Origin: Thermoanaerobaculum sp.
GTDB taxonomy: Bacteria; Acidobacteriota; Thermoanaerobaculia; Multivoradales; UBA5704
Direction: 5' to 3'
DNA length: 64,000 nucleotides
NCBI GenBank assembly: GCA_021154885.1
Contig: JAJKHS010000053.1
Coordinates: 1 to 64,000 of the forward strand
Shown here: in pieces, positions 1 to 64,000 of the stretch
How positions within the stretch are numbered: position 1 is the stretch's first letter
Layout of the letters: every line of letters begins with the position of its first letter
Made by a program: the position numbers and the translations under genes
The notes under the pieces: model-generated
The model's database searches: none
What the model saw: the letters and a program-made list of their open reading frames with translations, nothing else
Told to the model about the DNA's origin: nothing

Positions 1-105
1 GGCGTAGCGGACCTGCGTTTGCGGGTGACCATCCCTCCAAGGGGCGAGCTATGCCGTAGCGCTGGGATAGGCCGGTAAACAAATACCGTCGATCTTTACG
101 ATGTA

Positions 106-2037
106 TTGATCGCTCTGCGGCCGGAGTGGCACGACAAGGACGATGCTCGGGGTGCGATCAAGGTCGTGATGACCGGCTCGGCCTCCGACGACGCGGCGTG
201 GCAGCCGCACATCCGTCCGAAGACAGGCCGGGACCGGATCGCGAGACGGTTCAAGGATGCGGACGATCCTTTGACGCTCGTCATCGTGCGGGATATGTGG
301 CTCACGGGCTTCGACGTGCCCTCGCTGCACACGATGTACGTGGACAAGCCGATGCGCGGTCACACGCTGATGCAGGCCATCGCGCGGGTGAACCGGGTTT
401 TCAAGGACAAGCCGGGCGGTCTGGTGGTGGATTATCTCGGCCTCGCCGAAGAGCTGCGCCAGGCCGTGGCAAGTTACACGGCGAGCGGCGGCCGGGGCCG
501 GGGAAAGGTGGACATCGAGGAAGTCCTCCCGGTGCTGCGGGAGAAGTACGAGATCGTGCGGGACCTGTTCCACGGCTTCGACGTCGAGGCCGTGCTCGCT
601 GGATCGGTATCGAAACGGAAAGCCGGGCTTCAGGCGGCCATGGATCACGTCTTCGGACTGCCAGACGGCAAGAAACGCTATCTCCAGGCGGTGGCGGACC
701 TTTCCAGAGTATTCGCCCTGGCTGGCGCCCACGAAGAGGCGAAAGGGATTCTCGACGAAGTGGCCTTTTTCCAGGCCGTGCGGGCCGTGATCCTCAAGCG
801 GACCGACGGCGAGGGAAAGCGGTCGCCCGAGGACATGGACGCGGCCATCCGGCAAATCGTCTCCAGGGCCGTGATCTCGGACGAGGTGGTGGACGTCTTC
901 GCGGCGGCGGGCTTGAAGAAACCGGAGATCTCGATCCTTTCTGACGAGTTCCTGGAGGAGGTTCGGAACCTGCCATACCGCAATCTCGCGGCCGAGCTCC
1001 TCCAGCGGCTCCTGAATGACGAGGTCAAACGGCAGGAGAAGACGAACCTCGTCCAGGCGCGCTCCTTCGCCGCCATGCTGGAGGAGGCCATTCGCCGCTA
1101 TCAAAACCGCTCCATTGAGACGGCGCAGCTCATCCTCGAGCTGATCGACATGGCGAAGGATTTTCGGGAGCGGCAGCGCCGGGGCGAGAAGCTCGGCCTG
1201 ACGGAAGAGGAGCTGGCCTTCTACGATGCCCTGGAGACCAACGACAGCGCCGTCGCCGGCTTGGGCGACGAGACCTTGCGAGTGATCGCCCGGGAGCTGA
1301 CTCGCACCGTCCGAGCCAATGCCACGATCGATTGGAGCGTGCGGGAGAGCGCCCGGGCGAGGCTCCGGCTCCTGGTCAAGAAACTGCTCGCGAAATACGG
1401 CTATCCACCGGACAAACAGGAGAAGGCCACGCAGACCGTTCTCGCCCAAGCGGAGCATCTCGGGGAGCTCTTCGTTGAGACAGACGCCGCCGAGCCTCCA
1501 GCGCGGGAGGTGGTGCGGCCGTTTCGCGTGGTACCTGTCGCCGAAGTCAGGCCCTTCGAGAACGCCGTGCCCGTCCTGGAGCTGGCGGCTGCGGCGGGAC
1601 TGTTCAGCGAAGAGCAGGAGATCGCCGGCTTCGCGGGGGCCGCGGCCCACCCCGAGCGTTTCGAGTGGGCCGAGCTACCGGACTACTATCGCCCGCGGCC
1701 CGGGATGTTCGTGGCCCGGGTGGTGGGGGAGTCCATGAACCGGCGAGTCGCGAATCGCGGCTGGGGGCTGTTCCGGCTGAATCCTCAAGGGAGCCGGGAA
1801 GGCAAGGTCGTGCTCGTCCAGCACCGCGAGATCCAGGACACCGACCTGGGCGGCCACTTCACCTTGAAGCGCTACCACAGCGAAAAGGCCCAGAGCCCGG
1901 ACGGCACTTGGCAGCACACCCGCATCATCCTCTCTCCGGACACGACGGCGGAGGGCTACGAGCCCATCGTGATCGAGACTTCGGGGGATGAGGAGGTGCG
2001 GGTGATCGCGGAGTGGCTGGGGGTGGTGGGCGGGTAG
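106..2037 (+). CDS. hsdR: Type I restriction R subunit (HsdR), 5'-truncated, with C-terminal S24 peptidase-like domain
   Basis: The protein matches the last part of the helicase motor and the C-terminal domain of type I restriction R subunits ([39 protein letters not shown]). The endonuclease and first helicase domain are missing. Similarity begins near base 91; a stop (TAA, 76-78) lies just upstream in frame and the first 90 bases code for nothing like HsdR in any frame, so the truncation is real unless the contig start is misassembled. The given start is a TTG. Residues about 490-643 form an S24/LexA-like module with a Ser in GESMN (about residue 543) and a Lys in FTLKRY (about 588), the usual Ser-Lys dyad. 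No HsdM or HsdS is present, so restriction activity is not expected. Confidence 0.8.
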
Positions 2038-2216
2038 GAGCGTGCAGCTTTGGGCTGGCGGGGGGACGGTTGAGCGCAACCTTGGGGACAGCCGTTCGGT
2101 GCGCGACGTTCTTGGGTTTCACGGTTCCAGTCTGACCGTCCGCGCACTTTCCGTGATGCATCCCCGTAAAATTGTCTTGCCATGGAGGGTGCAAACCTGG
2201 GATGCTACGGCTCCCA

Positions 2217-3929
2217 ATGGCCATCCCGACGAACGAGGAGATCCTCTCCATGCTCGGCCGCTTGGACTCCAAGATCGCCGATGACCTCGAGTCGCAGTGG
2301 CTCGAGCTCAAGCCCTGGCAGGGCTCGAAGGAGGACATGAAGGTCGCGGTGGAGTATGCCGCCTGCTTCGCCAACGCCGAGGGCGGGGTGGTCGTCTTCG
2401 GCGTGGCCGATCGCACAAGGGGACGGGCGAAGGCGATTCACGGCGCGGCCGGCTACGATCTCGACGTCTGGCGGCGAGGGATCTTCGACAGCACCCGCCC
2501 GAATCTGGCCGTGGACGTGGAGGAGCTGAGGGTCCCGGAGGGGACCGGCCATCTGCTCGCGATCCGTGTTCCCCGCGGCGAGCATCCGCCGTATGGCACC
2601 GCGCAGGGGCTCTTCAAGCAGCGCGTCGGCAAGAACTGCATGCCGATGGACGCCCGCGGCTTCGTCAGGTCCCAGGTCGCCGTCGGCTCGACGGACTGGA
2701 GCGGCGAGCGGTCGCGGGAGCTCTCCGTTGCCGATCTCGATGCCGTGGAGATCGCGCGGGCCCGCAACGTGCTGCGGCGCAATCACACGGACTCGGGGTT
2801 GCTGGCTTTAAGCGATCTGGACCTCCTCGCGGCGCTGGGCGCGATGCGCAACGGTCAGGTGACGCACGCTGGTCTGCTGCTGTTCGGGAGGGAGGAGAGG
2901 CTGCGCGAGGTCTGCCCGCAGCATCAGGTCCATTACGTGTACCAGGTCACGGGGACGGAGGTTTCGCGCAACGATTCCTACCAGGCCGGCCTGTTGAACG
3001 TCCTGGAGAGGTTCGAGCAGATCTTCACCAGCCCGGCCAATCCCGAGCAGGAACTGCCGCTGGGCCTCTTCCGTCTCCGGATTCCCGCTTTTCCCGTCGA
3101 GGTGGTCCGCGAGGCGGTGCTCAACGCGGTGACGCACCGGGACTATCTGGATCCAGGGGAGGTGCTCGTGCGGCACATGGCGGAACAGCTCGCCATCACG
3201 AGCCCGGGAGGATTCATCGCCGGGATCACGCCGCGCAACATCCTCCGCCATGAGCCGGTCAGCCGCAACCGGACGCTGGCGGAGGCTTTCGAGAAGCTGC
3301 GGCTGGTGGAGCGGGCCGGGATCGGCCGCCGGCGGATCTTCGAGACGATGTTGGCCTATGGCAAGAGGATCCCCGAGTATGAGGCGGACGGCCGGGTGAC
3401 GTTGCGGATCTTTGACGGCAGCTTCGACGAGCGGACGGCGGCCCTCGTGGCCCGGTGGCGGGGAGAAGGGCGGGAGGTCGGCCTGGACGGGCTCCTGGTC
3501 CTGACGTTCCTGCGCGACAACGCGTTCATCGACACCGGCGAGGCTGCGGACCTTCTCCAGGTATCCCGGGAGGCGGCGAGGGCCATCCTGGATCAGCTTT
3601 CCCAGCCCGAGAAGGGATTCCTGGAGAGACAGGGTCGAACCAAGTCGGCGACGTACCACCTGTCCAAAGGAGTGGCCAAGGATCTTCTGGGAAGGGCCGC
3701 CTACACCCGGATTCGCGGCCTCAACCCGCTCCGCTATGCCGAGCTGGTGAGGGAGTTCGTGTCAGCTCACGGCTCCATCACGCCTCGCGACTGCCGGCAA
3801 CTGCTGGGCCTCGGAGAGTCGCCGTCCGCCAGGGTGGAGACCTCCCGCTACTTGAAGAAGTGGTGTGGAGACAGGGGATTTCTCCGCCGCGAGGGGGGCG
3901 GCAGGCATGTGCGCTACCTGGCCCGGTGA
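2217..3929 (+). CDS. Schlafen AlbA_2 / ATP-binding (RecG-like C-terminal) transcriptional regulator
   Basis: The N-terminus is an AlbA_2 (Schlafen) DNA-binding domain (DDLESQWLELKPW, AACFANAEGGVVVFGVADR). The middle holds a GHKL-type ATPase signature (EVVREAVLNAVTHRDY followed by ITSPGGFIAGIT), and the last 150 residues look like winged helices. Proteins of this build are annotated as ATP-dependent helicase RecG-related or AlbA-type regulators and are common next to restriction genes. An upstream in-frame ATG at 2202 and a TTG at 2172 are possible; 2217 fits the usual family N-terminus (MAIPTNEEIL). It follows the HsdR remnant on the same strand after 179 bases. Target and role are unknown. 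Confidence 0.8.
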   Translation: MAIPTNEEILSMLGRLDSKIADDLESQWLELKPWQGSKEDMKVAVEYAACFANAEGGVVVFGVADRTRGRAKAIHGAAGYDLDVWRRGIFDSTRPNLAVDVEELRVPEGTGHLLAIRVPRGEHPPYGTAQGLFKQRVGKNCMPMDARGFVRSQVAVGSTDWSGERSRELSVADLDAVEIARARNVLRRNHTDSGLLALSDLDLLAALGAMRNGQVTHAGLLLFGREERLREVCPQHQVHYVYQVTGTEVSRNDSYQAGLLNVLERFEQIFTSPANPEQELPLGLFRLRIPAFPVEVVREAVLNAVTHRDYLDPGEVLVRHMAEQLAITSPGGFIAGITPRNILRHEPVSRNRTLAEAFEKLRLVERAGIGRRRIFETMLAYGKRIPEYEADGRVTLRIFDGSFDERTAALVARWRGEGREVGLDGLLVLTFLRDNAFIDTGEAADLLQVSREAARAILDQLSQPEKGFLERQGRTKSATYHLSKGVAKDLLGRAAYTRIRGLNPLRYAELVREFVSAHGSITPRDCRQLLGLGESPSARVETSRYLKKWCGDRGFLRREGGGRHVRYLAR

Positions 3930-4012
3930 GCGGCGGCCCGAGCCTTGATTAACAGCTTGGTTAGCAATCGCCAATCGGAGGGGGATGGCGCCTGTAAGTG
4001 ACTGATAGATCA

Positions 4013-5158
4013 TCACTTGGGCTGATTAGCAGAGTTGTTAACAGAGAGCGCGGGGAACCGCATCCACTCGCCGGGCAGCGGCAGGGTCCAGCGGGAGCTG
4101 GAGGGGCCGCAGACCGGGTTTGTGGGGCCGGCGCCGGACGGCGAGCCGCAGCCGAGCTCGCGACAGATCGTCTGCAGGTAGGTCTCGACCTTGGCGTCCG
4201 TGAGGAGGGAGACGAAGCGTACCGGGCGGTCCTGCTGGCGCATGAAGTCGTCGTAATGAGCTACCAGGACGTGGCGCGGTCGCAGGGTCTTCAGGATCGC
4301 GGCGGGCTGGCCCTTGGCCTTGTCGTAGGAAGCGATGCAGAGGACGGCGAGGTCGTAGGGATGGCCGTCCGGGAAGGAGGGGGGCTCGCCGATCCCCTGC
4401 CGGTTCGCGGCGTCCTGGTAGTAGAAGCGATAGCGCACGCTCTGAAGATCGCTCGACATCAGGTCGACCACCAGCGCGAAGGTCTCACCTGCCTTCAGGT
4501 CGTAGAAGCGGTGGGAGGTCCACGGCTCGCGCCAATCCTCTTTCAGAGGGCCTTTGGCCCAGAGGTAATGGTCGATCTGCGGCGCGTGCTCGGAGGGGAC
4601 GGCGAAGAAGCGGATGGGCCGCTTCTCGCCCCCCGGGCCGGTGAGCCAGACCCACTGGCCGGAGCCGTCTTCGAGCGCCGTCGTCCGGGCGGCAGCATAG
4701 GGGGCGAGGGCGTGGGCGCCGGAGCGATTGACGTAGACCCGGGCGCGGGGCGCCAGGGCGAGGACGGCGGGGAGGTCCCCGACGTGGTCGTAGTGCGAGT
4801 GGCCGGCGAAGATGGCCTCGACGTCGGAGACGGGCAGACCGCCAAGCCCGCGCTCGATGGCCGGGCCGTTCGCCCGCCAGCGCCCGAGCAGGACCCGGAG
4901 CAGGCTGGGATTCGAGAAGAATGGCCCCAGCAGGATCGAGTCGTCTCCCCAGCGCAGGTAGAGGCCCGCGGCTCCCAGGTAGCGGACGTCCACCGCGGCG
5001 CCCTTGGCCGGCGGCCCGGCGGGTGGGCCTGCGGGCTGACACGGGGGACTCTCGAAGTCGAAGGGTGCGCCGGGGTGGTTCGGGGCGTTGCGGACGATGT
5101 GCCCGCACCCCAGGCACAGGACGATCCCCGCCAGGAGGACGGGACGGCGCCAGGGCAT
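4013..5158 (-). CDS. Metallo-beta-lactamase-fold hydrolase, exported or lipid-anchored
   Basis: This 381-residue protein has an N-terminal hydrophobic segment ending in LCLGCGH, a lipobox-like site with Cys18. The metal-binding motif HSHYDH (H120, H122, D124, H125) is intact, and later His/Asp residues (VAHYDD near residue 310) are candidates for the second metal site. The fold resembles UlaG/NAPE-PLD-like MBL hydrolases; the substrate is unknown. The ATG at 5158 overlaps the stop of the upstream gene (TGATG), so it is translationally coupled to the small protein and the protease before it. The C-terminal 60 residues are Pro/Gly/Ser rich. Confidence 0.85.
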   Translation of the reverse strand: MPWRRPVLLAGIVLCLGCGHIVRNAPNHPGAPFDFESPPCQPAGPPAGPPAKGAAVDVRYLGAAGLYLRWGDDSILLGPFFSNPSLLRVLLGRWRANGPAIERGLGGLPVSDVEAIFAGHSHYDHVGDLPAVLALAPRARVYVNRSGAHALAPYAAARTTALEDGSGQWVWLTGPGGEKRPIRFFAVPSEHAPQIDHYLWAKGPLKEDWREPWTSHRFYDLKAGETFALVVDLMSSDLQSVRYRFYYQDAANRQGIGEPPSFPDGHPYDLAVLCIASYDKAKGQPAAILKTLRPRHVLVAHYDDFMRQQDRPVRFVSLLTDAKVETYLQTICRELGCGSPSGAGPTNPVCGPSSSRWTLPLPGEWMRFPALSVNNSANQPK

Positions 5159-5445
5159 CAGAGCTTCTCGAGCCCCGGAGCCTCCAGGCTCACCGGGCCC
5201 TGCTCGATGACCTGCGTGGCCACCGGATGGCTCTGGCTGCGTCCGGGGACGTCCAGGGTCTTGGGGACGAGATCGGCGGCGGCGAGCCGATCCTCCGGGA
5301 CTTTCTCGGCGACGTAGACCGCGAGGTCCCAGCCGCCAGCGGCTTTTTCGGATGGCACCCGGCCAAGCCCGACGACGTTCTTCTTGCGCGACAGCTCGCC
5401 GCCGAAGAGATCGAGCGCCCTGCGGACGTGCTCGGCGTTGGCCAT
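5158..5445 (-). CDS. Small stand-alone paralogue of the protease N-terminal domain
   Basis: This 95-residue protein starts at the ATG at 5445, which overlaps the stop of the protease gene (TGATG), and its own stop overlaps the next ATG in the same way. It shares RRALDL near the N-terminus with the upstream protease, and the same layout follows: N-[IV]-x-G-x-G, then a strand ending AVYVAEKVP in this protein and LKVYVERKLP in the protease, then a D-x-P-x2-L-x-V/L-P-G element. It lacks the protease domain. By analogy with propeptides it could be an inhibitor or chaperone of the protease, but that is inference. It is easily missed because a longer ORF in the same frame begins upstream inside the protease gene. 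Confidence 0.75.
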   Translation of the reverse strand: MANAEHVRRALDLFGGELSRKKNVVGLGRVPSEKAAGGWDLAVYVAEKVPEDRLAAADLVPKTLDVPGRSQSHPVATQVIEQGPVSLEAPGLEKL

Positions 5446-6455
5446 CAGATCGCCTGGGTCACGATCTCGATGCCGAGCGCGTCGAGGACGTTGGTGATGC
5501 GGTTGAAGATGCTGGTCGAAGGGGTGCCCGCGAAGTGCAGGCCCACGATCTGGTTCTGGCTGTTGAAGACGGCCGCGCCGCTGTCGCCGCCGGCGGTGAA
5601 GCGGCTGCACAGCACCTGGTCGCGCAGGCCCACGTTGCCCTCGCCGCCCTCCGGCTTCGGGTAGGAGAGCGCGGTCCGGAAGTCGACGTCGGTGATCTCG
5701 CCTGTCGTCAGGTCGGTGGTGCGGCCGACCTTCTTCACCTTCATGCCGCGCCGGAGGTTTTTGCTGATCCCCTTGGGCACCCCGATCAGGCTGACCGCCG
5801 AGGTGACCTCCTTGGGGTTCTTGACCAGCGCGATGGCGGCGTCGACCAGGTTGTCGAAGGTGCTGTCGCCGAACTTGAAAGGCACCCATTCGGCCAGCTC
5901 GCAGAGGACGTCGGCCGGCTGGAGGCCGCCGTCGAACACGGCGGATTGGAGGACGACGTCCCCCTTCTTGCCGGTCCCCGAGTTGGCGAGCACGTGGGAG
6001 TTGCTGAGCACGTAGAGCTCGGGCTTGCCCTTCTTGCGCACCAGGCAGCCGAAGGTGCCGGCCGTGACGTCGAAGTGACCGAGGCCGCAGCCGGGCATGG
6101 CGGGGCGATGGCGCGAGGTGTTGGCTTCGAGCTGCACCTTGCCGATCTCGTGCACGTCCGTGGGGACCGGCTCTTTCATCCCCGGCAGCATGATCTGCGG
6201 CGGGATGGGGGCGTCCACCTTGCCGAGCGGCAGCTTGCGCTCGACGTAGACCTTGAGCGCGACCTCGTCCAGCTTCTTCCCCTTGGAGATGCGCTCGGCG
6301 ATGCCGAACCCCTGGATGTTGGGATCGGTCGTCCAGGAGCTGGGATGCTCCTCGGCAGCGAGGCCCATGAGCCGGAAATCGCCGCCGGCTTCGGGCGGCG
6401 GCGTAGTCACGAGGTCGAGGGCGCGACGGAGGTTCTGCAGGTCGTTCTTGGCCAT
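5445..6455 (-). CDS. Trypsin-like (chymotrypsin-fold) serine protease with N-terminal prodomain-like region
   Basis: Residues 1-115 form an N-terminal domain related to the small protein encoded next. Residues about 130-336 form a trypsin-like protease with a full triad: His154 in LSNSHVLAN, Asp205 in NLVDAAIAL, and Ser292 in AGGDSGAAVF. No signal peptide is visible, so it is probably cytoplasmic or exported in another way. It is the first gene of a three-gene coupled unit ending with an MBL-fold hydrolase. The layout resembles bacterial Nal1-like/S1 proteases, but I am not sure of the subfamily. Confidence 0.85.
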   Translation of the reverse strand: MAKNDLQNLRRALDLVTTPPPEAGGDFRLMGLAAEEHPSSWTTDPNIQGFGIAERISKGKKLDEVALKVYVERKLPLGKVDAPIPPQIMLPGMKEPVPTDVHEIGKVQLEANTSRHRPAMPGCGLGHFDVTAGTFGCLVRKKGKPELYVLSNSHVLANSGTGKKGDVVLQSAVFDGGLQPADVLCELAEWVPFKFGDSTFDNLVDAAIALVKNPKEVTSAVSLIGVPKGISKNLRRGMKVKKVGRTTDLTTGEITDVDFRTALSYPKPEGGEGNVGLRDQVLCSRFTAGGDSGAAVFNSQNQIVGLHFAGTPSTSIFNRITNVLDALGIEIVTQAI

Positions 6456-6491
6456 GACGTCACCTTGAGTTTCCTCAATTCTATAACAATT

Positions 6492-7751
6492 TCACCCCGG
6501 CGCCTTCTCCTCCCAGATGCGGCTGAGGTGGACGATCACCTCGACGGCCTTCTCCATGTCCTGGGCCGAGACCCACTCGAAGCGGGAGTGGAAGTTCTGC
6601 TCGCCGGCGAAGAGGTTGGGGGTGGGCAGGCCCATGAAGCTGAGCCGCGAGCCGTCGGTGCCGCCGCGGATGGGCTTCTCGCTGGGCTGGAGGCCGGCGC
6701 GGCGGACGGCTTCGCGCGCGTTCTCCACCACGTCCGGATGATGGTCCAGCACCTCCCGCATGTTGCGGTAGCTCTCCTCGACTTTGGCCTCGAAGGAGGC
6801 GCCGGGCCAGTCCGCCACGGTCCGCCGGGCCAGTTCGGCCAGGAAGCCCTCCTTCTCCTGGAGGCCGGGGGTGCGGAAGTCGCGGATCAGGAGCTTCACC
6901 GAGGTCTTCTCCACGCCGGCGTTGACCACGTAGGGGTGGACGTAATCCTCGTAGCCGTCCGTGGTCTCGGGGGAGAGGCGGTCCTTGGGCAGGCGGGAGA
7001 TGAAGTTGGCCGCCACCTTGATGGAATTGACCATCGTCCCCTTGGCATAGCCGGGATGGGTGTTGCGGCCCTGGAAGGTGATGGTCATGGCGTCGGCCGA
7101 GAAGCTCTCGTACTCCAGCTCGCCGCGGGCGCCGCCGTCCATGGTGTAGGCGTATTTGGCGCCGAACTTCGCCACGTCGAAGTGCTTGGTGCCGGTGCCG
7201 ACCTCCTCGTCGGGGGTGAAACCGATGCGGAGCGTGCCGTGGGGGATCTCCGGATGGGCGAGCAGGTACTCGGCGGCGGCCACGATCTCGGCCACGCCGG
7301 CCTTGTTGTCGGCCCCCAGGAGGGTGGTACCCGAGGCGGTGATGACGTCGTCGCCGATCCGCTGCCGCAGATAGGGGATGTCGGCGGCGCGCAGGACGGC
7401 CGTGGGGTCGTCCGGCAGCACCAGGTCCTGGCCCTGGTAGTGGCGGTGGACGATGGGCTTGACCCCGGCGCCGCTCATCTCGGGCGAGGTGTCCACGTGG
7501 GCGATGAAGCCGATGACGGGCACGCCGGTCTTCTGCGTGGTGGCCGGGATGGTGGCCATGACGTAGCCGTGCTCGTCGATGGCGGCATCGTGGAGGCCCA
7601 GAGCCTTGAGCTCGTCCACCAGGTGGCGCAGGAGGTCGAGCTGCTTGGCCGTGCTGGGATAGGTCTCGGAGGTCTCGGTCGACTGAGTGTCGAAGGTTAC
7701 GTAGCGCAGGAAGCGCTCGACGCACGAGGTGTGGAACGGGGTCTCGGACAT
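6492..7751 (-). CDS. pepT: Peptidase T (aminotripeptidase, M20 family)
   Basis: The 419-residue length and motifs match PepT, which removes N-terminal residues from tripeptides using two zinc ions. Visible metal and catalytic motifs are FIAHVDTSPE, LLGADNKAGVAEI, TPDEEVGTG and YTMDGG, with a late His in NFHSRFEWV. The ATG start at 7751 has a purine-rich GGAAGAGG about nine bases upstream. It is cytoplasmic and a housekeeping gene. It lies 36 bases upstream of the protease trio on the same strand and could be co-transcribed with it. Confidence 0.95.
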   Translation of the reverse strand: MSETPFHTSCVERFLRYVTFDTQSTETSETYPSTAKQLDLLRHLVDELKALGLHDAAIDEHGYVMATIPATTQKTGVPVIGFIAHVDTSPEMSGAGVKPIVHRHYQGQDLVLPDDPTAVLRAADIPYLRQRIGDDVITASGTTLLGADNKAGVAEIVAAAEYLLAHPEIPHGTLRIGFTPDEEVGTGTKHFDVAKFGAKYAYTMDGGARGELEYESFSADAMTITFQGRNTHPGYAKGTMVNSIKVAANFISRLPKDRLSPETTDGYEDYVHPYVVNAGVEKTSVKLLIRDFRTPGLQEKEGFLAELARRTVADWPGASFEAKVEESYRNMREVLDHHPDVVENAREAVRRAGLQPSEKPIRGGTDGSRLSFMGLPTPNLFAGEQNFHSRFEWVSAQDMEKAVEVIVHLSRIWEEKAPG

Positions 7752-7868
7752 GGCGGCCTCTTCCTGAAGGGATCGCCCGGCCCGGAGGGGGACCGGGGGC
7801 GCCGTCAGCGGCTCCGGAAGGGTATCAGGGCCGATGCGGTGTCACCACTCCGGCGCGAAAAGCTCGCT

Positions 7869-9206
7869 TCAATCCAGCCGGTAGGAGGCTCGCGTGTCCT
7901 GATGGTTTTCCCATTCGCGCAGGAACGCCACGGTCTTCTCGACCTGCTGGGTGGTGGCCTTGCGGCGCTCGAAAGCCTCCTGGAGGAGGCGCACGGCGCT
8001 CAGGGCCTCGCGGTGGATGCCCAGGGCGGCGAAGACCGCCGCGGCACTGGTGACGAGACTCTCGGCCTCGGCGGGCCGGTCGAGACGCATCTGGACGAGG
8101 GCGGCGTCGAGCGAGGCCAGGGCCGCGGCGAAACCGAGGCCCACCTCCTCGAAGCCCCGCTTCGCCTCCAGGAAAGTGGCTTCGGCCTTCGCCAGCTCCC
8201 CCAGGCCGTAGTGGATGCAGCCCTCCATCCACAGGATCTTGAGCCTCGGCACCCGGTCGGCGCTCTGGATGCGCTGCCGGTTGCGGAACAGCATCCGCCG
8301 GGCTTCGCGAAACCGGCCGCTGTTCACGAGGTACACGAGGTGGTTCTTGAGGGCGATGAAGGAGAGCTCCGGATCGCGCGTCTCGTCGATCTCCGCGAGT
8401 CCCTGGGCATTGACCTTCAGGGCTTCGTCCAACTGGCCGCTGTACTGCAGGTAGAGCGCCTTCTTGATGAGCACCCGGCCGGCGGCGTGGGTGTCGCCGA
8501 TCTCGCGGTAGAAACGGCGGACGACGTCGAGGGCCAGGAAGGCGAGTTGGAAACGCCGCTGAGTGCCCAGCAGGGAGGCGTGGAGGTCGTGGAGCCGCGC
8601 CGCCAGGGGCGTGGCTCCAGTCCCCCGCTCCAGGACTTCGAAGGCCCGCTCGAAGGCCGACTCGGCTTCCCACAGGTCGTCGGCGGCGCGCAGGGCATTG
8701 CCGAGCTCGCCCCACGCCCTGGCCTGGAAGTCCGCCACCTGGCGGTCGCCATAGGTCGCAGGGTCGAGGGACTCGGCCGCTCTCACCGCCGTTCGCGCCA
8801 GGCGCACGGTCTCCTGCGGGTCATTGTGGCGGAGGGTTGCGATGCGCTCGAGGAGGGCCTCGTAGACGCCGAGCCCCTCGAGGCCCGTGATCGCCGCGAG
8901 CCCGTCCGCGCCGGCGAGCTGGGCCGAGGCCTCCCGGGCCCGGGTGCGCTCCTCCTCCAGGACCCGCTTGAGCCGGATCACCTGCTCGAAGGAGCGGGCC
9001 ACCGGAGCGTCATAGGCGGCCTCTCGCCGCGCCTGAGATTCCTCCGTTCCCTGGAGGCGCTCCTGCACACGCCGGTTCCATCCGGCCAACCGGCGGCAGG
9101 TCGCGCACCCCCGGAGCAGGTGGGGGAGGACCTCCCGCCGCCGTTCCTGGGAAAGCTCGCCGCGCAGAATAGCCTGCAGCTCATCCGGTGTGAGGTGCTC
9201 GCTCAA
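7869..9206 (-). CDS. TPR protein with anti-sigma-like zinc motif at the N-terminus
   Basis: The N-terminus (SEHLTPDELQAILRGELS) carries HLLRGCATC, an H-x4-C-x2-C zinc-binding motif of the kind seen in anti-sigma factors (His29, Cys34, Cys37). The rest is helical, with TPR-like repeats (YLQYSGQLDEALKVNAQGLA, IHYGLGELAKAEATFLEAKR). I chose the TTG at 9206 because GGGG lies six bases upstream and the zinc motif then sits as in relatives; an in-frame GTG at 9248 would add 14 residues. Such genes in Acidobacteria often accompany ECF sigma factors; none is adjacent here. The product is probably a regulator or scaffold. Confidence 0.75.
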   Translation of the reverse strand: MSEHLTPDELQAILRGELSQERRREVLPHLLRGCATCRRLAGWNRRVQERLQGTEESQARREAAYDAPVARSFEQVIRLKRVLEEERTRAREASAQLAGADGLAAITGLEGLGVYEALLERIATLRHNDPQETVRLARTAVRAAESLDPATYGDRQVADFQARAWGELGNALRAADDLWEAESAFERAFEVLERGTGATPLAARLHDLHASLLGTQRRFQLAFLALDVVRRFYREIGDTHAAGRVLIKKALYLQYSGQLDEALKVNAQGLAEIDETRDPELSFIALKNHLVYLVNSGRFREARRMLFRNRQRIQSADRVPRLKILWMEGCIHYGLGELAKAEATFLEAKRGFEEVGLGFAAALASLDAALVQMRLDRPAEAESLVTSAAAVFAALGIHREALSAVRLLQEAFERRKATTQQVEKTVAFLREWENHQDTRASYRLD

Positions 9207-9336
9207 GCCAGACCCCTTTCCTTCGAGAAAGCGCGTAGATTGTGACACAAAACAAGGCCTGTGGCGAGAGACTCGGCGCCAGGGGGAAACCAGGGGCGCA
9301 GCAGGCTGCGCCCCTGGGGAGGAAAGCGGCCGGCTG

Positions 9337-9669
9337 CTACGGCTTGCCGTCGGGATCGGTCCCCATGCCCTGGCCGGTCGTACCCGGGCCCGGGGTGCCG
9401 ACCGGGACCGGGCAGCCGGTCGGCGGGCAGACGGTATCCCGAGTCTGCCGGGCCGGAGTTGCCGGAGCGGCCGGAGCCGCCGCCGTCCACTCCCGGATCA
9501 CCGCTTCGATCCCGCCCCCCCACAACCCTGCGAACCATCGCCACGGATCGGCGGAGCGGGTCCTTCCTGCGGCACCGGCCCCGGTGGGGGCAGCGACGAA
9601 TAGAACCGCGGTCAGGACCATGGCCCCGAGGATGCGGCCGAACCTTCCCTGATGAGGATGATGATGCAT
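9337..9669 (-). CDS. Small exported Pro/Gly-rich protein
   Basis: This 110-residue protein starts at the ATG at 9669, with GAAGGGAG five bases upstream. It opens MHHHPHQ, followed by a signal peptide (GAMVLTAVLFVAAPTGAGAA). The mature part has WRWFAGLWGGGIEA and a Pro/Thr/Gly-rich tail with two cysteines. I do not recognise the family. It lies upstream of the TPR gene on the same strand, about 130 bases away; small exported partners of TPR/zinc-motif proteins are common, so the two may be co-expressed. Confidence 0.55.
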   Translation of the reverse strand: MHHHPHQGRFGRILGAMVLTAVLFVAAPTGAGAAGRTRSADPWRWFAGLWGGGIEAVIREWTAAAPAAPATPARQTRDTVCPPTGCPVPVGTPGPGTTGQGMGTDPDGKP

Positions 9670-10035
9670 ATGGACTCCCTTCTCCGCGGGTCTTGCCAGA
9701 ACCTCCATGGTCCCGGGGGGCCCGCGGTTACAGCACGGTCGGTACCTCGTCCGAAAGCATTTCCGGACCTCCGCAAGAAAGCTCTCCTCTCGCTCCTTCC
9801 CGATGTGCTGCAAGTATTGTCCAAACACGACTGTTTCAGGGAATGGTTGCTGGTTATTGCAATCAAAGGCCGAGGTTGGCTCCGAATAACGCCGGCCTGA
9901 TGACGGTATCGTTATCTGTCGTCATCCTAGCCATAGCGCGCTCGCGCCGCTGTGAAATACTCCTCTGTGGATTTGTTGAATGGCAGACAGTGCAGCCGGG
10001 CGGCCACGGCCGCTTCCTCGATTACGATCAGCTTC
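9670..10035. other. Divergent intergenic region
   Basis: This is 366 bases between two divergently read genes. I see no convincing ORF or repeat in it. It must hold the promoters of both neighbours, but I could not place them with confidence. Confidence 0.4.
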
Positions 10036-10422
10036 ATGAAGTCCCCCGCCACAGACCCGCGCCTCGCCCGTCTCACGGCGATCTGCCTCGCGCTTCCGGA
10101 GGTCACGCGCCAGGACCATGGCCAGCACGCGAGCTTCCTGGTGCGGAAAAAGACGTTCGCGTACTACCTCGACAATCATCACGGCGACGGCATCGTCGCC
10201 GTCTGTTGCAAGGCGGCGCTCGGCGAGAACGCGGACCTGGCCGCCGCGGACCCTGCCAGGTTCTACCTGCCCGCGTACATCGGGCCGAGAGGCTGGGTCG
10301 GGCTGCGATTGGACGTGGGCGAAGTCGATTGGGACGAGGTGGCCGGGCTGGTGGTCGACAGCTACCGGCTCGTGGCGCCCAAGCGGCTCGCCGCGGGCGC
10401 GGGTTACACTCCAACTTCATGA
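10036..10422 (+). CDS. MmcQ/YjbR family protein
   Basis: The 128-residue product matches the MmcQ/YjbR fold, often called DNA-binding but without a firm function (LALPEVTRQDHGQHASFLV, KTFAYYLDNHHGDGIVAV, WVGLRLDVGEVDWDEV). The ATG at 10036 gives the family length. Its stop overlaps the start of the next gene (ATGA), so the two are translationally coupled. Confidence 0.85.
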   Translation: MKSPATDPRLARLTAICLALPEVTRQDHGQHASFLVRKKTFAYYLDNHHGDGIVAVCCKAALGENADLAAADPARFYLPAYIGPRGWVGLRLDVGEVDWDEVAGLVVDSYRLVAPKRLAAGAGYTPTS

Positions 10423-10940
10423 GACTCGAAACCGAGCGGCTCGTGCTCCGCCCCTGGCGGGAGGGCGATGAGGAGTCGCTTGTCCGCCACGCCAACAACC
10501 GCAAGGTGTGGATCAACCTGCGGGACCACTTCCCCCATCCCTACACGCTGAGCGATGCGCGGGCGTGGATCGGGCGCTGCATCGCCGCCCCCCGGCCACC
10601 CACCAGCCTCGCCGTCGAGTACGCGGGGGAGGCCATCGGCGGCGTCGGCCTGCTGCCAATGGCGGACGTGGCCCGCTTCACCGCCGAGGTCGGCTACTGG
10701 TTCGGCGAGGCTTGGTGGGGCCGCGGCTTCGCCACCGAGGCCCTGCGGCGACTCACCGGCTACGCCTTCGAGAGCTTTCAGTACGAGCGCCTGGAAGCCT
10801 GGGTCTTCGCCACCAATCCCGCCTCGGCAAGGGTGCTGGAGAAGGCGGGCTACGAGCGCGAAGCCATCCTGCGCCGCAGCGCCTTCAAGGACGGCCGTTT
10901 CCTGGACTGCCACCTGTACGTGCGACTGCGGCAGAGGTGA
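10419..10940 (+). CDS. GNAT family N-acetyltransferase (RimJ-like)
   Basis: The 173-residue protein begins MRLETERLVLRPWREGD, typical of RimJ/RimL-type GNAT enzymes, and has the acetyl-CoA binding region GEAWWGRGFATEALRRL. The closing block NPASARVLEKAGY is also standard. It overlaps the MmcQ gene by four bases. The substrate (protein N-terminus or small molecule) cannot be told from sequence. A strong hairpin follows 23 bases after the stop. Confidence 0.9.
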   Translation: MRLETERLVLRPWREGDEESLVRHANNRKVWINLRDHFPHPYTLSDARAWIGRCIAAPRPPTSLAVEYAGEAIGGVGLLPMADVARFTAEVGYWFGEAWWGRGFATEALRRLTGYAFESFQYERLEAWVFATNPASARVLEKAGYEREAILRRSAFKDGRFLDCHLYVRLRQR

Positions 10941-10962
10941 GAGCTGGGACCGCGCCAGGCTC

Positions 10963-11059
10963 AGGGACAGCAGGGACTCCAGGGACAACAGGGACGAAGA
11001 AAATGGCCAAGACTGGAGCTTCTCTCGTCCCTGCTGTCCCTGGAGTCCCTGCTGTCCCT
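10963..11059. repeat. Long palindrome of GGGAC units (possible terminator)
   Basis: Two 35-base arms (10963-10997 and 11025-11059) are complementary except for one position that could still pair as G-U. The arms are built from short GGGACA/GCA and GGGACTCCA units. Transcribed, this would be a very stable hairpin between the acetyltransferase and the NACHT gene. Related sequence occurs at 27199-27290 and, as simple direct repeats, at 20447-20483. Confidence 0.8.
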
Positions 11060-11124
11060 TTTCGGCTTCGCGCAGTCTCCTACGCTAAACTAGTGGCCGA
11101 CCCGTTTTCGTCCTGGGAGGTCCC

Positions 11125-14100
11125 GTGTCGCCCGCGAAGCGCTCCGCCGTTCGCCACGTCTTCCTCAGCTCCACGGCCAAGGATCTGGGGCCGTACCGGG
11201 ACGCCGTCTTCAAGGCGATCTCGGGCCTGGATGGCTTCCACTGCATCCGCATGGAGGACTTCGGCGCCCGCGACTGGGAGGCCGACGAGTTCTGCCGCGC
11301 CAAGGTTGCCGAGTGCGACGTTTTCGTCGCCCTGATTGGCCATCTCTACGGCAGCTTGCCTCCAAAGTCCAAGACCTCCTTCACCGAGAGGGAGTACGAA
11401 GCGGCGGTGGAGGCAAAGATTCCACTGCTCCTTTTCATGGCCTCGGACGACCTGCCGCTGTCTCCGAAGCTTCGAGAAGGAGACGCCCTGTTCAAGCGCC
11501 AGCAGCGTTTCCGCGACCGTGTTGGAAAAGATCGGATCGTCGCCTTCTTTGATGCGCCTGACGCTTTGGCGACGAAGGTAATTTCGGCACTGCATCATCT
11601 AGAACCGGAAAAGACGAAGACCTCACCGAGACCGAAGAAAGCTGCCAGCACGGAGTCTTCGGCCGACCTGACCCAAGCCACCGCCAGCTTTCTCAAGTTC
11701 CTCGTCGAGCGCTACCGTTATCTCGACTTCAAAGGGCTTGGCGTCACCGACCGTGTGCCCCTCCGGCTGCCACTGCTGGAAATGTATGTCCCTTTGAAAG
11801 CGAGGGTCGAGGCACCCGAGGGTGAGACCTGGGAGCGGCTTCGCCTCGCCGGCCGGAAACCCACGGAGGCGGAGACGGAGGCTCTGGGTCCGCGTGTGAG
11901 CGAACCGCAGCCGATTTTGGATCTGATGAAGACGCATGACGGGCTCATCGTCCTCGGCGATCCCGGATCAGGCAAGTCCACCTTCCTCAAATTCCTCGCT
12001 CTCGTCCTGGCCACGGGGCAGGGTGAGTCTCTCGGGCTGCAGGGGCGGCTGCCGATCCTCTTGCCGCTGGCGGCCTACGCCAATGCTCTCGCGGAGGGTG
12101 AGATCCGCCTGGATCGCTTCCTCGTCCGATATTACGAGCAGCGGGGCGTGGACGTCCCGCTGGGCGAGGTGCTGGAGCGAGCCTTTCAGAGCGGCTCCGT
12201 CCTTTTCCTGCTCGACGGGTTGGACGAGGTACGGGACACCTCGCTTCGCAACACGGTTGTGGAACGGGTCCGCGACTGCTACACCACTCATCGGGCCGCA
12301 GGGAACAAGTTCGTGATCACCAGCCGGATTGTGGGTTACCGCGAGGTGCGGCCCCAGGCCGAAGGGCTGGTTGAGTGCACGTTAGTCGATTTCGAGGACG
12401 AAGAGATCCAGGTTTTCGTAGAGAAATGGACGGCGGCCGTCGAGCGGGCGGCCAGCGGCGACACGAAACTCGCTGCCGTGGAAGCGGAGCGCGAGCGGGA
12501 GGAGCTTCTGGATGCGGCCAATCGCAATGCCGGCGTTCGCTCCCTGGCCGCCAACCCGCTTCTGCTCACCATTCTAGCGGTGATGAAACGGCAAGGGGTG
12601 ACGCTCCCCGAGCGGCGGGCCGAGCTTTATCAGACCTACATCGAAACACTTCTGCGCGGCTGGAACCTCGTGCGGAGCCTTGCGGGACGCTCGACGCGCG
12701 ATCTCGACGTGTTTGAAACCTTGAAGGTGCTCGCGCCGCTGGCGCTATGGATGCACGAGACCTCGCCGGGCGTTGGCCTGGTCAAGGAGTGGGACCTGCA
12801 TCGCGAGCTCGAACGAATCTATCACGAACGCGGAAACGATCATCCGGAGGAGGCAACGCGGCATTTCCTGGAGGATGTGCGAGAGCACGCGGCGCTGCTC
12901 CTTGACCGGGGAGGCCGGCAGTACGGCTTCATTCACCTGACCTTCCAGGAGTACTTGGCGGCCGTGGCCCTGGCGCAGAAGGGGCAGCAGGGGATCGGAC
13001 TCGTGGTGGAGGCCTTGGCCGCGCACGTTGACGAGCCCGCCTGGCACGAGGTGAGCCTGTTGACGATCGGTTATTTGGGGATCGTCCAGAAGCGGGACGA
13101 GGCGGCGAGCGCTGTCGTGCAGGAGTTGATCGCCCGCGCGCCGGGTTCGCCTGGAGAGGCCGTGGTGATCGCCGGGCGGGCGGTTGCCGATGCCGGAGGT
13201 GCGGGGGTGACGCTCGCGTGCCGGAGGGCCGTGGTGAACGAGCTGCTTGAAGCCATCCGGGCCGAAAAGGTGGAGGCGCGCCGCCGGGCGGCCGCGGGAA
13301 GGGTGCTGGCGGAGCTGGGAGATCCGCGGCCGGAGGTGATGACGCTGGACGGTATGGAGCTCTGCCTGGTGCCGGCGGGGCCGTTCCGGATGGGGAGCGA
13401 CATTAAAGAAGAGGATTTGTTTGATAACGAAAGCCCCGAGCATGAGGTTGAGATCCCCTATGACTTTTTCCTCAGCAGGTGTCCGGTGACTGTGGCGCAA
13501 TTCCGAGAGTACGCCAGGGCCAGTCAAAAAGAGCCCGGAGACCCCGACTGCTTAAGGGGGCCTGCGAATGCGTCGGTCGTTCGGGTCAGTTGGGATGAAG
13601 CAAAGGACTTTTGCGTCTGGCTGACGAAGAGGTGGTCCGAGGTGGGTCTGCTCCCGGTAGGCTGGTCGGTCAAGATGCCGTCCGAGGCGGAGTGGGAAAA
13701 GGCGGCGCGGGGCGGATTGGAGATTCCGACAGAGCCACACCCGTTTCCCCTTGGATCCAAAGGAGACGCAGGCCAAGGGGAGCCGAACCCAAACCCGAAC
13801 CGGCGATATCCCTGGGGAAACGATCCCGCCCCGGAGCGGGCCAACTACGAAGAGACTGGTATCGGGGAGCTGAGCGCCGTGGGCTGCTTTGCGCGGGGAG
13901 TGAGCCCCTACGGTTGCCAGGAGATGAGTGGGAACGTCTGGGAGTGGACGCGGAGCCTCGATGGACCTTATCCGTATCCCTCACCGGGAACGGACCGGAA
14001 TCGTCGCGAAGACCTCGCTTCCCCAAGGCTCCATGTGTTGCGCGGCGGCGCGTACTTCGGCAGCTCCAGGGGCGTTCGCTGCGCCGTGCGCCGCAGGTTC

Positions 14101-14169
14101 GACCCAGACTCCCGGTACGACTTCATTGGCTTCCGGGTCGCGCTGCTCCCATTCTCCTCTGGGCTCTGA
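11125..14169 (+). CDS. DUF4062-NACHT-FGE-sulfatase protein (NLR-like, putative defence)
   Basis: This 1014-residue protein has three modules. Residues 1-160 are DUF4062 (VRHVFLSSTAKDLGPYRDAV, CDVFVALIGHLYGSLP). Residues about 230-560 are a NACHT-type STAND ATPase with Walker A GDPGSGKST (about 278-286) and Walker B LFLLDGLDE (about 361-369). A helical region follows, then residues about 738-1014 are a formylglycine-generating-enzyme/C-type-lectin fold (LVPAGPFRMGSD, MPSEAEWEKAARGG, GNVWEWT, VLRGGAYF, FIGFRVA). NACHT and other STAND proteins in bacteria are established phage sensors; here the FGE domain would be the sensor and DUF4062 the effector or adaptor, by inference. The last 189 bases overlap, antisense, the open 3' end of the next gene. 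Start: first codon after a clear GGGAGG. Confidence 0.85.
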   Translation: MSPAKRSAVRHVFLSSTAKDLGPYRDAVFKAISGLDGFHCIRMEDFGARDWEADEFCRAKVAECDVFVALIGHLYGSLPPKSKTSFTEREYEAAVEAKIPLLLFMASDDLPLSPKLREGDALFKRQQRFRDRVGKDRIVAFFDAPDALATKVISALHHLEPEKTKTSPRPKKAASTESSADLTQATASFLKFLVERYRYLDFKGLGVTDRVPLRLPLLEMYVPLKARVEAPEGETWERLRLAGRKPTEAETEALGPRVSEPQPILDLMKTHDGLIVLGDPGSGKSTFLKFLALVLATGQGESLGLQGRLPILLPLAAYANALAEGEIRLDRFLVRYYEQRGVDVPLGEVLERAFQSGSVLFLLDGLDEVRDTSLRNTVVERVRDCYTTHRAAGNKFVITSRIVGYREVRPQAEGLVECTLVDFEDEEIQVFVEKWTAAVERAASGDTKLAAVEAEREREELLDAANRNAGVRSLAANPLLLTILAVMKRQGVTLPERRAELYQTYIETLLRGWNLVRSLAGRSTRDLDVFETLKVLAPLALWMHETSPGVGLVKEWDLHRELERIYHERGNDHPEEATRHFLEDVREHAALLLDRGGRQYGFIHLTFQEYLAAVALAQKGQQGIGLVVEALAAHVDEPAWHEVSLLTIGYLGIVQKRDEAASAVVQELIARAPGSPGEAVVIAGRAVADAGGAGVTLACRRAVVNELLEAIRAEKVEARRRAAAGRVLAELGDPRPEVMTLDGMELCLVPAGPFRMGSDIKEEDLFDNESPEHEVEIPYDFFLSRCPVTVAQFREYARASQKEPGDPDCLRGPANASVVRVSWDEAKDFCVWLTKRWSEVGLLPVGWSVKMPSEAEWEKAARGGLEIPTEPHPFPLGSKGDAGQGEPNPNPNRRYPWGNDPAPERANYEETGIGELSAVGCFARGVSPYGCQEMSGNVWEWTRSLDGPYPYPSPGTDRNRREDLASPRLHVLRGGAYFGSSRGVRCAVRRRFDPDSRYDFIGFRVALLPFSSGL

Positions 14170-17100
14170 ACCTCTGATCTCTGAAGCTCTGGACGGGGGG
14201 AGTCCAGAGGGGGGCTTGCCCCCCTTTGGCGGGTGGCTTTGGTAGAGCGGCTGATTTTGGCCTCGATGCCTTGGCTCTACTTTGTCCGATTGCCTCATCG
14301 AGCCGTAGGCCCTCATCACCCCGGCCCTCTTCTCCCAGCCTCCCCCCCGACCGCCGGGAGAAGAGGGAGTGGTTAGCCCGAAGAAAAAAGGAAAAGCGAA
14401 GCGGTCTTGGCCCTCTCTCTCCCGGCGGCCGGGGGGGAGGCTGGGAGAGAGAGGGTTGGGAGAGTGAGGGGTCCGCCCCGAAGGGGCAGGGGCAACGCCG
14501 GGAAGCATCACCACCTCCAGCCCCGCCGCCGCGACCTGCTTTCGGAAGGCGGCCACGTCCTCCGCGTAGAAGCGGTCGAGGTCGACGAGGTATACGTCCA
14601 GCGCCTTCTCCGCCCTCTCGATATACGCGAATGTGGTGGGGGTGGGCGGGTCCATGGAGGTCTGGAGGGTGTCGACCGCGAACCAGACCTTCTCCAGGAC
14701 GAGGTCGTCGCGCCAGACTCCGATCGGAGTCTCGGGGGCGACCCGGAAGCGCCGCTCCAGGGCGTTGATTTTCGTCTGAAGGCCGGCGGCGGCCTGGAGG
14801 AGGGCGGGGCGCAGGGCGGGAGGAGCGTCGGTGCGGGCCCTGGCGGCGGCGGTCTCGACGTCGGCGCGGGTCCTGAGCAGGCGCTCGACGACGGTGATGG
14901 CGGCGTCCTGGAGGCGGCCGGCGCGGAGGACGGCGGCCCAGCGGGCCTGCCAGTCGGCCTCGGTGTTGTGGGAGCGCGGGTCGGGGAGGACGCGGACGGT
15001 CCGCTTCGCCTCCGCGTCGCCCAGTTTCACGGTGACGGTATAGATACCCGGCGGCACCTCCGGCCCCGGCGGGTTCGGCGGCCGGGGCGGCTGGCCGGCA
15101 CCGCGGGGGGAGAGCTTGAAGGCGTTGCGCTCCAGTCCCCACGGCAAGCGGTTGATCCCGGGATCGAGCGGCCAGCGGTAGTTGCGCAGGAGCTGGCCGG
15201 CGGCGTCCTCGACGTGAATCTCGGCCATCCCGCCCTGGACGGCCGAGACGGTGAGGAGCGCACCGTAGGGCCGGTTCTCGCCGTGGAAGACGTCGGCGCC
15301 GTGGCCGTGCGTGCCGGAGCGGCTCCAGTGCTGACGCGCGTCCGGGATCGTGAAGAGGTGGAGAGGCTCGGCGAGGATGGCCGGCGAGAGATCGCGCAAC
15401 GGCCGGACGTCGTCCAGGATGTAGAGGCCGCGGCCGAAGGTGGCGATCACCAGGTCGTGATCACGCGGGTGGACGACGAGGTCGGTCACCGCCACGGCAG
15501 GGAGGCCATGGCGCCAGGGCAGCCAGCGCCGGCCCCCGTCAAGCGATAACCAGAGGCCGCGGGAGGTGCCGAGGAAGAGGAGGTCGCGATCCACCGGGTC
15601 CTGCTCCAGGCAGAGCGCGTGACCGCGGAGGTCCGGAGTCGCGAGGCTCTTCCAGGTGGCGCCGAAGTCGTCGGTGCGCAGGACGTACGGTGTCTCGTCC
15701 CCCCGCCGGTGGTCGTCCAGGATCACGAAGGCCGAGGCGGGATCGAAGCGCGAGGGCCGGATCTGGGCCACCCAGGCGTGGGCCGGCACTCCGTGGACCT
15801 TCAGGAGAGGGGCCTCGACGCTCGTCCACGCGCCGCCGCCGTCGCGGGTCACGTGGAGCCGGCCGTCGTCCGTCCCCACCCAGAGGAGGCCCGGCTTGAG
15901 GGGCGAGGGGGCAATGGCCGTGATGGTGGTGAAGTTTTCGGCGCCGGCCGCGTCCGGCGTCAGGCCGCCGCTCTCGGCCTGGTGCTGCCAGTCGGGGTTG
16001 TTCGTCGTCAGGTCCGGGCTGATCACCGTCCAGGTGTCCCCCTGGTCGGTCGACTTGTGCACGAGCTGGCTGCCGAGGTAGAGGGTGCCCGGCGCGAAGG
16101 GGTCGAGGGCCAGGCCGGCGACGAAGTTGAAACGCAGGCGGGTGTCTGCGGGTGCGGGGGCGTTCGCAGGCTCGGGCGGCGGGATCTCCTTGATCTCCCC
16201 GGTCTTCAGGTCCCAGCGGCGCAGGCTGCCGGCCTGGGAGAGGGCGTAGCCATGATCCGGATCGGCCGGATCGGGCAGCGTCGCCGAGCCGTCGTCCAGG
16301 CCCACGAACGTCCAGTCGTGGTCCTGGATCCCCCCGGCTTCCCAGGCGTCGCTCGGCCCCCGCCAGGCGCCGTTGTCCTGGAACCCGCCGTAGATGTTGA
16401 ACGGCACCGCCTGATCGACCGCCACGCGGTAGAGCTGGCCGAGGGGGAGGTTGGGGAGGAAGACGGCCGTCCGCCCGCGGTCGCGGCTCACGGCCACGCC
16501 GCCGTCCGTGGCCAGCACCAGATGGCGCGGATCGGCGGGATCGATCCAGATCGCGTGCAGGTCGGGATGGACGTTCTGGCCCCCGAGGAGGCCGCGGAAG
16601 GTGCGGCCGTTGTCGTCCGAGACGTGGAGCGACATGTCGAGGTTGTAGACGCGGTTCGGCCACTGCGGATCGATCGCCAGGCCGGGGAAGAAGAAGGGGC
16701 GCAGGTGGAGGTTGGGGCTGGCGTTGACCGTGCGGAAGCTGGCGCCGCCGTCGTCCGAGCGCAGCAGGGCGCTGGTGGCCGCCTCGACCATGGCATAGAC
16801 CACCTCGGGATTGGAGCGGGAGACGGCGAGCTTGATCCGCCCGAGATCGCCTTCGGGCAGGCCGTCGTCCGCCGTGCGCCGCGTCCAGGTGCGGCCGCCG
16901 TCGATCGAGACGTAAAGCCCGGAGCCCGGCCCGCCCGAACGGAAGAACCAGGGCCAGCGCCGGTGCTCCCACATCGCGGCGTAGAGCTTGCCGGGATTCC
17001 TGGGGTCGATCACCAGATCGGCGGCGCCGGTCTTCGCATCCACGTAGAGGATCTTCGCCCAGGTCCTGCCGCCGTCCTCCGTCTTGAAGACTCCGCGCTC

Positions 17101-17610
17101 GGGGCTCTCGGCGTACGTCGGGCCCAGGGCGGCCACCCAGGCCACGTCCGGATTGGTGGGATGAAGGACGATGCGGGCGACGTGACCGGTGCCCTCAAGC
17201 CCCAGGTGGCTCCAAGTCCTCCCCCCGTCGAGCGAACGGTAGACGCCGTCGCCGGACGAGGCGGAGTGGTGGAGGTCCCCCTCGCCCGTGCCGGCCCAGA
17301 CGATCTCCGGATTGGCCTGGAAGACGGCGAGCGCGCCGATCGACAGCGCCGGCTGTCCATCGAAGACCGGCTCCCAGGTGGCGCCGCCGTTGACCGTCTT
17401 CCAGACCCCCCCGCCGGCACCCCCTAGATAGAGGACGTCGGGATCGGACTCGACCCCCTCGACGGCGGCCACCCGGCCGCTCGTGCCGGCGGGACCGATC
17501 GAGCGCACGGTGAGCCCGGCGAGCCGGGCGGGGTCGATGGCGGAGTCCGCCGCCCAGCCGGAGGAAGAGAGCAGGATGAGGAACAGACCGAGGACGGCCG
17601 AGCGCGGCAT
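13981..17610 (-). CDS. Exported VPS10/BNR-repeat 'sortilin-like' protein with abnormal C-terminal extension
   Basis: A signal peptide (LGLFLILLSSSGWAADS) precedes a long series of BNR/Asp-box repeats (GVWKTVNGGATWEPVF, GVYRSLDGGRTWSHL, SIDGGRTWTRR) forming two beta-propellers, then a C-terminal beta/helical region. Proteins of about 1000-1070 residues with this layout are abundant in Acidobacteria and annotated as glycosyl hydrolases; enzymatic activity is unproven. A paralogue lies at 31764-34943. Family similarity appears to stop near LEVVMLPG (about base 14495). The frame then stays open for about 170 codons through a GC-rich palindromic repeat and 189 bases antisense to the NACHT gene. 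The natural stop was probably lost when the repeat entered. Confidence 0.8.
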   Translation of the reverse strand: MPRSAVLGLFLILLSSSGWAADSAIDPARLAGLTVRSIGPAGTSGRVAAVEGVESDPDVLYLGGAGGGVWKTVNGGATWEPVFDGQPALSIGALAVFQANPEIVWAGTGEGDLHHSASSGDGVYRSLDGGRTWSHLGLEGTGHVARIVLHPTNPDVAWVAALGPTYAESPERGVFKTEDGGRTWAKILYVDAKTGAADLVIDPRNPGKLYAAMWEHRRWPWFFRSGGPGSGLYVSIDGGRTWTRRTADDGLPEGDLGRIKLAVSRSNPEVVYAMVEAATSALLRSDDGGASFRTVNASPNLHLRPFFFPGLAIDPQWPNRVYNLDMSLHVSDDNGRTFRGLLGGQNVHPDLHAIWIDPADPRHLVLATDGGVAVSRDRGRTAVFLPNLPLGQLYRVAVDQAVPFNIYGGFQDNGAWRGPSDAWEAGGIQDHDWTFVGLDDGSATLPDPADPDHGYALSQAGSLRRWDLKTGEIKEIPPPEPANAPAPADTRLRFNFVAGLALDPFAPGTLYLGSQLVHKSTDQGDTWTVISPDLTTNNPDWQHQAESGGLTPDAAGAENFTTITAIAPSPLKPGLLWVGTDDGRLHVTRDGGGAWTSVEAPLLKVHGVPAHAWVAQIRPSRFDPASAFVILDDHRRGDETPYVLRTDDFGATWKSLATPDLRGHALCLEQDPVDRDLLFLGTSRGLWLSLDGGRRWLPWRHGLPAVAVTDLVVHPRDHDLVIATFGRGLYILDDVRPLRDLSPAILAEPLHLFTIPDARQHWSRSGTHGHGADVFHGENRPYGALLTVSAVQGGMAEIHVEDAAGQLLRNYRWPLDPGINRLPWGLERNAFKLSPRGAGQPPRPPNPPGPEVPPGIYTVTVKLGDAEAKRTVRVLPDPRSHNTEADWQARWAAVLRAGRLQDAAITVVERLLRTRADVETAAARARTDAPPALRPALLQAAAGLQTKINALERRFRVAPETPIGVWRDDLVLEKVWFAVDTLQTSMDPPTPTTFAYIERAEKALDVYLVDLDRFYAEDVAAFRKQVAAAGLEVVMLPGVAPAPSGRTPHSPNPLSPSLPPGRREREGQDRFAFPFFFGLTTPSSPGGRGGGWEKRAGVMRAYGSMRQSDKVEPRHRGQNQPLYQSHPPKGGKPPSGLPPSRASEIRGSEPRGEWEQRDPEANEVVPGVWVEPAAHGAANAPGAAEVRAAAQHMEPWGSEVFATIPVRSR
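14303..14482. repeat. GC-rich palindromic element (CTCTTCTCCC family)
   Basis: Blocks of the type CCCTCATCACCCCGGCCCTC and GGGAGAAGAGGGAG are followed by near-complementary blocks (TCTCCCGGCGGC, GGGGGGAGGCTGGGAGAGAG). The same word family recurs at 23092-23128, 35055-35325 and 53741-53877. Here the element is read through by the extended 3' end of the VPS10 gene. Confidence 0.75.
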
Positions 17611-17692
17611 GGGACGTTCTCCTTTCGGGAGGGGCGGTGTATCGCGTCAGTGTATCATCTCCGTAATACACGCAGTCAATCGCCGCTTCACC

Positions 17693-17784
17693 CCCTGGGA
17701 GCGCCGGCGTCCCGCCGGCCACTTACTTCTGCTTCTTCTTGAAAAGAGGAGGAAGAGGCCGGCGAGACGCCGGCGCTCCCAGGG
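17693..17784. repeat. Palindrome with CCCTGGGAGCGCCGGCGTC arms
   Basis: Arms of 28 bases at 17693-17720 and 17757-17784 are complementary except for one position, with a purine/pyrimidine-rich loop that itself can partly pair. It lies between the divergent VPS10 and DinB genes, directly upstream of the latter. A half copy occurs at 29293-29313. The word is a common interspersed repeat in several environmental phyla. Confidence 0.75.
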
Positions 17785-17804
17785 AACGGCTACAATCCCC
17801 CGCC

Positions 17805-18287
17805 ATGAACCTGATCGCAGACCTCCAGCGCATCGTCCCTCGCGACGTCGACACCCTCCGGCGGGAGATCGAGCTCTATCCGGATGACGAATCGGTCTGG
17901 CGGGAGCTCCCCGGTCTCCCCAATTCGGGGGGCACGCTGGTCCTCCACCTGGTGGGCAACCTGCGCCACTACTTCGGCGCCGTGCTGGGCGGGAGCGGCT
18001 ACGTCCGCGTTCGTCCGGCCGAGTTCTCGACGCGGGGCGTTCCCCGGCACGAGCTGATTCAGCTCATCGCCGCCGCCCATGCCGAGGTCACGGACGCGCT
18101 GGCCCACCTGGACCCGGCCCGGCTGGAAGAGACCTATCCGGAGCCCATGCGCGGCCAGTCCTTTTCGACCGGCTTGTTCTTCCTCCACCTGGCCGTGCAC
18201 CTCACCTACCACCTGGGCCAGCTCGACTATCACCGCCGGGTCGTCACCGGCGACGCCGCCTCCGCCGGAGCCCTCCCACCGCCCTGA
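17805..18287 (+). CDS. DinB superfamily protein (DUF1572/DUF664-like)
   Basis: The 160-residue product has a DinB four-helix-bundle pattern with conserved His in VLHLVGNLRHYFGAV and HLAVHLTYHLGQLDYHRR, which in this superfamily bind a divalent metal. DinB-like proteins include bacillithiol/mycothiol-dependent transferases, but the role of this branch is not known. The ATG start follows directly after a palindromic repeat. It is the first of two plus-strand genes before the LpxC fusion. Confidence 0.85.
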   Translation: MNLIADLQRIVPRDVDTLRREIELYPDDESVWRELPGLPNSGGTLVLHLVGNLRHYFGAVLGGSGYVRVRPAEFSTRGVPRHELIQLIAAAHAEVTDALAHLDPARLEETYPEPMRGQSFSTGLFFLHLAVHLTYHLGQLDYHRRVVTGDAASAGALPPP

Positions 18288-18348
18288 AGAGGGCCGGGGT
18301 GATGAGGGGCCGGCCTGCTATGCTTCCACCCCGGAGAAACGCACCACC

Positions 18349-19656
18349 ATGCCTGAGCTGATCCTGATCGTGGACGACGAGCCGGGGATCCTCTCCACCC
18401 TGGGAGGGATCCTCTCCGACGAGGGCTATGCGACCCTCGCCACCACCAGCGGCGAAGAGGCCCTGGCCCTCTACGGGGAGAGGCGCCCCGACGTCGTCTT
18501 CCTCGACATCTGGCTCGCCGACCGCGACGGCCTCGAGACCCTGCAGGCCCTGCGCGAGGCGGACCCCACGGCGGCCGTCGTCATGATGTCGGGCCATGGG
18601 ACGACCTCCACCGCCGTCAAGGCGATCAAGATGGGAGCCTTCGACTACCTGGAGAAGCCCCTCTCCTACAAGCGGACGGTGGACGCCGCGGCCGGGGCCC
18701 TGGCCTGGAAGCGTTCCCTGGGGGCCGGGGCCGCCGAGTGGCTCTCCGACCCGCCGCGCGACCGCCGCGCCCAGCGCGCCAATCATCCGGAGGGCGAGCG
18801 CCGGTTCGAAGCCGCTCCGCCCCTGCCGCTGCTCGCCGATACCGGCCGGCGGCAGCGGACCATCAGTCATTCGACCGTGGTCTACGGCCTCGGCCTCCAC
18901 TCGGGCCAGCGCACGGGTATGGTCCTCCAGCCCCTGCCGGAGAACAGTGGCATCCATTTCGTCACCCTGCCCACGGGGATCGAGATCCCGGCCCACGTCC
19001 GCGCCGTGGCGGAAACCGACTACGCCACCACGCTCTCCGGCGAGGGCGAGAGCATCCGCACCGTCGAGCACCTCCTCTCGGCGCTCCACGCCTATGGCGT
19101 GGGCAACCTGCTCATCAAGGTGCACGGCGAGATCCCGGTGCTCGACGGCTCGGCGCTGGAGTTCTGCAAGATCCTCGAAGATGTCGGCGTGGCCGAGCAG
19201 GACGAGCCGCAGCGGGAGGTGGTCGTCGACCGCCGCTACGAAGTGGGGTCGGGGGACAAGGTGCTGGCTATCGAGCCGGCGGACCGCTTCTCGGTCTCCT
19301 ATCTCCTGCGCTATCCGCCGCCGGTGGGGGAGCAATCGTACGATTTCACCCTCACCTCGGCCGAGGACTACAAGCGGGAGATCGCCCCGGCCCGCACCTT
19401 CGGCTTCATGAAGGACCTGAAGATGCTCAACGAGCTGGGCCTCGGCTCCGGCGGCCGGCTCGACAACTTCATCCTCGTCGGGGAAGACGAAGTGATCAAC
19501 ACCGAGCTACGCTTCCCCGACGAGTTCGTCCGCCACAAAATCCTCGACATCATCGGCGACCTCTACCTCCTGGGCTACCCCATTCGCGGCAAGGTCACCG
19601 CCCGGCTGACCGGTCATCGCCACAACATCGCGTTGTTGCGGCAGATCGTGGGGTGA
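18349..19656 (+). CDS. lpxC: Response-regulator receiver domain fused to LpxC (UDP-3-O-acyl-GlcNAc deacetylase)
   Basis: Residues 1-120 are a CheY-like receiver (LILIVDDEPG, phosphoacceptor Asp53 in VVFLDIWLADRDG, MMSGHGTTSTA, Lys103 in YLEKP). After a 40-residue linker, residues 166-435 are a full LpxC, the zinc enzyme of the committed lipid A step. Visible LpxC residues are GLGLHSG, Glu240-His241 in TVEHLLSAL, EIPVLDGSALEF, His396 and Asp400 in DEFVRHKILDIIGD, and the general acid/base His423 in GHRHN; all expected zinc and catalytic positions are present. The frame is open without interruption and both halves are well conserved, so the fusion is not a sequencing artefact by appearance. It suggests control of lipid A synthesis by phosphorylation. 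No histidine kinase is nearby. Confidence 0.93.
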   Translation: MPELILIVDDEPGILSTLGGILSDEGYATLATTSGEEALALYGERRPDVVFLDIWLADRDGLETLQALREADPTAAVVMMSGHGTTSTAVKAIKMGAFDYLEKPLSYKRTVDAAAGALAWKRSLGAGAAEWLSDPPRDRRAQRANHPEGERRFEAAPPLPLLADTGRRQRTISHSTVVYGLGLHSGQRTGMVLQPLPENSGIHFVTLPTGIEIPAHVRAVAETDYATTLSGEGESIRTVEHLLSALHAYGVGNLLIKVHGEIPVLDGSALEFCKILEDVGVAEQDEPQREVVVDRRYEVGSGDKVLAIEPADRFSVSYLLRYPPPVGEQSYDFTLTSAEDYKREIAPARTFGFMKDLKMLNELGLGSGGRLDNFILVGEDEVINTELRFPDEFVRHKILDIIGDLYLLGYPIRGKVTARLTGHRHNIALLRQIVG

Positions 19657-19657
19657 T

Positions 19658-20365
19658 CTATCTTGGGGGCAGGGCGTGGTTGGTCTCTATCAGAACCTTG
19701 AGCTCGCCGCCTTGGAACTTCATGCCGAAGATGTCGACGAACGGCCCGGGGCCACTCCCAGTTTTCTCGATGTTGAGACCCGCTTCGAGATCCTCAAGCA
19801 CCTTCTCGCCAAGAGTGGCATCGGACGTGTACAACAGTTGCTTCTCGATCACCTTCCTCTCGCGGGTGGTCACCAGCCGGATCGAGAGGTCGCCGCTGAG
19901 GTCCGCGAATTTGGGAAAGGTGAGCCGGACCAGACGCTCGGTGACGTCTTGCCTTTTTTCGACCGACGGGATATAGCCGAAGGATTCCGTCAGAACTGGG
20001 ACTCCCCGGAACTCCCTGAACCCAGCAGGGAGGTCACTGGAATACCAGCTTCGGGGAGCCCAGCCTCGCATGACGCAATCCTGAAGCGCCTTAGAAAACC
20101 ACTCGTGCGAGGCGAACGGGACTTGGAAGTCGTGTATTCCCTCTGCGTCCAGTCGATAGCGGAGAAAAACCCAGTGGTCTTCCGAACCCGGCTTCATGAG
20201 GGCGGCGCAAGCAGCCTTGGAGTAGGCCGCAGAATCGTTGACGGCGGGCGAGACTGTTGCGTGCGATGCTTTTGTATCCTCGTTCTGTGCAGCCAGCGGG
20301 TTGGCGAGCAGGCAGAGACTCCCCACGACGACCGCGAGGGCGGGAATCCGCAGGAATCGAGACAT
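19658..20365 (-). CDS. Exported protein of unknown function
   Basis: This 235-residue protein has a signal peptide (IPALAVVVGSLCLLANPLAA) and a mature part with one early Cys (KAACAALMKPG) and a second in LQDCVMRGW; the pair may form a disulfide. I chose the ATG at 20365 because GAGGAG lies eight bases upstream; an ATG at 20380 overlaps that Shine-Dalgarno site. I do not recognise the family. It converges with the LpxC fusion with a single base between the stops. Confidence 0.6.
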   Translation of the reverse strand: MSRFLRIPALAVVVGSLCLLANPLAAQNEDTKASHATVSPAVNDSAAYSKAACAALMKPGSEDHWVFLRYRLDAEGIHDFQVPFASHEWFSKALQDCVMRGWAPRSWYSSDLPAGFREFRGVPVLTESFGYIPSVEKRQDVTERLVRLTFPKFADLSGDLSIRLVTTRERKVIEKQLLYTSDATLGEKVLEDLEAGLNIEKTGSGPGPFVDIFGMKFQGGELKVLIETNHALPPR

Positions 20366-20446
20366 TGGCGATCTCCTCATTTAAGCCGAGCCAAATTTAG
20401 CCAAAATGTGTACCGGCGTCAACGTCGCGCCGGAGCCGTAGACGGC

Positions 20447-20483
20447 TGCCGTCCCTGCCGTCCCTGCCGTCCCTGCCGTCCCT
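20447..20483. repeat. Short tandem repeat of CCTGCCGTC units
   Basis: Four head-to-tail copies of a nine-base unit (GTCCCTGCC) lie in the intergenic region upstream of the cupin gene. It resembles one arm of the GGGAC palindromes at 10963 and 27199. Confidence 0.7.
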
Positions 20484-20535
20484 TTCCCTCCTCCCTGCCG
20501 AGGGCCTACAATGAAGCCAGCCCACGGAGGAGCGA

Positions 20536-20898
20536 ATGGACAAGGTCAACCTCGCGCAGAAGCTCGCCACCTTCACGGACTACTTCAACCCGCGCATCGT
20601 CGCCGAGCTGAACGGCCAGCATGTGAAGCTGGTCAAGGCCAAGGGCGATTTCGTCTGGCACCACCACGAGCACGAGGACGAGTTGTTCCTGGTCGTCAAG
20701 GGCCGCTTTCGGATGGAGCTCCGGGACCGCGACGTCTGGGTCGAAGAAGGGGAATTCCTCGTCGTGCCCCGCGGCGTCGAGCACCGGCCCGTGGCCGAAG
20801 AGGAGGTGCATATCCTCCTCTTCGAGCCGGCTTCCACCGTCAATACCGGCAACCTCGAGGGCGACGAGCGCACCCGGCTGCAGCTCGAGCGGATCTGA
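20536..20898 (+). CDS. Cupin domain protein
   Basis: The 120-residue product is a single cupin barrel with the metal-binding motif HHHEHEDELFLVVKG and the second motif GEFLVVPRGVEHRPVAEEE. The metal ligands (His, His, Glu, His) are intact. Small cupins of this type act as enzymes or sugar/metal-binding regulators; the ligand cannot be told. GGAGGAG precedes the ATG. Confidence 0.9.
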   Translation: MDKVNLAQKLATFTDYFNPRIVAELNGQHVKLVKAKGDFVWHHHEHEDELFLVVKGRFRMELRDRDVWVEEGEFLVVPRGVEHRPVAEEEVHILLFEPASTVNTGNLEGDERTRLQLERI

Positions 20899-21101
20899 CG
20901 GCCGCGCCTGCCGCGAGCCTCGCCGAGGGACGAAATCCAATGAGTTTGTCGCCTACTTCGAGCTTCGGGTCGTCTGGATTTCGCGAGAGAAATACTCTAA
21001 GTTGCAACAGACGGACCGAGTTTTGCGGCCCATGAAAAGGGCGGGAGCCCCGCACTCCGGAGCGAGCGGTTCCCAGCGGCTGACTTGCAGCAGAAAGGAC
21101 G

Positions 21102-21602
21102 ATGAACATGACGACGGACGTTTCCCTCGCTGCGGTGGTCTCGAACCTGGAGGAGCAGATCGCGGTCCACCGGGAGCGCGAAGCCTTCCACGCTCAGCAC
21201 GAGGCTCACCACCGGCAGCAGCGGGAGCAGCACGCGGCCGAGCTCGAGAACCTGACGCGCAATCTCGAAGCGTTCAAGACCGCCGCCGATGCCGCGCTGG
21301 GGCTCGCGGTGAGGCCGGGCGCCGCCTCCCGCTCGCTGGCGGCGCCGGACCCGGACCCCGGCCGCAAACCGCGTCTGAGCCGCGTGGTGGCGCTGGTCGT
21401 GGAGAGCTGGCCCGCCGGCGAGCCCTTCGGCACCTCGGCCGTCGCCTCCGAGATCGCCACCCGCTATCGTGACAGGCTCCGCAAAGGGGTCGACCCGCGC
21501 ATGGTCTCCGTGCACCTGCGCCGCCTCCTCGCCAACGGCCGGCTCACCTCCGTACGCGAGGGGAGGCCCCACCACGAGGCGCTGTACGCGCGGGCGGAGT
21601 GA
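21102..21602 (+). CDS. Coiled-coil / winged-helix-like hypothetical protein
   Basis: Residues 10-65 form a His/Gln/Glu-rich coiled coil (REREAFHAQHEAHHRQQREQ). After a flexible Pro/Ala linker, residues 90-166 resemble a winged helix (FGTSAVASEIATRYRDRLRK, VSVHLRRLLANGRL). The second Met (base 21108) has better spacing to AAAGGA than the first. I do not recognise a named family; it could be a DNA-binding protein. Confidence 0.55.
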   Translation: MNMTTDVSLAAVVSNLEEQIAVHREREAFHAQHEAHHRQQREQHAAELENLTRNLEAFKTAADAALGLAVRPGAASRSLAAPDPDPGRKPRLSRVVALVVESWPAGEPFGTSAVASEIATRYRDRLRKGVDPRMVSVHLRRLLANGRLTSVREGRPHHEALYARAE

Positions 21603-21690
21603 GGCGCGGCGGAGGCCGGCGGACAGCTCACTTCGGGGCGTCCGGGCACCTGAATCCTTGAAGGCTCTTCACCCCACGAAGGAGGACGCC

Positions 21691-21879
21691 ATGCCCAAGA
21701 AGCTGATCCGCCTCGGTCTCCTGCTGGTTCTCACGGCCGCTACGCTGGCGGCCGGAGTGAGGCCTGCCGAGGCCGGCTGCACGCGGAGGTGTCACGAAGT
21801 CGGCCAGCTCATCTGCTGCGACTTCTGCTGCACCACCCCGAGCGGGGTCGTCTGCAGCCAGCCTCCCTGCCCGACCTGA
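21691..21879 (+). CDS. Small exported Cys-rich peptide (62 aa)
   Basis: A perfect AAGGAGG lies five bases before the ATG. The signal peptide (LLLVLTAATLAAGVRPAEA) is followed by about 33 residues with eight cysteines (GCTRRCHEVGQLICCDFCC). It has no RiPP-type leader. Disulfide-rich secreted peptide of unknown role; it is one of several such genes in this window. Confidence 0.65.
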   Translation: MPKKLIRLGLLLVLTAATLAAGVRPAEAGCTRRCHEVGQLICCDFCCTTPSGVVCSQPPCPT

Positions 21880-21921
21880 GCCCCTGCGGGTGCGCGGGGT
21901 CGGCCTGCGGGAGATCAACGC

Positions 21922-22494
21922 TCAATCCGCCGTCTGCTCCCCCAGCCACCCCGCCACCACCTCCGCATTCCCATCCGGTGGAAACACCGGATAGAAAACC
22001 TTTTCAATCACCCCGTCCCGCACGATGAGCGTGATCCTTTTCACGAAGCGGATTCCGGCCAGCTCGAAGGTGGGGAGGCGGAGGGCCTCGATCAGCTCGA
22101 AGCGCTCGTCGCTCAGCAGCTCGAAGGGGAGGTGGAGACGCTCCACGGCTTCGCGCTGGTAGTCCGTGTCCTGGGTGCTGAGGCCGAAGACGTTGGCGCC
22201 GAGGGCCCGCAGCTCGGCGTGGTGGTCGCGGAAGGCGCAGGTCTGGGGCGTGCAGCCGCGGGCTCCCGGGATCTCGTTCCAGCCGGGGAGCGCGTCGCGG
22301 TCGGGGCGGCCGGTGTGGGGGTAGAGGTAGACGACCGTCCGGCCTGGGAGAGCGGCGAGGTCGACCCGGGCTCCCGCCGTCGAGGAGAGTGGGATCGAGG
22401 GGAGCCGCAGCCCCGGCAGGTGGTCGCAGGCGCCGTCGTCCACGGGGACGGGAAGATCCGCGGGAAGGGCATAGAGATTGTCGCTGCGGGTCAT
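21922..22494 (-). CDS. Peroxiredoxin (AhpC/TSA, BCP-like)
   Basis: The 190-residue protein has a thioredoxin fold with the peroxidatic site in ARGCTPQTCAFRD (Cys81 and Cys86), the C-x4-C arrangement of BCP/PrxQ-type two-cysteine enzymes. It would reduce peroxides in the cytoplasm. Its ATG overlaps the stop of the upstream DinB gene by four bases, so the two are translationally coupled. Confidence 0.88.
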   Translation of the reverse strand: MTRSDNLYALPADLPVPVDDGACDHLPGLRLPSIPLSSTAGARVDLAALPGRTVVYLYPHTGRPDRDALPGWNEIPGARGCTPQTCAFRDHHAELRALGANVFGLSTQDTDYQREAVERLHLPFELLSDERFELIEALRLPTFELAGIRFVKRITLIVRDGVIEKVFYPVFPPDGNAEVVAGWLGEQTAD

Positions 22495-23012
22495 GAGCTC
22501 GCCTCCTCGCCGGCCGGCACGCTCCGGGCATGAACCTCTTCAGAGGTGAGGCCGTAGAGCGGCGGCGTCGGGACCCCCAGCATTCCGAGCATGAGGTAGA
22601 TCTGCCCGCGGTGGTGGACCTCGTGCTCGACCATGGAGCGCAGCCATTTCCAGACGGCGATCCTGGCGCCGCCCGGGGTCGCGCAGCGGCGGGCGAGGTC
22701 GTCTGGACCGAGGCGGGCGAAGATCTCCACCGACTCCCGGTGCTGTCGGTCGAAGTAGGCGAGCACGGCGTCCCAGCCGTCCGCCAGCTCGCGCCCGTGG
22801 CCCGGATAGCGGCTGGGCCGGCACTGGGCGTTCTCGGCGAACATGAAGCGCTCGATGGCGCCGAGATGGCGGATGAGGTCGCCGAAGGTGAAGGCCCCCG
22901 GCTTGTACGTCCACTCCAGGCGCTCCGGAGGGATGCAGAGAACGACCCGGCGCGTCCGCTCACGCACCCGCTCGAAGTAGTCCAGGAATGGCTCGACGCG
23001 CTGGATCTCCAT
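22491..23012 (-). CDS. DinB family protein
   Basis: The 173-residue protein has the DinB four-helix pattern with metal-ligand His residues in LIRHLGAIERFMF and MVEHEVHHRGQIYLMLG. DinB relatives bind nickel or zinc and some are thiol transferases; coupling to a peroxiredoxin hints at thiol or redox chemistry, which is inference. Confidence 0.88.
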   Translation of the reverse strand: MEIQRVEPFLDYFERVRERTRRVVLCIPPERLEWTYKPGAFTFGDLIRHLGAIERFMFAENAQCRPSRYPGHGRELADGWDAVLAYFDRQHRESVEIFARLGPDDLARRCATPGGARIAVWKWLRSMVEHEVHHRGQIYLMLGMLGVPTPPLYGLTSEEVHARSVPAGEEASS

Positions 23013-23091
23013 GGCGCCTCCTCGGGTAAGACCGCTCAGATTCTACTCTGTCGGAGAGAAGGCTCGTCCTGGCTGCTCCAGGACAGACCGC

Positions 23092-23128
23092 TCCCTCTTC
23101 TCCCGGGATATGGCTGGGAGAAGAGGGA
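23092..23128 (-). terminator. Hairpin downstream of the RiPP precursor gene
   Basis: A 13-base perfect arm pair (TCCCTCTTCTCCC and its complement, 23092-23104 and 23116-23128) starts 26 bases after the stop of the precursor gene. It belongs to the CTCTTCTCCC palindrome family seen elsewhere, so it may be a terminator, a repeat, or both. Confidence 0.5.
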
Positions 23129-23153
23129 CGGGGTGAGGAGGGGCCGGCCCAGC

Positions 23154-23324
23154 TCAGCAGGTCCCTCGGCAGGAGAACTGGTGACAGTCCGTAAAGCAGG
23201 TCCTGACACTGCAGGGGACGGTCGTCGCGGCGCCAGCGGCGTCCGCGAGCTCCGTCGAGACCAGAGCACGCAGGGTCTCGCGGTGAAGCTTGAGCTTGAG
23301 GGTGCTGCTCGTCGTCTTTTTCAT
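23154..23324 (-). CDS. RiPP precursor, class I lanthipeptide-like leader, five-Cys core (56 aa)
   Basis: A short ORF starts at the ATG at 23324 with AGGAGG eight bases upstream. The leader carries KLKLHRETLRAL, matching the class I lanthipeptide leader pattern L-x-L-x-[KR]-E-T-[LV]-R-x-L. The C-terminal core (PCSVRTCFTDCHQFSCRGTC) has five Cys spaced 5, 4, 5, 4, with Ser/Thr between them. A second peptide with the same leader lies at 30870. No lanthionine synthetase is in the window, so maturation would need enzymes encoded elsewhere. It is divergent from a MacAB-type export operon, 281 bases away, which could export it. Function (antimicrobial or signal) is unknown. Confidence 0.75.
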   Translation of the reverse strand: MKKTTSSTLKLKLHRETLRALVSTELADAAGAATTVPCSVRTCFTDCHQFSCRGTC

Positions 23325-23605
23325 CGCACGGTCCTCCTGGGGGCGGGTTGGCCCTGGTCCGGCGCCTCCGGCGCGTCCGAAGGCACCCTACAGGAATGAC
23401 AGTGCTCGCCCGCCAGCGGAGCGGGACGCCGCCGTCTGCGCTATGCTGCCGGCAGCCGGAGCCGCGCCGGCTGGCGAGAAGGTTGCATCGCCTGAGACGT
23501 GCCCGCCCATCCTGGAGCGCGGTCGAACTTGTAAGGTATGTAAAAAGTGATGGGGTTGCGCGCGATCCGGGAAACCTCCGCCGGGCGGATGCGTTAGGGG
23601 GAGAC

Positions 23606-25138
23606 ATGGACCCACTGGAGAACAACCACAAGCAGCGCCGCTGGCTCATCGCCGCCATCGTAGTGGTGGTGGGAATACTGATCGCGCTGTTCTTCCTGCG
23701 CCGGGGCAAGGGCGGGGGCGGCGACCAGTACCGCACCGAGGCGGTCAGCCGCGGCAATATCGTCATGAGCATCAATGCCACGGGGACCCTCTCGGCCGTC
23801 ACCACGGTCCAGGTCGGCAGCCAAGTCTCCGGCATCATCGCCAAGCTCTACGCCGACTTCAACAGCCAGGTCAAGCAGGGGCAGCTCCTGGCCGAGCTCG
23901 ATCCCACCCCCTTCCAGCAGACTGTGGAGCAGCGGCAGGCCGACGTGACCAAGGCGCAGGTCGAGGTGGCCAACGTCCAGATCACCTACAACCGCCAGAA
24001 GCGGCTGGCCGCCGCCGGCCTGATCGCGCAGTCGGACCTCGACGCGGCCAAGGCGGCCTACGACAGTGCGCGGGCCGGGCTCGCCCAGTCGCAGGCGGCG
24101 CTCAAACAGGCGCAGACCAACCTTGGCTACGCCAAGATCTACTCGCCCATCGACGGGCAGGTGGTGGCCCGCCAGTACGACGTCGGCCAGACGGTGGCGG
24201 CCTCGTTCTCGGCGCCCACCCTGTTCACCATCGCCAAGGACCTCACCAAGATGCAGGTGCAGGCCGACGTCGACCAGTCCGACATCGGACAGATCAAGGC
24301 CGGCGAGCTGGCGCGTTTCACTGTCGACGCCTATCCCGATCAGGAGTTCCGCGGTCAGATCTCGCAGGTCCGCCTGAACGCCACCGTCACTCAGAACGTC
24401 ATCACCTACCCGGTGATCATCGAGGTGCCCAACCCGGACGGCAAGCTGCGCCCCAGCATGACCGCCAACGTCACCATCGAAGTGGCCACGGCTCGTGACG
24501 TGCTGCGCGTGCCCAACGCCGCCCTGCGCTTCCGGCCGCCGGAGACCACCCCCAGCCCGAATGGACAGCCGGCGCAGTCCCCGCGGACGGCGCGGGATCA
24601 GGGGCCGGGCCAGACTCCGCCGGAGCGGGGGACCGGAGAGACACCGAGACAGGCGCAGCAGGATCAGACCCCGGGTCCGAGCCAGGGACAGGAAACCCCG
24701 GGACCGGAGCGGTGGCGCCGGCATCGCGGCGGTGATGTATCCGCCGGGGTTGCCGGGGCGACGCCGGGTCCGGGAACGACGGCCGGCGGCGACAATGCTG
24801 CGGCGGGGAGGCCCGCCTTCGACAGCTCTGCCGCCAGCGCCGGTCCGGGAGGCGCCAGCAGCAAGCGAGGCCGGCAGCCGTGGCAGACCGTCTACGTGCT
24901 CGGCGAGACGGCCGACAAGAAGACGGACCTGCGTCAGGTCCGCATTCGGACCGGCATCACCGACGGCCACTACACCCAGGTGGTGGCGGTGCTGTCCGGC
25001 ACGCTGAACCCGGGCGATCCGGTGGTCACCGGCCTCGCGACGATCAAGGTCGAGCAGAGCGCCGGTCCGCCGGGAGGCCCGCTGGGAGGCGCCGCCGGAG
25101 CCGCAGGCCGTGGCGGGCCGCGGGGAGGGAGGTTCTGA
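23606..25138 (+). CDS. macA: MacA-type periplasmic adaptor (RND/ABC efflux, HlyD family)
   Basis: A single N-terminal membrane anchor (residues 12-33) is followed by the barrel-sandwich and lipoyl halves (GTLSAVTTVQVGSQVSGIIA and YSPIDGQVVARQYDVGQTV), an alpha-helical hairpin and a beta-barrel. The three genes form a tripartite MacAB-type exporter. Residues about 312-421 are a Pro/Gly/Gln-rich low-complexity insert absent from typical MacA proteins. The ATG at 23606 follows GGGGGAG. The next gene starts three bases after the stop. Confidence 0.92.
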   Translation: MDPLENNHKQRRWLIAAIVVVVGILIALFFLRRGKGGGGDQYRTEAVSRGNIVMSINATGTLSAVTTVQVGSQVSGIIAKLYADFNSQVKQGQLLAELDPTPFQQTVEQRQADVTKAQVEVANVQITYNRQKRLAAAGLIAQSDLDAAKAAYDSARAGLAQSQAALKQAQTNLGYAKIYSPIDGQVVARQYDVGQTVAASFSAPTLFTIAKDLTKMQVQADVDQSDIGQIKAGELARFTVDAYPDQEFRGQISQVRLNATVTQNVITYPVIIEVPNPDGKLRPSMTANVTIEVATARDVLRVPNAALRFRPPETTPSPNGQPAQSPRTARDQGPGQTPPERGTGETPRQAQQDQTPGPSQGQETPGPERWRRHRGGDVSAGVAGATPGPGTTAGGDNAAAGRPAFDSSAASAGPGGASSKRGRQPWQTVYVLGETADKKTDLRQVRIRTGITDGHYTQVVAVLSGTLNPGDPVVTGLATIKVEQSAGPPGGPLGGAAGAAGRGGPRGGRF

Positions 25139-25140
25139 GC

Positions 25141-25968
25141 ATGGCCACCGGCTCGCCGGACTCGCCGGATTCTCTGGTTATCGAGATCCACGACCTGGTG
25201 AAGGTCTACCACATGGGCGAGGTCGAGGTGCGCGCCCTGAAGGGGATCAACCTGTTGGTCGAGCGCGGCGAATTCGTGGCCATCATGGGGCCCTCGGGCT
25301 CCGGCAAGTCGACGCTGATGAACATCGTCGGCTGCCTCGACCGGCCGACCTCGGGGACCTACCGGCTCGACGGCATCGACGTCTCGCGACTCGATCGCGA
25401 CCAGCGGGCCGAGATCCGCAACGCCAAGATCGGCTTCGTCTTCCAGAGCTTCAACCTGCTGGCGCGCACGCGGGCCACGGAGAACGTCGAGCTGCCGTTG
25501 CTCTATGGCAACCTGGGGCTCTCCGCGGCCGAGCGCGACCGCCGTGCCCGCCAGGCCCTCGCCCGGGTGGGCCTCGCCGGCCGCGAGGACCACTACCCCT
25601 CGCAGCTCTCCGGCGGCCAGCAGCAGCGGGTGGCGATCGCTCGCGCCCTGGTCACCGATCCGGCGATCCTCCTCGCCGACGAGCCGACCGGCAACCTCGA
25701 CTCGCGGACCTCGGAGGAGATCATCGGCATCTTTCAGGAGCTCAACGACGCCGGCAAGACCGTCGTCCTCATCACTCACGAGCCGGACATCGCGGCGCAC
25801 TCCAAGCGGGTCGTCTACGTGCGCGACGGCGTGGTGTGGCGCGACGAGCGGATCGTGCAGATGCGGGCGCAGCCGGGCGCGCCCGCCGGGGAGCCCGAGT
25901 TGGCCGTCGCCTTCCCCTTCACTGTGGCGCCCGCTGCCGAACCGGTATCCGAAGAGGTGGCTCGATGA
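25141..25968 (+). CDS. ABC transporter ATP-binding protein (MacB/LolD type)
   Basis: The 275-residue protein has Walker [10 protein letters not shown], the Q-loop VFQSFNLL, signature [15 protein letters not shown], Walker [13 protein letters not shown] and the switch His in VLITHEPD. The class is the MacB/LolD family, which powers mechanotransmission rather than classical transport. The C-terminal 40 residues are an Ala/Pro-rich tail. Its stop overlaps the next ATG by four bases. Confidence 0.95.
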
Positions 25969-27194
25969 AAGTCTCCGCCCTGCGACTGTGGAACATCACC
26001 AAGGTCGGCCTGATGGCGATCTCGCGCAACAAGATGCGCTCCCTGCTCACCATGCTGGGGATCATCATCGGCGTCGGCTGCGTCATCACCATGGTGGCGG
26101 TGGGCACCGGCGCCTCGAGCTCCATTCAGGATACGATCAACTCGCTGGGCACCAATTTCATCATGCTCTTTCCCGGCGCTGCGACGACGGGCGGAGCCCG
26201 CATGTTCACCGATCAATCCCGCATCACGCCGGAGGACGCCGACGCCATCAAGGCCGAGTGCCCGGCGGTCGCCTACGTCTCGCCCGGAGCGCGGACCAAC
26301 GCGCAGATCGTCGCCGGCGAGCTCAACTGGGGGACCCAGGTCTGGGGCGTGGGGGTCGACTGGCCGAACATCCGCGCCTGGAACGTCGCCGATGGGGATT
26401 TCTTCACCGACGTCGACGTCCGCACCTCCAGCAAGGTCTGCGTCCTCGGCGCCACCGTGGCCCAGAATCTCTTTCCGAACGGCGACGCCGTGGGGTCGTC
26501 GATCCGGATCAAGAAGGTGCCATTCAAAGTCGTGGGCGTGCTGGAGCGCAAGGGCGGCAACATGATGGGGCAGGACCAGGACGACCAGATCGTCGCTCCC
26601 TACACGACGGTGATGAAGCAGCTCCTGGGCTCGCCGCGGATCAACATGATCTATATCTCGGCCCGCTCTGCTGCCGACGTCAAGGAGGCGGAGAACGAAA
26701 TCGACGCCCTGATGCGCCAGCGCCATCGCATCCCGCCGGGCCAGGAGAGCGACATCAACATGCGCTCGCAGGAGGAGATCGCCTCCACCTCGGAGCAGAC
26801 GTCGAAAACCCTTTCGATCCTGCTCGGCTCGGCGGCGGCGATCTCGCTGCTGGTGGGCGGCATCGGGATCATGAACATCATGCTCGTCTCGGTGACTGAG
26901 CGCACGCGCGAGATCGGCATCCGGCTGGCGATCGGCGCCAAGGGCCGGCACGTCCTCATCCAGTTCCTGCTCGAGGCGATGGCCCTGTCGATCGTGGGCG
27001 GCGCCATCGGCGTGGGCCTGGGTCTCTTCGCGCCCTACCTGGTGACCCGCTTCGCCGGCATGCCGACGCAGGTGAGCACGGGCTCCGTCGCACTAGCGTT
27101 CGGCTTCGCCGCCGCCATCGGCGTCTTCTTCGGCTTCTACCCGGCGCGCAAGGCCTCGCGGCTCGATCCTATCGACGCGTTGCGGTACGAGTAG
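25965..27194 (+). CDS. MacB-type ABC transporter permease (FtsX family)
   Basis: The 409-residue protein has the MacB membrane layout: TM1 near residues 25-50 (LLTMLGIIIGVGCVITMVAV), a large periplasmic MacB_PCD domain, then three C-terminal TMs in an FtsX domain (LLVGGIGIMNIMLVSVTERT, REIGIRLAIGAK, PARKASRLDPIDALRYE). Here the ATPase and permease are separate chains, unlike E. coli MacB. Together with the two preceding genes it makes an inner-membrane plus adaptor exporter; an outer-membrane TolC partner is not in the window. Confidence 0.95.
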   Translation: MKVSALRLWNITKVGLMAISRNKMRSLLTMLGIIIGVGCVITMVAVGTGASSSIQDTINSLGTNFIMLFPGAATTGGARMFTDQSRITPEDADAIKAECPAVAYVSPGARTNAQIVAGELNWGTQVWGVGVDWPNIRAWNVADGDFFTDVDVRTSSKVCVLGATVAQNLFPNGDAVGSSIRIKKVPFKVVGVLERKGGNMMGQDQDDQIVAPYTTVMKQLLGSPRINMIYISARSAADVKEAENEIDALMRQRHRIPPGQESDINMRSQEEIASTSEQTSKTLSILLGSAAAISLLVGGIGIMNIMLVSVTERTREIGIRLAIGAKGRHVLIQFLLEAMALSIVGGAIGVGLGLFAPYLVTRFAGMPTQVSTGSVALAFGFAAAIGVFFGFYPARKASRLDPIDALRYE

Positions 27195-27198
27195 GGCG

Positions 27199-27290
27199 AA
27201 GGGACTTCAGGGACAACAGGGACTTCAGGGACAAGGAATAGGATCTCTTTCTTCGTCCCTGCTGTCCCTGGAGTCCTTAAAGTCCTTGCT
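27199..27290. repeat. GGGAC-unit inverted repeat downstream of the exporter operon
   Basis: Units of GGGACTTCA and GGGACAACA run 27201-27234, and complementary CGTCCCTGCTGTCCCTGGAG units run 27254-27286. The right arm is nearly identical to that of the 10963-11059 palindrome. It starts a few bases after the stop of the permease gene and may terminate transcription. Confidence 0.7.
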
Positions 27291-27317
27291 TTGGCTTCTC
27301 TCGTGATCAGGAGACGA

Positions 27318-27734
27318 TCAGTTCCCCAACTTCCGCCACCAGCCCCAGCCGAAAACAACTGTCAGGTAGCACCACAGCAGGGTCGCCAAAACGTGCAGCA
27401 CCGTTTTGCGGCGGTTGCCGCGCCAGAGGCTGCGGTCGTAAATGAATTGCTGCGTGATCAGGCGCAATCCCCAGAACAGGGTGAGCCCGCCGAGCACCGC
27501 GGTTGCCAGCCGCGAGGGGGCCACCAGGTCGGCGGCGAAGCCCAGGGCCAGCACGCCGAAGAGGATCAGGATCAGCATGATGAAGCCCACGTGCACGAGG
27601 AAGACCTGACGGTTGAGCAGGGTCAGCTTGGCCAGATCCTCCTTCCAGCCGAGCTGCTTTGGAAAGAACACGTGCGCCGCGGCGAGCAGGAGCAGCAGGG
27701 CTCCGGCGATCCGCAGGTGGAGCTCCAGGCTCAC
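27318..27734 (-). CDS. Four-TM membrane protein of unknown function
   Basis: The 138-residue product is almost all hydrophobic, with about four transmembrane helices (IAGALLLLLAAAHVFFP, VGFIMLILILFGVLALGFA, LGGLTLFWGLRL, LLWCYLTVVFGWGWW). The GTG start at 27734 overlaps the stop of the upstream methyltransferase gene (GTGA). It is the last gene of a minus-strand cluster of membrane-linked enzymes. Confidence 0.65.
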   Translation of the reverse strand: MSLELHLRIAGALLLLLAAAHVFFPKQLGWKEDLAKLTLLNRQVFLVHVGFIMLILILFGVLALGFAADLVAPSRLATAVLGGLTLFWGLRLITQQFIYDRSLWRGNRRKTVLHVLATLLWCYLTVVFGWGWWRKLGN

Positions 27735-28516
27735 GGCCGCTTCTCCAGCACCAGGACCATGACGAAGGGCGTGATGCGGAAGTCCTCGCGCACGGCGAGG
27801 TCCGCGGCGGCGGCGAGGCGCAGCCACTCGCGGCGGGGGAGGAAGTGGAGGAACCCCGGCCCGAAGGCGAGGAAGTTCCAGCCGTCCCGCACGTGCTCGA
27901 CGAGCACCGCCCGGCCGCCGGGTGCGAGCGCGTGGGCGATCTCCAGAAAGAATTGGCGGCGCCCCTCCGGCTGGCGCAGCTCGTGCGCGGCGAAAATGAG
28001 GAAGATCCCGTCTTGCGAGCCGCCGGCGAGCGGCAGCGCGCGGAAGTCTACCGGCGTGGCGGCGCGGTCGAGCGACAGCCGGCGCGCCCGCACGATGGAG
28101 GGCTCCGTCATCTCCGCCGCGTCGTAGAAGTCGAGGACCGTGCCGCCCGCCTGGGGAAAGATCCGCGCCAGGGCGCCGGAGGTCTCGTCGAGCCCGGCGT
28201 GGAGGCTCGCCCATCGCCGCGGCGGCGCGGGCAGCAGGCGCCCGAGCCACTCCCATTGGCTGAGCGGCGAAAGGTCGTAGATCCAGTGGGAGGCGAGCAG
28301 CGAGGAGGCCGACCAGAGCAGGCCGGCCGCGGCGCCGGCCAGGGCGAGGACGGCGAGTGGCCGAGGGAGCGGCAGGACGGCCACGGCGAGGATCACCGCC
28401 AGCGCGGCGGCGCCGGTCTTCACGAACATCGGCCGGTTGAAGCGCAGGATCTGGAGCATGCCGTGGTATCTGCCAGGCGGACCCGGCTGAACCTGCGACT
28501 CGGCGACGGCGCTCAT
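27731..28516 (-). CDS. Membrane-anchored class I SAM methyltransferase-like protein
   Basis: Two N-terminal TM helices (residues about 33-70) precede a Rossmann-like domain (GTVLDFYDAAEMTEPSIVRA, GIFLIFAAHELRQPEGRRQF, HALAPGGRAVLVEHVRDGWN), the last block being typical of methyltransferases. The first glycine motif is degenerate, so SAM binding is likely but not certain. Its ATG overlaps the stop of the DUF2071 gene by four bases. Confidence 0.7.
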   Translation of the reverse strand: MSAVAESQVQPGPPGRYHGMLQILRFNRPMFVKTGAAALAVILAVAVLPLPRPLAVLALAGAAAGLLWSASSLLASHWIYDLSPLSQWEWLGRLLPAPPRRWASLHAGLDETSGALARIFPQAGGTVLDFYDAAEMTEPSIVRARRLSLDRAATPVDFRALPLAGGSQDGIFLIFAAHELRQPEGRRQFFLEIAHALAPGGRAVLVEHVRDGWNFLAFGPGFLHFLPRREWLRLAAAADLAVREDFRITPFVMVLVLEKRP

Positions 28517-29277
28517 GTCTCCGCTCCTCCCGGCAGCGGCTCGCAGATTCCCCGCTCCCAGCGGTAGGGCACGTCCTGGAGGTGGAAGGCGTTGGCGAGC
28601 ACCGGCCGCTCGCGGGCGAACGGCGGATGTGCGAGGAAGGTGCATGTGCGCACCTCGACGGCGACCGGCTCCGGGTTCCACTGCCGCCGCACCCCCTGAA
28701 TGCGCACGATCGAGTGCGTCTCCGCCTCGTAATCGAAAGTGAAGGGGAGGGGCCCCGCGAATTTTCGGGCCGCGTGGAGGTTCGGGAAGGGGGAACCCGC
28801 GGGCAGGGGAGCGGGTTTGCCGGCGAGGTCGGCGATCACGTGCAAGTCAGCCTCGCCACCGGTCTGGATCCGCACCTCCAAGCTGCCGTCCTCCTCCCGG
28901 ACCTGCGCGTCGCACTTGACGTAGTGATAGTGGGTGAGGGCGTTGCCGGCGAGCACCATGAGCTCGCGGTCTGTATCGCTGCGCAGGATGCGCAGACCGC
29001 GCAGCGACCGCCCGGCCGCCGTGCGGAAACGCGAGAAGATGCGGTAGCCGGTGAGAAAGAAATCCTGTCCCAGGGCGGCCGGCACGCCCACGGGCCGCAG
29101 CCCCTCCGTCTGCACCAGGGCGATGGCCAGGAATCCGAGACCCTGGTACGTGTCGAGCGTCAGGCCCGGCGCCAGCAGGGGGACGAGCACCCGCTCCGGA
29201 AAGGCATAGGTCAACACCAGGCAGTGCCGGAAAAAGGCGCGGACCGGAAACGGGTGCCGCTTGAGCAAGTGGAGCAT
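28513..29277 (-). CDS. DUF2071 family protein
   Basis: The 254-residue protein matches DUF2071/YqjF-like proteins (RHCLVLTYAFPERVLVPLL, GFLAIALVQTEGLRP, DFFLTGYRIFSRFRT, RGLRILRSDTD). These have an acetoacetate-decarboxylase-like fold; their function is not established. It is coupled to the methyltransferase gene and lies downstream of the DoxX-DUF3419 gene on the same strand, with a repeat in the 139-base gap. Confidence 0.8.
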   Translation of the reverse strand: MLHLLKRHPFPVRAFFRHCLVLTYAFPERVLVPLLAPGLTLDTYQGLGFLAIALVQTEGLRPVGVPAALGQDFFLTGYRIFSRFRTAAGRSLRGLRILRSDTDRELMVLAGNALTHYHYVKCDAQVREEDGSLEVRIQTGGEADLHVIADLAGKPAPLPAGSPFPNLHAARKFAGPLPFTFDYEAETHSIVRIQGVRRQWNPEPVAVEVRTCTFLAHPPFARERPVLANAFHLQDVPYRWERGICEPLPGGAET

Positions 29278-29292
29278 CCGTTTTCTATTTTA

Positions 29293-29428
29293 CCCTGGGA
29301 GCGCCGGCATCCCCTCGCCCGGGATTGAAATCCCGGGCTACCGACGGTGTCCCCTCCGGGGTCCCAAGAATCGTTCTTGCTGGTCCCGCAGGGACTACCT
29401 TGGGTAGCCCGGGATTTCAATCCCGGGT
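29293..29428. repeat. Inverted repeat of CCCGGGATTGAAATCCCGGG words plus half of a second repeat family
   Basis: The palindromic word CCCGGGATTGAAATCCCGGG occurs at about 29320-29339 and again, inverted, at about 29408-29427. A CCCTGGGAGCGCCGGC word (the 17693 family) lies at 29293. Part of the same CCCGGGATTGAAAT word forms the outer tips of the large inverted repeat at 48301-48726. The stop codon of the adjacent DUF3419 gene (TGA of GGGATTGA) lies inside it. Confidence 0.75.
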
Positions 29429-30691
29429 GTGGAGGTGCTCCGCAGTGTTCACCTCGATCGACCCCCAGAGCGGCGACCGGTCGCGCGCCGCCCACTCGGC
29501 GGCCTGGCCATCGCGCGGCTCGCCGAAGCTGCGCAGCACCAGGACGGCCCCCGGCGCGGCGGCGTGGCGGACGGCGGCGAGGAGCCGCTCGCCATAGGCC
29601 GGGGGAGCGGCGTCCAGGATGTTCGAGAGCGTGAAGCCGTCGAACCGGCAGGGCGGACCGCTCGCGAGGTACTCGGCCGCGTCGGCGCAGAGGAACTCGA
29701 CGCCGGGATTCCCTCCGCCGGCCGGCTCCGCTTCGATCGCCGGCGGGTCTTCGCCCAGCAGCAGCCGCCAAACGTAAGGATTTTCCCGGTTCGGATGGTT
29801 CGCCCAAGTGCGTTCCAGGCGGCTGAGGATCACCAGGTCGAAGCGCGGCGGGACGAAACTGACGAAGCTGCGGTCGTGCGCCAACCGCAGCAGGGCCTTG
29901 TGCAAGCCGATGCGCAGGAGCAATCGCAACCGGAGATTGTCGAGCCGCCGGTGCCAGAAGGCCATCTGCTCTCCGGGCACGCTGAGGAGGAGAAACTCGC
30001 GAAGATCGCGCGTGCGCAGGCCGAGCCAGGGCAGAAGCCGCCGTGCCATCGCTTGTTGCCGGTCGACGACGCCCGGGCCCGGTCGCGCCCCCGCCGCCCG
30101 AGCTCGCGCGTATTCGATCTGTGCCGGATTGACGTCCACCGCCGTGACGTGGAACCCACTGCGGGCGAGCGCCAGGGCGGTGTCGCCGGACGAGGCGATG
30201 CAGAAGATCCTGCTTCCCGGGTGGAAGGCCGCGGCCTCGATCCGCCAGTCCTCATGCATGCGGCCGAAGAGGAGCTGCGGCGGGCCGGATCGGCCGTCGA
30301 GCCGGCCGCGGCTCCAGGGCGTAGCGTCGGTGTTTCCGCGCTCCGCCGTCCGTCCCGCCACCAGCCAGGCGAGAGTGAGGAAGGCAAGGTTCTGCGTGAT
30401 CATGGCGCCCGGATCGGCGATGTGCTCGCGCCCCCAGAGGAGCCCGCCGCCGTTCATCCCCACGAGCAGGAGCGTCTGCGCCAACGCCGCCAGCCGGGGC
30501 CGCCACCCGGAGAGCACCCAGACGGCGAGCCCGACCTCGATCGTGCCCAGCCCTGCCAGCACGACCGTGCCGGCCCCGCCCGCCAGCCACGGCACCGCCT
30601 GCACGATCGCCCGATGCCCCGGGCAGCGGCCGAGCAGCTTGCACCACAGGCCCTGGTAGAGCCAGACGAGAGCGACGGCGAGGCGGGGCAT
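29417..30691 (-). CDS. DoxX-like membrane domain fused to DUF3419 (BtaA-like) transferase
   Basis: Residues 1-125 are a DoxX-like four-helix membrane domain (VALVWLYQGLWCKLLGRCPG, TIEVGLAVWVLSGWRPRLAA). Residues about 140-424 are DUF3419, the BtaA family that moves the aminocarboxypropyl group of SAM to diacylglycerol in betaine lipid synthesis; the SAM site is IASSGDTALALARSG with DVNPAQIEYA. The ATG at 30691 is chosen because the membrane domain begins there. The final residues (TRD and stop) come from an interspersed repeat, so the true end may have been altered. A lipid head-group role is inference from family. Confidence 0.8.
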   Translation of the reverse strand: MPRLAVALVWLYQGLWCKLLGRCPGHRAIVQAVPWLAGGAGTVVLAGLGTIEVGLAVWVLSGWRPRLAALAQTLLLVGMNGGGLLWGREHIADPGAMITQNLAFLTLAWLVAGRTAERGNTDATPWSRGRLDGRSGPPQLLFGRMHEDWRIEAAAFHPGSRIFCIASSGDTALALARSGFHVTAVDVNPAQIEYARARAAGARPGPGVVDRQQAMARRLLPWLGLRTRDLREFLLLSVPGEQMAFWHRRLDNLRLRLLLRIGLHKALLRLAHDRSFVSFVPPRFDLVILSRLERTWANHPNRENPYVWRLLLGEDPPAIEAEPAGGGNPGVEFLCADAAEYLASGPPCRFDGFTLSNILDAAPPAYGERLLAAVRHAAAPGAVLVLRSFGEPRDGQAAEWAARDRSPLWGSIEVNTAEHLHTRD

Positions 30692-30869
30692 GAGGGGAGT
30701 GTAGCGAATTGGCTGGCGAAGGCTCTGGGAAGCCGGGGACAGCAGCCCCTTCCGCCAGCCGGCCGACCTGCCGGCTTTTTCGCAGCCGTTTTCTTGGTCG
30801 CCGCCTTGGAGCCCGAGCGGAGCGCAACTGCTAAGATCGCGGCTCCACGAACTTTGGAAGGAGGAAACG

Positions 30870-31052
30870 ATGAAGAAGACCGCCAAAAAGCTGAGCCTCA
30901 GCCGGGAGACCGTACAACGCCTCGACGTCCAGGGGGGCGCCGGTGCCGGCTTCGACTCGTGCGTCCAGAGCTGCTATCTCGTCTCGTGCGGGGACACGAC
31001 GTGCACGGCCTCGACGTGTGCGAAGGACGAGAAGCAGGTGATCGGCAACTAG
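30870..31052 (+). CDS. RiPP precursor, class I lanthipeptide-like leader, five S/T-Cys pairs (60 aa)
   Basis: AAGGAGG lies six bases before the ATG. The leader has KLSLSRETVQRL, which lines up residue by residue with the leader of the peptide at 23154 (K-L-x-L-x-R-E-T-x-x-x-L), then a GG at residues 22-23. The core holds five cysteines (31, 35, 40, 45, 50), and every one is directly preceded by Ser or Thr (SC, SC, SC, TC, TC). No modification enzyme is adjacent. A long palindrome directly follows the stop. It is best read as an orphan class I lanthipeptide-type precursor. Confidence 0.8.
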   Translation: MKKTAKKLSLSRETVQRLDVQGGAGAGFDSCVQSCYLVSCGDTTCTASTCAKDEKQVIGN

Positions 31053-31060
31053 GTTTTCCT

Positions 31061-31176
31061 AGGGTAGGGCGGGTCTGGACGGGCGGGAGGGGGCTCGACC
31101 CGCCCTGCTACGCCGAAATCGTCCTCCCCAGGGCGGGTCGAGCCCCCAACCTGCCGTCCAGACCCGCCCCTACCCT
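31061..31176. terminator. Large bidirectional hairpin between converging genes
   Basis: Arms of about 46 bases (31062-31107 and 31129-31176) are complementary with a few mismatches (GGGCGGGTCTGGACGG and GGGGGCTCGACCCGCCCT words). It starts nine bases after the stop of the RiPP precursor and ends 24 bases before the stop of the gene on the other strand, a good position for a shared terminator. Confidence 0.7.
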
Positions 31177-31199
31177 AAACATCAAGGCCAACGTTGTCG

Positions 31200-31730
31200 C
31201 TACCTCACCTCGAACGACGCCTCGGAGCGGGACTCGGCGCCGCTGTTGCGGTCGTGCGCCACGGCGACGACACGGTAGGTGCCCGCCGGGTCCTTGGACT
31301 CGATCGTGATTTTGATGTTGGGAATGCCGAGTTGGACAAACCCTTCATGAGGTGCCCGCTTGTTGCGCCAGAGATCGGAGGCCTTGCTGTTCTTGAACAT
31401 CCCTCCGCCCGGCATCACGCCCTGCACGTCGACGTCGACGTTGCAATTGCCTGCGGCGTCCGGCTTGCAGTCCTTGAAAAAGACGAATCCGACGAGGAGC
31501 TGGTCGCGCGGCGCGATGGTGACAGGCTGGGCTTCGGCGTACTTGCCATCCGCCCCCTTCGTGGGATGGACCACCTTGTCGGGCTCCGCCGTGACCAGGA
31601 GGCGGATTTCGAATTTGCCCGCGGCAGCCGGAGCCGCCGGGTTGGCCGGCTTGCCGGTCTTGGGGACAGCCGCCGGGACGAGCAGCAGGGCGGCGGCGAA
31701 CAAGCTGCGGTGATGACGATTCAAAAACAT
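31200..31730 (-). CDS. Exported protein of unknown function, paired with the VPS10 protein
   Basis: A signal peptide (RHHRSLFAAALLLVPAAV) is followed by a beta-rich domain of about 150 residues with two cysteines (FFKDCKPDAAGNCNVDVDVQ). The ATG at 31730 is chosen because AGGAGG lies just upstream. It follows the second VPS10/BNR gene by 33 bases on the same strand, so the two are probably one operon. The first VPS10 gene has no such partner. The fold suggests an immunoglobulin-like or transthyretin-like domain, with low certainty. Confidence 0.6.
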   Translation of the reverse strand: MFLNRHHRSLFAAALLLVPAAVPKTGKPANPAAPAAAGKFEIRLLVTAEPDKVVHPTKGADGKYAEAQPVTIAPRDQLLVGFVFFKDCKPDAAGNCNVDVDVQGVMPGGGMFKNSKASDLWRNKRAPHEGFVQLGIPNIKITIESKDPAGTYRVVAVAHDRNSGAESRSEASFEVR

Positions 31731-31763
31731 CGATCCTCCTGACGTTGAACGCTGCATCCTATC

Positions 31764-34700
31764 TCACACCACCGGCTGCAGACCGGCCGCGCGCAACTGA
31801 TTGCGGAGGTCGAGCAGGGGGCCGTTTTCCAGCGCCTGCCAGTCCGCGAGGGCTTTGTCCAGCCGCTTGCGATAGGTGTCGTAGACCTCGCGCTGCGGAG
31901 CGGTGGGGGCGCGGTCGGCGTTCTCCTGATCCGTGGCGAGCGGGGTCAGGGCGCGGGCGATGGTGGCGAGGTTGTCGTCCGAGGAGCCGGTCCCGAAACG
32001 GCCGACGTCGGTCAGGAGGCGCTTCACGGACTGCTGGAGCGCGGTGAGGTTCTGGCGGCTGGCGAGATCCTGATCGAGGGTCTTCAGACGCTTGGTCACG
32101 GCCTCGACCCGCTGCTGGGCGTCGGTGATCCTCTCCAGGGTCTGCGCGACCGCGTCGTAGAAGTCGCGCTGCGCCGTCAGGTCGGCGGGCGAGGCGCCGG
32201 AGCGCGGGTCCGCGAGCACGGTCAGGGGCGCGGTCTGTGTGCGGCCTTCCGCTTTCAGCCGGACCTCGTAAGTGCCCGGCAGGACGAAGAGCCCCTGCGG
32301 CAATTCGGGCGTGTCCGCCCCGGGGACCGCGGCGATCGAGTACTCGTATTCCTCCACCCGTGGCCGAGGGGAGCGGAGGTCCCAGGCGAAGCGGTTGTGC
32401 CCGGCGCGGGCCGGCAGCGCCGCCGGCGATTGCAGCCAGTCGTTGACGAAGTATTGCCTCCCCTCGGGCCGCTCGGGCGTCTCGTCGCTGCGGAAGCGGC
32501 GCACCGGCCGCCCCTGGCCGTCCACGATCTCCAGCGTCACCGGGCCCTTGACCGCCGCCGGCAACCAGTAATCGATCACCGCGCCAGAGGGCGGGTTGAG
32601 CGTCCGCGGCTCGTCGAGCGGCAGCGGCGTGTCGCGGTTCTGGTTGGCGCTCAGGCGATAGGCGGGAGCCGGCGGGAACAGCGTGAGGCCGGACGTCGCC
32701 GGCATTGCGATCGCCGCCGTGCCCAGACGGCGCAGCGGCGAGACGTCGTCCAGCACCCAGAGCGACCGCCCCTCGGTGGCGGCGATCAGGTCGTTGCCGT
32801 GGAGGGTGAGGTCGTTGACGCCCGTGGTGGGCAGGTTGAGCTGCAACGGCTGCCAGCTCCCGCCGTCGTCGAAGGAGACGAAGGCGCCCCGCCGCGTGCC
32901 GGCGAAGAGCAGCGTGGGGCGGACGGGGTCCTGGCGCACGACGCCCACGAAGTCGTCCTCGGGCAGGCCGGCGGTCGCGACGCGCCAGGTCTTGCCGAAG
33001 TCGTGAGTGACGTAGACGTAAGGATGGAAGTCGTCCATCCGATGGCGGTCGACGGCGGCGTAGGCGGTGCCGGCCGAGGTCGGCGAGGCGTCGATCTGGG
33101 CGACGCGGCTCCAGTCCGGGAGGCCGTGCGGGGTGACGTCCTGCCAGGTCTTGCCGTCGTCGCGGGTGAGGTGGATCAGGCCGACGTCGGTCCCGACCCA
33201 GACGAGGTCCTTCTCCACGGGGGATGGCGCGATGGTGGAGATGGCGCCGAAGCCGCAGGCCCGGGCGTGCGCCACGGGCACGTCGCCGGAGCAGTCCGCG
33301 GGCAGGGGGGAGGCGGCGCCCGTGAGGTCCGGGCTCACGATCTCCCAGCTCTGGCCGCCGTCGCCGGAGCGGAAGAGCACCTGGGCGCCTTGATAAATCG
33401 CGTGCGGCGGCAGCGGCGAGATCGCGACCGGCGTGATCCAACTGGTGCGGTAGCGGACGGACGTCGGCCGCTGGCCGTAGCTCGACACCGGCCAGGGCGC
33501 GACGTTCTGCACCTGCCCGGTCCGGGCGTCCCAGCGCGACAGCCGGCCGCCGAGGCCGCTGCCGTAGACGACGTCGGGATTGCCGGGGAAGGGGAGGTCG
33601 TAGTCCCGCTCGTCGCCGCCCACCGGATGCCAGTCGCGGAAGGTGAGCTGGCCGTAGTCGCTGCGGCTCACCACCGCCACCGTGCCGCTGTCCTGCTGGC
33701 CGCTGTAGATCCAGTAGGGGAAGCGATCGTCGGTGGCGACGTGGTAGAACTGGCCGGTCGGCTGGTTGTACCAGGTGCTCCAACTCGCGCCGCCGTTGAC
33801 GGTGACCACCGCTCCCTGGTCGCTGGCTGTGATCATCCTCTCCGGGTGGTCCGGGTCGATCCAGAGGAAATGGTAGTCGTCGCCGCCCGGAGCGCCGCGG
33901 AAGAAGGTGAAGGTCTTACCCCCGTCCGTCGAGCGCCGGATGGACTGCCCCATGACGTAGATCGTGTCCGCGTTTTTGGGATCGACGGTGACGCTCGCGA
34001 AGTACGCGCCGGCGAGGCCGCCGTCGGCGTTGACCTGCTGCCAGGTGCCGCCGCCGTCGTCCGAGCGGTAGAGCCCGGACGCGGCATCGGCGCGGCCGGC
34101 GTCGATCGTGGCATAGACCCTCCGGCCCTGGCTGCCGGGCGCCACGCTGAGGCCGATGCGTCCCAGGGGGCCGGCGGGCAGGCCGTGGCCGGTGAGCCGG
34201 GTCCAGGTCTTGCCGCCGTCCGTCGACTTGAAGATCCCGCTTCCCGGCCCGGTGTTGGGGATGAAGTAGGAGAGCCACGGGTAACCCCGGAACTGCCAGG
34301 TGGAGGCGAAGACCGTGTCCGGCGCCGAAGGGTCCGCCGCGAGATCCGCGGCGCCCGTGCTCTCGTCCACGAAGAGCACCCGGCTCCACGTCCTGCCGCC
34401 GTCCGTGGAGCGGTAGATGCCGCGCTCGCCGTTGGGCCCGAACTGGTGCCCCTGGGCGGCGACGAGCACCACGTCGGCGTTCCGGGGATCGACCCACAGG
34501 CGGCCGATGTGGCGGCTGTCGGCGAGCCCGCGATGCTCCCACGTCCGGCCGCCGTCGCCGGAGCGATAGACGCCGTTGCCGGAGGCGACGTCCCAGCGGG
34601 TGGTCACCTGGCCGGTGCCCACGTAGAGGACGGCCGGATCGCTGGGCGCGAGAGCGAGCGCCCCGATCGAAGCCGCGCCTTCGTGGTCGAAGAGCGGCTT

Positions 34701-34943
34701 CCAGGTGCGGCCGGCATCGGCGGTCACCCACACGCCGCCGTCGGCGGCGCCGATGTAGAACGTCTCCGGCTTGCCCGGAACCCCCACGGCGCTGGTGGCC
34801 CAGCCGCCGCGCAACGGGCCGGCGAGGCGCCAGCGCAGGGCCGAGTACGCATCCGGCGGCACGGTGGGCGCGGCAAGCGCGCCGGCCGCGGCTGCCAGGG
34901 CGAAGGTGACGGCGAGACATGAGGCGAGGCGGCAAAGGTTCAT
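31764..34943 (-). CDS. Exported VPS10/BNR-repeat 'sortilin-like' protein
   Basis: A signal peptide (LASCLAVTFALAAAAGALAA) precedes BNR/Asp-box repeats (GVWVTADAGRTWKPLFDHEG, GVYRSGDGGRTWEHRGL, GIYRSTDGGRTWSRVL) making two propellers, then the C-terminal domain ending LRNQLRAAGLQPVV. It is about 1059 residues from the ATG at 34943, which has GGAGG six bases upstream. It is a paralogue of the 13981-17610 protein and shows where that family normally ends. The function is not established; the 'glycosyl hydrolase' label in databases rests on the propeller repeats. Confidence 0.88.
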   Translation of the reverse strand: MNLCRLASCLAVTFALAAAAGALAAPTVPPDAYSALRWRLAGPLRGGWATSAVGVPGKPETFYIGAADGGVWVTADAGRTWKPLFDHEGAASIGALALAPSDPAVLYVGTGQVTTRWDVASGNGVYRSGDGGRTWEHRGLADSRHIGRLWVDPRNADVVLVAAQGHQFGPNGERGIYRSTDGGRTWSRVLFVDESTGAADLAADPSAPDTVFASTWQFRGYPWLSYFIPNTGPGSGIFKSTDGGKTWTRLTGHGLPAGPLGRIGLSVAPGSQGRRVYATIDAGRADAASGLYRSDDGGGTWQQVNADGGLAGAYFASVTVDPKNADTIYVMGQSIRRSTDGGKTFTFFRGAPGGDDYHFLWIDPDHPERMITASDQGAVVTVNGGASWSTWYNQPTGQFYHVATDDRFPYWIYSGQQDSGTVAVVSRSDYGQLTFRDWHPVGGDERDYDLPFPGNPDVVYGSGLGGRLSRWDARTGQVQNVAPWPVSSYGQRPTSVRYRTSWITPVAISPLPPHAIYQGAQVLFRSGDGGQSWEIVSPDLTGAASPLPADCSGDVPVAHARACGFGAISTIAPSPVEKDLVWVGTDVGLIHLTRDDGKTWQDVTPHGLPDWSRVAQIDASPTSAGTAYAAVDRHRMDDFHPYVYVTHDFGKTWRVATAGLPEDDFVGVVRQDPVRPTLLFAGTRRGAFVSFDDGGSWQPLQLNLPTTGVNDLTLHGNDLIAATEGRSLWVLDDVSPLRRLGTAAIAMPATSGLTLFPPAPAYRLSANQNRDTPLPLDEPRTLNPPSGAVIDYWLPAAVKGPVTLEIVDGQGRPVRRFRSDETPERPEGRQYFVNDWLQSPAALPARAGHNRFAWDLRSPRPRVEEYEYSIAAVPGADTPELPQGLFVLPGTYEVRLKAEGRTQTAPLTVLADPRSGASPADLTAQRDFYDAVAQTLERITDAQQRVEAVTKRLKTLDQDLASRQNLTALQQSVKRLLTDVGRFGTGSSDDNLATIARALTPLATDQENADRAPTAPQREVYDTYRKRLDKALADWQALENGPLLDLRNQLRAAGLQPVV

Positions 34944-35054
34944 GCAAGTCCTCCAGAGGAAATCGGCGATTGGGCGCACGGGATCTTATACACATCCTTG
35001 CCGGTTGATGCGACGTGCTGCTTCGTCGGATTCCCTGCATGTCGCACCGTCGGG

Positions 35055-35325
35055 GACCCTCATCACCCCGGCCCTCTTCTCCCGCCCCCTCCCAACCCCC
35101 CTCCCCGGGAGAAGAGGGAGAAAAGCAAAGAAGGGACGTAAAGGACGGCAAGGACCCCAAAGACGAAAGGCAAGACAGCTCCAACCGGGTTCCCCTCTCC
35201 CGCCCCCTCACCACCCCCCTCCCCGGGAGAGGGGAACCCGGTTGGAGCGACCTTGCTGGTCTCCCTCTTCTCCCGGGGAGGGGGGTTGGGAGGGGGCGGG
35301 AGAAGAGGGCCGGGGTGATGAGGGT
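35055..35325. repeat. Nested palindromic repeat, perfect 65-base outer arms
   Basis: The outer arms, 35055-35120 and 35261-35325, are essentially perfectly complementary (start GACCCTCATCACCCCGGCCC, end GGTGATGAGGGTC). Between them an inner pair (about 35178-35199 and 35222-35243, AACCGGGTTCCCCTCTCCC) can form a second hairpin. The element fills the gap between the divergent VPS10 gene and the small exported protein at 35747. It is the most complete copy of the CTCTTCTCCC family. Confidence 0.9.
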
Positions 35326-35746
35326 CTTGGCAAGGGGCCCTCGGAGGCCAAAGTTAGCGCCTATGGGGCCTCGGGTGGGGGCGCTCTGCGGCTCAGTCAG
35401 GCTCTGGCTGCCGCCCCGACCCACGCCCGAGCAGCCCCGCCAGTCCGGCTGGCCAGCCCTCGGGGCTGCAATGCAGCCCGGCGGGGCCGCGTTTTCGCCT
35501 CGAAATCCCATCTCGTCGCCCGGTCGGGCGGCGAGGTCGTTCCGGCGGGCCGCGAGACCGTTCCCCGGGGCCGTCAAACAGCCCCGATCGCTCCCTGGGC
35601 CGCCTCCCGGGGCCGCCTGCCCATTTCGCGGGGCGGACGACTCGCCCCGCGTAATGGGCAGGCGGCCCCCCGAATGCGCTCTTGAGCTTCGACCCGGGCG
35701 CAGGTCATAATCCGCCTGGTTCCAAGCCATCCAGAAAGGGGAAACC
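35326..35746. other. Non-coding region with strong hairpins
   Basis: No gene is supported here. GC-rich short inverted repeats are frequent. The strongest pairs 35609-35635 with 35643-35669 (27 bases, start GGGGCCGCCTGCCCATT, seven-base loop). The stretch around 35345-35385 resembles, in reverse, 53680-53720, next to another palindrome copy. Confidence 0.65.
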
Positions 35747-36046
35747 ATGCTCAAGAAGTCGATTCTCGCGACGGCGTTGGCGATCCTGCTGGCCCTGCCG
35801 GTGCTGGCGGCGGCGCCGAAGACGTATCAGGTGACGGGTCCCGTGCTCGAGCTGACCAACGACACGATCACCGTCAAGAAGGGGAGCGAGCGCTGGGAGA
35901 TCGCCCGCGACGCCGCCACCAAGGTCACCGGCGACCTCAAGGTCGGCGCCAAGGTCACCATCGAGTACCGGATGACCGCCACGTCCATCGAGGTCAAGGG
36001 CGAGAAGGCTCCGCCCGCGAAGAAAGGCGGCAAGAAGGGCTCGTAG
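35747..36046 (+). CDS. Small exported Lys-rich-tailed protein
   Basis: The 99-residue product has a signal peptide (ILATALAILLALPVLAAAPK), an OB-like beta domain (VTGPVLELTNDTITVKKGSE, KVGAKVTIEYRMTATSIEVK) like DUF5666 domains, and a Lys-rich tail. GAAAGGGGAA precedes the ATG. Role unknown. Confidence 0.65.
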   Translation: MLKKSILATALAILLALPVLAAAPKTYQVTGPVLELTNDTITVKKGSERWEIARDAATKVTGDLKVGAKVTIEYRMTATSIEVKGEKAPPAKKGGKKGS

Positions 36047-36072
36047 GGGTAGCGGGCGCGAGCCGGCCGGGC

Positions 36073-36702
36073 TCAGGGAAAGGACTGCAGCAACACCGCC
36101 TGCTGCAGGGCCGCAAGGGAGCCGTTGAAGACGTTCAGGTCCACGGCGCCCTGGATGCCCGGGATCGAGCCGCTCTCGGAATGCTGCCAGAAGGCCCAGC
36201 TCGCCCAGCCGCCCGGCAGCGTGGGCTGGGAGACGCCGTACTCTGCCACCCACAGGGGATAGCCGCCGAAAGCGGTCGTCCCCAGGCTGTTCCAGAAGTT
36301 GGGACCGGTGTAGATCATGGGCATCCGGCCCGAGGCCTGCTCGAGCTCCGCGAGAAACTGGGTGAGGTTCGAGACCAGGGTCGCGGCCGAGACGCCCATG
36401 GTCTCCTCGACGTCGACGACCAGCGGCAGCTCGCCATTGCCTCCCACCGTCTTCCAGAAGAGGTCCACCTGGGCCTGGGGCGGGTCTTCCGCGCGGAAGA
36501 AGTGGTAGGCCCCGCGCAGGACGCCGGCCGCGGCGGCGCCGGTCCAGTTCTGCGCGAAGTCCGGGTCCACGTAGGTCTCCCCGTCCGTGGCCTTGATGAA
36601 AGCGAAGACGTAGCCGACCTGGGCGACCGTGGCCCAGTCCACGGTCCCCTGATCGTGCGACACATCGATACCCTGGGCCTGGGCGTCAGCGGCTTCCGGC
36701 AT
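36073..36702 (-). CDS. GH25 family lysozyme
   Basis: The 209-residue product matches GH25 muramidases, which cut peptidoglycan glycan strands: GIDVSHDQGTVDW, FAFIKATDGETYVDPDF, GAYHFFRAEDP, VDVEET (catalytic Asp/Glu), IYTGPNFW, and WAFWQHSESGSIPGIQGAVD. No signal peptide is present, so release may need lysis or another route. It converges with the small exported protein at 35747. Confidence 0.92.
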   Translation of the reverse strand: MPEAADAQAQGIDVSHDQGTVDWATVAQVGYVFAFIKATDGETYVDPDFAQNWTGAAAAGVLRGAYHFFRAEDPPQAQVDLFWKTVGGNGELPLVVDVEETMGVSAATLVSNLTQFLAELEQASGRMPMIYTGPNFWNSLGTTAFGGYPLWVAEYGVSQPTLPGGWASWAFWQHSESGSIPGIQGAVDLNVFNGSLAALQQAVLLQSFP

Positions 36703-36764
36703 GGATTCTCCTCTCGGGTGAGCTCCGGGAAGTCTACCCCACCGTGCGCCTTCTTAAGGCCAGC

Positions 36765-38045
36765 TCACTGCAGATTGCACGCCTGAGCGCAGGTCTTGGG
36801 TGTGGCCTGTGCGCAGCCGGGATAGGAGCGGAAAGCCATGCCCCAGAGGAAGTCCAGCGGCAGGGCGTAGCGCCGGGCCTGCTCGCCGAAGAAGTACCAG
36901 TCCGGTCTCGGCGACCCGTGGTAGCTCTGGAATTCGGGGTCGAGGCCCGCGACGGTGGGATACGGGTTGGAGCCGCTCTGGGCGACCGTGCCGCGGTCGT
37001 GGCAGGTGATGCACGAGGCGCCCGGGACGAAACCCTGCTCGGTCACCGAGTTGCCGAGGAAGGTGGGTTGTCCGGACGAGTTGACGAAGTCGACCTGGCT
37101 CCCCTTCAGCCGGTAGTGCGTCCACTGCGCGCCGATCGGCTTCAGCATGGCGACGAGCGCGGGATTGAGCGTGCCGGGGGGATAGGTCTGGTTGAGGATC
37201 GGCCGCGGCGGCACCTGGCCCGGAGTGACGCCGAAGGAGTCGTGGCAGCCGAGGAAATCGCAGCGCCCGAGGTTGTCCTCCTGCTCGAAGGTGGCCCAGA
37301 ACCAGTTGGGCAGGTCCTTGGTGCTGACGTGCAAAGCGATCAGACCGTAGAGCGTGCCGTCCGGAGCGTGGTAGAGCTGATAATGCGAGCTGTCGTCGCC
37401 TTTGCAGAGCGGCCGCCAGTTCGACTTGACGGCGATGGCGTCGATCGGGAACTGGACGTCCTCGCTCTTGTTGAAAGCGGTGGCCAGGCCGTCGGTGTAC
37501 CAGAGCCCCTGCTCCTTGATGAAGTTGAAGGCGGACGGGTTGCGGTGCACGATCTCCACGACCTGGTTGGGGTCGCACTTCGCGACTTGGGGGATCGCGA
37601 GGAGCTGCGCGCTGGCGCCGCGCCGGATGGCGGCGAGGCTCTGGAGGGCGCGGGGCTGCAGTTGCTTGATCCGGGGAGTCACCGCCTCGGGGCCGACGCC
37701 CTTGGTGGCTTCGGACATCACCGGGCAGTGTTTCGGGTCCGGATGGGGGCCCGTGCACTTCGTGGGGTCGGGATCGGTCGGGAAGGTCTCGCAGTCCGTC
37801 GGCCACGTTTCGAAGAGCGCCTCCTTGCTCGCCGTGGGCTGCGCGACCTTGACCAGCGTCTGCCAGGCGAACTGATCAGGACAGTTGGAGGCGGGGTTCG
37901 GCGGCTTGCCCTTCGCGCATTCCGGCTGGTCGACGGCGCGGGCCGCCGGCGGCAGGACGAGCCCGGCGCCGAGCAGCAACGCCAGGGCCGCCGGGATCGC
38001 CAGGGTGGACAGGATTCCGCGCCAGCGGACGGTGCTGTTTTTCAT
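36765..38045 (-). CDS. Exported cytochrome c-like protein
   Basis: A signal peptide (ILSTLAIPAALALLLGAGLV) precedes a 400-residue domain with one clear haem-binding CITCH motif (GASCITCHDRG) and a second atypical C-x4-CH (CDFLGCHDS). A CAKGKPPNPASNC loop and other Cys pairs suggest disulfides. The ATG at 38045 has AGGAGG eight bases upstream. It lies 35 bases downstream of a small beta-rich protein gene and is probably co-transcribed with it. Likely a periplasmic redox protein; the substrate is unknown. Confidence 0.7.
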   Translation of the reverse strand: MKNSTVRWRGILSTLAIPAALALLLGAGLVLPPAARAVDQPECAKGKPPNPASNCPDQFAWQTLVKVAQPTASKEALFETWPTDCETFPTDPDPTKCTGPHPDPKHCPVMSEATKGVGPEAVTPRIKQLQPRALQSLAAIRRGASAQLLAIPQVAKCDPNQVVEIVHRNPSAFNFIKEQGLWYTDGLATAFNKSEDVQFPIDAIAVKSNWRPLCKGDDSSHYQLYHAPDGTLYGLIALHVSTKDLPNWFWATFEQEDNLGRCDFLGCHDSFGVTPGQVPPRPILNQTYPPGTLNPALVAMLKPIGAQWTHYRLKGSQVDFVNSSGQPTFLGNSVTEQGFVPGASCITCHDRGTVAQSGSNPYPTVAGLDPEFQSYHGSPRPDWYFFGEQARRYALPLDFLWGMAFRSYPGCAQATPKTCAQACNLQ

Positions 38046-38080
38046 TTCTAACTCCTCCTCAAGAGAATTCAAAACGTGAG

Positions 38081-38479
38081 CTACTCGCGAATGGCGATGA
38101 ACGAGGCCACGACCCCGGCCGGGGACTGCGGGCCGTGGGCCACGGTGCGGATCACGGAGCCGACGATCGCCGTCACCTGCTTGACGCCGTCCGGCCAGGC
38201 GGGGACGAGATAGCCGATGTAGTCGTAGATCCAGCCGGCGGTGCCGGTGCCGGGCAGTCCCACGCCTTGAAAACGGACCTGGAACGGGGTCCCGAGCTGG
38301 AAATTGCCGCGCACGTTGAGCTGCAAGGTGGGCTTCACGATCGGCATCGTCAGCTTGCCGGCCAGCAGACCGAGGGGCGAGTCGTCGAAAGTCAGCGTGC
38401 CTTCGCCGAAGACCGGCATCGAGGGCTCGTTGAGATAGCTGCGATAGATCCATTTACCGACGAACGGATTGTCCGACAC
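38081..38479 (-). CDS. Small beta-rich protein of unknown function
   Basis: The 132-residue product (NPFVGKWIYRSYLNEPSMPV, GEGTLTFDDSPLGLLAGKL) looks like a lipocalin-type or avidin-like beta barrel with no signal peptide and no Cys. It lies directly upstream of the cytochrome-like gene on the same strand. No named family recognised. Confidence 0.6.
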   Translation of the reverse strand: MSDNPFVGKWIYRSYLNEPSMPVFGEGTLTFDDSPLGLLAGKLTMPIVKPTLQLNVRGNFQLGTPFQVRFQGVGLPGTGTAGWIYDYIGYLVPAWPDGVKQVTAIVGSVIRTVAHGPQSPAGVVASFIAIRE

Positions 38480-38850
38480 GTTGCGCTCCTTTCCTTGGCG
38501 CCGCCCTCAGACTGCGCCTATGACGAGGATGTTCCGGAACCGCGATTGCGAGACGTTGGTCCATCTCGCAAGTCTGATGCCACCGCGCGAGCTCACCCGT
38601 GCCGCAGGGCGTAAATGGAGGCAAGAGAAGAGTTTGACCCGACCTGGCAGAGCTGCGGGGCGGGCGGGGCCGGAGCGGCTGACATGAAGCCGACACGTCA
38701 CCGACATGTCACCAGGGACGCAGCGCGGTCAGTGATGACTTCTGAAGTCGAAACGCGCATTCTCGAGTAGGTGGAGCTTTCACGGCCCCCGGGAAGGCCA
38801 CTCTGGCCCGACGCGTCCGAACTCGTCCGATCTGACAGGAGGAAAGAGAG
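38480..38850. other. Intergenic region without visible gene
   Basis: About 370 bases upstream of the beta-rich protein gene hold no supported ORF. They should contain its promoter, and the lower-GC patch begins shortly after. Confidence 0.4.
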
Positions 38851-38913
38851 ATGAAAACCAAGCTCGGCTATGTGCTCGTGATGCGCGTGCGAACTCTCAG
38901 CGTGCGGGGTTAG
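38851..38913 (+). pseudogene. Twenty-codon ORF with strong ribosome binding site, possible gene stub
   Basis: AGGAGGAAAGAG lies right before an ATG that opens 20 codons (KTKLGYVLVMRVRTLSVRG). The initiation signal is as good as that of the RiPP precursors, but the product has no clear leader or core. It runs into the 3' end of the oppositely oriented membrane protein gene. It may be the start of a small peptide gene cut off by insertion of the lower-GC segment. Confidence 0.3.
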
Positions 38914-39532
38914 ACGTACTCCCTTTCTGCTTGGCTAGGTTACTGCCCTCCGCTCCCGCCGGAGGCGGAAATTTCCCGCGCTTTGAGAACCAATAGCTCC
39001 AAGCGTCCAGAACCAGCAGAGAAACAAGGGTCAGAAGCAGAGTAACCGAGAGGCCAGGCCGGAATGGCCTCACTACCGCGAATGCGCCTGCGGTAAACGC
39101 CAATATCGTAATGCCCAGATTCCCGACCATCGCCAAGAACTGCTTTGTCTTGGGTTGCGATAGAAATTCCTCCCAGAGAAGGGTTCCATCTGGTATATCG
39201 TGCCCTGCTCTAAGGATTGGCTCAAGATAGTGCTCACAGTACCAGCCGATCCGCCTTATCGAGAAACTGTAACTGTTAATCAGGAAATCGAAAGATATTG
39301 CTGCGAAGGCAGGAATGACGAGCAGCGAATTATAAACCTTGTCTAAATTGGCGGCGATTACCGCGAAGGCTGTGCTTACGAAGGTGACTTTAATGCCTAT
39401 AATCTGGGCTCTGAGTTTTTGGCTCTCGAGCAGCTCCTTTCGCAGCTCGGTGAAGAGGTTCCACGCCAGCGTGGCCCTTCGCTCCAGAGCTCGGTCGTCT
39501 TGCGGCATTAGTGGGGCTTCCTGTCTTTGCAT
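38897..39532 (-). CDS. Four-TM membrane protein of unknown function
   Basis: The 211-residue product starts with a charged helix (ERRATLAWNLFTELRKELLE), then two TM helices (AQIIGIKVTFVSTAFAVIAA, LLVIPAFAAISFDFLI), a cytosolic loop, and two more TMs. AGAGG lies eight bases before the ATG at 39532; a second ATG at 39508 is possible. Base composition is clearly less GC-rich than the neighbours, which suggests transfer. The layout recalls SLATT-type membrane proteins, but I see no definite match. Confidence 0.6.
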   Translation of the reverse strand: MQRQEAPLMPQDDRALERRATLAWNLFTELRKELLESQKLRAQIIGIKVTFVSTAFAVIAANLDKVYNSLLVIPAFAAISFDFLINSYSFSIRRIGWYCEHYLEPILRAGHDIPDGTLLWEEFLSQPKTKQFLAMVGNLGITILAFTAGAFAVVRPFRPGLSVTLLLTLVSLLVLDAWSYWFSKRGKFPPPAGAEGSNLAKQKGSTSNPAR

Positions 39533-40125
39533 GCGGCCAACCTCTAGGTGAGCTTATGTGCCGAGACCACGTCCTCCAGGTTGTTCACTCCTTTGGTCAT
39601 TGGATTCTACGCCGGTTTCTTATCCTCGTCAACGCGGCCCAAGCCGGTCCCAGTGCCTTCCCAGAGAGAGGCGCGCGAAGTCATTGAGGGCAAGGGCTTT
39701 CCTGCGGGCGCATACGTATAGCGGCGGCCGTCCCCTCGCCTGGAAGCTGCCGCCGCCCCTTCAGGGCTCGGAGGCGGTGGGGATATCTATTCCCGGGGTC
39801 GCCGCGCCTTCGGCGCTCTGACCCCGGGCTACATGCCTGGGCCCCTTCGGGGCGCGTTGAGGCAGGCTCAACTTCCGGGGGCCTATCTTTTCCCTGGAAT
39901 CCACGGCGGTGCGACCAGCCTATTACTGCGTACGTGTTCACGAAGGGCGCCTGCGCCGCCCCTCCGCCTTGAATGACAAAATTCCTGAAGAACTCTGTCA
40001 ATCCTTGTCACTGTCGCGGACCGGCGGGGAACGCGCTCCCGGAGCTGTAAGGTTTTTCTCCGCTGGCACGTGCATTGCTCAATTAAAATTTCAGCCCAGA
40101 TCGTCTTTGGGAAAGGAGAGAAAGC
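39533..40125. other. Intergenic region with short hairpins
   Basis: Nearly 600 bases without a supported gene. It holds small palindromes, such as CCCGGGGTC/GACCCCGGG (39792-39800, 39820-39828) and GCCCCTTCGGGGC (39841-39853), of a kind that recurs in high-GC environmental genomes. The last 100 bases should hold the pseudopilin promoter and its AAAGGAGAG ribosome site. Confidence 0.5.
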
Positions 40126-40686
40126 ATGTTGCGAAAGTCTTTGGACTGTCAAGGGAAAAGGTGTGTCAACACGGCGGAGAGCGGGTTTACGTTGGTCGAA
40201 ATGATGATCGTAGTGGCGATCATCGGGATCCTGTCGGCCCTCCTCCTGCCGCGCATCAACAAGCAACTGAACGAAACCCGCAGGGTCGCCACGGTCGTCG
40301 ATCTCAAGGCGGTGAACACCGTCTGGACGAGCTATCTTTTGATGACCGGCAGGACGATGGGGGTTTCCGACCCGGTCGTCACGCCAGGCTCCATGCAACA
40401 GGTCGCGGCGGCGGACCTGGCGCACCTCCTGGACACCGAGGTCCCTGAAGCCGATCACTTTGGCCACCCGATCGAATACCGCGTGGATACTTGGCCGGAG
40501 CCCAACGTCCTGGTGGCGCGCAGTCCGGGAAAGGATGGCGTTTTCGACGCGAGCTACCAGATGATACAGAACGGGGATAATCCCACCCCAAGATCCTGCC
40601 CCAATTCCTTGAACCAAGATATCGTGATCGTGAACGGCGTCACGCTCATCAGGTCGCGCAACCCCCCCTGCTGGCCCATGGAGTAG
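40126..40686 (+). CDS. Type IV pilin-like / type II secretion pseudopilin
   Basis: A prepilin peptidase site follows residue 20 (SGFTLVEMMIVVAIIGILSA), with Glu at position five of the mature chain and a 20-residue hydrophobic helix. The 165-residue mature part resembles GspG-like pseudopilins (DLKAVNTVWTSYLL, DHFGHPIEYRVD, SPGKDGVFD). It stands alone; no other pilus or secretion genes are nearby. Two cysteines close to the C-terminus (SCPNS, PPCWP) may form a disulfide. Confidence 0.88.
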   Translation: MLRKSLDCQGKRCVNTAESGFTLVEMMIVVAIIGILSALLLPRINKQLNETRRVATVVDLKAVNTVWTSYLLMTGRTMGVSDPVVTPGSMQQVAAADLAHLLDTEVPEADHFGHPIEYRVDTWPEPNVLVARSPGKDGVFDASYQMIQNGDNPTPRSCPNSLNQDIVIVNGVTLIRSRNPPCWPME

Positions 40687-40723
40687 CCGAGCCGGGCTCC
40701 GCCCGCTTTGCGAACAACCCAGC

Positions 40724-40756
40724 CCACCGCTGGCCGGCGGCTTCGGCCGGCGGTGG
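40724..40756. terminator. Hairpin between converging genes
   Basis: CCACCGCTGGCCG and CGGCCGGCGGTGG pair with one mismatch around a seven-base loop. The hairpin sits between the 3' ends of the pseudopilin and methyltransferase genes, so it could serve both directions. There is no clear U-tract. Confidence 0.5.
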
Positions 40757-40766
40757 ATTCTCCCAG

Positions 40767-41588
40767 TCAGGCCGGTTTACGCTTCCAAACCCCGACCAGA
40801 AGCGGGAACAGGACCGTGTACTTCGACTCGCTCAGCGCCTTCTCCACCTCCCGGAAATAGGCTTCACTGTCAGCCCCGGACGTGATGCCCGTCTTCAGCG
40901 CGATCGGTAGCAGGCTCGAATACACGGCCTTGCACATCGGACCGTATTGGCTGAAGGGTCCAAGCTCGCTGGCGACCTCGGAGCCATCGGGCGGCCCGAT
41001 CCCGGCTTCGTCAAAACAGGTGGGCAGCTTGCGCCCCAGGAATTGATCTCTCCCGGCCTTGGCGTACACGCCGCCGAGCACCTTTTCGAGCTCCACCATG
41101 CCGGGCCATTCCGGATACACCGTCAAAGAGCAGTTGTCATACTCCTGCACGACGATATAACCACCCGGCTTCGTCCAGGCGTACATCTTGCGCAGCACTG
41201 CAATCGGATCTCGGACGTGCACGAGAGTGATGCGGGCATAGGTGACGTCGAAGGGCGCGCCAGGAATCTCCTCGAGGGTCTCCACGTTCCCGTCGGTGAA
41301 AGTAAAGCGACAGGGCGTCGTCGCCTGCAACACCCCCAGCGCTTCGCGGCCGAGGTTGCCGTCGACGTCGAGACCGGCGACCCGGCCCGTGGGACCGGCA
41401 ATCTCGCCCAGGACCCGCATCACCTCACCCGGGCCACAGCCCACGTCGAGGCAGGACATTCCCGCGCGCAGCTCCAACCGTCCCAACAACCTCCGCGTAA
41501 CCGGCTCCCAGACACGGGCCTGACTCCGGAGCCGTTGATATTCCTGCGAGGTTCGGCCCATGATGTATTCATTGCCAGGCGGGTTCAT
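40767..41588 (-). CDS. Class I SAM-dependent methyltransferase
   Basis: The 273-residue protein has motif I LDVGCGPGEVMRVL, motif II-like VAGLDVDGNLG, motif III-like FDVTYARITLVHVRDP and GGYIVVQEYDN. The layout fits UbiE/Methyltransf_25 enzymes; the substrate is unknown. The ATG at 41588 has GAGAGG nearby. It lies downstream of a small protein gene and a broken antitoxin on the same strand. Confidence 0.88.
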   Translation of the reverse strand: MNPPGNEYIMGRTSQEYQRLRSQARVWEPVTRRLLGRLELRAGMSCLDVGCGPGEVMRVLGEIAGPTGRVAGLDVDGNLGREALGVLQATTPCRFTFTDGNVETLEEIPGAPFDVTYARITLVHVRDPIAVLRKMYAWTKPGGYIVVQEYDNCSLTVYPEWPGMVELEKVLGGVYAKAGRDQFLGRKLPTCFDEAGIGPPDGSEVASELGPFSQYGPMCKAVYSSLLPIALKTGITSGADSEAYFREVEKALSESKYTVLFPLLVGVWKRKPA

Positions 41589-41644
41589 GATTTCCTCTCT
41601 TCGCTGGAGGTCGGAGCAGCGCCACTGGCGGGGAGCTATGTTCT

Positions 41645-41854
41645 TCATTTAGCCAGATCAGAAGCACGACGCACCCGCATCGCTTCGCGGCTCAATTCTT
41701 CAACTCCTACGCCTGGCCAGGGAGTTGCCTGCCATTTCGTATCGTCAAAGGGTGCCCGCGTGAGCAAGCTCACAAACCTTTCCGCCTCAACGTCCCCCAG
41801 CGCCGCAATCAGTGCACGCATCCCCTGCACCTTCAGTTCTTCGTCTGTAATCAT
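41645..41854 (-). CDS. Small helical protein, possibly linked to a toxin-antitoxin locus
   Basis: The 69-residue protein starts at the ATG at 41854 (MITDEELKVQGMRALIAALG). It contains VEAERFVSLLTRAPFDDTKW and a Glu/Arg-rich tail. Short proteins of this type are widespread near toxin-antitoxin genes; I do not know the function. A longer upstream reading in this frame only crosses the broken antitoxin gene and is rejected. Confidence 0.55.
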   Translation of the reverse strand: MITDEELKVQGMRALIAALGDVEAERFVSLLTRAPFDDTKWQATPWPGVGVEELSREAMRVRRASDLAK

Positions 41855-42090
41855 GGTGCAGCATCCAGGAGGATCACCGGAGAACTTCCCAGTCGCTTTC
41901 TGCAACCGGCTCAGTTGGGTCTTCGTAACGAATAGGGCAGCCAACGAAGAGGGTAAGGATTCTCCATCGTCTGCGCTGGCTCGCGGCGAAGGAGAATGAC
42001 TTCAACCTCGTCACCGGCTTGAAAGGGCAGATCGGAGAGACGCAGTTCACCCTCTTGCTGGATCTTGGCTTCAGTCTTGTAAGCTTCCAT
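41853..42090 (-). pseudogene. Broken antitoxin plus the first codons of a PIN-type toxin
   Basis: From the ATG at 42090, MEAYKTEAKIQQEGELRLSD matches small swapped-hairpin/DUF2281-like antitoxins (LPFQAGDEVEVILL). The frame ends at 41911 after LPYSLRRPN. Removing one C from the CTGCCC run near 41935 restores the expected tail PIRYEDPTEPVAESDWEVLR, ending at 41874. Overlapping that stop, a GTG opens VILLDA, the usual start of a PIN-domain toxin, but it stops after eight codons at 41853. Antitoxin frameshift and toxin deletion together indicate a decayed TA pair. Confidence 0.6.
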
Positions 42091-42121
42091 TGCCGGGACC
42101 CCCCTCTAGCTACGACCTAAG

Positions 42122-42304
42122 TCTAGCAGAGTCACTGGCTTCTGTCATGCCGCGACGAAGGCGGCGCGCAAGGCGTTCCGCGAGGCCTACTCCTGGTTTG
42201 TGGGAGCCTTCCGCGATGCCGCCGAAAAGTTGCGACAAGGAGATCGGGCCGCCCCCTTCCCCGCCGGCAGCTTCCCCCCGGCCCTGCCCTTCGTCGCTGG
42301 ATAG
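42122..42304 (+). pseudogene. C-terminal remnant resembling a transposase tail
   Basis: An open frame without a start codon reads AATKAARKAFREAYSWFVGA, then LRQGDRAAPFPAGSFPPALP and FVAG before TAG. The closing block resembles the C-terminus of environmental transposases I have seen (AGDR-x-A-x-FP-x-G-x-FPP). The rest of the gene is absent. The match is from memory and unverified. Confidence 0.4.
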
Positions 42305-42760
42305 TCAACCTAGGACCTGATCTTTGACAGATGGGCTGCCCGTGGAGGGCCATTCCGTGAGCCAGCTCGGTTCGCATGGGGGGAGGTGTCCGAAACGTGC
42401 CGAGATCGAGGCTCTTGGATCTCAGGATGCCGGGGAAACAACGCACCAACGTAACGGGAGCGAGGAAAAGGCGTGCTTCTCGCTATCGAGGCGATCCCTT
42501 CTCAAAAGCCTCTGACACTTATTCTGGGTCAACTGGCGTGATTCGCCGCCGATTTTCCGCAATCATACGCCAATCCTTTCCTCGGCCGCAACGCCCACGG
42601 GGCCTGGGTATTTCGGCCGCTCGCCTAGAGGAGATGTTTCACAGGAGGCATTGGAGGCTCAGATCTCAAAGGGTGTCTCGATAGTGGTGATCTGTCTGGG
42701 GAGATCCCTTTTCGAGACACCCACTCAGAGAATCGACGTTTCTGGAGCGGGAGGGAGGTG
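42305..42760. other. Non-coding stretch with an 11-base inverted repeat
   Basis: No gene is supported. GGGTGTCTCGA (42671-42681) and TCGAGACACCC (42712-42722) form an inverted repeat around an AT/GC-mixed loop ending in CCCTTTTCGA. It could be a terminator for the membrane protein that ends at 42761, or paired tips of a lost insertion sequence. Confidence 0.45.
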
Positions 42761-43048
42761 CTACTCGGCCAGCTCGTAGAGACCGATCGGGGTGAATACT
42801 ACGAAAAGAGCGAATAGTAGGACAAGCGACCAAAACGCACCTATCTTCACTCCTCTGACGTCCTTCATCTTTCCTTCGTAAACCCATTCTGAAAAGGTGT
42901 GTGGCGCTAGTAAGGCAGACTGCGTCGCGGCAAACCAGATACCAAAGACAACTCCCCCGACTGTAAACAGGCCGCCGCCCAAAGAGTGGCCCACGTAACC
43001 GCCTGCGACAGCAAACGCGACAACGAAGACGACGAGTAGCCCACCCAT
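42761..43048 (-). CDS. Small membrane protein (three TM)
   Basis: The 95-residue product has hydrophobic segments at residues 1-20, 25-45 and 70-90 (LLVVFVVAFAVAGGYVGHSL, KIGAFWSLVLLFALFVVFTP). AAAGGAGG lies seven bases before the ATG. Lower GC than flanking genes. No family recognised. Confidence 0.6.
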   Translation of the reverse strand: MGGLLVVFVVAFAVAGGYVGHSLGGGLFTVGGVVFGIWFAATQSALLAPHTFSEWVYEGKMKDVRGVKIGAFWSLVLLFALFVVFTPIGLYELAE

Positions 43049-43150
43049 CGCCTACCTCCTTTGACGCTGAGTAGCCGCCCAACGGCGATAGGCCTAAAGC
43101 AGCGCCATCAGGCGTTCGCTTGAGGGCCCGGGTTGTACGCTTCTTGGCTT

Positions 43151-44155
43151 CTATTCTGCCACTGCCTGACCAGCAGAGCTATCTCGGACGGGTGTCTTAT
43201 TGAGATAATAGACATAGCCTTGTCCCGGAAGAACTCCTCCCTTAAGTTTATAGATATGGCGTGTCTTCTCCACTAAAACTTTTCGCAGCTCAGCCGAGAG
43301 CGTCGAATACAAGCTAAATTCATAACCTTCTGGGAAGGTTGCAGTTAAGTCCGCATTGATTAGGGCCGTTTTAGAGAAGTACTCGTCTTGAACGAACTCT
43401 CTGTACTTGTTTCTAAAGACGGTCATTAAATTTGCGGTGCCGCCAGGCGGAATTTTAATCGCGAACTCTATCGCACTGCGCCCCGGTTCCTGTTGTTTGA
43501 ATTCTACCCCTTTCTGTGTCTTTGGGTCCGCAGCATCAAAACTGACTATCAAGTCTTTTCCTATCGTACAGGTGGCGCGCTCAAGTCCTTGGCGGCTCCC
43601 TCCGGCGACGAACACGTCAACCTCTGTTGGTTCTAGCACTTCCAAGTTACTCAAGTTAACTAGATCAAAACCAATGGTCTGTCGCAACTCGATTTCATTG
43701 CCCTGGCCCTTCCAAAAATCGAGAATCCAAGTGGCGTTTCGACGGACGACTCGGCCTTGTATAATTGCTGTCTTGATTGCCTCAAAGATCTCGGGCGGAA
43801 TCACCGTCCTAAACAGGCTGTCGAAGACATCGACATTGATAGCTCGTTGGAACTCTTGTAATTGCTTCGCGTTGCGCCTCCCCTGATCCTCCTCTATCCT
43901 ATGCATTATAAAAAGCGCTACGAAGATGGAGAAGCAGGCTGTGTATAGAATGCCACTGGAGATTCGGAAGATATAGAAGCGTATCGGGTAGGATACAAAA
44001 GATGCATGTACCACCTTGCCCGTTACGTCCATTTTGGTTAACTCTGATACATAGGGAGATATAGCCGAGCCCGCATAGTCAGCAACAGCACCAAGAATAA
44101 GAAGCGCTAGACAAACTGCCAGATAGTAATTTTTCAATCGATCGAATATCTTCAT
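43151..44155 (-). CDS. Two-TM protein with large cytosolic domain, unknown function
   Basis: From the ATG at 44155 the protein is 334 residues. It has TM helices near residues 8-28 (YYLAVCLALLILGAVADYAG) and 55-85 (IFRISSGILYTACFSIFVAL), then a 240-residue soluble part mixing alpha and beta (FRTVIPPEIFEAIKTAIIQG, ELRQTIGFDLVNLS). The gene is the most AT-rich of the window, so recent transfer is likely. I recognise no domain. Confidence 0.6.
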   Translation of the reverse strand: MKIFDRLKNYYLAVCLALLILGAVADYAGSAISPYVSELTKMDVTGKVVHASFVSYPIRFYIFRISSGILYTACFSIFVALFIMHRIEEDQGRRNAKQLQEFQRAINVDVFDSLFRTVIPPEIFEAIKTAIIQGRVVRRNATWILDFWKGQGNEIELRQTIGFDLVNLSNLEVLEPTEVDVFVAGGSRQGLERATCTIGKDLIVSFDAADPKTQKGVEFKQQEPGRSAIEFAIKIPPGGTANLMTVFRNKYREFVQDEYFSKTALINADLTATFPEGYEFSLYSTLSAELRKVLVEKTRHIYKLKGGVLPGQGYVYYLNKTPVRDSSAGQAVAE

Positions 44156-44621
44156 GCGAGAGACCTCATAGCGTACAACCGCGTTCGGAATTTTTTGTCC
44201 TACCCCCTGAGTCCATAGCGCCCCCGTTCTGCCTCGGATACCCTTCGGGATTGTGCATCTCTTCATTCTTCAGATGCTGAGATGATACGCCGATTCCTGA
44301 ACCTCGTCAATGCCCCGGGGCCCGAGCGATAAGCACGCGCAGAGAGGGGGCGATTTTGGGGTCACCCTGCCGGAGGCGCGCTTCAGTCCCTGGTCCCGGA
44401 TGTAGCTGGTTGACGGAACTGGAGTTGGCAGGAGCCGATGGGGCCTCGTCTTCCGGCAGAGGCGCTCCGCAGGCCGAGAGCCTACTCAGCAGTCTCCGGC
44501 CCCCTGGTTCAACACATGAAAGGGCGCCGGATCGCGGCCGGCCGCAATCTGCTCCGACGGCGGTCTGAAAAAATCCACGGGCCCGAGCTGCGCGCGCTCG
44601 AAGGCGCCCCATATCTGCGAA
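44156..44621. other. Intergenic region before the tandem array
   Basis: No gene is supported. The first 120 bases remain AT-rich and should hold the promoter of the two-TM gene; the rest returns to high GC. Confidence 0.4.
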
Positions 44622-44881
44622 CGACGGCTTGTATCCAGAGATATGGCCCATATTTGGAGACAATGGGCCATATCCCTGGACAAAATGAGCCGTATCCACA
44701 GATATGGCCCATATCCGCAGACAACGGCGTATATCCCTGGACAATGGGCCATAGCCACAGATACGGCCCGTATCTGTGGACAACGCGCGGTATCTGCAGA
44801 TACGCGCCGTATCCCAGGGCAACGGGGCGTATCCGCAGACAATGGCCCATATCCCGGGACAATGAGCCGTATCTCCGGATA
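44622..44881. repeat. Degenerate 20-nt tandem repeat array (about 13 units)
   Basis: Units of 19-22 bases follow the pattern AA[TC]GGCCCGTATCC-x2-AGAC; twelve of them add up to 240 bases, with a further divergent unit at the left. Units alternate between endings CAGAT/CAGAC and TGGAC/GGGAC. Within units, GGCCCATAT and ATATGGGCC words are inverted relative to one another, so neighbouring units can pair. Both strands stay open over the array, but the coding reads look like low-complexity by-products. Unit sequence varies too much for a CRISPR. Confidence 0.85.
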
Positions 44882-44993
44882 GGCTTCATGTCCGGCCGGA
44901 CTCGCGCCAGGGATTTCCTGAAGAGGAACCTGCCGTTTGACGCCGGACCGCGGCGCGTTTAGAGTCCACCCGACAGCTTTCGCGACTACGACC

Positions 44994-46274
44994 ATGCCCG
45001 CGCCCTCCCGCCCGTCCGACCCGGTCCGTGTGGCCCGCTGGGGACTCTTCGTCCTCACGCTGGTCAACCTCTTCAACTACCTCGACCGCTTCGTCCTCTC
45101 CTCGGTGGTCGAGAGTCTGAAACAGGCCCGGCCTCTGGGGCTCCAGCTTTCGGACACCCAGCTCGGGGCCCTCGCCACGGGCTTCATCCTGGTCTACATG
45201 CTGACCTCGCCGATCTTCGGCACGCTCGGCGATCGCGGCAACCGTCCGCGGCTCATGTCGGTCGGTATCGCCATCTGGAGCCTTGCCACGGCCCTGGGCG
45301 GCTTCGCGGTCAATTTCGGGTCGTTGTTTATCGCGCGCTCCGCGGTGGGGGTGGGCGAGGCGGCTTACGGCACGGTGTCGCCGTCCCTGCTGGCCGACTA
45401 CTTTCCGGTGGAGAAGCGCGGCCGGGTCTTCGCCGTCTTCTCGGCTGCCATTCCCATCGGCTCGGCTGCCGGCTACATGCTGGGCGGTCTCGTGGACCAC
45501 TACTACGGCTGGCGGGCGGCGTTCTTCGTGGCTGGTGTGCCCGGGCTCGTGCTCGCCTGGATGAGCTCGCGTCTCCTCGATCCACCGCGCGGCGTTCAGG
45601 ACGGCGTCGCGCCGGTCGCCGGGCACGCCTCCGGGGGGCTCGGCCGGCAGGCTGTGGCCGCTTATCTCGGGCTGTTGCGCAACACGCCCTACACGCTCAC
45701 CGTGCTCGGCTATGCCGCCTATACTTTCGCTCTTGGCGCCCTCGCCTTCTGGACGCCGGCGTTCCTGGAGCGCGAGCGCGGCATGGTGCGCACCGATGCC
45801 ACGATCCAGTTCGGAGCCATCGTGGTGGTGACGGGATTCGTCGGCACCTTCTTCGGCGGCTGGCTGGGCGACCGCCTGCTGCACCGCTTTCGGGAGTCCT
45901 ACCTGTGGGTCTCAGGCATCAGCACGCTGGCCGCGGTGCCTTTTGCCTGGGTGGCGTTCACGGCGCGCGAGCGCCCGGTCTACATGACCGCCATCGTGAT
46001 CGCGGAGGTGCTGATCTTCATCTCCACGGGGCCGGTCAACTCGGCGATCATCAACGTGGTCGAGCCGGACCGCCGGGCCACGGCCGTGGCGCTGTCGATC
46101 CTCGGTATCCATCTCCTCGGCGACGTCCCCTCGCCGCCGCTGATCGGCGCCGTCTCCGATGCGACCTCCCTGGGGCGCGCCATGCTCATCCTCCCCTTTG
46201 CTTTCGCCGTCAGCGGGCTGATCTGGATGTTCGCGGCGTGGCGGGGGGAACGGGGGGTGGCCGCTCAGGGTTGA
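44994..46274 (+). CDS. MFS transporter (spinster-like)
   Basis: The 426-residue protein has about twelve TM helices and MFS motifs: FNYLDRFVLSSVV at the first helix, GTLGDRGNRPRLM in loop 2-3, GVGEAAYGTVSPSLLADYF, and the second-half DRLLHRF. The spinster-like subgroup includes lipid and sugar-phosphate carriers in bacteria and animals; the substrate is unknown. Start chosen at 44994 (MPAPSRPSDPVRVARWGLF); no strong ribosome site is seen. Confidence 0.9.
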   Translation: MPAPSRPSDPVRVARWGLFVLTLVNLFNYLDRFVLSSVVESLKQARPLGLQLSDTQLGALATGFILVYMLTSPIFGTLGDRGNRPRLMSVGIAIWSLATALGGFAVNFGSLFIARSAVGVGEAAYGTVSPSLLADYFPVEKRGRVFAVFSAAIPIGSAAGYMLGGLVDHYYGWRAAFFVAGVPGLVLAWMSSRLLDPPRGVQDGVAPVAGHASGGLGRQAVAAYLGLLRNTPYTLTVLGYAAYTFALGALAFWTPAFLERERGMVRTDATIQFGAIVVVTGFVGTFFGGWLGDRLLHRFRESYLWVSGISTLAAVPFAWVAFTARERPVYMTAIVIAEVLIFISTGPVNSAIINVVEPDRRATAVALSILGIHLLGDVPSPPLIGAVSDATSLGRAMLILPFAFAVSGLIWMFAAWRGERGVAAQG

Positions 46275-46352
46275 TCGCGTCCGGTTCTGTCCCGAAGAGG
46301 TGTTCGTTGCGCATCCCGGGCACCACGACACCGGAACACGGGCCAAAGCGAG

Positions 46353-46382
46353 TTGACATGCCTGGAGATGCCGAGTTAAGAT
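46353..46382 (+). promoter_or_regulatory. Candidate sigma-70-type promoter for mazEF, close to the start codon
   Basis: TTGACA (46353-46358) is followed after 18 bases by TAAGAT (46377-46382). The mazE ATG is at 46390, seven bases beyond the -10-like box, so the transcript would be leaderless or nearly so. Fits are by eye only. Confidence 0.4.
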
Positions 46383-46389
46383 TCAGATC

Positions 46390-46638
46390 ATGAAGTCCAT
46401 TCAGGTCCAGTTCGATGACGCTCTCCTCGCCCGGCTCGATGCCAGCGAGGAAGTCCGGCAACTCGGGCGGTCCGAGGTTCTTCAACGGGCGGCGGCGGAA
46501 TACCTGGGGCGCTGCTGCCAGGATCGCGACGCCGGCGACGTCATCGCCGACCAGTACCGGAAGGCTTACGGACGCGAGGCAAGCCTGGGTTCGGAGCTCA
46601 AAGGGTGGGAGGATCAGGGCACGTGGCCCAGCGAGTGA
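46390..46638 (+). CDS. mazE: MazE-like ribbon-helix-helix antitoxin
   Basis: The 82-residue protein begins with a ribbon-helix-helix DNA-binding domain (MKSIQVQFDDALLARLDASE, RSEVLQRAAAEYL). The C-terminal half (DVIADQYRKAYGRE, GWEDQGTWPSE) is the toxin-binding part, with the acidic W-E-x2-GTWP tail typical of MazF-neutralising antitoxins. It overlaps the toxin gene by four bases (GTGA). MazE-type antitoxins repress their own promoter with MazF. Confidence 0.85.
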   Translation: MKSIQVQFDDALLARLDASEEVRQLGRSEVLQRAAAEYLGRCCQDRDAGDVIADQYRKAYGREASLGSELKGWEDQGTWPSE

Positions 46639-46952
46639 ATCGTGGCGAGATCTGGTTGTACACTTTCAAGCCCCCTGACAAGCGACGTCCCGTCCTGGTC
46701 CTGACTCGTCAGGAGGTCATCGGTCTCCTGTCTACAATCATGGTGGCTCCGATCACCTCGACGATTCGCGGCGCACCCAGCGAGGTGGCCGTTGGTGTCG
46801 AGGAGGGCCTCAAGACTCATTCAGCCATCAATCTCGATCATGTCCAGACCGTCGAGCGCGAGCGCTTGTCGTTTTATATCGGGAGCGTCAGCCCGGAGAA
46901 GATGGCCGCTGTGTGCAGAGCTCTCGTGATAGCGGCAGGTTGTGGTAACTGA
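46635..46952 (+). CDS. mazF: MazF family endoribonuclease toxin
   Basis: From the GTG at 46635 the product is 105 residues: VNRGEIWLYTFKPPDKRRPV, LVLTRQEVIGLLSTIMVAPI, TSTIRGAPSEVAV and SAINLDHVQTVERERL match MazF/PemK mRNA interferases. The catalytic Arg in RGAP and the Thr of APITS are present. GTG is chosen because of overlap with the antitoxin stop. It converges with jetD with 24 bases between the stops. Confidence 0.92.
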   Translation: MNRGEIWLYTFKPPDKRRPVLVLTRQEVIGLLSTIMVAPITSTIRGAPSEVAVGVEEGLKTHSAINLDHVQTVERERLSFYIGSVSPEKMAAVCRALVIAAGCGN

Positions 46953-46976
46953 TCGATCACGAGCCGCGACTTCAGG

Positions 46977-48293
46977 TTAGTTAGATGCCAGGAACGCCTC
47001 CTGCTCCGACCAGAAACCGGAGTCGAGGAGGGCTCGTAGAGTGTCGGCCAGGGGCGCCGTTGGGCGTTCCTCCAGGTCGCGGCGGATGGCTGCCAGGCTG
47101 CGCGGAGAGAGGGGATGGTGGTGCGGGGCGGTCGCCAGGTCGTGGGGAGACATGCGGTGGAAGTCGGCCGCTGACTCTGACCAGGAGGCGATGAGGCGGG
47201 CGATGCGCACGCCGTCGAGGTCGAGGTCGGCCCAGATCCGTAGCGGCGAGTCGGCGGCAAGCTCCACCAGCCGCCGGACGGTGCGGCCCGGATAGCCGGC
47301 GGACCAGGCGATCAGCGCGCCGCGCGCGGCCTTCACTTCGCCCCGGCAGCAGGCTTCGAACACCGCCAGGTTCTCGACCACGAAGAGCCCGCCGGCCGGC
47401 AGGGCCAGCTCCGTGAGGCTCTCCAGGGTCTCGCGCGCGAATCCCACGAACGGGGGAAATTCGCGCAGGTCCAGCTCCCGGTCCGCCAGACGGAGCACGC
47501 CTTCGCCGCCGAGGAGTGTGACGCTCGCTCCTTCGCGGATGCCGATCTCGGCCAAGGGGCCGACGAGACGTTCGAGACGGCCGCGCAGGCCGGCCAGGAC
47601 TTTGGAGCCGCCAAGGGAGCGGGCGGAGAAGACCCGCTCGGCGAGCACCTCGCCCGACTCGGCGTGGACCGCCAGGGCGGCCAGGGCCTGGAGGAGGGAC
47701 GGGGTGAAGCCGGCGGCCTCGGGGCTGTCGAGGATCGCCGCGATCTCGACGGCCTTGGGGTGGGAGAGGCCGGCCACCCGCTCCCGCGCCGCCGCGAGCG
47801 CGCTGCGGCGCCGGGTCTCGTCTCCCGGCCGGGCCAGCTCGCGCAACTCCTGCGGCTGCCGCGGCATGACGGCGACGAGGCGAGGCGAACCGCCGAGCTT
47901 CCAGGTCGCGGTGAGCCAGCCCGCACGGAGGAAGACGTCGATCCACTCCTCGGTGAGGCTGGCCGGGATGCCGCGCCGTGCGAGGCTCGCGAAGAGGCCG
48001 CGCGCCGTCAGGGGCCGCTCGGCTCCTGCGCCCGTCCTGACCAGCGCGGCAGCGACCGCGCGTGCGGTGGCGTCCATCGGCGGCGGCGTCTCCGGGATCT
48101 CCGCCCGCACCTCGCGCAACGTGGCCTGCCGGGGCCGGCGGGCCGGCCTCTCGTGCCCGCAGACGGCGCAGACCGGAAGCCGCCGGCCCAGCCGCTCCGC
48201 CCGGGTGCCGGTGCGGGTCCACTCGGACCAGGTCAGCCGCTCCTGGTAGCGGCAGACGTGATCGAGTTCCCTCTGTTCTGAAATGGTTTTCAC
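46977..48293 (-). CDS. jetD: Wadjet JetD (DUF2220 Toprim nuclease subunit) with N-terminal zinc ribbon-like segment
   Basis: The 438-residue protein ends with the DUF2220 Toprim domain: Glu in LFVVENLAVFEACC, and the D-x-D motif in LRIWADLDLDGVRIARLI (about 354-360), matching JetD, the topoisomerase VI-like subunit that cuts plasmid DNA in Wadjet. The N-terminus carries Cys14, Cys42 and Cys45 (LPVCAVCGHE) with His12/His47 nearby, which looks like a zinc ribbon; I do not recall that as standard. The GTG start at 48293 is weak and lies eight bases from a large inverted repeat, so initiation or expression may depend on it. It is the last gene of the jetABCD order. Confidence 0.85.
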   Translation of the reverse strand: MKTISEQRELDHVCRYQERLTWSEWTRTGTRAERLGRRLPVCAVCGHERPARRPRQATLREVRAEIPETPPPMDATARAVAAALVRTGAGAERPLTARGLFASLARRGIPASLTEEWIDVFLRAGWLTATWKLGGSPRLVAVMPRQPQELRELARPGDETRRRSALAAARERVAGLSHPKAVEIAAILDSPEAAGFTPSLLQALAALAVHAESGEVLAERVFSARSLGGSKVLAGLRGRLERLVGPLAEIGIREGASVTLLGGEGVLRLADRELDLREFPPFVGFARETLESLTELALPAGGLFVVENLAVFEACCRGEVKAARGALIAWSAGYPGRTVRRLVELAADSPLRIWADLDLDGVRIARLIASWSESAADFHRMSPHDLATAPHHHPLSPRSLAAIRRDLEERPTAPLADTLRALLDSGFWSEQEAFLASN

Positions 48294-48300
48294 TGGGCGC

Positions 48301-48726
48301 CTCGCCCGGGATTGAAATCAGATGCGGTTATACACATCTCGTCTCTGGGATTCGCGACGCTGAAGGTGGGGGAGGATCGGAGCGACCTCGCCGCGCCGGA
48401 GACGCCCCGCCGTCCCCGGGGCCTGCCGAAGGTCTCGTAACGGGTCTGGGGCGTCTCTACGGACCGGTCTCGCGATAGCAAATGATGGCGATTCCGGGGG
48501 CATCGCGAAGAATCGTCCAACCCCTCCGGAACCCCTGTCTCTGGCCGCGTCTCCGAGGTTCCGTAGAGACGACCCAGACCCGATACGATCTCGTTTCGGA
48601 GGCCATGAGGACGGCGGGTCGTCTCCGATGCGGCGATGCCGGTCCGATCCGGCTCGTACCTCCAGCGTCGCGAATCCCAGCCGCCAGATGTGTGTAAGGA
48701 TATCGATTTCAATCCCGGGCGAGGAG
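48301..48726. repeat. Large imperfect inverted repeat (about 426 bp) between jetC and jetD
   Basis: Two arms of about 170-180 bases (48301-48475 and 48552-48726) are inverted copies with roughly four in five bases matching. The outer tips CTCGCCCGGGATTGAAATC are perfect, as are inner words such as CTGGGATTCGCGACGCTG and CGTCTCTACGGA. The 75-base centre pairs less well. The whole is non-coding in the Wadjet sense; open frames in it are by-products. It may be a non-autonomous transposable element or a fold-back repeat. Confidence 0.85.
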
Positions 48727-48735
48727 GAGGCGGTT

Positions 48736-51453
48736 TCACGCTTCCGCCACGATCGGCGCCGGCGCGTGCGGCTCGTGGGGCCGCTTTTTCTGCAGAGCGA
48801 TCACCAGCCCGGCGGGGTCGAGTTGGGCGCGGTCGAGGGTGGTGGGGGCGGTGAGGAGGAATTGCGACCGCGAGGCGCGCAGGAACCGCCCCACCTGGTC
48901 GACGCGGTCGAGGGAGAGATGGGCGAACGGCTCGTCGAGCAGGAAGAAACCCTGGCCGTCGGTCTCGGCCATCGCCATCAGCAGGACCAGGCCGGCGATC
49001 ACCTGCTGCCCGCCGCTGAACGAGGGATCGCCCAGCGGCACGGGCTCCTTGCCGTCGAAGCCGAAGCGTACCTCGATCGCGGCCTCGTCGAGGACCCGGT
49101 CGTCGTCGGCCAGGCGGGGGAGGTCCATCTCCACCGCGACCTCGGCCCCGGCGGCGAGCTCGGTCGCGCGTCGCCGGTAATCCTGGAGCGAGCCGCTCAC
49201 CACTTCCAGGTAGCGCCGCCGGCACTCTCCGAGCTCGGCCTGGGCCTCCGCCGCCTCACGGCGCCGCGAGGCGAGGTGGCGCTCCGCCTCTTCGATATTG
49301 GCGCGCAGATGGAGCGCCTCCTCGCGCACCTCCCGCGGCGGGGGCTCGCCCAGGACCGTGAGCTGCCGGCGCGCCCGCTCGAGGTCGGTGCGGACGGTGT
49401 CCGGCCCGTCGAGCTCCCCGCGCTGGGCGAGGGCGCGCAGTTCGGCGGGGACCTGGGTCTCCAGCTCGCGCACCCGCGCCTCGGCGGCGGCGAGCTCGGC
49501 CTCCGAGCGCTCCAGCGCTTCCTTCTCTCCTTGCAGGCGGATCGCCGCCTGCCGGGCGCGCTCCTCTACCTGGGTCTTGTCGGTGAGGGCCGCTTCACGG
49601 GCGCGATGGGCCTCTTCCCGCGCCGCCGCGGCGCGGTCGCGCTCGGCCGTCGCCTGCCGCAGCCGCTCGCCGGCGTCCGCGGCGGCTACCCGGGCCTCGG
49701 GGAGGGCGGCGATTTCGGCGAGGATCTCCCTGCGGCGTCGTTCCAAGGCCAGCGCGGACCCGGCTGCTGCGCGCCGCGCCCGCGTCGCGGTCACGACGGC
49801 GACGGCCTCGCCGATCGCCCGCCCGGCCTCGGCCAGCTCGCGTTCCGCCGCGGCGAGGGCGGCCTCGCGGCCGGCGGCACCCAGCACCCGGCCGCGAGGC
49901 GGCGCCACCCAGGTGCCGCGCTCGTCGCGCCAGGAGCCATCCGCGGCCAGTTCGACCGATTCCACCCATCCGCGCAGCCAGGTGGGAGCGCCGGGCCCGA
50001 TGGCGAGCGGACCGGCCGGCTCGGGATGGCCGGTCCGTGGCCCCGCGTAGACCGGGCCGGGGAAGGCGTGGCGCCGGGCCGCCGCCAGCGCCTCGGCCTC
50101 GGCGTTCCCCGCCACGAGGAGGGCGAAGCGGGAATCCCCGAGGGCGGCCTCAACAGCCTCGCCACGGGCCGCATCGACCACCTCGGCGGTGGCGGCGAGG
50201 AGCGCGGCGCCGACTCCCCGGCCCTCCAGGTCGGCCAGGGTTTGGTGGACCTCGTCGGGGTAGATGGCGAGGCCGGCGCGGAGGCGGCCGGCCTTGTCCC
50301 GGGCGGCCGCGGCGCGCGAGCGGGCTTCGGCCTCGGCCCGCTCGCCGTCGAAGAAGGCGCGGTCCGCGGCCTCCGCCTTCGCGGCAAGGGCATCGAGATC
50401 CCCGGCGGCCATCCCCTGGACCTCCTCCAGGCGACGCTCCAGGGTGGCGAGCCGGTCCGCGGCCCGCACGTGGCCGGCGTGGTGCTGCTCCCAGGCCTCC
50501 CGCGCCCGCTCCTCGGTGCGGCGGGCCGCCGCCAACGCCGCGAGAGCCCGCTCGTCGGCCGCGCGAGAGCGCGTGACGTCGGCTTCCAGCAGCGCGCGCT
50601 CGGCTTCGCCGCGGCGGACCTTGGTGCGCAGCTCGGGGACCTTGGCACCCGTTTCGGCGAGCCGCCGCAGCTCGACCTGGAGCTCGGCGGCGGGAAGCCG
50701 GCTTTCGAGGTCCGCCACGCGGTCGCGGTGGCGCTCCCACTCGTCCAGCCGTGCCACCTGGCGCTCGACGCGCTGGAGCTCCATCTGCAGCCCCTGCACC
50801 TGGTAGGTCTGGCGCGACACCTCCTGCTCGCTCTCGGCGAAGCGCCGGCGGGCCTGGCCATAGCGCTCGAGGACCTCCTGATCGCCCATCATCTCCAGCA
50901 CGCGGCGGAACAGGTCCCGGGGCTTGAGCTCGAACAGGGCGTTCGTCCGCCCCTGCTCGATGGCGAGCACGCTCATCAGGCTGCGGGTCACCCCGGCCCC
51001 TTCGAGCACCCGGCCGTAGCGCTCGGGGCCGTACCAGTCGCGGGATTCGAGGAGCAGCCGGCGGATCTCCTCGATCGGCGGGCGCCCCGGCAGGACGGCG
51101 AAGCGCTTCTCGGGCGCGCCGCCGCCGGCCGGCACCAGGGCGCAGGCGAGCGTCGCCTCCGGCGTCGTGATCCGCTCGCGGCGAAACGGCGGGCCGGCGC
51201 CGCCGGCACCGCCAGGAGTATTGGAGACCACGGCCCGGATCAGCGCCGGCGAGTCCGGCCGGCGCAGGTAGTTCTGAAGGCGCCGGCGCGAGGAGAGGCG
51301 GGGCGCGTTGAGGAGCTGGCGGATGGCGTCGAGCAGCGTCGTCTTGCCCGAGCCGTTGGGGCCGGTCACCAGCACCACGTCGCGATGGAGCGGGACGTGG
51401 ACCTGCGGCCAGAGGTCCCAGCCATGGAGGTAGAGGTCGAGGAAGCGGAACAT
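48736..51453 (-). CDS. jetC: Wadjet JetC (MukB/SMC-like ATPase)
   Basis: The 905-residue protein is the SMC-like motor of Wadjet. Walker A is GPNGSGKTT (31-39); the body is long Ala/Glu/Arg-rich coiled coil with a central hinge-like region (about residues 370-500, ATAEVVDAARGEAVEAALGD); the signature is FSGGQQV (about 811) and Walker B GFFLLDEPFAHLS (about 838). Wadjet extrudes DNA loops and cuts small circular plasmids. At 905 residues it is on the short side for the family. Its ATG overlaps the jetB stop (TGATG). Confidence 0.92.
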   Translation of the reverse strand: MFRFLDLYLHGWDLWPQVHVPLHRDVVLVTGPNGSGKTTLLDAIRQLLNAPRLSSRRRLQNYLRRPDSPALIRAVVSNTPGGAGGAGPPFRRERITTPEATLACALVPAGGGAPEKRFAVLPGRPPIEEIRRLLLESRDWYGPERYGRVLEGAGVTRSLMSVLAIEQGRTNALFELKPRDLFRRVLEMMGDQEVLERYGQARRRFAESEQEVSRQTYQVQGLQMELQRVERQVARLDEWERHRDRVADLESRLPAAELQVELRRLAETGAKVPELRTKVRRGEAERALLEADVTRSRAADERALAALAAARRTEERAREAWEQHHAGHVRAADRLATLERRLEEVQGMAAGDLDALAAKAEAADRAFFDGERAEAEARSRAAAARDKAGRLRAGLAIYPDEVHQTLADLEGRGVGAALLAATAEVVDAARGEAVEAALGDSRFALLVAGNAEAEALAAARRHAFPGPVYAGPRTGHPEPAGPLAIGPGAPTWLRGWVESVELAADGSWRDERGTWVAPPRGRVLGAAGREAALAAAERELAEAGRAIGEAVAVVTATRARRAAAGSALALERRRREILAEIAALPEARVAAADAGERLRQATAERDRAAAAREEAHRAREAALTDKTQVEERARQAAIRLQGEKEALERSEAELAAAEARVRELETQVPAELRALAQRGELDGPDTVRTDLERARRQLTVLGEPPPREVREEALHLRANIEEAERHLASRRREAAEAQAELGECRRRYLEVVSGSLQDYRRRATELAAGAEVAVEMDLPRLADDDRVLDEAAIEVRFGFDGKEPVPLGDPSFSGGQQVIAGLVLLMAMAETDGQGFFLLDEPFAHLSLDRVDQVGRFLRASRSQFLLTAPTTLDRAQLDPAGLVIALQKKRPHEPHAPAPIVAEA

Positions 51454-52280
51454 CAGCCCTCGTCCTCCGGAAGGTGATAGCGCGCCGCGCCGCGCTCGCC
51501 CGTGCGGCGGAGGCGTCCCGCCGTCATCAGTCCTTTCAGAAGGGGACGCAGGCGCTCCGGCCGTTCGCCGGTCTCCCGCGCCAGCTCGCCCATGGCCGCG
51601 GGGCCGCCGAGGCGCTCCAGGATTTCGAGCACGCGGGCCGCGAGCCCGTCCATGGGTTCCATCTCGCCCTCCTCCCCGGCGGCGGTCCGCTCCCGCTCGG
51701 CGAGGAGCCGGGCCAGCACCTCGCGGCGGATGAAGCCGACCATGCGCTCGCCGTCGATGCCGAGCTCGAGCAGCGGTCCGGCCTCGATCACCTCGCCGTG
51801 GCCGGCGAGGAAGTGGAGGCGCCGGAGCTGGGTGATCAGGCTCTGGATGCGGCTGCGGCCGCCCAGGACGGAGCGGAACTCCCGCACCAGCGCCTCCAGG
51901 CGCACGCTCGGGCGGAAGCTCCGGGCCGCGGCGGCCCGCTCGTCGGCGAAGAGCGCCTCCTGGCCCGGCAGCTCGCGCGTGTCGGCCGCCGTCCGCTTCT
52001 GGAGGACGAGACGCGCCCAGAGGATGACCAGCAGGGCGCAGGCATCGGAGCGCAGCCCGAGGTTGGAGGCGGCGTCGAAGGCGGAGTCGGCGGTCACCTC
52101 CGCGCCCAGGCGGATGCCGACGTGGTCGGAGTAGGCGCTGGTCGCCAGCACCAGGCCCACGGCTTCGAGCCGGCGCTCGACCTCGCGCCGCACCTCCGGA
52201 AAATCGAGGTCCGGCAGCTCGGCGCGCGGCACGGCCCCGGCGCGGAGCAGGCGGGCGCAGATGAGGGTGGCGGGATCCAT
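51453..52280 (-). CDS. jetB: Wadjet JetB (DUF4194, MukE-like kite subunit)
   Basis: The 275-residue protein is made of tandem winged helices (VGFIRREVLARLLAERERTA, GPAAMGELARETGERPERLR) and sits exactly where JetB belongs, coupled to jetC. In Wadjet it bridges JetA and the JetC heads. Residues 60-110 (SDHVGIRLGAEVT, ACALLVILWARLVLQ) resemble DUF4194 proteins. The ATG at 52280 lies 16 bases after the jetA stop. Confidence 0.85.
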   Translation of the reverse strand: MDPATLICARLLRAGAVPRAELPDLDFPEVRREVERRLEAVGLVLATSAYSDHVGIRLGAEVTADSAFDAASNLGLRSDACALLVILWARLVLQKRTAADTRELPGQEALFADERAAAARSFRPSVRLEALVREFRSVLGGRSRIQSLITQLRRLHFLAGHGEVIEAGPLLELGIDGERMVGFIRREVLARLLAERERTAAGEEGEMEPMDGLAARVLEILERLGGPAAMGELARETGERPERLRPLLKGLMTAGRLRRTGERGAARYHLPEDEG

Positions 52281-52296
52281 GGCGAGAGATGGCGGC

Positions 52297-53619
52297 TCAG
52301 GCCTCTTTTTCGCGTTCGTCGCGCGGGCGGACGGAGCCGGGGGTGAGCCGTGCCAGGGGTGAGCCCGCGATCTCCTCCGGCCAGCCGTCCCCTTCCGGCT
52401 CGACGGCGAGCGGCAGGGAGCCGAGCCGGCCGGCGATCCCCTCGCCCGACCAGCGCTGCCCGGCGAGCGCCAGCAGACTGAGACGCAGGAAGGATTCTCC
52501 GGCGTCGCCGCCGGGCACCACCCGGGAGAGGGCGACGGGCGCCCGGCCGCGGACGACGGCGGCCAGGTCGGCGAGCAGCCGCTCGACCTCGGGCGGCACC
52601 TCGACGGCGTCGGCGGCCCGCGGCGCCTCGTCCGGCTCGGTCCAGACCACCGGCTCGGCCGCCGCCCGCTCGCGCAGCACCTGCACCTCGGCGGCGTAGC
52701 CCACAGCTTCCGTGGTGAGCAGGGGCGGCGCGGGGAGCACCGGGAGGAGCGCCTCGCGTCCCACGGCGGCGAGCTCGTCCAGGCTCTTCGCCATCAGTGC
52801 GCGGACGATCTGCTCGGTAGTGAGGCCGGCGGTCAGCCGCAGGTATTGGCGGCCGACCTCGGTGACGGCGGCGTGCAGAGTGGAGCTGGCGCCGTGGAGA
52901 CGCGACAGCAGGTCGTGGATCTCGCGCACCACTCGCCGCGCCGCCACCTGATCGAGACGCACGGCGTCGAGCACGGCGCGGATGCGCTCCGAAAGGCGCA
53001 GCACCTCCCGCAGCTTCTCGGCGGTACGGCGGAGCACGACCTCGGAATGTGAGGCCAGGGCTTCGTCGATCTCCTGGCGCAGAGCGGCGAGGCGCGAGCG
53101 CATCGATTGCAGATGGCGCAGCGGGTCGAGGCCGATTTCGAGGGCGTAGCGGACCCCCTCGACCGTGGGCAGCAGCTCGCTCTCGCGCAGCCGGTGGTGG
53201 AGGAACGACAGCACGTCGCAGACCCAGCGGCCGGTGTCGGTGAGGAAGTGCCCGGCCGCCGGCTCGAACTCCAGCCAGCCGCTCTGCCGCAGCGCCCGCA
53301 GGGTCGCCGTGCGCGCCGGCTCGGCCAGCCAGTAGAGGCTCTCGTCGAGGTCCTGGGGGGAGAAGGCCGGCCGGCCGCTCTCCACCAGCGCCTCCATCAC
53401 CGCCGCGCGCACGAAGAACTCGCGCGGCGCGCGGCCGACGAGGGCATGCAGGAGGGGGTAGACCGGCTCGAGCTCGCGCACCGCGGCGAGCGCCTCGACC
53501 TGATCGGGCACGAGTCCGCCGGTCCACTCGGCGAGCCCGTCCCAACCGCGACCGCCGGCCGCCTCCGTCTCGTCCGTCAGCTCCGGCTCCATGTCTGAAA
53601 GAGGTGTCTCGTTCCGCAT
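52297..53619 (-). CDS. jetA: Wadjet JetA (MukF-like kleisin subunit)
   Basis: About 440 residues: an N-terminal winged helix (PLLHALVGRAPREFFVRAAV, SLYWLAEPARTATLRALRQS), a helical middle (LRHLQSMRSRLAALRQEIDE) and a C-terminal winged helix, as expected for the kleisin of a MukF/JetA complex. It is the first gene of the minus-strand jetABCD unit. Start is uncertain among ATGs at 53628, 53619 and 53592; none has a strong ribosome site. Confidence 0.85.
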   Translation of the reverse strand: MRNETPLSDMEPELTDETEAAGGRGWDGLAEWTGGLVPDQVEALAAVRELEPVYPLLHALVGRAPREFFVRAAVMEALVESGRPAFSPQDLDESLYWLAEPARTATLRALRQSGWLEFEPAAGHFLTDTGRWVCDVLSFLHHRLRESELLPTVEGVRYALEIGLDPLRHLQSMRSRLAALRQEIDEALASHSEVVLRRTAEKLREVLRLSERIRAVLDAVRLDQVAARRVVREIHDLLSRLHGASSTLHAAVTEVGRQYLRLTAGLTTEQIVRALMAKSLDELAAVGREALLPVLPAPPLLTTEAVGYAAEVQVLRERAAAEPVVWTEPDEAPRAADAVEVPPEVERLLADLAAVVRGRAPVALSRVVPGGDAGESFLRLSLLALAGQRWSGEGIAGRLGSLPLAVEPEGDGWPEEIAGSPLARLTPGSVRPRDEREKEA

Positions 53620-53740
53620 GCCGGTCATTACTATACCGGAAGCGGGAGCCGGAGCGGGAGCCGCCGGGCTTTCACCATTCCGGCCTATAGGCGCTGACTT
53701 GGCCTCAGAGCGCCCCCGCCCCGAAGCCCTCACCCCTGTC

Positions 53741-53877
53741 CCCTCTCCCGCCCCCTCCCCACCCCCCTCACCGGGAGAGGGGAACCCAGTTGAAGGGCTC
53801 TTGCCTTTCTCCCTCTTCTCCCGGTGAGGGGGGTGGGGAGGGGGCGGGAGAGGAGGGTCGGGGTGATGAGGGTCTTG
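53741..53877. repeat. GC-rich palindrome (CTCTTCTCCC family) upstream of jetA
   Basis: CCCCTCTCCCGCCCCCTCCC and ACCCCCCTCACCGGGAGAGG on the left pair with CTCTTCTCCCGGTGAGGGG and GGGGGCGGGAGAGGAGGGT on the right. It sits between jetA and the divergent panE gene, so it could affect both promoters. It is clearly related to the 35055-35325 element. Confidence 0.8.
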
Positions 53878-53940
53878 GGAGGGGGCGTCGGTCTGGCGCA
53901 AAGTCGCTGGCCCAGGCAAAGTAGAACTATGCTGAGCCTC

Positions 53941-54855
53941 ATGAGAATCGCGATCCTGGGAGCGGGCGGCGTCGGCGGCTACTACGGGGGCGCTCTCGCC
54001 CGGGCCGGACATGCGGTGGCCCTGCTCGCGCGGGGAGCCCATCTGGAGGCTCTGCGCGGCCGCGGCCTCGAGGTGCGCACGCCGGAGGGGACGTTCACGG
54101 CGGCGGTCGCGGCTACGGACGAGCCGCGGGAGCTCGGCCAAGTCGAGCTCGCGGTGGTGGCCGTCAAGAGCTACTCGCTGCCGGAGATCGTGCCGGCGGC
54201 CCGGCTCCTGGCCGAGAGGGGAGCGGTGATCCTGCCGCTGCTCAACGGCGTGGAGGCCGCCGACCGGCTGGTCGCGCAGGGCGTGCCGGGCGACCGGGTG
54301 CTCGGCGGGCTCACGGAGATCAGCGCCGCCCGGCTCGGGCCGGGAGTCGTCGAGCGCCGCAGCGCCTTTCAGCGGGTGGTGGTGGGGGAGAGAGCGGGTG
54401 GCGTCTCAGAGCGCGCGGAGCGGATCGCCGCCGCCTTCCGCGAGGCCGGCGCGGACGCCCGGGCCTCGGCGGACATCACCGCCGACCTGTGGCGCAAGCT
54501 CGCCTTCATCGCCACCATGTCCGCCGCCTGCGGGCTGGCCCGCTCGCCCATCGGCCCGATCCGCAAGGCGCCGCTGGGCCACCTGCTGATCGAGCGGGCG
54601 CTCCACGAGGTGGTCGCCGTGGCCCGTTCGCGGGGCGTGGCGTTGCCGGAGGACGTGGAGCCCAAGATCCTCGGCTTCATCGACACCCTGCCCGACTCCA
54701 TGAGGCCGAGCTTCCTGCTGGACCTGGAGTCCGGCGGACCGACGGAGATCGACGACCTGAGCGGCGCCGTCTCGCGGCTCGGCCGGGAGGCCGGGGTCGA
54801 GACGCCGGTGCACGACGTGGCCACGGCGGCGCTGGGAGTAGTGCGAACCGTTTAG
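53941..54855 (+). CDS. panE: 2-Dehydropantoate 2-reductase (ketopantoate reductase)
   Basis: The 304-residue protein has the N-terminal NAD(P)-binding motif AILGAGGVGGYYGGALARAG, the catalytic Lys in WRKLAFIATMSAACGLARSP, and EVVAVARSRGVALPED plus DLESGGPTEIDDLSGAV at the C-terminus, all typical of PanE/ApbA. It makes pantoate for coenzyme A. The ATG at 53941 gives the family start; an ATG at 53929 is possible. Confidence 0.92.
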   Translation: MRIAILGAGGVGGYYGGALARAGHAVALLARGAHLEALRGRGLEVRTPEGTFTAAVAATDEPRELGQVELAVVAVKSYSLPEIVPAARLLAERGAVILPLLNGVEAADRLVAQGVPGDRVLGGLTEISAARLGPGVVERRSAFQRVVVGERAGGVSERAERIAAAFREAGADARASADITADLWRKLAFIATMSAACGLARSPIGPIRKAPLGHLLIERALHEVVAVARSRGVALPEDVEPKILGFIDTLPDSMRPSFLLDLESGGPTEIDDLSGAVSRLGREAGVETPVHDVATAALGVVRTV

Positions 54856-54907
54856 GCCGTCCTTGTCGAGGTCTGCTAGAGTCCTCCCCCAAAACCTCGG
54901 GAGAGCC

Positions 54908-56287
54908 ATGACCTCAACGCCACTCACGCCGAACGCGATCGAGCCCAAGCCCGGTCAACCGGGCAAGCCCTGGTACCGCCTGTCGCTGACCACCTGGATC
55001 ATGATCGGTCTGGTGGTGGGCGGCTTCGTGGGTTGGGTCCGGCCGGACTGGGGCAACAAGGTCTTCTTCCTGCGCGACATCTTCCTCAATCTGATCCGCT
55101 CCATCATCGCGCCGCTGGTCTTCTCGACCCTGGTCGTCGGTATCGCGGGCGGGGGCGACCTGAAGCAGGTCGGGCGGATGGGGGCCAAGGCACTGCTCTA
55201 TTTCGAGATCGTGACCACCATTGCCCTGTTCATCGGCCTCGGCGTGGTCAATCTGACGAAGCCCGGCGTCGGCGTCCGGCTGGTGGCGCCGAGCCTGGAG
55301 ACGGTGCAGAAGATCGGAGAGAACCATCCGAAGACGATCGTCGAGACGCTGGTGCACATCTTTCCCGCCAGCATCGTCGACGCCATGGTGCGCGGCGACG
55401 TGTTGCAGATCGTCGCCTTCGCGGTGCTTTTCGCGCTGGCCGTCGCGGCGATCGGCGAGAAGGGCAAGCCGATCCTGCGGGCGATGGACAGCCTGTCGCA
55501 GATCATGTTCCGGTTCACCAGCTACGTGATGATGTTCGCGCCCATTGGCGTGGGCGCGGCCATGGCCCACACCATCGCCACGCAGGGCCTGGGAGTGCTC
55601 GTCAACCTCGGCAAGCTGATCGGCTCGCTTTACATCGCGCTGATCGTCTTTATTCTGTTCGTGCTGGGGCCGGTGGCCGTGCTCGCCCGCGTGCCCATTC
55701 GCAAGTTCCTCAAGGCCGTGCGCGAGCCGGCGACCATCGCCTTCGCCACCACCAGCAGCGAGTCGGCCCTGCCGAAGGCGATGGAGGCGATGGAGCGCCT
55801 GGGCGTGCCGCCGCGCATCGTCGGCTTCGTGATGCCGACCGGCTACAGCTTCAACCTCGACGGCACGTCGCTCTATCTCACCATTGCCTCGGTCTTCGTG
55901 GCACAGGCCGCCGAGGCGACGACGGGATATCACATGGACTTCGGCCGCCAGCTCCTCATGATGCTGACGCTGATGGTCACCTCGAAAGGGATCGCCGCCG
56001 TGCCGCGCGCCTCGCTGGTGATCCTGCTCGCGACGCTCGGGACCTTCCTGCCGGGGGGCCTCGGCCCCATCGGCGTCGCCGTCATCTTCGGCGTCGACGA
56101 GCTGATGGACATGGGGCGCACCTGCGTCAACGTCATCGGCAACTGCCTGGCGACGGTCGTCGTCGCCCGCTGGGAGGGGGAGTTCGACGACGACCGGGCG
56201 CGCATCTTCGGCACTCCGGAGGAAGCGCGGCTGGACCTCGCGGAGGGCGAGCCGGCGTTCGTCCGGTCGGTGGAACTGGGCGACTGA
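54908..56287 (+). CDS. Dicarboxylate/amino acid:cation symporter (DAACS family)
   Basis: The 459-residue protein has eight or more TM helices and the family motifs: ATTSSESALPKAMEAMERLG (the serine-rich hairpin), GYSFNLDGTSLYLTIASVFV, and GIAAVPRASLVILLATLGTF. This is the GltP/DctA/GltPh fold, which couples uptake of glutamate, aspartate or C4-dicarboxylates to sodium or protons. GGGAGAGCC precedes the ATG. It follows panE after 52 bases. Confidence 0.95.
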   Translation: MTSTPLTPNAIEPKPGQPGKPWYRLSLTTWIMIGLVVGGFVGWVRPDWGNKVFFLRDIFLNLIRSIIAPLVFSTLVVGIAGGGDLKQVGRMGAKALLYFEIVTTIALFIGLGVVNLTKPGVGVRLVAPSLETVQKIGENHPKTIVETLVHIFPASIVDAMVRGDVLQIVAFAVLFALAVAAIGEKGKPILRAMDSLSQIMFRFTSYVMMFAPIGVGAAMAHTIATQGLGVLVNLGKLIGSLYIALIVFILFVLGPVAVLARVPIRKFLKAVREPATIAFATTSSESALPKAMEAMERLGVPPRIVGFVMPTGYSFNLDGTSLYLTIASVFVAQAAEATTGYHMDFGRQLLMMLTLMVTSKGIAAVPRASLVILLATLGTFLPGGLGPIGVAVIFGVDELMDMGRTCVNVIGNCLATVVVARWEGEFDDDRARIFGTPEEARLDLAEGEPAFVRSVELGD

Positions 56288-56296
56288 GGCTCCGCT

Positions 56297-56827
56297 CTAC
56301 TCGGGAGCCACGCAGGTGACGCTCTGCGCCGCGGCCGCCTTGCGCAGGAGGTCGCGGCAGGCCGTCACCTCCTGCTGCGTGAGCTCGAGGAGCGGCGGCT
56401 CGAGGTTCACGCTGCAGAATGGGGGCACCGTCCCGCCGTTCACGATCGCGAAGGTCCCTGCCGGCGTGGCGACGCTGATGACCTGTGCATCCGCAATGCA
56501 CTGCAGCGCCGTGGCCGCGCCGCTCGCAAGGTCCGCGAACAAGGGGAACTGCTTGACGCAGGGGCACTCGATTTCGCAGGGGAGCGGATGGCCCGTCTGG
56601 CGCTCGTAATTCCGTTTCACCCGGGCGCACGCCGTGTCCGAGGCGCGGTGGTTCGGGCTGTCGCAGTCCATGGCCTCGCAGTAGGCGTTGCAGAGCCCGA
56701 AGGCGGCGCCGGTCTGCCCGTCACAGACGGTCTCCTGCGAGGGAGGCTTGCCGTCCGGGGTCTTCGCCCCGGCGGCGCCCCAGGCGACGAGGAGCCCGAA
56801 GAGAAGAAGGGAGAGCTCTTTTTTCAA
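56297..56827 (-). CDS. Exported Cys-rich protein of unknown function
   Basis: A TTG start at 56827 is chosen because GAGGAGG lies seven bases upstream and the product then begins with a proper signal peptide (KKELSLLLFGLLVAWGAAGA). The mature 155 residues have about twelve cysteines (VCDGQTGAAFGLCNAYCEAM, PCEIECPCVKQFPLF), suggesting a disulfide-rich fold. It converges with the symporter gene nine bases from its stop. Confidence 0.6.
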   Translation of the reverse strand: MKKELSLLLFGLLVAWGAAGAKTPDGKPPSQETVCDGQTGAAFGLCNAYCEAMDCDSPNHRASDTACARVKRNYERQTGHPLPCEIECPCVKQFPLFADLASGAATALQCIADAQVISVATPAGTFAIVNGGTVPPFCSVNLEPPLLELTQQEVTACRDLLRKAAAAQSVTCVAPE

Positions 56828-57022
56828 GTGTTTTCCTCCTCTCCCCACTGTAGAGCAGCGATCCCGGAGTGACAATGTTGGTTGCTGTTATCGATGAGTG
56901 CAATTGAGGATAGGCTCATCAATTCTACGTCTGCACTTGCGCAATCGTGTATGATCCGTCGCGTCGAAGCTCCCGGCGAGGCCCTCTCGCCGGACCGTCC
57001 AACTCTTGGCAAGGAGAAGAAA

Positions 57023-57241
57023 ATGAATCGAGCTGCACGGAAACTGGTCCTGGCCCTCGCTCTGCTGGCCACCGCGGCGTTCCTGCCGCAGCGCGCCGTC
57101 CAGTCGCTCACCTGCTGTCAGCGGTGTCAAGCCAACATAAACACCTGCTACAACAACTGCGGCGGCAACACCTCCTGCCAGGCGAACTGCGACAACACCT
57201 ACACCAGTTGCGCCATGCGCTGCCCCGGCTGCCCCTTCTGA
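57023..57241 (+). CDS. Small exported peptide with four C-x3-C motifs (72 aa)
   Basis: AAGGAGAAG lies just upstream of the ATG. After a signal peptide (LVLALALLATAAFLPQRAV) the 45-residue mature part holds four C-x3-C pairs at residues 31/35, 42/46, 52/56 and 63/67, 10 or 11 residues apart (NTCYNNC, TSCQANC, TSCAMRC), plus Cys32 and Cys70. Regular spacing implies a disulfide-stapled helical hairpin. No family recognised. Confidence 0.65.
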   Translation: MNRAARKLVLALALLATAAFLPQRAVQSLTCCQRCQANINTCYNNCGGNTSCQANCDNTYTSCAMRCPGCPF

Positions 57242-57532
57242 GACGATCTCCGGGGTGCGCCCGACCTTCCCCTCCCCGGGTCAGCGGCGCACCCCGGCAC
57301 AGGCCGGTCTTCGGCTTGTCTCGCAAAACCAGTCTGGAAGCACCATCATTCTTAGAGGCAACCAGGGTTCCATCAGGGTAACCGGTTCTGGGCTCCGCGG
57401 CGTGGTAGGGGGCAGCCTGCTGCCCACCTGCGTCCGCGTTGCCGGGCGTTTTCGAGATGAGGGCGGGCCGGGAATCTTCTCTCTTCTGGGCTCGACGAGG
57501 GAGTCTCTCCCTCTTTCTTATGAGGAGGTCTT
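57242..57532. other. Intergenic region before the oxidase gene
   Basis: About 290 bases with no supported ORF or clear repeat. It ends in GAGGAGGTCTT, the ribosome site of the multicopper oxidase. Confidence 0.4.
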
Positions 57533-59227
57533 ATGAAGCTGAGTCGTCGTGACGTGCTGAGGCTCGGGGCGGTGGCCGGGGCGGGAGCTCTGCTCCTGCC
57601 CAAGAAGTTCGCCTTCGCCCAGAGCTCGCCCACCCTCACCCCGTTCGTGGATCCGCTGCCGATTCCCCCGGTCATCACGCCCGGCTCGTCGACGGTCAAC
57701 ATCCACATGACGCAGTTCACCCAGAAGCTGCACCGCGACCTGCCGGCCACGAAGCTCTGGGGCTACAACGGCATCTACCCCGGCCCCACCTTCGAAACGC
57801 GCACCGGTCAGCCGATCTCGGTGCAGTGGCTGAACGAGCTGCCGAGCCGCCACTTCCTGCCCATCGATCACACCATCCACGGTGCGGAGTCGACCGTACC
57901 CGACGTGCGTACGGTCGTCCACCTGCACGGCGCCAAGGTCTTCGGCGACAGCGACGGCTACCCCGAGGCCTGGTTCACCAACAACTTCGCGAAGACCGGT
58001 CCGTTCTTCTCCAATCGTGTCTACCACTATCCGAACGACCAAGCCTCCATGGCGCTCTGGTACCACGACCACGCCCTGGGCATCACCCGCCTCAACGTGT
58101 ACGCGGGCCTGGCCGGGATGTATTTCGTCCGTGACCACGCCGAGGACTCGCTGCCGATCCCCAAGGGGAAGTACGAGGTCCCGCTCATGTTCCAGGACCG
58201 GTTCTTCAACGCCGACGGCTCGCTCAACTATCCGGTGCAGGACCCGGGGGTGAGCCCGCCGATCCCGCCCATCTGGATCCCGGAGTTCTTCGGCGACGCC
58301 GGCCTCGTCAACGGCAAGGTCTTTCCGTTCCTCGACGTCGAGCCGCGCAAGTACCGCTTCCGGATGCTCAACGCGTGCAACGCGCGCTTCCTGCACTTGA
58401 CGCTCGCCAACAGCCGCGACGCGAACGAAACGCTGCTCTTCCACCAGATCGGCGCCGATCAGGGGTTCCTGCCCAAGCCGGTCACGCTGGGCGACCTGCT
58501 GATGGGACCGGCGGAGCGCTACGACATCGTGATCGATTTCACCGGCAAGGCTGGCAAGTCGTTCACCCTGAAGAACGATGCGCCTTCGCCCTTCCCGGGA
58601 GGCGGCGGGGCGGACCTGCCGCAGCTCATGCAGTTCCGCGTCAAGCTCCCGCTGTCGCATGCCGATCAGCCGCTGCCCGCCAATCTGGTGCCGGTACCGT
58701 TGATCGACACGCACGACTCCTGCCAGACCCGGAAACTGTTGCTGAGCGAGGACGACGATCCGACGACCGGCGATCCCATCGAAGGCATGCTCGGCACCGT
58801 CGCCGCGGGTCCGTTGCACTGGAGCTCGCCCATGACCGAAAACCCGAGGGCCAACACGACGGAGATCTGGGAGCTCTACAACGTCACGACCGACGGCCAC
58901 CCGATCCACGTCCACCTGGTCCGTTTCCAGGTGCTGAACCGGCAGAAGTTCGATCTCAACCTCTTCCAGTCCACGGGGCAGATCCATTTCATCGCCCCGC
59001 CCGAAGCGCCGGGTGCCAACGAGCGGCCGGCCTGGAAGGACGTGGTCAAGGCGTTCCCGGGCGATCCCGACAACGGGGTGGGGCTGGTCACGCGCGTCAT
59101 CCAGAAGTTCGACCTGCCCAACGGCGCCTCGGCGCCGCCTCGCGGCGTGCCGCCCTACGTCTGGCACTGCCACATCCTCGAGCACGAGGACAACGACATG
59201 ATGCGGCCCTACGTCGTGCTGCCGTAA
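57533..59227 (+). CDS. Multicopper oxidase (CotA/bilirubin oxidase-like), Tat-exported
   Basis: The N-terminus has a twin-arginine signal (LSRRDVLRLGAVAGAGALLL). The 564-residue chain contains all four copper motifs: HLHGAKVFGDSDG, WYHDHALGITRLNVYAG, HPIHVHLVRFQ, and HCHILEHEDNDMM. Such enzymes oxidise phenols, bilirubin or metal ions and reduce oxygen to water in the periplasm; the substrate is not evident. The ATG follows GAGGAGG by five bases. An NTF2-like exported protein follows 11 bases downstream. Confidence 0.95.
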   Translation: MKLSRRDVLRLGAVAGAGALLLPKKFAFAQSSPTLTPFVDPLPIPPVITPGSSTVNIHMTQFTQKLHRDLPATKLWGYNGIYPGPTFETRTGQPISVQWLNELPSRHFLPIDHTIHGAESTVPDVRTVVHLHGAKVFGDSDGYPEAWFTNNFAKTGPFFSNRVYHYPNDQASMALWYHDHALGITRLNVYAGLAGMYFVRDHAEDSLPIPKGKYEVPLMFQDRFFNADGSLNYPVQDPGVSPPIPPIWIPEFFGDAGLVNGKVFPFLDVEPRKYRFRMLNACNARFLHLTLANSRDANETLLFHQIGADQGFLPKPVTLGDLLMGPAERYDIVIDFTGKAGKSFTLKNDAPSPFPGGGGADLPQLMQFRVKLPLSHADQPLPANLVPVPLIDTHDSCQTRKLLLSEDDDPTTGDPIEGMLGTVAAGPLHWSSPMTENPRANTTEIWELYNVTTDGHPIHVHLVRFQVLNRQKFDLNLFQSTGQIHFIAPPEAPGANERPAWKDVVKAFPGDPDNGVGLVTRVIQKFDLPNGASAPPRGVPPYVWHCHILEHEDNDMMRPYVVLP

Positions 59228-59238
59228 GGAGAAGCCGA

Positions 59239-59874
59239 ATGATGCCGCGTCTCAATTTCAGGGTCGTCGGGCGGGTCGTCGGGATCGTCGCTCTGACACT
59301 GCTCGCCTCTCTGCCGTTCACCGCCGGCGCTCAGGAGCCGGGAGCGACGCCCGCGCCTTCGGGTCACTCGATGCACGGCAGCTCGGGGGCTCCCGGCGGC
59401 CACATGGCCGGCCTGCCCAAGGCCGCGCCGGCGGACGTCGCTTCGTCCGAGGCCATCGTCGCCGCGTACTATGAAGCGCTCTCGGGACCGGTCGGGAAGA
59501 AACGCGACTGGAACCGATTCCTCTCCCTCTTCTTCCCCGGCGCGCGGCTGCTGCCGGCCGAGGGCAAGGGGCACAGCGGCACCATGCCGCATACCTTCAG
59601 CCCCTCGAAATACCTGTACGACACCGAGTCCAACATGCTCCAGGAAGGTTACGTCGTCAAGGAGATCGCCCATCGCAGCGAGGGCTTCGGCAAGATCCTC
59701 CACGTCTGGAGCACCTACGAGGCTCGCCACGCCGCGGCCGACGCCAAGCCTTTCGTCCGCGGCATCAACAGCTTCCAACTCTTCAACGACGGCAAGCGCT
59801 GGTGGATCTTCGACGTCGTCTGGCAGCCCGAGACGACCAAGCTGACGCTGCCGGCTGAGGACCTCAAGCCGTAG
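59239..59874 (+). CDS. Exported His/Met-rich NTF2-like protein
   Basis: A signal peptide (IVALTLLASLPFTAGAQEPG) is followed by a His/Met/Gly/Ser-rich stretch (GHSMHGSSGAPGGHMAG) that could bind copper, and then an NTF2/SnoaL-like domain (YYEALSGPVGKKRDWNRFLS, EGFGKILHVWSTYEARHA, FNDGKRWWIFDVVWQPET). It is in an operon with the multicopper oxidase, so a role in copper supply or substrate binding is plausible but unproven. AAGGAG lies eight bases upstream of the ATG. Confidence 0.75.
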   Translation: MMPRLNFRVVGRVVGIVALTLLASLPFTAGAQEPGATPAPSGHSMHGSSGAPGGHMAGLPKAAPADVASSEAIVAAYYEALSGPVGKKRDWNRFLSLFFPGARLLPAEGKGHSGTMPHTFSPSKYLYDTESNMLQEGYVVKEIAHRSEGFGKILHVWSTYEARHAAADAKPFVRGINSFQLFNDGKRWWIFDVVWQPETTKLTLPAEDLKP

Positions 59875-59909
59875 TCTCCTTCCGGGCGAGAAGGGGCACC
59901 TTGTTCTTG

Positions 59910-59939
59910 GAGGGCGCGCCGGCTGCACGGCGCGCCCTC
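59910..59939 (+). terminator. Hairpin after the oxidase operon
   Basis: GAGGGCGCGCCG and CGGCGCGCCCTC form a perfect 12-base stem with a six-base loop, 35 bases after the stop of the NTF2-like gene. No U-tract follows, only CGTATTC. Confidence 0.6.
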
Positions 59940-59961
59940 GTATTCATCAAGGAGGTCGATC

Positions 59962-60177
59962 TTGAACCACGCTCCACGTCTCAGAAGGTCTCGTATCCTG
60001 CTCCTCCTGCTGGGGCTTGCCGCCCTTGCCCTGTCCTCGGCGACCAGTGCCAGGGCCTTTCGCTGCGAGTGCGCACCCCTGGGCGGCGAGTTCTGCGGCG
60101 CCAATGGCGTCACCTACGACAGCCCCTGCGTCGCCCACTGCTTCGGGGTGAAGATCGTGCACTCCGGGCCCTGCTAG
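59962..60177 (+). CDS. Exported Kazal-type serine protease inhibitor-like protein
   Basis: The TTG start at 59962 has AAGGAGG six bases upstream. A signal peptide (ILLLLLGLAALALSSATSAR) is followed by one Kazal-like domain: cysteines at 35, 37, 45, 56, 60, 71 with the family spacing C-x7-C-x10-C-x3-C-x10-C and core GEFCGANGVTYDSPCVAHC. Kazal domains are tight-binding inhibitors of serine proteases. A trypsin-like protease is encoded in this window at 5445-6455, but any link is speculation. Confidence 0.82.
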   Translation: MNHAPRLRRSRILLLLLGLAALALSSATSARAFRCECAPLGGEFCGANGVTYDSPCVAHCFGVKIVHSGPC

Positions 60178-60207
60178 CCAGCCCCACCGCCTCACCCGGA
60201 GGAACGC

Positions 60208-60873
60208 CTAGGCCGGCGTCTCCTCCGGTTCGTCGGGCGGCGGCATCGGCGGCGGCGCGAAGGTGTTCTTCGGCCTCTGCTCCTCGACCTGCCGCATCTG
60301 GGCCACGACCTCCTGACCGCTGGAGAACAGGGCGGCGAGCTCGCTCTGGCGCTCTCCCAGGGTCTGGCGGCTGGTCTCGGTGGTGAAGACGCCGCGCGGG
60401 GTCAGCACGTAGAAGCGGACCCGGCCGTCCTCGGGGAGGGGAAAGCTGGTGGTCTTGATCATTCGGGGGAGGGCCTTCTGGGCGCGGGCGACGAGGTCCT
60501 TGGATGCCGCGCGGACGGTCTCGTGGCTGACCCCGCCGATCATGCCGCCGCCCGTCTTGTAGTAGATGCTGGCGTCGCCATCGGCGAAGGAGGCCAGCGT
60601 CACCACCGAGGTCGAGATCCCCATCTCCATCAGGACGCCGAAGGCCTCGTCCGGCTTGAGCTCGCCGGGCAGGACGAGCCGCTTGGGGTCGGTCGTGATC
60701 GCCTGCTGGCGCAGCTCCAGGTAGGCCTCTTCGGGAGTCTGGTCCGTCTTCTTCGCCGCCACCTTGCGGCCGGTGGCCGGATCGCGGGTCATCGGGTTCT
60801 GCTTGCGCCGGTAGTAGACCAGGGCCGCCACGAGGATGAGGATGCTGACGACTTCCCAGGGATAGATGTGCAT
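60208..60873 (-). CDS. Membrane-anchored protein of unknown function
   Basis: The 221-residue protein has one N-terminal TM (YPWEVVSILILVAALVYYRR), then a soluble domain (GVLMEMGISTSVVTLASFAD, SIYYKTGGGMIGGVSHETVR, VRFYVLTPRGVFTTETSRQT). The C-terminus is Pro/Glu-rich. I recognise no family, but the mid-part repeats a strand-loop-strand pattern. It is divergent from the small acidic protein at 61095. Confidence 0.6.
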   Translation of the reverse strand: MHIYPWEVVSILILVAALVYYRRKQNPMTRDPATGRKVAAKKTDQTPEEAYLELRQQAITTDPKRLVLPGELKPDEAFGVLMEMGISTSVVTLASFADGDASIYYKTGGGMIGGVSHETVRAASKDLVARAQKALPRMIKTTSFPLPEDGRVRFYVLTPRGVFTTETSRQTLGERQSELAALFSSGQEVVAQMRQVEEQRPKNTFAPPPMPPPDEPEETPA

Positions 60874-61094
60874 GGGCTCGTTCTGGGCTCCGAGAGTGTT
60901 GGGAACGCTTGATGGCCGTCTGTCGACTTGAGCTGGGAGGTAGTCTAGCTCTTTGCGGGGGAGGGCTGCCAGGGGGGAGGCTGAATCGCGGCGATGGAGA
61001 AGAAAGCGCGAAAGCCCAGGACCCCCTTGCGCTCCGGCCCGGGATCTGTGGTAGTCTGGCGCGCATCGACACGACGTGTGAGGACACGACCGCC

Positions 61095-61304
61095 ATGGAC
61101 CAAGAGCTGATCGCCTATCTCGACGAAGGTTCTCGCGAGAGCTCGCAGCAGATCGACGGAGCGGAGCGCGAAGGCCGAGACCCTCTCGACATCCTCCGCG
61201 AGCGCTATGGCAAGAAGGTCTTGGAGCGGGCGGAGCGTGGGGAGCCTAGCGCTCTCGACATCCTCCGCGAGCGCTTCGGCAAGACCGCCCGAAAGTCCGA
61301 CTGA
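61095..61304 (+). CDS. Small charged protein with duplicated LDILRERYGK motif
   Basis: The 69-residue protein repeats LDILRERYGKK as LDILRERFGKT 23 residues later. The duplication is visible in DNA too: the same 24 bases occur at 61183-61206 and 61252-61275. It lies 50 bases upstream of the ECF sigma gene on the same strand and may be co-transcribed. Helical, cytoplasmic; no family recognised. Confidence 0.6.
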   Translation: MDQELIAYLDEGSRESSQQIDGAEREGRDPLDILRERYGKKVLERAERGEPSALDILRERFGKTARKSD

Positions 61305-61353
61305 GCCGCGCGAACCTTTTCCCTCTCTCCTTCGTCTTGGAGAGAGGAGAGAC

Positions 61354-62004
61354 ATGAGCGCGCCCACCCCATCGCAGGACCTGTTGCTCGCCCGACGGGC
61401 TGCCGCCGGGCGGGCGGACGCGTGGGACGAGCTGCTCGCGCTCTACGGCGAGCGCTTCTACAACCTGGCCATCCACTTCACGGGTGCCGTGGAGGACGCG
61501 GAGGACCTCACCCAGGAGATCTGCCTGCGCCTCTATCAGAACCTTCGCCAGTACCGCGGCGATGTGCCCCTCGCCGCCTGGGCCCTCCGCCTGTCGCGCA
61601 ACCTGTGCATCGACCACTACCGCTCCGCCCGCCGCGAGCGCCGGGCCGGCGCCGTGTCCGAGGCGGTGCTGGAACGGCTGCCCGCCGGCGGCGAGGACCC
61701 GCAGACCGCGGCGCTGAGGCGCCAGCAGCTCCGGGCCGTCTATCAAGGTCTCGAGGAGATGCCGGAGGACCTCGCCGAGGTGGTGCTGCTGCGCGATCTC
61801 CAGGGCTGGAGCCTGGCGGAGACCGCCGCCTACCTGGAGGTGCCCGTGGGCACGGTCAAGTCGCGGCTCCACCGTGGCCGCCTGGATCTCGCCGGCCGCG
61901 TCCAAGGCGCCAATGCCGCCGATGCCCGCCTCGGCCTGCCGGCCGGGGCTGTCGCACTGAATTCCGAGGTCGCCGAGGCTGGACTGGGGGTGGAGGCATG
62001 CTGA
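61354..62004 (+). CDS. ECF-type RNA polymerase sigma factor
   Basis: The 216-residue protein has sigma-70 region 2 (FYNLAIHFTGAVEDAEDLTQ, LSRNLCIDHYRSARRERR) and region 4 (LPEDLAEVVLLRDL-like block, GWSLAETAAYLEVPVGTVKS, RLHRGRLDLA). The ATG at 61354 has GAGAGGAGA upstream. A C-terminal tail of about 35 residues goes beyond the usual end. The stop overlaps the start of the next gene (putative anti-sigma). Confidence 0.93.
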   Translation: MSAPTPSQDLLLARRAAAGRADAWDELLALYGERFYNLAIHFTGAVEDAEDLTQEICLRLYQNLRQYRGDVPLAAWALRLSRNLCIDHYRSARRERRAGAVSEAVLERLPAGGEDPQTAALRRQQLRAVYQGLEEMPEDLAEVVLLRDLQGWSLAETAAYLEVPVGTVKSRLHRGRLDLAGRVQGANAADARLGLPAGAVALNSEVAEAGLGVEAC

Positions 62005-62636
62005 GCTGGGCCTGCCGCCGCTTCCGCGCCCGCTTTGCTCCGGGCGTCGCCTCGCCGCACCGCCGGGCCTGCCCGGCCTGCGACGCCTATGCCGCCGCGG
62101 TCGAGCAGGCCACCGGGGTCCGTCTGCCCCTTCCTCCCAGTCTGCAACGCAATCTGCGGGCCCTGGTCGCACCCGAGCCCGGAGCCGTCCTGCCGTTCCC
62201 CGTGCCGCGGTTGCCGGTGCCGGACGCCCTCGCCACGCGGCTGCGGTCGCTCGCGCAGCCCGCCCGCCCGGCGCCCCCGGAATGGGTGCGCAGCCCGCGC
62301 CTGGCCATCGCCGCGAGTGTGATCCTGGCACTGCTCCTGGGTCCGGTCCTCGCCGGAGCCGCCGACCGCGGCGAGCAGGCGCTGCGCCTCGCCCATCAGC
62401 TCGCCCACCGGGAGGTGGCCCCGCTCCTCGAGGACGCCGGCACGCGGAGCCGCAAGGAGCTGACGCGTCTGCGGCTCGCCGCCGGCGCGGCTCGCGAGAC
62501 CGCGACTCAGTCCATGAACCGTCTCCGCGCCGGGATCTCCAACCTCTCGGGCCGGTTGTCCACCGTTGTATCCGAACACTTCACAAACCTGGGCCCGCGG
62601 CATGAGACCGGCGGGCCCTCTAGGAGATCGCGATGA
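61998..62636 (+). CDS. Putative anti-sigma factor, single TM
   Basis: The 212-residue protein begins with a short Cys/His segment (HRRACPACDAYAAAVEQATG), a zinc-finger-like anti-sigma feature, followed by a Pro-rich linker, one TM (RLAIAASVILALLLGPVLAG) and a helical tail outside. Overlap with the sigma gene supports the role. The Cys pair is CPAC, the His is a few residues upstream; not the canonical order, so moderate confidence. Confidence 0.7.
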   Translation: MLSWACRRFRARFAPGVASPHRRACPACDAYAAAVEQATGVRLPLPPSLQRNLRALVAPEPGAVLPFPVPRLPVPDALATRLRSLAQPARPAPPEWVRSPRLAIAASVILALLLGPVLAGAADRGEQALRLAHQLAHREVAPLLEDAGTRSRKELTRLRLAAGAARETATQSMNRLRAGISNLSGRLSTVVSEHFTNLGPRHETGGPSRRSR

Positions 62637-63193
62637 ATCCTGCAGAGAACTGGCATACCCAATCCGGTGCCGCCGAAACCGAGACGCCGGCGCCCGCCCC
62701 GACTCTTCCCGCCGCCGCCGTCGCACCGCCCGTCCTGCGCAAGAACCCCGGCCTGGCCGCCCTCCTCTCCCTGGTTCCGGGGATGGGCAACGTCTACAAC
62801 GGCCTCTACCTGCGGGGGATCACCTTCTTCCTCCTCATCGCCAGCCTGATCACCATCGTCGCCCGCGGCAACCACGATCTCTTCGGGATGGCGATCGCCT
62901 TCTTCTGGATCTTCAACGTCATCGACGCCTACCGCCAAGCGACGCTGATCAACTACGGCTATGCCCAGGACCTCGGTCTGGTCGATCTGCCCCGTTACCC
63001 ACGGGCCAGCCAGGGCGGCCTGGCGGCGGGGATCCTCCTGACTCTGATCGGCCTCTTCGCGGTGCTCGATCAGTACTTCAACGTCCGCCTCGACTGGCTC
63101 TTGGACTTCTGGCCCTTCGCCCTCGTCGTCGCCGGTGTCTGGCTGATCTGGGGCGCCCTCCGCGACCGGCGCCGGGGCCTGGGGGAAAAATGA
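62633..63193 (+). CDS. Multi-TM membrane protein (DUF5683/TM2-like)
   Basis: The 186-residue protein has a Pro/Ala-rich N-terminus, then about four TM helices (NPGLAALLSLVPGMGNVYNG, FFLLIASLITIVARGN, AAGILLTLIGLFAVLDQYF, FALVVAGVWLIWGALRDRRR). The PG-x-GN-x-YNGLYLRG motif recurs in TM2-like and LiaF-like proteins. It overlaps the anti-sigma gene by four bases and completes a three-gene operon. Confidence 0.75.
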   Translation: MNPAENWHTQSGAAETETPAPAPTLPAAAVAPPVLRKNPGLAALLSLVPGMGNVYNGLYLRGITFFLLIASLITIVARGNHDLFGMAIAFFWIFNVIDAYRQATLINYGYAQDLGLVDLPRYPRASQGGLAAGILLTLIGLFAVLDQYFNVRLDWLLDFWPFALVVAGVWLIWGALRDRRRGLGEK

Positions 63194-63289
63194 CGTAAAG
63201 GATCAGCCCCTGATCGTTTCTCCTGGCCCGGACCTTGCAGTACCGGCTGTGACATGAGTCAACCGGGTCAAACTACAAAGGAGAACATC

Positions 63290-63478
63290 ATGGGAATCGG
63301 ACAGGACGGAGACAGGAACGTCGTCAAGGGCGCCGGCAAGCAGGCCGAAGGCAAGGTGAACGAAGTGGCCGGAGCCGCCAAGGGCGATCTCGGTCAGGAG
63401 CTCGGCGGCAAGGTGGAAAAGAACGTCGGCAAGGCGCAGGAGAAGGTCGGAAGCGGCGAACAGAGGGCCGCGAGATAA
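63290..63478 (+). CDS. CsbD family stress protein
   Basis: The 62-residue product (MGIGQDGDRNVVKGAGKQAE, GKVNEVAGAAKGDLGQELGG) matches CsbD-like proteins, small, highly charged and usually stress-induced. AAAGGAGAAC lies four bases upstream of the ATG. The next gene starts 36 bases later with its own ribosome site. Confidence 0.85.
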   Translation: MGIGQDGDRNVVKGAGKQAEGKVNEVAGAAKGDLGQELGGKVEKNVGKAQEKVGSGEQRAAR

Positions 63479-63513
63479 CGACGCCACCTCTCTTTATATA
63501 AGGAGAAACGACC

Positions 63514-63663
63514 ATGCTCTTGATGATTGCTCTGGTTCTGCTGGTGCTGTGGGCACTCGGCCTTTTCGCTTTCCACGTCACCACCGGACTGATCCACCTC
63601 CTTCTGGTCATCGCCGTCGTCGTGGCGATTGTCCACCTCATCCAGGGCAGACGCGTCGTCTGA
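63514..63663 (+). CDS. lmo0937-type small membrane protein (DUF5670)
   Basis: A 49-residue ORF, too short for standard ORF finding, starts at the ATG at 63514 with AAGGAG nearby. It has two TM stretches (LLMIALVLLVLWALGLFAF, LIHLLLVIAVVVAIVHLIQG) and ends RRVV, the pattern of the lmo0937/DUF5670 family. Such genes often follow CsbD genes and are stress-linked. Confidence 0.85.
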   Translation: MLLMIALVLLVLWALGLFAFHVTTGLIHLLLVIAVVVAIVHLIQGRRVV

Positions 63664-63724
63664 GCGCGCCTGGGTCTTCTCGGCCGTCACCCCTCCGGTG
63701 TGGACCGGCGGGGTGGATGGTCAT

Positions 63725-64000
63725 TCATCCCGGCTTGTTACAGAGATCCAGCACGACTTCCACCCGCCGGTTCTTCTGGCGCCCCGCCGGATCGTCCGCG
63801 CCGTCGGGCTTCGTGTTGGGAGCCACCGGGCGCCGCTTGCCCCACCCTTTCGTGGGCGTGGCCGCGGGCAAGGCGCCGTGCGCCGCGAGCCAGTCCTTGA
63901 CGGTCTGCGCCCGTTTTTCGCTCAGCGTCTGATTGTAGGCGTCGTTGCCCTTCGCGTCGGTATGGCCCTCCACCGTCGCCGGGTGCTTGCCGGCCTTGGC
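63725..64000 (-). CDS. OmpA family protein, C-terminal part (5' end outside the window)
   Basis: The frame enters from the right edge and ends at 63725. It reads VEGHTDAKGNDAYNQTLSEK, RAQTVKDWLAAHGA, and QKNRRVEVVLD, the peptidoglycan-binding OmpA_C domain with its conserved Asp and Arg residues (GHTD, NRRVE). About 91 residues are visible; the rest lies beyond the window. Confidence 0.9.
   Translation of the reverse strand, partial: AKAGKHPATVEGHTDAKGNDAYNQTLSEKRAQTVKDWLAAHGALPAATPTKGWGKRRPVAPNTKPDGADDPAGRQKNRRVEVVLDLCNKPG

Follow-up and report, generated by a model that had tools for sequence, protein, structure and literature searches.

A stand-alone NAL1_N-like domain protein is encoded directly behind a bacterial NAL1-like protease and is a candidate for its detachable subunit

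In the stretch of 64,000 nucleotides from Thermoanaerobaculum sp. that was analyzed here (contig JAJKHS010000053.1; "the window"), the gene for a trypsin-fold serine protease, P0001, is followed by the genes for a protein of only 95 amino acids, P0002, and for an MBL-fold hydrolase, P0003 (Table 1). This arrangement raises the question of what such a small protein might do next to a protease, and whether the hydrolase belongs to the same system. A first-pass annotation had described both gene junctions as TGATG overlaps, and this was confirmed in the window sequence, in which they read ATC-TGATGGCC and CTC-TGATGCCC. From these overlaps we infer that the three proteins are produced jointly. The possibility that P0002 is a spurious frame in high-GC DNA was ruled out by its homology (see below) and by the GC fractions at its three codon positions (0.78/0.44/0.87), which are gene-like. 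Upstream of the protease, a putative gene for a PepT-like aminopeptidase is located on the minus strand at window positions 6492-7751. Its end is separated by 36 bp from the protease gene, which follows on the same strand, and the protease transcript may therefore take in this gene as well.

Table 1. Location of the features of the protease locus within the window.
Feature	Position	Strand	Remarks
NAL1-like trypsin-fold serine protease P0001	5445..6455	minus	336 aa; Pfam Trypsin_2, Trypsin; NAL1 PDB chains E 1e-12
P0001 N-terminal region with NAL1_N-like domain (residues about 34-111)	6114..6455	minus	profile and Pfam matches
Predicted catalytic His154 of P0001	5994..5996	minus	invariant in 38 aligned proteases
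Predicted catalytic Asp205 of P0001	5841..5843	minus	invariant in 38 aligned proteases
Predicted catalytic Ser292 (GGDSG) of P0001	5580..5582	minus	invariant in 38 aligned proteases
Stand-alone NAL1_N-like domain protein P0002	5158..5445	minus	95 aa; start codon overlaps protease stop (TGATG)
MBL-fold hydrolase P0003	4013..5158	minus	381 aa; lipoprotein-like signal; TGATG-coupled; judged outside the system

The protease belongs to the NARROW LEAF 1 (NAL1) group, and its N-terminal domain is the Pfam domain NAL1_N (PF25608). An alignment of P0001 with four bacterial relatives retrieved rice NAL1 from the PDB sequences (Table 1), and a profile of the N-terminal domain alone also found NAL1 in the PDB (E 1.5e-4). 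Six of seven N-domain rows matched PF25608 at E 1 or better, the best of them at 4e-7, and NAL1_N precedes the trypsin-like domain in P0001, in the same order as in NAL1. The AlphaFold2 model of P0001 (pLDDT 88) matched NAL1 in a Foldseek search with E 1e-16. When the protease domain was aligned structurally, streptogrisin and alpha-lytic protease were the best matches (Z 23-24), and NAL1 reached Z 20-21. The residues of the predicted catalytic triad, H154, D205 and S292, are intact, and the linker RxRPAPGG was found to be strongly conserved, and not variable, in the aligned proteases. No obvious signal peptide was found in P0001, and a Pfam search yielded no match at E 1 to PF02983 (Pro_Al_protease) in either P0001 or P0002.

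The similarity of P0002 to the N-terminus of the protease had been noticed before and was assigned to protease residues 10-90. The homology was verified, while its extent had to be revised, because BLASTP aligned P0002 with protease residues 7-111 (30% identity over 109 columns, E 4e-6). A domain profile of 149 copies from other genomes, with the window proteins left out, found both P0002 (E 4e-12) and the N-terminal domain of P0001 (E 5e-15), and the best of 1000 shuffled sequences reached only E 0.11. Therefore, the likeness is real and not due to chance, and the middle protein is indeed homologous to the N-terminal domain of P0001 and encoded as a protein of its own. These two were the only copies that the profile found in the 8.2-Mb assembly. 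With PF25608, P0002 alone scored E 0.054, which is under the curated cut-off, while other free copies scored above it; part of one loop that is present in the consensus is missing from the domain of P0002. A recent local duplication as the source of P0002 was ruled out, because it is no nearer to the N-domain of its own protease than to most others (30% identity, rank 93 of 134). Judged from the sequences, it may have been separate for a long time, or it may have been acquired. The free copy of another locus, L111, had the domain of its own neighbouring protease as its nearest relative.

The AlphaFold2 model of P0002 (pLDDT 88) has the order helix-strand-strand-short helix-strand, which is also the order in the N-terminal domain of the P0001 model. 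Thus, the two do not have unrelated folds, but share the predicted fold of the NAL1 N-domain. In a fold search of the PDB with P0002, NAL1 chains were on top (Z 6.0-9.8 for the NAL1 N-domain). Next came three crystal entries of one protein, the alpha-lytic protease pro region (Z 5.2-5.6, 2.3-3.0 Å over 58-72 residues); all other matches had Z values of at most 4.0, and the guide value is Z 8. With a Z under 6 this match to the pro region is modest, and it covers the N-terminal part of the latter. The alpha-lytic pro region contacts its protease mainly through another part. Given the modest Z, the origin of the three entries from one protein and the lack of a sequence match to the prodomain family, the modelled resemblance of P0002 is suggestive only; still, among all PDB folds it points to the prodomain of just that protease group which the catalytic domain resembles as well. 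When P0002 was compared with a viral structure library, uncharacterised proteins of phages and giant viruses matched weakly.

The search for the same gene set in other genomes revealed that protease and free domain, as a pair, recur in unrelated genomes. Searched with the domain profile, 6 of 72 genomes from the order and 23 of 396 from the phylum contained the domain; for the phyla to which the Chloroflexota and the Bacillota loci belong, the numbers were 9 of 400 and 155 of 398, respectively. A NAL1-like protease is also encoded on 72 viral contigs from IMG/VR (L133-L204). On one of these the protease is interrupted after the motif LSNNHVLAA by an intein-like insert, which begins with CFDDETEVLVENG and ends at a WSGN junction (L201:2294-4378), and on two others, L156 and L160, it forms the start of frames of 1623 and 883 amino acids, respectively. 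In the neighbourhood of 132 distinct proteases, the domain was recognised with E below 0.01 in 13 small frames of the same strand, a threshold that was passed by no shuffled decoy. One of the 13 (L178) was not counted as a free domain, because it represents the front part of a protease gene that is interrupted. Strand-matched small homologues adjoin the protease in L041, L049, L063, L089, L094, L110, L111, L120, L121, L129 and L179. The P0001/P0002 pair is thus not unique, and the free domain is a real and recurrent companion of NAL1-like proteases, which was found at roughly twelve further loci from several phyla, and additionally on Rhizobium plasmids and a viral contig.

Most of the sampled proteases had no free copy nearby. 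A broader scan covered 3816 small frames, a pool that is biased to protease loci, and all of the matches listed in it either adjoin a protease or represent unpaired free copies. A second profile was trained on eight downstream small proteins, so that the strong scores of these eight under it are circular; with the main profile, four of them were significant (L041, L063, L089, L094) and four were weak (L010, L011, L050, L092). Six genomes contained an unpaired free copy together with a further copy of the domain, which mostly resided in a frame of protease length. Two unpaired copies from Clostridia share their chromosomal location, next to yabG- and veg-like genes, and both genomes have another copy elsewhere in a protease-length frame. 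At the Clostridia loci L115-L118 and L127 a protease or a free N-domain was observed near yabG- and veg-like sporulation genes. The incomplete assembly G002, from the genus of the window, contained a free copy, and no protease was found in it.

The position of the domain relative to the protease turned out to be variable. In most proteases it is N-terminal. An extra gene for the free domain lies upstream of the protease in L110, L111, L120, L121 and L129 and downstream of it in the window, L041, L063, L089 and L094, and on the two Rhizobium plasmids (L130, L131) a small copy is situated divergently beside the protease. On the viral contig L179 protease and domain are split: the protease has no copy of its own, and the domain is encoded 10 nt away in a different reading frame. 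Nine proteases, of which six are from the order of the window, have the domain fused to their C-terminus, and several of these nine were found with a profile of the small downstream proteins that had been trained without the C-terminal fusions. That fused, split and relocated forms all exist speaks most strongly for a joint function of free protein and protease, and the free protein is probably a partner subunit of the latter. A domain that can stand at either end or on its own implies non-covalent docking on the protease or on the sister domain.

Several of these loci had additional features. The proteases with a C-terminal domain include L009, L012, L023, L024, L028, L100 and L102, and several have starts that resemble signal peptides, which suggests an exported branch of the family. 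A lipoprotein-like protein that ends in the small domain is encoded about 1 kb downstream of a protease (L007:3471-3878), and a longer, N-extended protein with the same ending is encoded near a protease at L049:2175-3200. On the Rhizobium plasmids the protease lies beside a radical SAM gene and a gene annotated as "HEXXH motif-containing putative peptide modification protein", a group that could be a peptide-maturation cassette.

The explanation that we favour, with slightly more confidence than doubt, is that P0002 is a detached alpha/beta domain that docks on NAL1-like proteases and controls their activity or assembly in trans, probably in a prodomain-like way. Its direct basis is the homology of the free and the fused domain, their shared predicted fold, the repeated adjacency, the split gene, the N- and C-terminal fusions and the intact catalytic residues. 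Speaking against it are the majority of sampled proteases with no free copy nearby, the modest fold match to the pro region and the missing PF02983 match of P0002, the free copy in the incomplete assembly G002, where no protease was found, and the weak similarity of the small proteins of L010, L011, L050 and L092 under the main profile. P0002 would be translated directly after its protease and would most likely bind to the protease barrel or to the fused sister domain. From there it could control activity or assembly in trans, in a direction that we infer. Acting like a prodomain, it would probably help the protease to fold, and it could cap or restrain it until the complex is rearranged. By analogy, folding help together with activity restraint is our leading guess, because the fold resembles that of a prodomain with both roles: the alpha-lytic protease prodomain has been reported to be required for folding and to act as an inhibitor of the enzyme (PMC2605481), and has been described as a foldase and inhibitor (PMC2605481, PMC2829044).

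The earlier proposal of a regulator derived from a prodomain thus survived in part. It agrees with the free N-domain copy, its NAL1 N-domain fold, the recurrence, and the alpha-lytic pro region as the next fold match, while a plain, removed prodomain does not fit, as the domain is C-terminal in nine proteases and is retained in crystallised NAL1 chains. The same observations bear on the stricter alternative of an inhibitor in trans, in which P0002 would block the mature protease at its active site, similar to free propeptide-like inhibitors. The fold resemblance to the alpha-lytic pro region and the reported dual role of that prodomain (PMC2605481) are in line with it; nevertheless, we regard it as unlikely, because the C-terminal fusions, the strongly conserved linker and the retention of the domain in the NAL1 crystals disfavour a simple, removable N-terminal plug. 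About as likely as pure inhibition is a role in assembly, in which the domain would form contacts between protease copies and the free copy would enter into mixed assemblies or cap them. In many of its PDB entries NAL1 has three or six chains that include the domain, and the occurrence of the domain at either terminus or free would also fit such a subunit.

Two further alternatives appear improbable. P0002 might be a substrate adaptor that recruits client proteins to the protease, and the variability of the domain outside its core as well as the unpaired and lipoprotein-like copies would be compatible with this; however, no client-binding feature was found, and nothing specific spoke in favour of it. 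Or P0002 might be a decaying duplicate without function, given that it has lost part of a loop and that P0002 as a query had no match in either of two genomes of the same genus. This has similarly poor prospects in view of the intact frame, the confidently predicted fold and the recurrence in several phyla, and the two Clostridia copies that share a chromosomal location are 61% identical, with saturated silent changes and a dN of 0.35. A dN/dS comparison from G358 and G426 comprised three differences only.

A functional set of three genes including the MBL hydrolase, as the first-pass annotation had envisaged, was rejected and is very improbable: despite the TGATG coupling of P0003 to P0002, the eight P0003 homologues in the order (38-46% identity) had neither a protease nor an N-domain gene in the roughly 1.5 kb that were covered on each side, and in G022 homologue and protease are on different contigs. 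An MBL gene is also found upstream of free domain and protease in the Chloroflexota genome L110, but it matches Lactamase_B, another Pfam family than that of P0003. Near 78 other proteases only one MBL-like motif was detected, in a frame that is possibly not a gene, and P0003 looks exported by its lipoprotein-like N-terminus, while the protease does not. P0003 is therefore judged to be a bystander, and the arrangement of the three genes is best seen as local.

It is tempting to speculate, although we hold this more doubtful than not, that the NAL1-like proteases of bacteria and plants are intracellular cousins of alpha-lytic protease, which have kept a module with the prodomain fold as a regulatory subunit that is either permanent or can be detached and that, in bacteria, is often encoded separately and acts in trans. 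If true, this would represent a propeptide-like regulator for trypsin-fold enzymes, and the bacterial pairs suggest an evolutionary link from the prodomain of a secreted enzyme to an intracellular regulatory subunit. In rice and maize, NAL1 sets leaf size and flowering via the degradation of TOPLESS-type corepressors (PMC12915138). A description of the role of its N-domain was not found in the literature searched, and the bacterial pairs, in which this domain has been cut loose or moved to the other end, offer a direct way to test that role. No text naming both NAL1 and alpha-lytic protease was found in that literature, which lacked the NAL1 structure papers.

Four known systems invite comparison. 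Avs1 (AVAST type I) has MBL and protease components, and in the window MBL-fold and trypsin-like proteins are likewise encoded side by side; however, no PADLOC model matched P0001, P0002 or P0003 up to E 1, and an Avs1-like defence system was therefore rejected. Stand-alone propeptide-like inhibitors are represented by I9 for subtilisins and by I29, e.g., CTLA-2, for papain-like proteases. Like P0002, they are free proteins that are related to the N-terminal domain of the supposed target protease; they act on different protease clans and their inhibition has been demonstrated, whereas P0002 is known here from its sequence and predicted structure. Alpha-lytic protease (family S1E) has the protease fold closest to P0001, and its pro region ranks next after NAL1 among the fold matches of P0002. 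In contrast to P0001, which lacks an obvious signal peptide and a PF02983 match, it is a secreted enzyme that loses its pro region by cleavage, and the domain of the NAL1-like proteases can be C-terminal or separately encoded. A search for PF02983 in 199 genomes gave one weak match and none in the control genomes. Plant NAL1, with PF25608 followed by a trypsin-like domain, has the same domain order as P0001, and both domains match by profile and by fold. Compared with it, P0001 is bacterial and shorter, and an extra, stand-alone copy of the N-terminal domain is encoded beside it.

What the first reader, a model, noticed from the sequence alone, without database searches (positions are those of the whole stretch)
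18349..19656. LpxC fused to a response-regulator receiver domain
A CheY-like receiver with the phosphoacceptor Asp53 and the switch Lys103 is joined in one frame to an LpxC with all expected zinc and catalytic residues (E240, H241, H396, D400, H423). LpxC is the committed lipid A step and in E. coli is controlled by proteolysis, so direct phospho-control would be a different logic of outer-membrane regulation.
Basis: partly seen in the sequence, partly recalled or inferred. Interest (0 to 1): 0.75.

Follow-up and report, generated by a model that had tools for sequence, protein, structure and literature searches.

The report
LpxC wired to a signalling receiver
In a lineage of Acidobacteriota and a few other bacteria, the enzyme that commits the cell to making lipid A carries the phospho-receiver of a lost gene regulator (NtrX), while that regulator's sensor kinase NtrY persists without it, so a signal probably acts on the enzyme directly instead of through gene expression.

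Summary
It is conserved: 33 full-length copies among 59 related genomes, and copies in Binatia, UBA2409, SZUA-149 and a distant acidobacterial family. Desulfomonile has REC-degenerate AAA+-LpxC. All fused LpxCs form one clade, apart from stand-alone LpxCs.

The receiver is NtrX-type (nearest to NtrX in 36/36 comparisons). Unfused relatives carry smpB-lpxC-DUF4390-ntrY-ntrX. In fused genomes the same locus is smpB-DUF4390-ntrY: lpxC and ntrX are gone and the kinase is intact but orphaned. In Binatia ntrY lies directly upstream of REC-LpxC. In the window's genome REC-LpxC is the only LpxC; two congeners still keep a stand-alone copy at a site that is cleanly empty here.

Best explanation: NtrY (with DUF4390/PlrP) phosphorylates Asp53 of REC-LpxC and sets lipid A synthesis post-translationally, an NtrYX-to-lpxC gene circuit collapsed into one protein. 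Phosphotransfer, its sign, and its effect on catalysis are inferred. Counter-evidence: four fused genomes still have an NtrX. No paper describing this was found in the open-access library searched.

The parts
18349..19656 (+). REC-LpxC fusion gene, 435 aa (ATG to TGA), the only LpxC of this genome
18361..18684 (+). CheY-like receiver domain, residues 5-112, NtrX-type
   Evidence: Pfam PF00072; best RR model in NCBIfam is NtrX NF051870, 104 bits; nearest to NtrX rather than paralogous NtrC-family receivers
18505..18507 (+). codon of phospho-acceptor Asp53
   Evidence: invariant in 33 fusions and in 36 of 36 fused receivers
18655..18657 (+). codon of switch Lys103
   Evidence: invariant
18703..18843 (+). 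linker, residues 119-165; 131-150 predicted disordered
   Evidence: pLDDT below 50 at 131-150; dN/dS 0.3-0.9 against about 0.1 in both domains
18853..19650 (+). LpxC deacetylase domain, residues 169-434, full zinc and catalytic set; the protein ends 14 residues from the G of the GH(423) motif
   Evidence: PF03331/TIGR00325; model matches P. aeruginosa and A. aeolicus LpxC; tail
17805..18287 (+). upstream neighbour, DinB-superfamily protein; no evidence of a functional link
   Evidence: Pfam PF12867; neighbours of the fusion differ between the genomes inspected

Best explanation
REC-LpxC is a response regulator whose output domain is the committed enzyme of lipid A synthesis. Its receiver descends from NtrX or a very close relative. 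The cognate kinase is most likely the orphan membrane kinase NtrY (window genome G000:C69:57228-59483), encoded downstream of the predicted periplasmic DUF4390/PlrP-type protein. An envelope signal read by DUF4390/NtrY changes phosphorylation of Asp53, and REC~P changes LpxC activity through the flexible linker (re-docking or REC dimerisation), or alternatively LpxC lifetime. The ancestral circuit (NtrY to NtrX to gene expression, with lpxC in the same cluster) has become NtrY to REC-LpxC. Shown: the fusion and its conservation, constraint on the phospho-site, NtrX-type receiver, orphan intact NtrY, loss of lpxC and of ntrX next to it, the ntrY/REC-LpxC gene pair in Binatia, sole LpxC in the window's genome. 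Inferred: phosphotransfer, effect on activity, sign. My guess on sign is that REC~P restrains LpxC (about 55:45), by weak analogy with NtrYX lowering lpxC expression in alphaproteobacteria.
For: (1) Fusion intact in 33 of 59 relatives at full length and in about 30 genome-contig loci. D9, D10, D53, S81 and K103 are invariant. dN/dS of REC is 0.08-0.22, like LpxC. (2) The receiver is nearer to NtrX than to 20 paralogous NtrC-family receivers in 36 of 36 cases. At the six OmpR-mapped specificity positions (PMC2991266; mapping mine) identity is 71% to NtrX against 41% to paralogs; random six-position sets reach that difference in 1.4% of draws. (3) Unfused genomes carry smpB-lpxC-DUF4390-ntrY-ntrX (L110, L111, L113, L114, L125, L126; Rokubacteria L041, L042 have lpxC-DUF4390-ntrY-ntrX). 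Twelve fused genomes carry DUF4390-ntrY without lpxC or ntrX beside it. (4) In Binatia ntrY lies directly upstream of REC-LpxC. Desulfomonile and family f39 also have ntrY without an adjacent ntrX. (5) Orphan NtrYs keep the H-box AHEIKNPL, and in nearly all cases the GxGLGL motif. (6) Desulfomonile has REC-AAA+-LpxC, with GAFTGA and the Fis HTH missing. (7) The window's genome lost its stand-alone lpxC from the rnhA-smpB site yet keeps lpxA and lpxK, so the fusion must supply LpxC activity if lipid A is made. (8) NtrYX lowers lpxC transcript in alphaproteobacteria (PMC12444477, PMC7240162); D. vulgaris RR DVU2934 has lpxC as its single target (PMC3333781); DUF4390/PlrP is a genetic third component of NtrYX-type systems (PMC13001219).
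Against: No biochemistry. The fusion and ntrY are unlinked in Acidobacteriota. Three fused genomes of family f6 (G016, G023, G029) and G297 still have a full NtrX, so loss of NtrX is not universal; the f6 NtrX receivers have however changed at specificity and signature positions. Congeners G001 and G002 keep a second LpxC. No NtrY was found for two Desulfomonile genomes (G067, G068) or SZUA-149 (possibly incomplete genomes). The receiver tree is poorly resolved at depth. The specificity signal in the non-acidobacterial fusions alone is weaker (10% of random sets reach it).
Confidence: 0.62

Rival explanations
1. The receiver is phosphorylated, but by another kinase, by several kinases or by acetyl phosphate; the orphan NtrY serves a different regulator.
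For: No physical linkage of ntrY and the fusion in Acidobacteriota; many NtrC-family regulators exist in these genomes; NtrX persists beside the fusion in G016, G023, G029 and G297.
Against: ntrY-REC-LpxC gene pair in Binatia; NtrX-type specificity residues in the fused receiver; an orphan ntrY was found in most fusion lineages examined.
Confidence: 0.16
2. Phosphorylation controls the lifetime or localisation of the protein (receiver as a phospho-dependent recruitment tag for a protease or the membrane), not catalytic turnover. This would be signal-gated proteolysis of LpxC instead of allostery.
For: LpxC is controlled by proteolysis in E. coli (PMC12444477); the linker is flexible and fast evolving; the receiver could stand in for the missing C-terminal extension (the window protein ends 14 residues from the G of the GH motif).
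Against: LpxC of other taxa such as Neisseria also lacks that degron (PMC12444477), so its absence says little; no hit to the LapB zinc-ribbon model in the genome, though that small model is a weak test.
Confidence: 0.14
3. The receiver is a constitutive structural or dimerisation module that is not phosphorylated.
For: Unphosphorylated receivers are known in other families (general knowledge).
Against: All five phospho-site residues are invariant over several phyla, and dN/dS of REC is as low as that of the enzyme; atypical receivers usually lose these residues (general knowledge).
Confidence: 0.06
4. Gene-model or assembly artefact, or an inactive fusion.
For: Most sources are MAGs.
Against: Dozens of independent assemblies and single-contig Binatia chromosomes; complete active site; only LpxC in the window's genome with a cleanly empty stand-alone site.
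Confidence: 0.02

Closest known systems
LpxC, UDP-3-O-acyl-GlcNAc deacetylase (PF03331/TIGR00325)
   Same: Full-length domain, fold, zinc ligands and catalytic residues.
   Different: Carries an N-terminal receiver and flexible linker; belongs to a distinct LpxC clade.
NtrX response regulator of the NtrYX two-component system
   Same: Receiver sequence, specificity residues, LDxW signature; partner kinase NtrY with DUF4390 present in the genome.
   Different: No AAA+ sigma-54 domain and no Fis-type HTH; the output is an enzyme. Desulfomonile keeps a degenerate AAA+.
NtrYX control of lpxC in Rhodobacter/Caulobacter, and DVU2934 control of lpxC in Desulfovibrio (PMC7240162, PMC12444477, PMC3333781)
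   Same: The same pathway step under a two-component system, in part of the same NtrYX family.
   Different: Those act on transcription through DNA-binding regulators (indirectly in Rhodobacter); here receiver and enzyme are one protein.
Response regulators with enzymatic output (CheB, GGDEF/EAL and PP2C types; general knowledge)
   Same: Receiver fused to a catalytic domain.
   Different: Those make or remove signals or modify other proteins; here the output is a committed biosynthetic enzyme.
LpxC-FabZ bifunctional protein (NF009667)
   Same: A natural LpxC fusion.
   Different: That joins two enzymes; the window protein is far below its cut-off (200 against 465 bits).

Membership tests
LpxC | Full-length profile match over the curated cut-off | tested here: met
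   PF03331 294 bits, positions 1-267 of 268; TIGR00325 263.8 against 187.25
LpxC | Zinc ligands and catalytic residues (H241, H396, D400; E240, H423, T350, D404) | tested here: met
LpxC | LpxC fold | tested here: met
   AF2 model pLDDT 86.9; Foldseek TM-score normalised by target 0.81-0.94 to P. aeruginosa, E. coli and A. aeolicus LpxC
LpxC | Deacetylase activity | not testable with these tools
   needs an assay or complementation
Response-regulator receiver (PF00072) | Acidic pair, phospho-Asp, Ser/Thr switch, Lys | tested here: met
   D9, D10, D53, S81, K103
Response-regulator receiver (PF00072) | Phosphorylation by a histidine kinase | not testable with these tools
   no biochemical data
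NtrX | NtrX-type receiver | tested here: met
   NF051870 is the best RR model; nearest to NtrX in 36 of 36
NtrX | AAA+ sigma-54 interaction domain | tested here: not met
   absent in the window protein; degenerate in Desulfomonile
NtrX | Fis-type HTH DNA-binding domain | tested here: not met
   absent; therefore not filed as NtrX
NtrYX-type two-component system (as a working pair) | NtrY kinase with intact catalytic motifs in the same genome | tested here: met
   G000:C69
NtrYX-type two-component system (as a working pair) | Kinase and regulator genes adjacent | tested here: inconclusive
   met in Binatia; unlinked in Acidobacteriota, including the window's genome

The most novel reading that the evidence does not exclude
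A two-component system was rewired so that its kinase NtrY, reading the envelope through DUF4390, phosphorylates the committed lipid A enzyme itself. The transcription factor NtrX was discarded and only its receiver survives on LpxC, giving a post-translational phospho-switch on outer-membrane synthesis that recurs in several phyla.
Probability: 0.58. Interest if true: 0.9.

Novelty: new variant of a known kind. Interest (0 to 1): 0.82.

Why it matters
LpxC is the committed lipid A step and an antibiotic target; its best-known control is proteolysis, elsewhere transcription. A receiver on LpxC would be direct phospho-control of outer-membrane synthesis. The comparative record preserves stages of the change (separate genes; both copies present; REC-AAA+-LpxC; sole fusion with orphan kinase), a clear example of a gene-regulatory circuit collapsing into a post-translational one. 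It also gives the DUF4390/NtrY sensor an output that can be assayed in vitro.

Tried and rejected
Artefact or frameshift: rejected (conservation, dN/dS). Fusion from a simple deletion between neighbours: not supported, because the ancestral order is lpxC...ntrX whereas the fusion is REC then LpxC, and the fused LpxC is not a sister of the resident stand-alone LpxC, so transfer or a divergent paralog is likelier. 'No stand-alone lpxC anywhere in fused lineages': rejected after finding it in G001, G002 and G297. 'NtrX always lost': rejected (retained in f6 and G297). A partner gene next to the fusion in Acidobacteriota: none seen in the loci inspected. Receiver tree: too few columns to root the fused receivers firmly. 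Literature: no REC-LpxC in five full-text searches; the library lacks most subscription journals. Domain docking could not be read from the model, as no coordinates or PAE are given.

Full report
Observation. Window 18349-19656 on the + strand is one open frame of 435 aa. Pfam places a receiver at residues 5-112 and LpxC at 169-434; TIGR00325 passes its cut-off. The acidic pair D9/D10, phospho-acceptor D53, switch S81 and K103, and the LpxC residues E240, H241, T350, F351, H396, K397, D400, D404 and H423 are present and invariant in 33 fusions. AlphaFold2 gives two confident domains (mean pLDDT 86.9) joined by a low-confidence linker at 131-150; the enzyme half superposes on solved LpxC structures. 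Between close species dN/dS is 0.08-0.22 for the receiver, 0.09-0.14 for LpxC and 0.3-0.9 for the linker. Both domains are held by selection and the tether is free to drift.

Distribution. In 59 relatives, 33 full-length fusions occur over seven families of the window's order, while families f4 and f8 have stand-alone LpxC. In 247 Acidobacteriota genomes the fusion is seen only in that order, in G297 (f16) and in f39 (G142, G179). Outside the phylum it is in Binatia (L027, L028, L043), SZUA-149 (L029) and UBA2409 (L030). In Desulfomonile-like genomes (L031-L035) one frame encodes REC, a degenerate sigma-54-type AAA+ without GAFTGA, and LpxC: in effect an NtrX whose DNA-binding domain is replaced by LpxC. 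In a tree of 61 LpxCs all 44 fused ones form one side of a 100/100 branch, apart from 17 stand-alone LpxCs, including those of unfused members of the same order. One origin followed by transfer or deep inheritance is the simplest reading; whether AAA+ was ancestral and lost is open.

Where the receiver comes from. Among NCBIfam regulator models the best is NtrX (104 bits; AtoC 83, NtrC 71). Against NtrX receivers from unfused relatives and 20 paralogous NtrC-family receivers from fused genomes, the fused receiver is nearest to an NtrX in 36 of 36 cases. At the six positions matching OmpR specificity residues 15, 16, 22 and 106-108 (residue set from PMC2991266; residue numbers and mapping are mine) identity is 71% to NtrX and 41% to paralogs; random six-position sets reach this difference in 1.4% of draws. 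The commonest six-residue string of the fused receivers, GIGPLS, also occurs among NtrX, whereas the paralogs most often have AIMPLQ or SIMPLQ. These comparisons are not phylogenetically independent.

The missing regulator and the orphan kinase. Unfused Acidobacteriota (L110, L111, L113, L114, L125, L126) and Rokubacteria (L041, L042) carry lpxC, DUF4390, ntrY and ntrX in a row, next to smpB in Acidobacteriota (the DUF4390 gene is assigned by position where the BLAST query missed it). In twelve fused genomes with the downstream side visible (L097-L099, L101-L108, L115), the region is DUF4390 and ntrY, next to smpB in all but L097, with neither lpxC nor ntrX; yqeY or selB, which follow ntrX in several unfused genomes, are often still there. 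The same state is seen in G007 and G005, whose assemblies lack the fusion. Full NtrX orthologs (61% or more to the query) are found in f4 and f8 and, among fused genomes of the order, only in G016, G023 and G029. There NtrX is unlinked from ntrY and its receiver has lost the DDE and LDxW signature residues. G297 holds both states: an intact lpxC-DUF4390-ntrY-ntrX cluster and a fusion. Orphan NtrYs retain AHEIKNPL. In Binatia the fusion follows ntrY after a short gap, about 40-90 bases depending on the start codon chosen. Desulfomonile G064-G066 and f39 also have ntrY without ntrX beside it. In unfused genus g14 of f8, NtrX is present but unlinked from ntrY, so adjacency alone is not a perfect marker.

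Is the fused enzyme the working LpxC? The window's genome has one PF03331 match, the fusion, with lpxA and lpxK elsewhere. Congeners G001 and G002 still carry a stand-alone lpxC between rnhA and smpB. In the window's genome rnhA and smpB are neighbours with no remnant. If the organism makes lipid A, the fusion must supply the step. Genomes with both copies are intermediates or use them differently.

Mechanism. PlrP, a DUF4390 protein, is by genetic evidence a periplasmic third component that restrains the phosphatase activity of an NtrY-type kinase (PMC13001219). NtrYX lowers lpxC transcript in Rhodobacter and Caulobacter (PMC7240162, PMC12444477; indirectly in Rhodobacter), and a response regulator of Desulfovibrio vulgaris, DVU2934, has lpxC as its only target, with lpxC beside the orthologous operon in S. 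fumaroxidans (PMC3333781). I therefore propose DUF4390/NtrY to REC-LpxC phosphotransfer acting on LpxC activity or lifetime. Sequence shows the parts; the transfer, its sign and its effect are inference.

Limits. Most genomes are MAGs. The receiver tree is poorly resolved. Gene neighbourhoods rest on a simple gene caller of my own plus BLAST and spot checks with Pfam. The literature search covers only open-licence papers.

Noticed in passing
L031-L035 (for example L032:6747-8840): Desulfomonile-like genomes encode REC-degenerate AAA+-LpxC in one frame; the AAA+ lacks GAFTGA, so it is probably not a sigma-54 activator.
   Followed up: partly
L121, L122, L123: Fused genomes of family f6 keep a full NtrX whose receiver has DDS or DDV in place of DDE and no LDxW signature, suggesting insulation from NtrY or a new partner.
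   Followed up: partly
L169, L170/L178 against L177: Two congeners keep a stand-alone lpxC between rnhA and smpB; the window's genome lost it without remnant.
   Followed up: yes
G007, G012, G052 and family f51: No LpxC match, or none passing the threshold used, in these Acidobacteriota genomes; assembly gaps or lineages without canonical lipid A.
   Followed up: no
L050:2558-2944: A contig labelled Bdellovibrionales ends just after a receiver that is sister to that of the SZUA-149 fusion (L029); perhaps a truncated REC-LpxC.
   Followed up: no
L005: Record labelled Myxococcales whose fusion groups inside the acidobacterial clade; transfer or a misbinned contig.
   Followed up: no
window 14291-14488, 14310-14340 with 23112-23142, 17693-17784: Inverted repeats, one 31-nt arm shared between two distant places and one 38-nt 89% hairpin near 17.7 kb; they look like dispersed intergenic repeats.
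   Followed up: no
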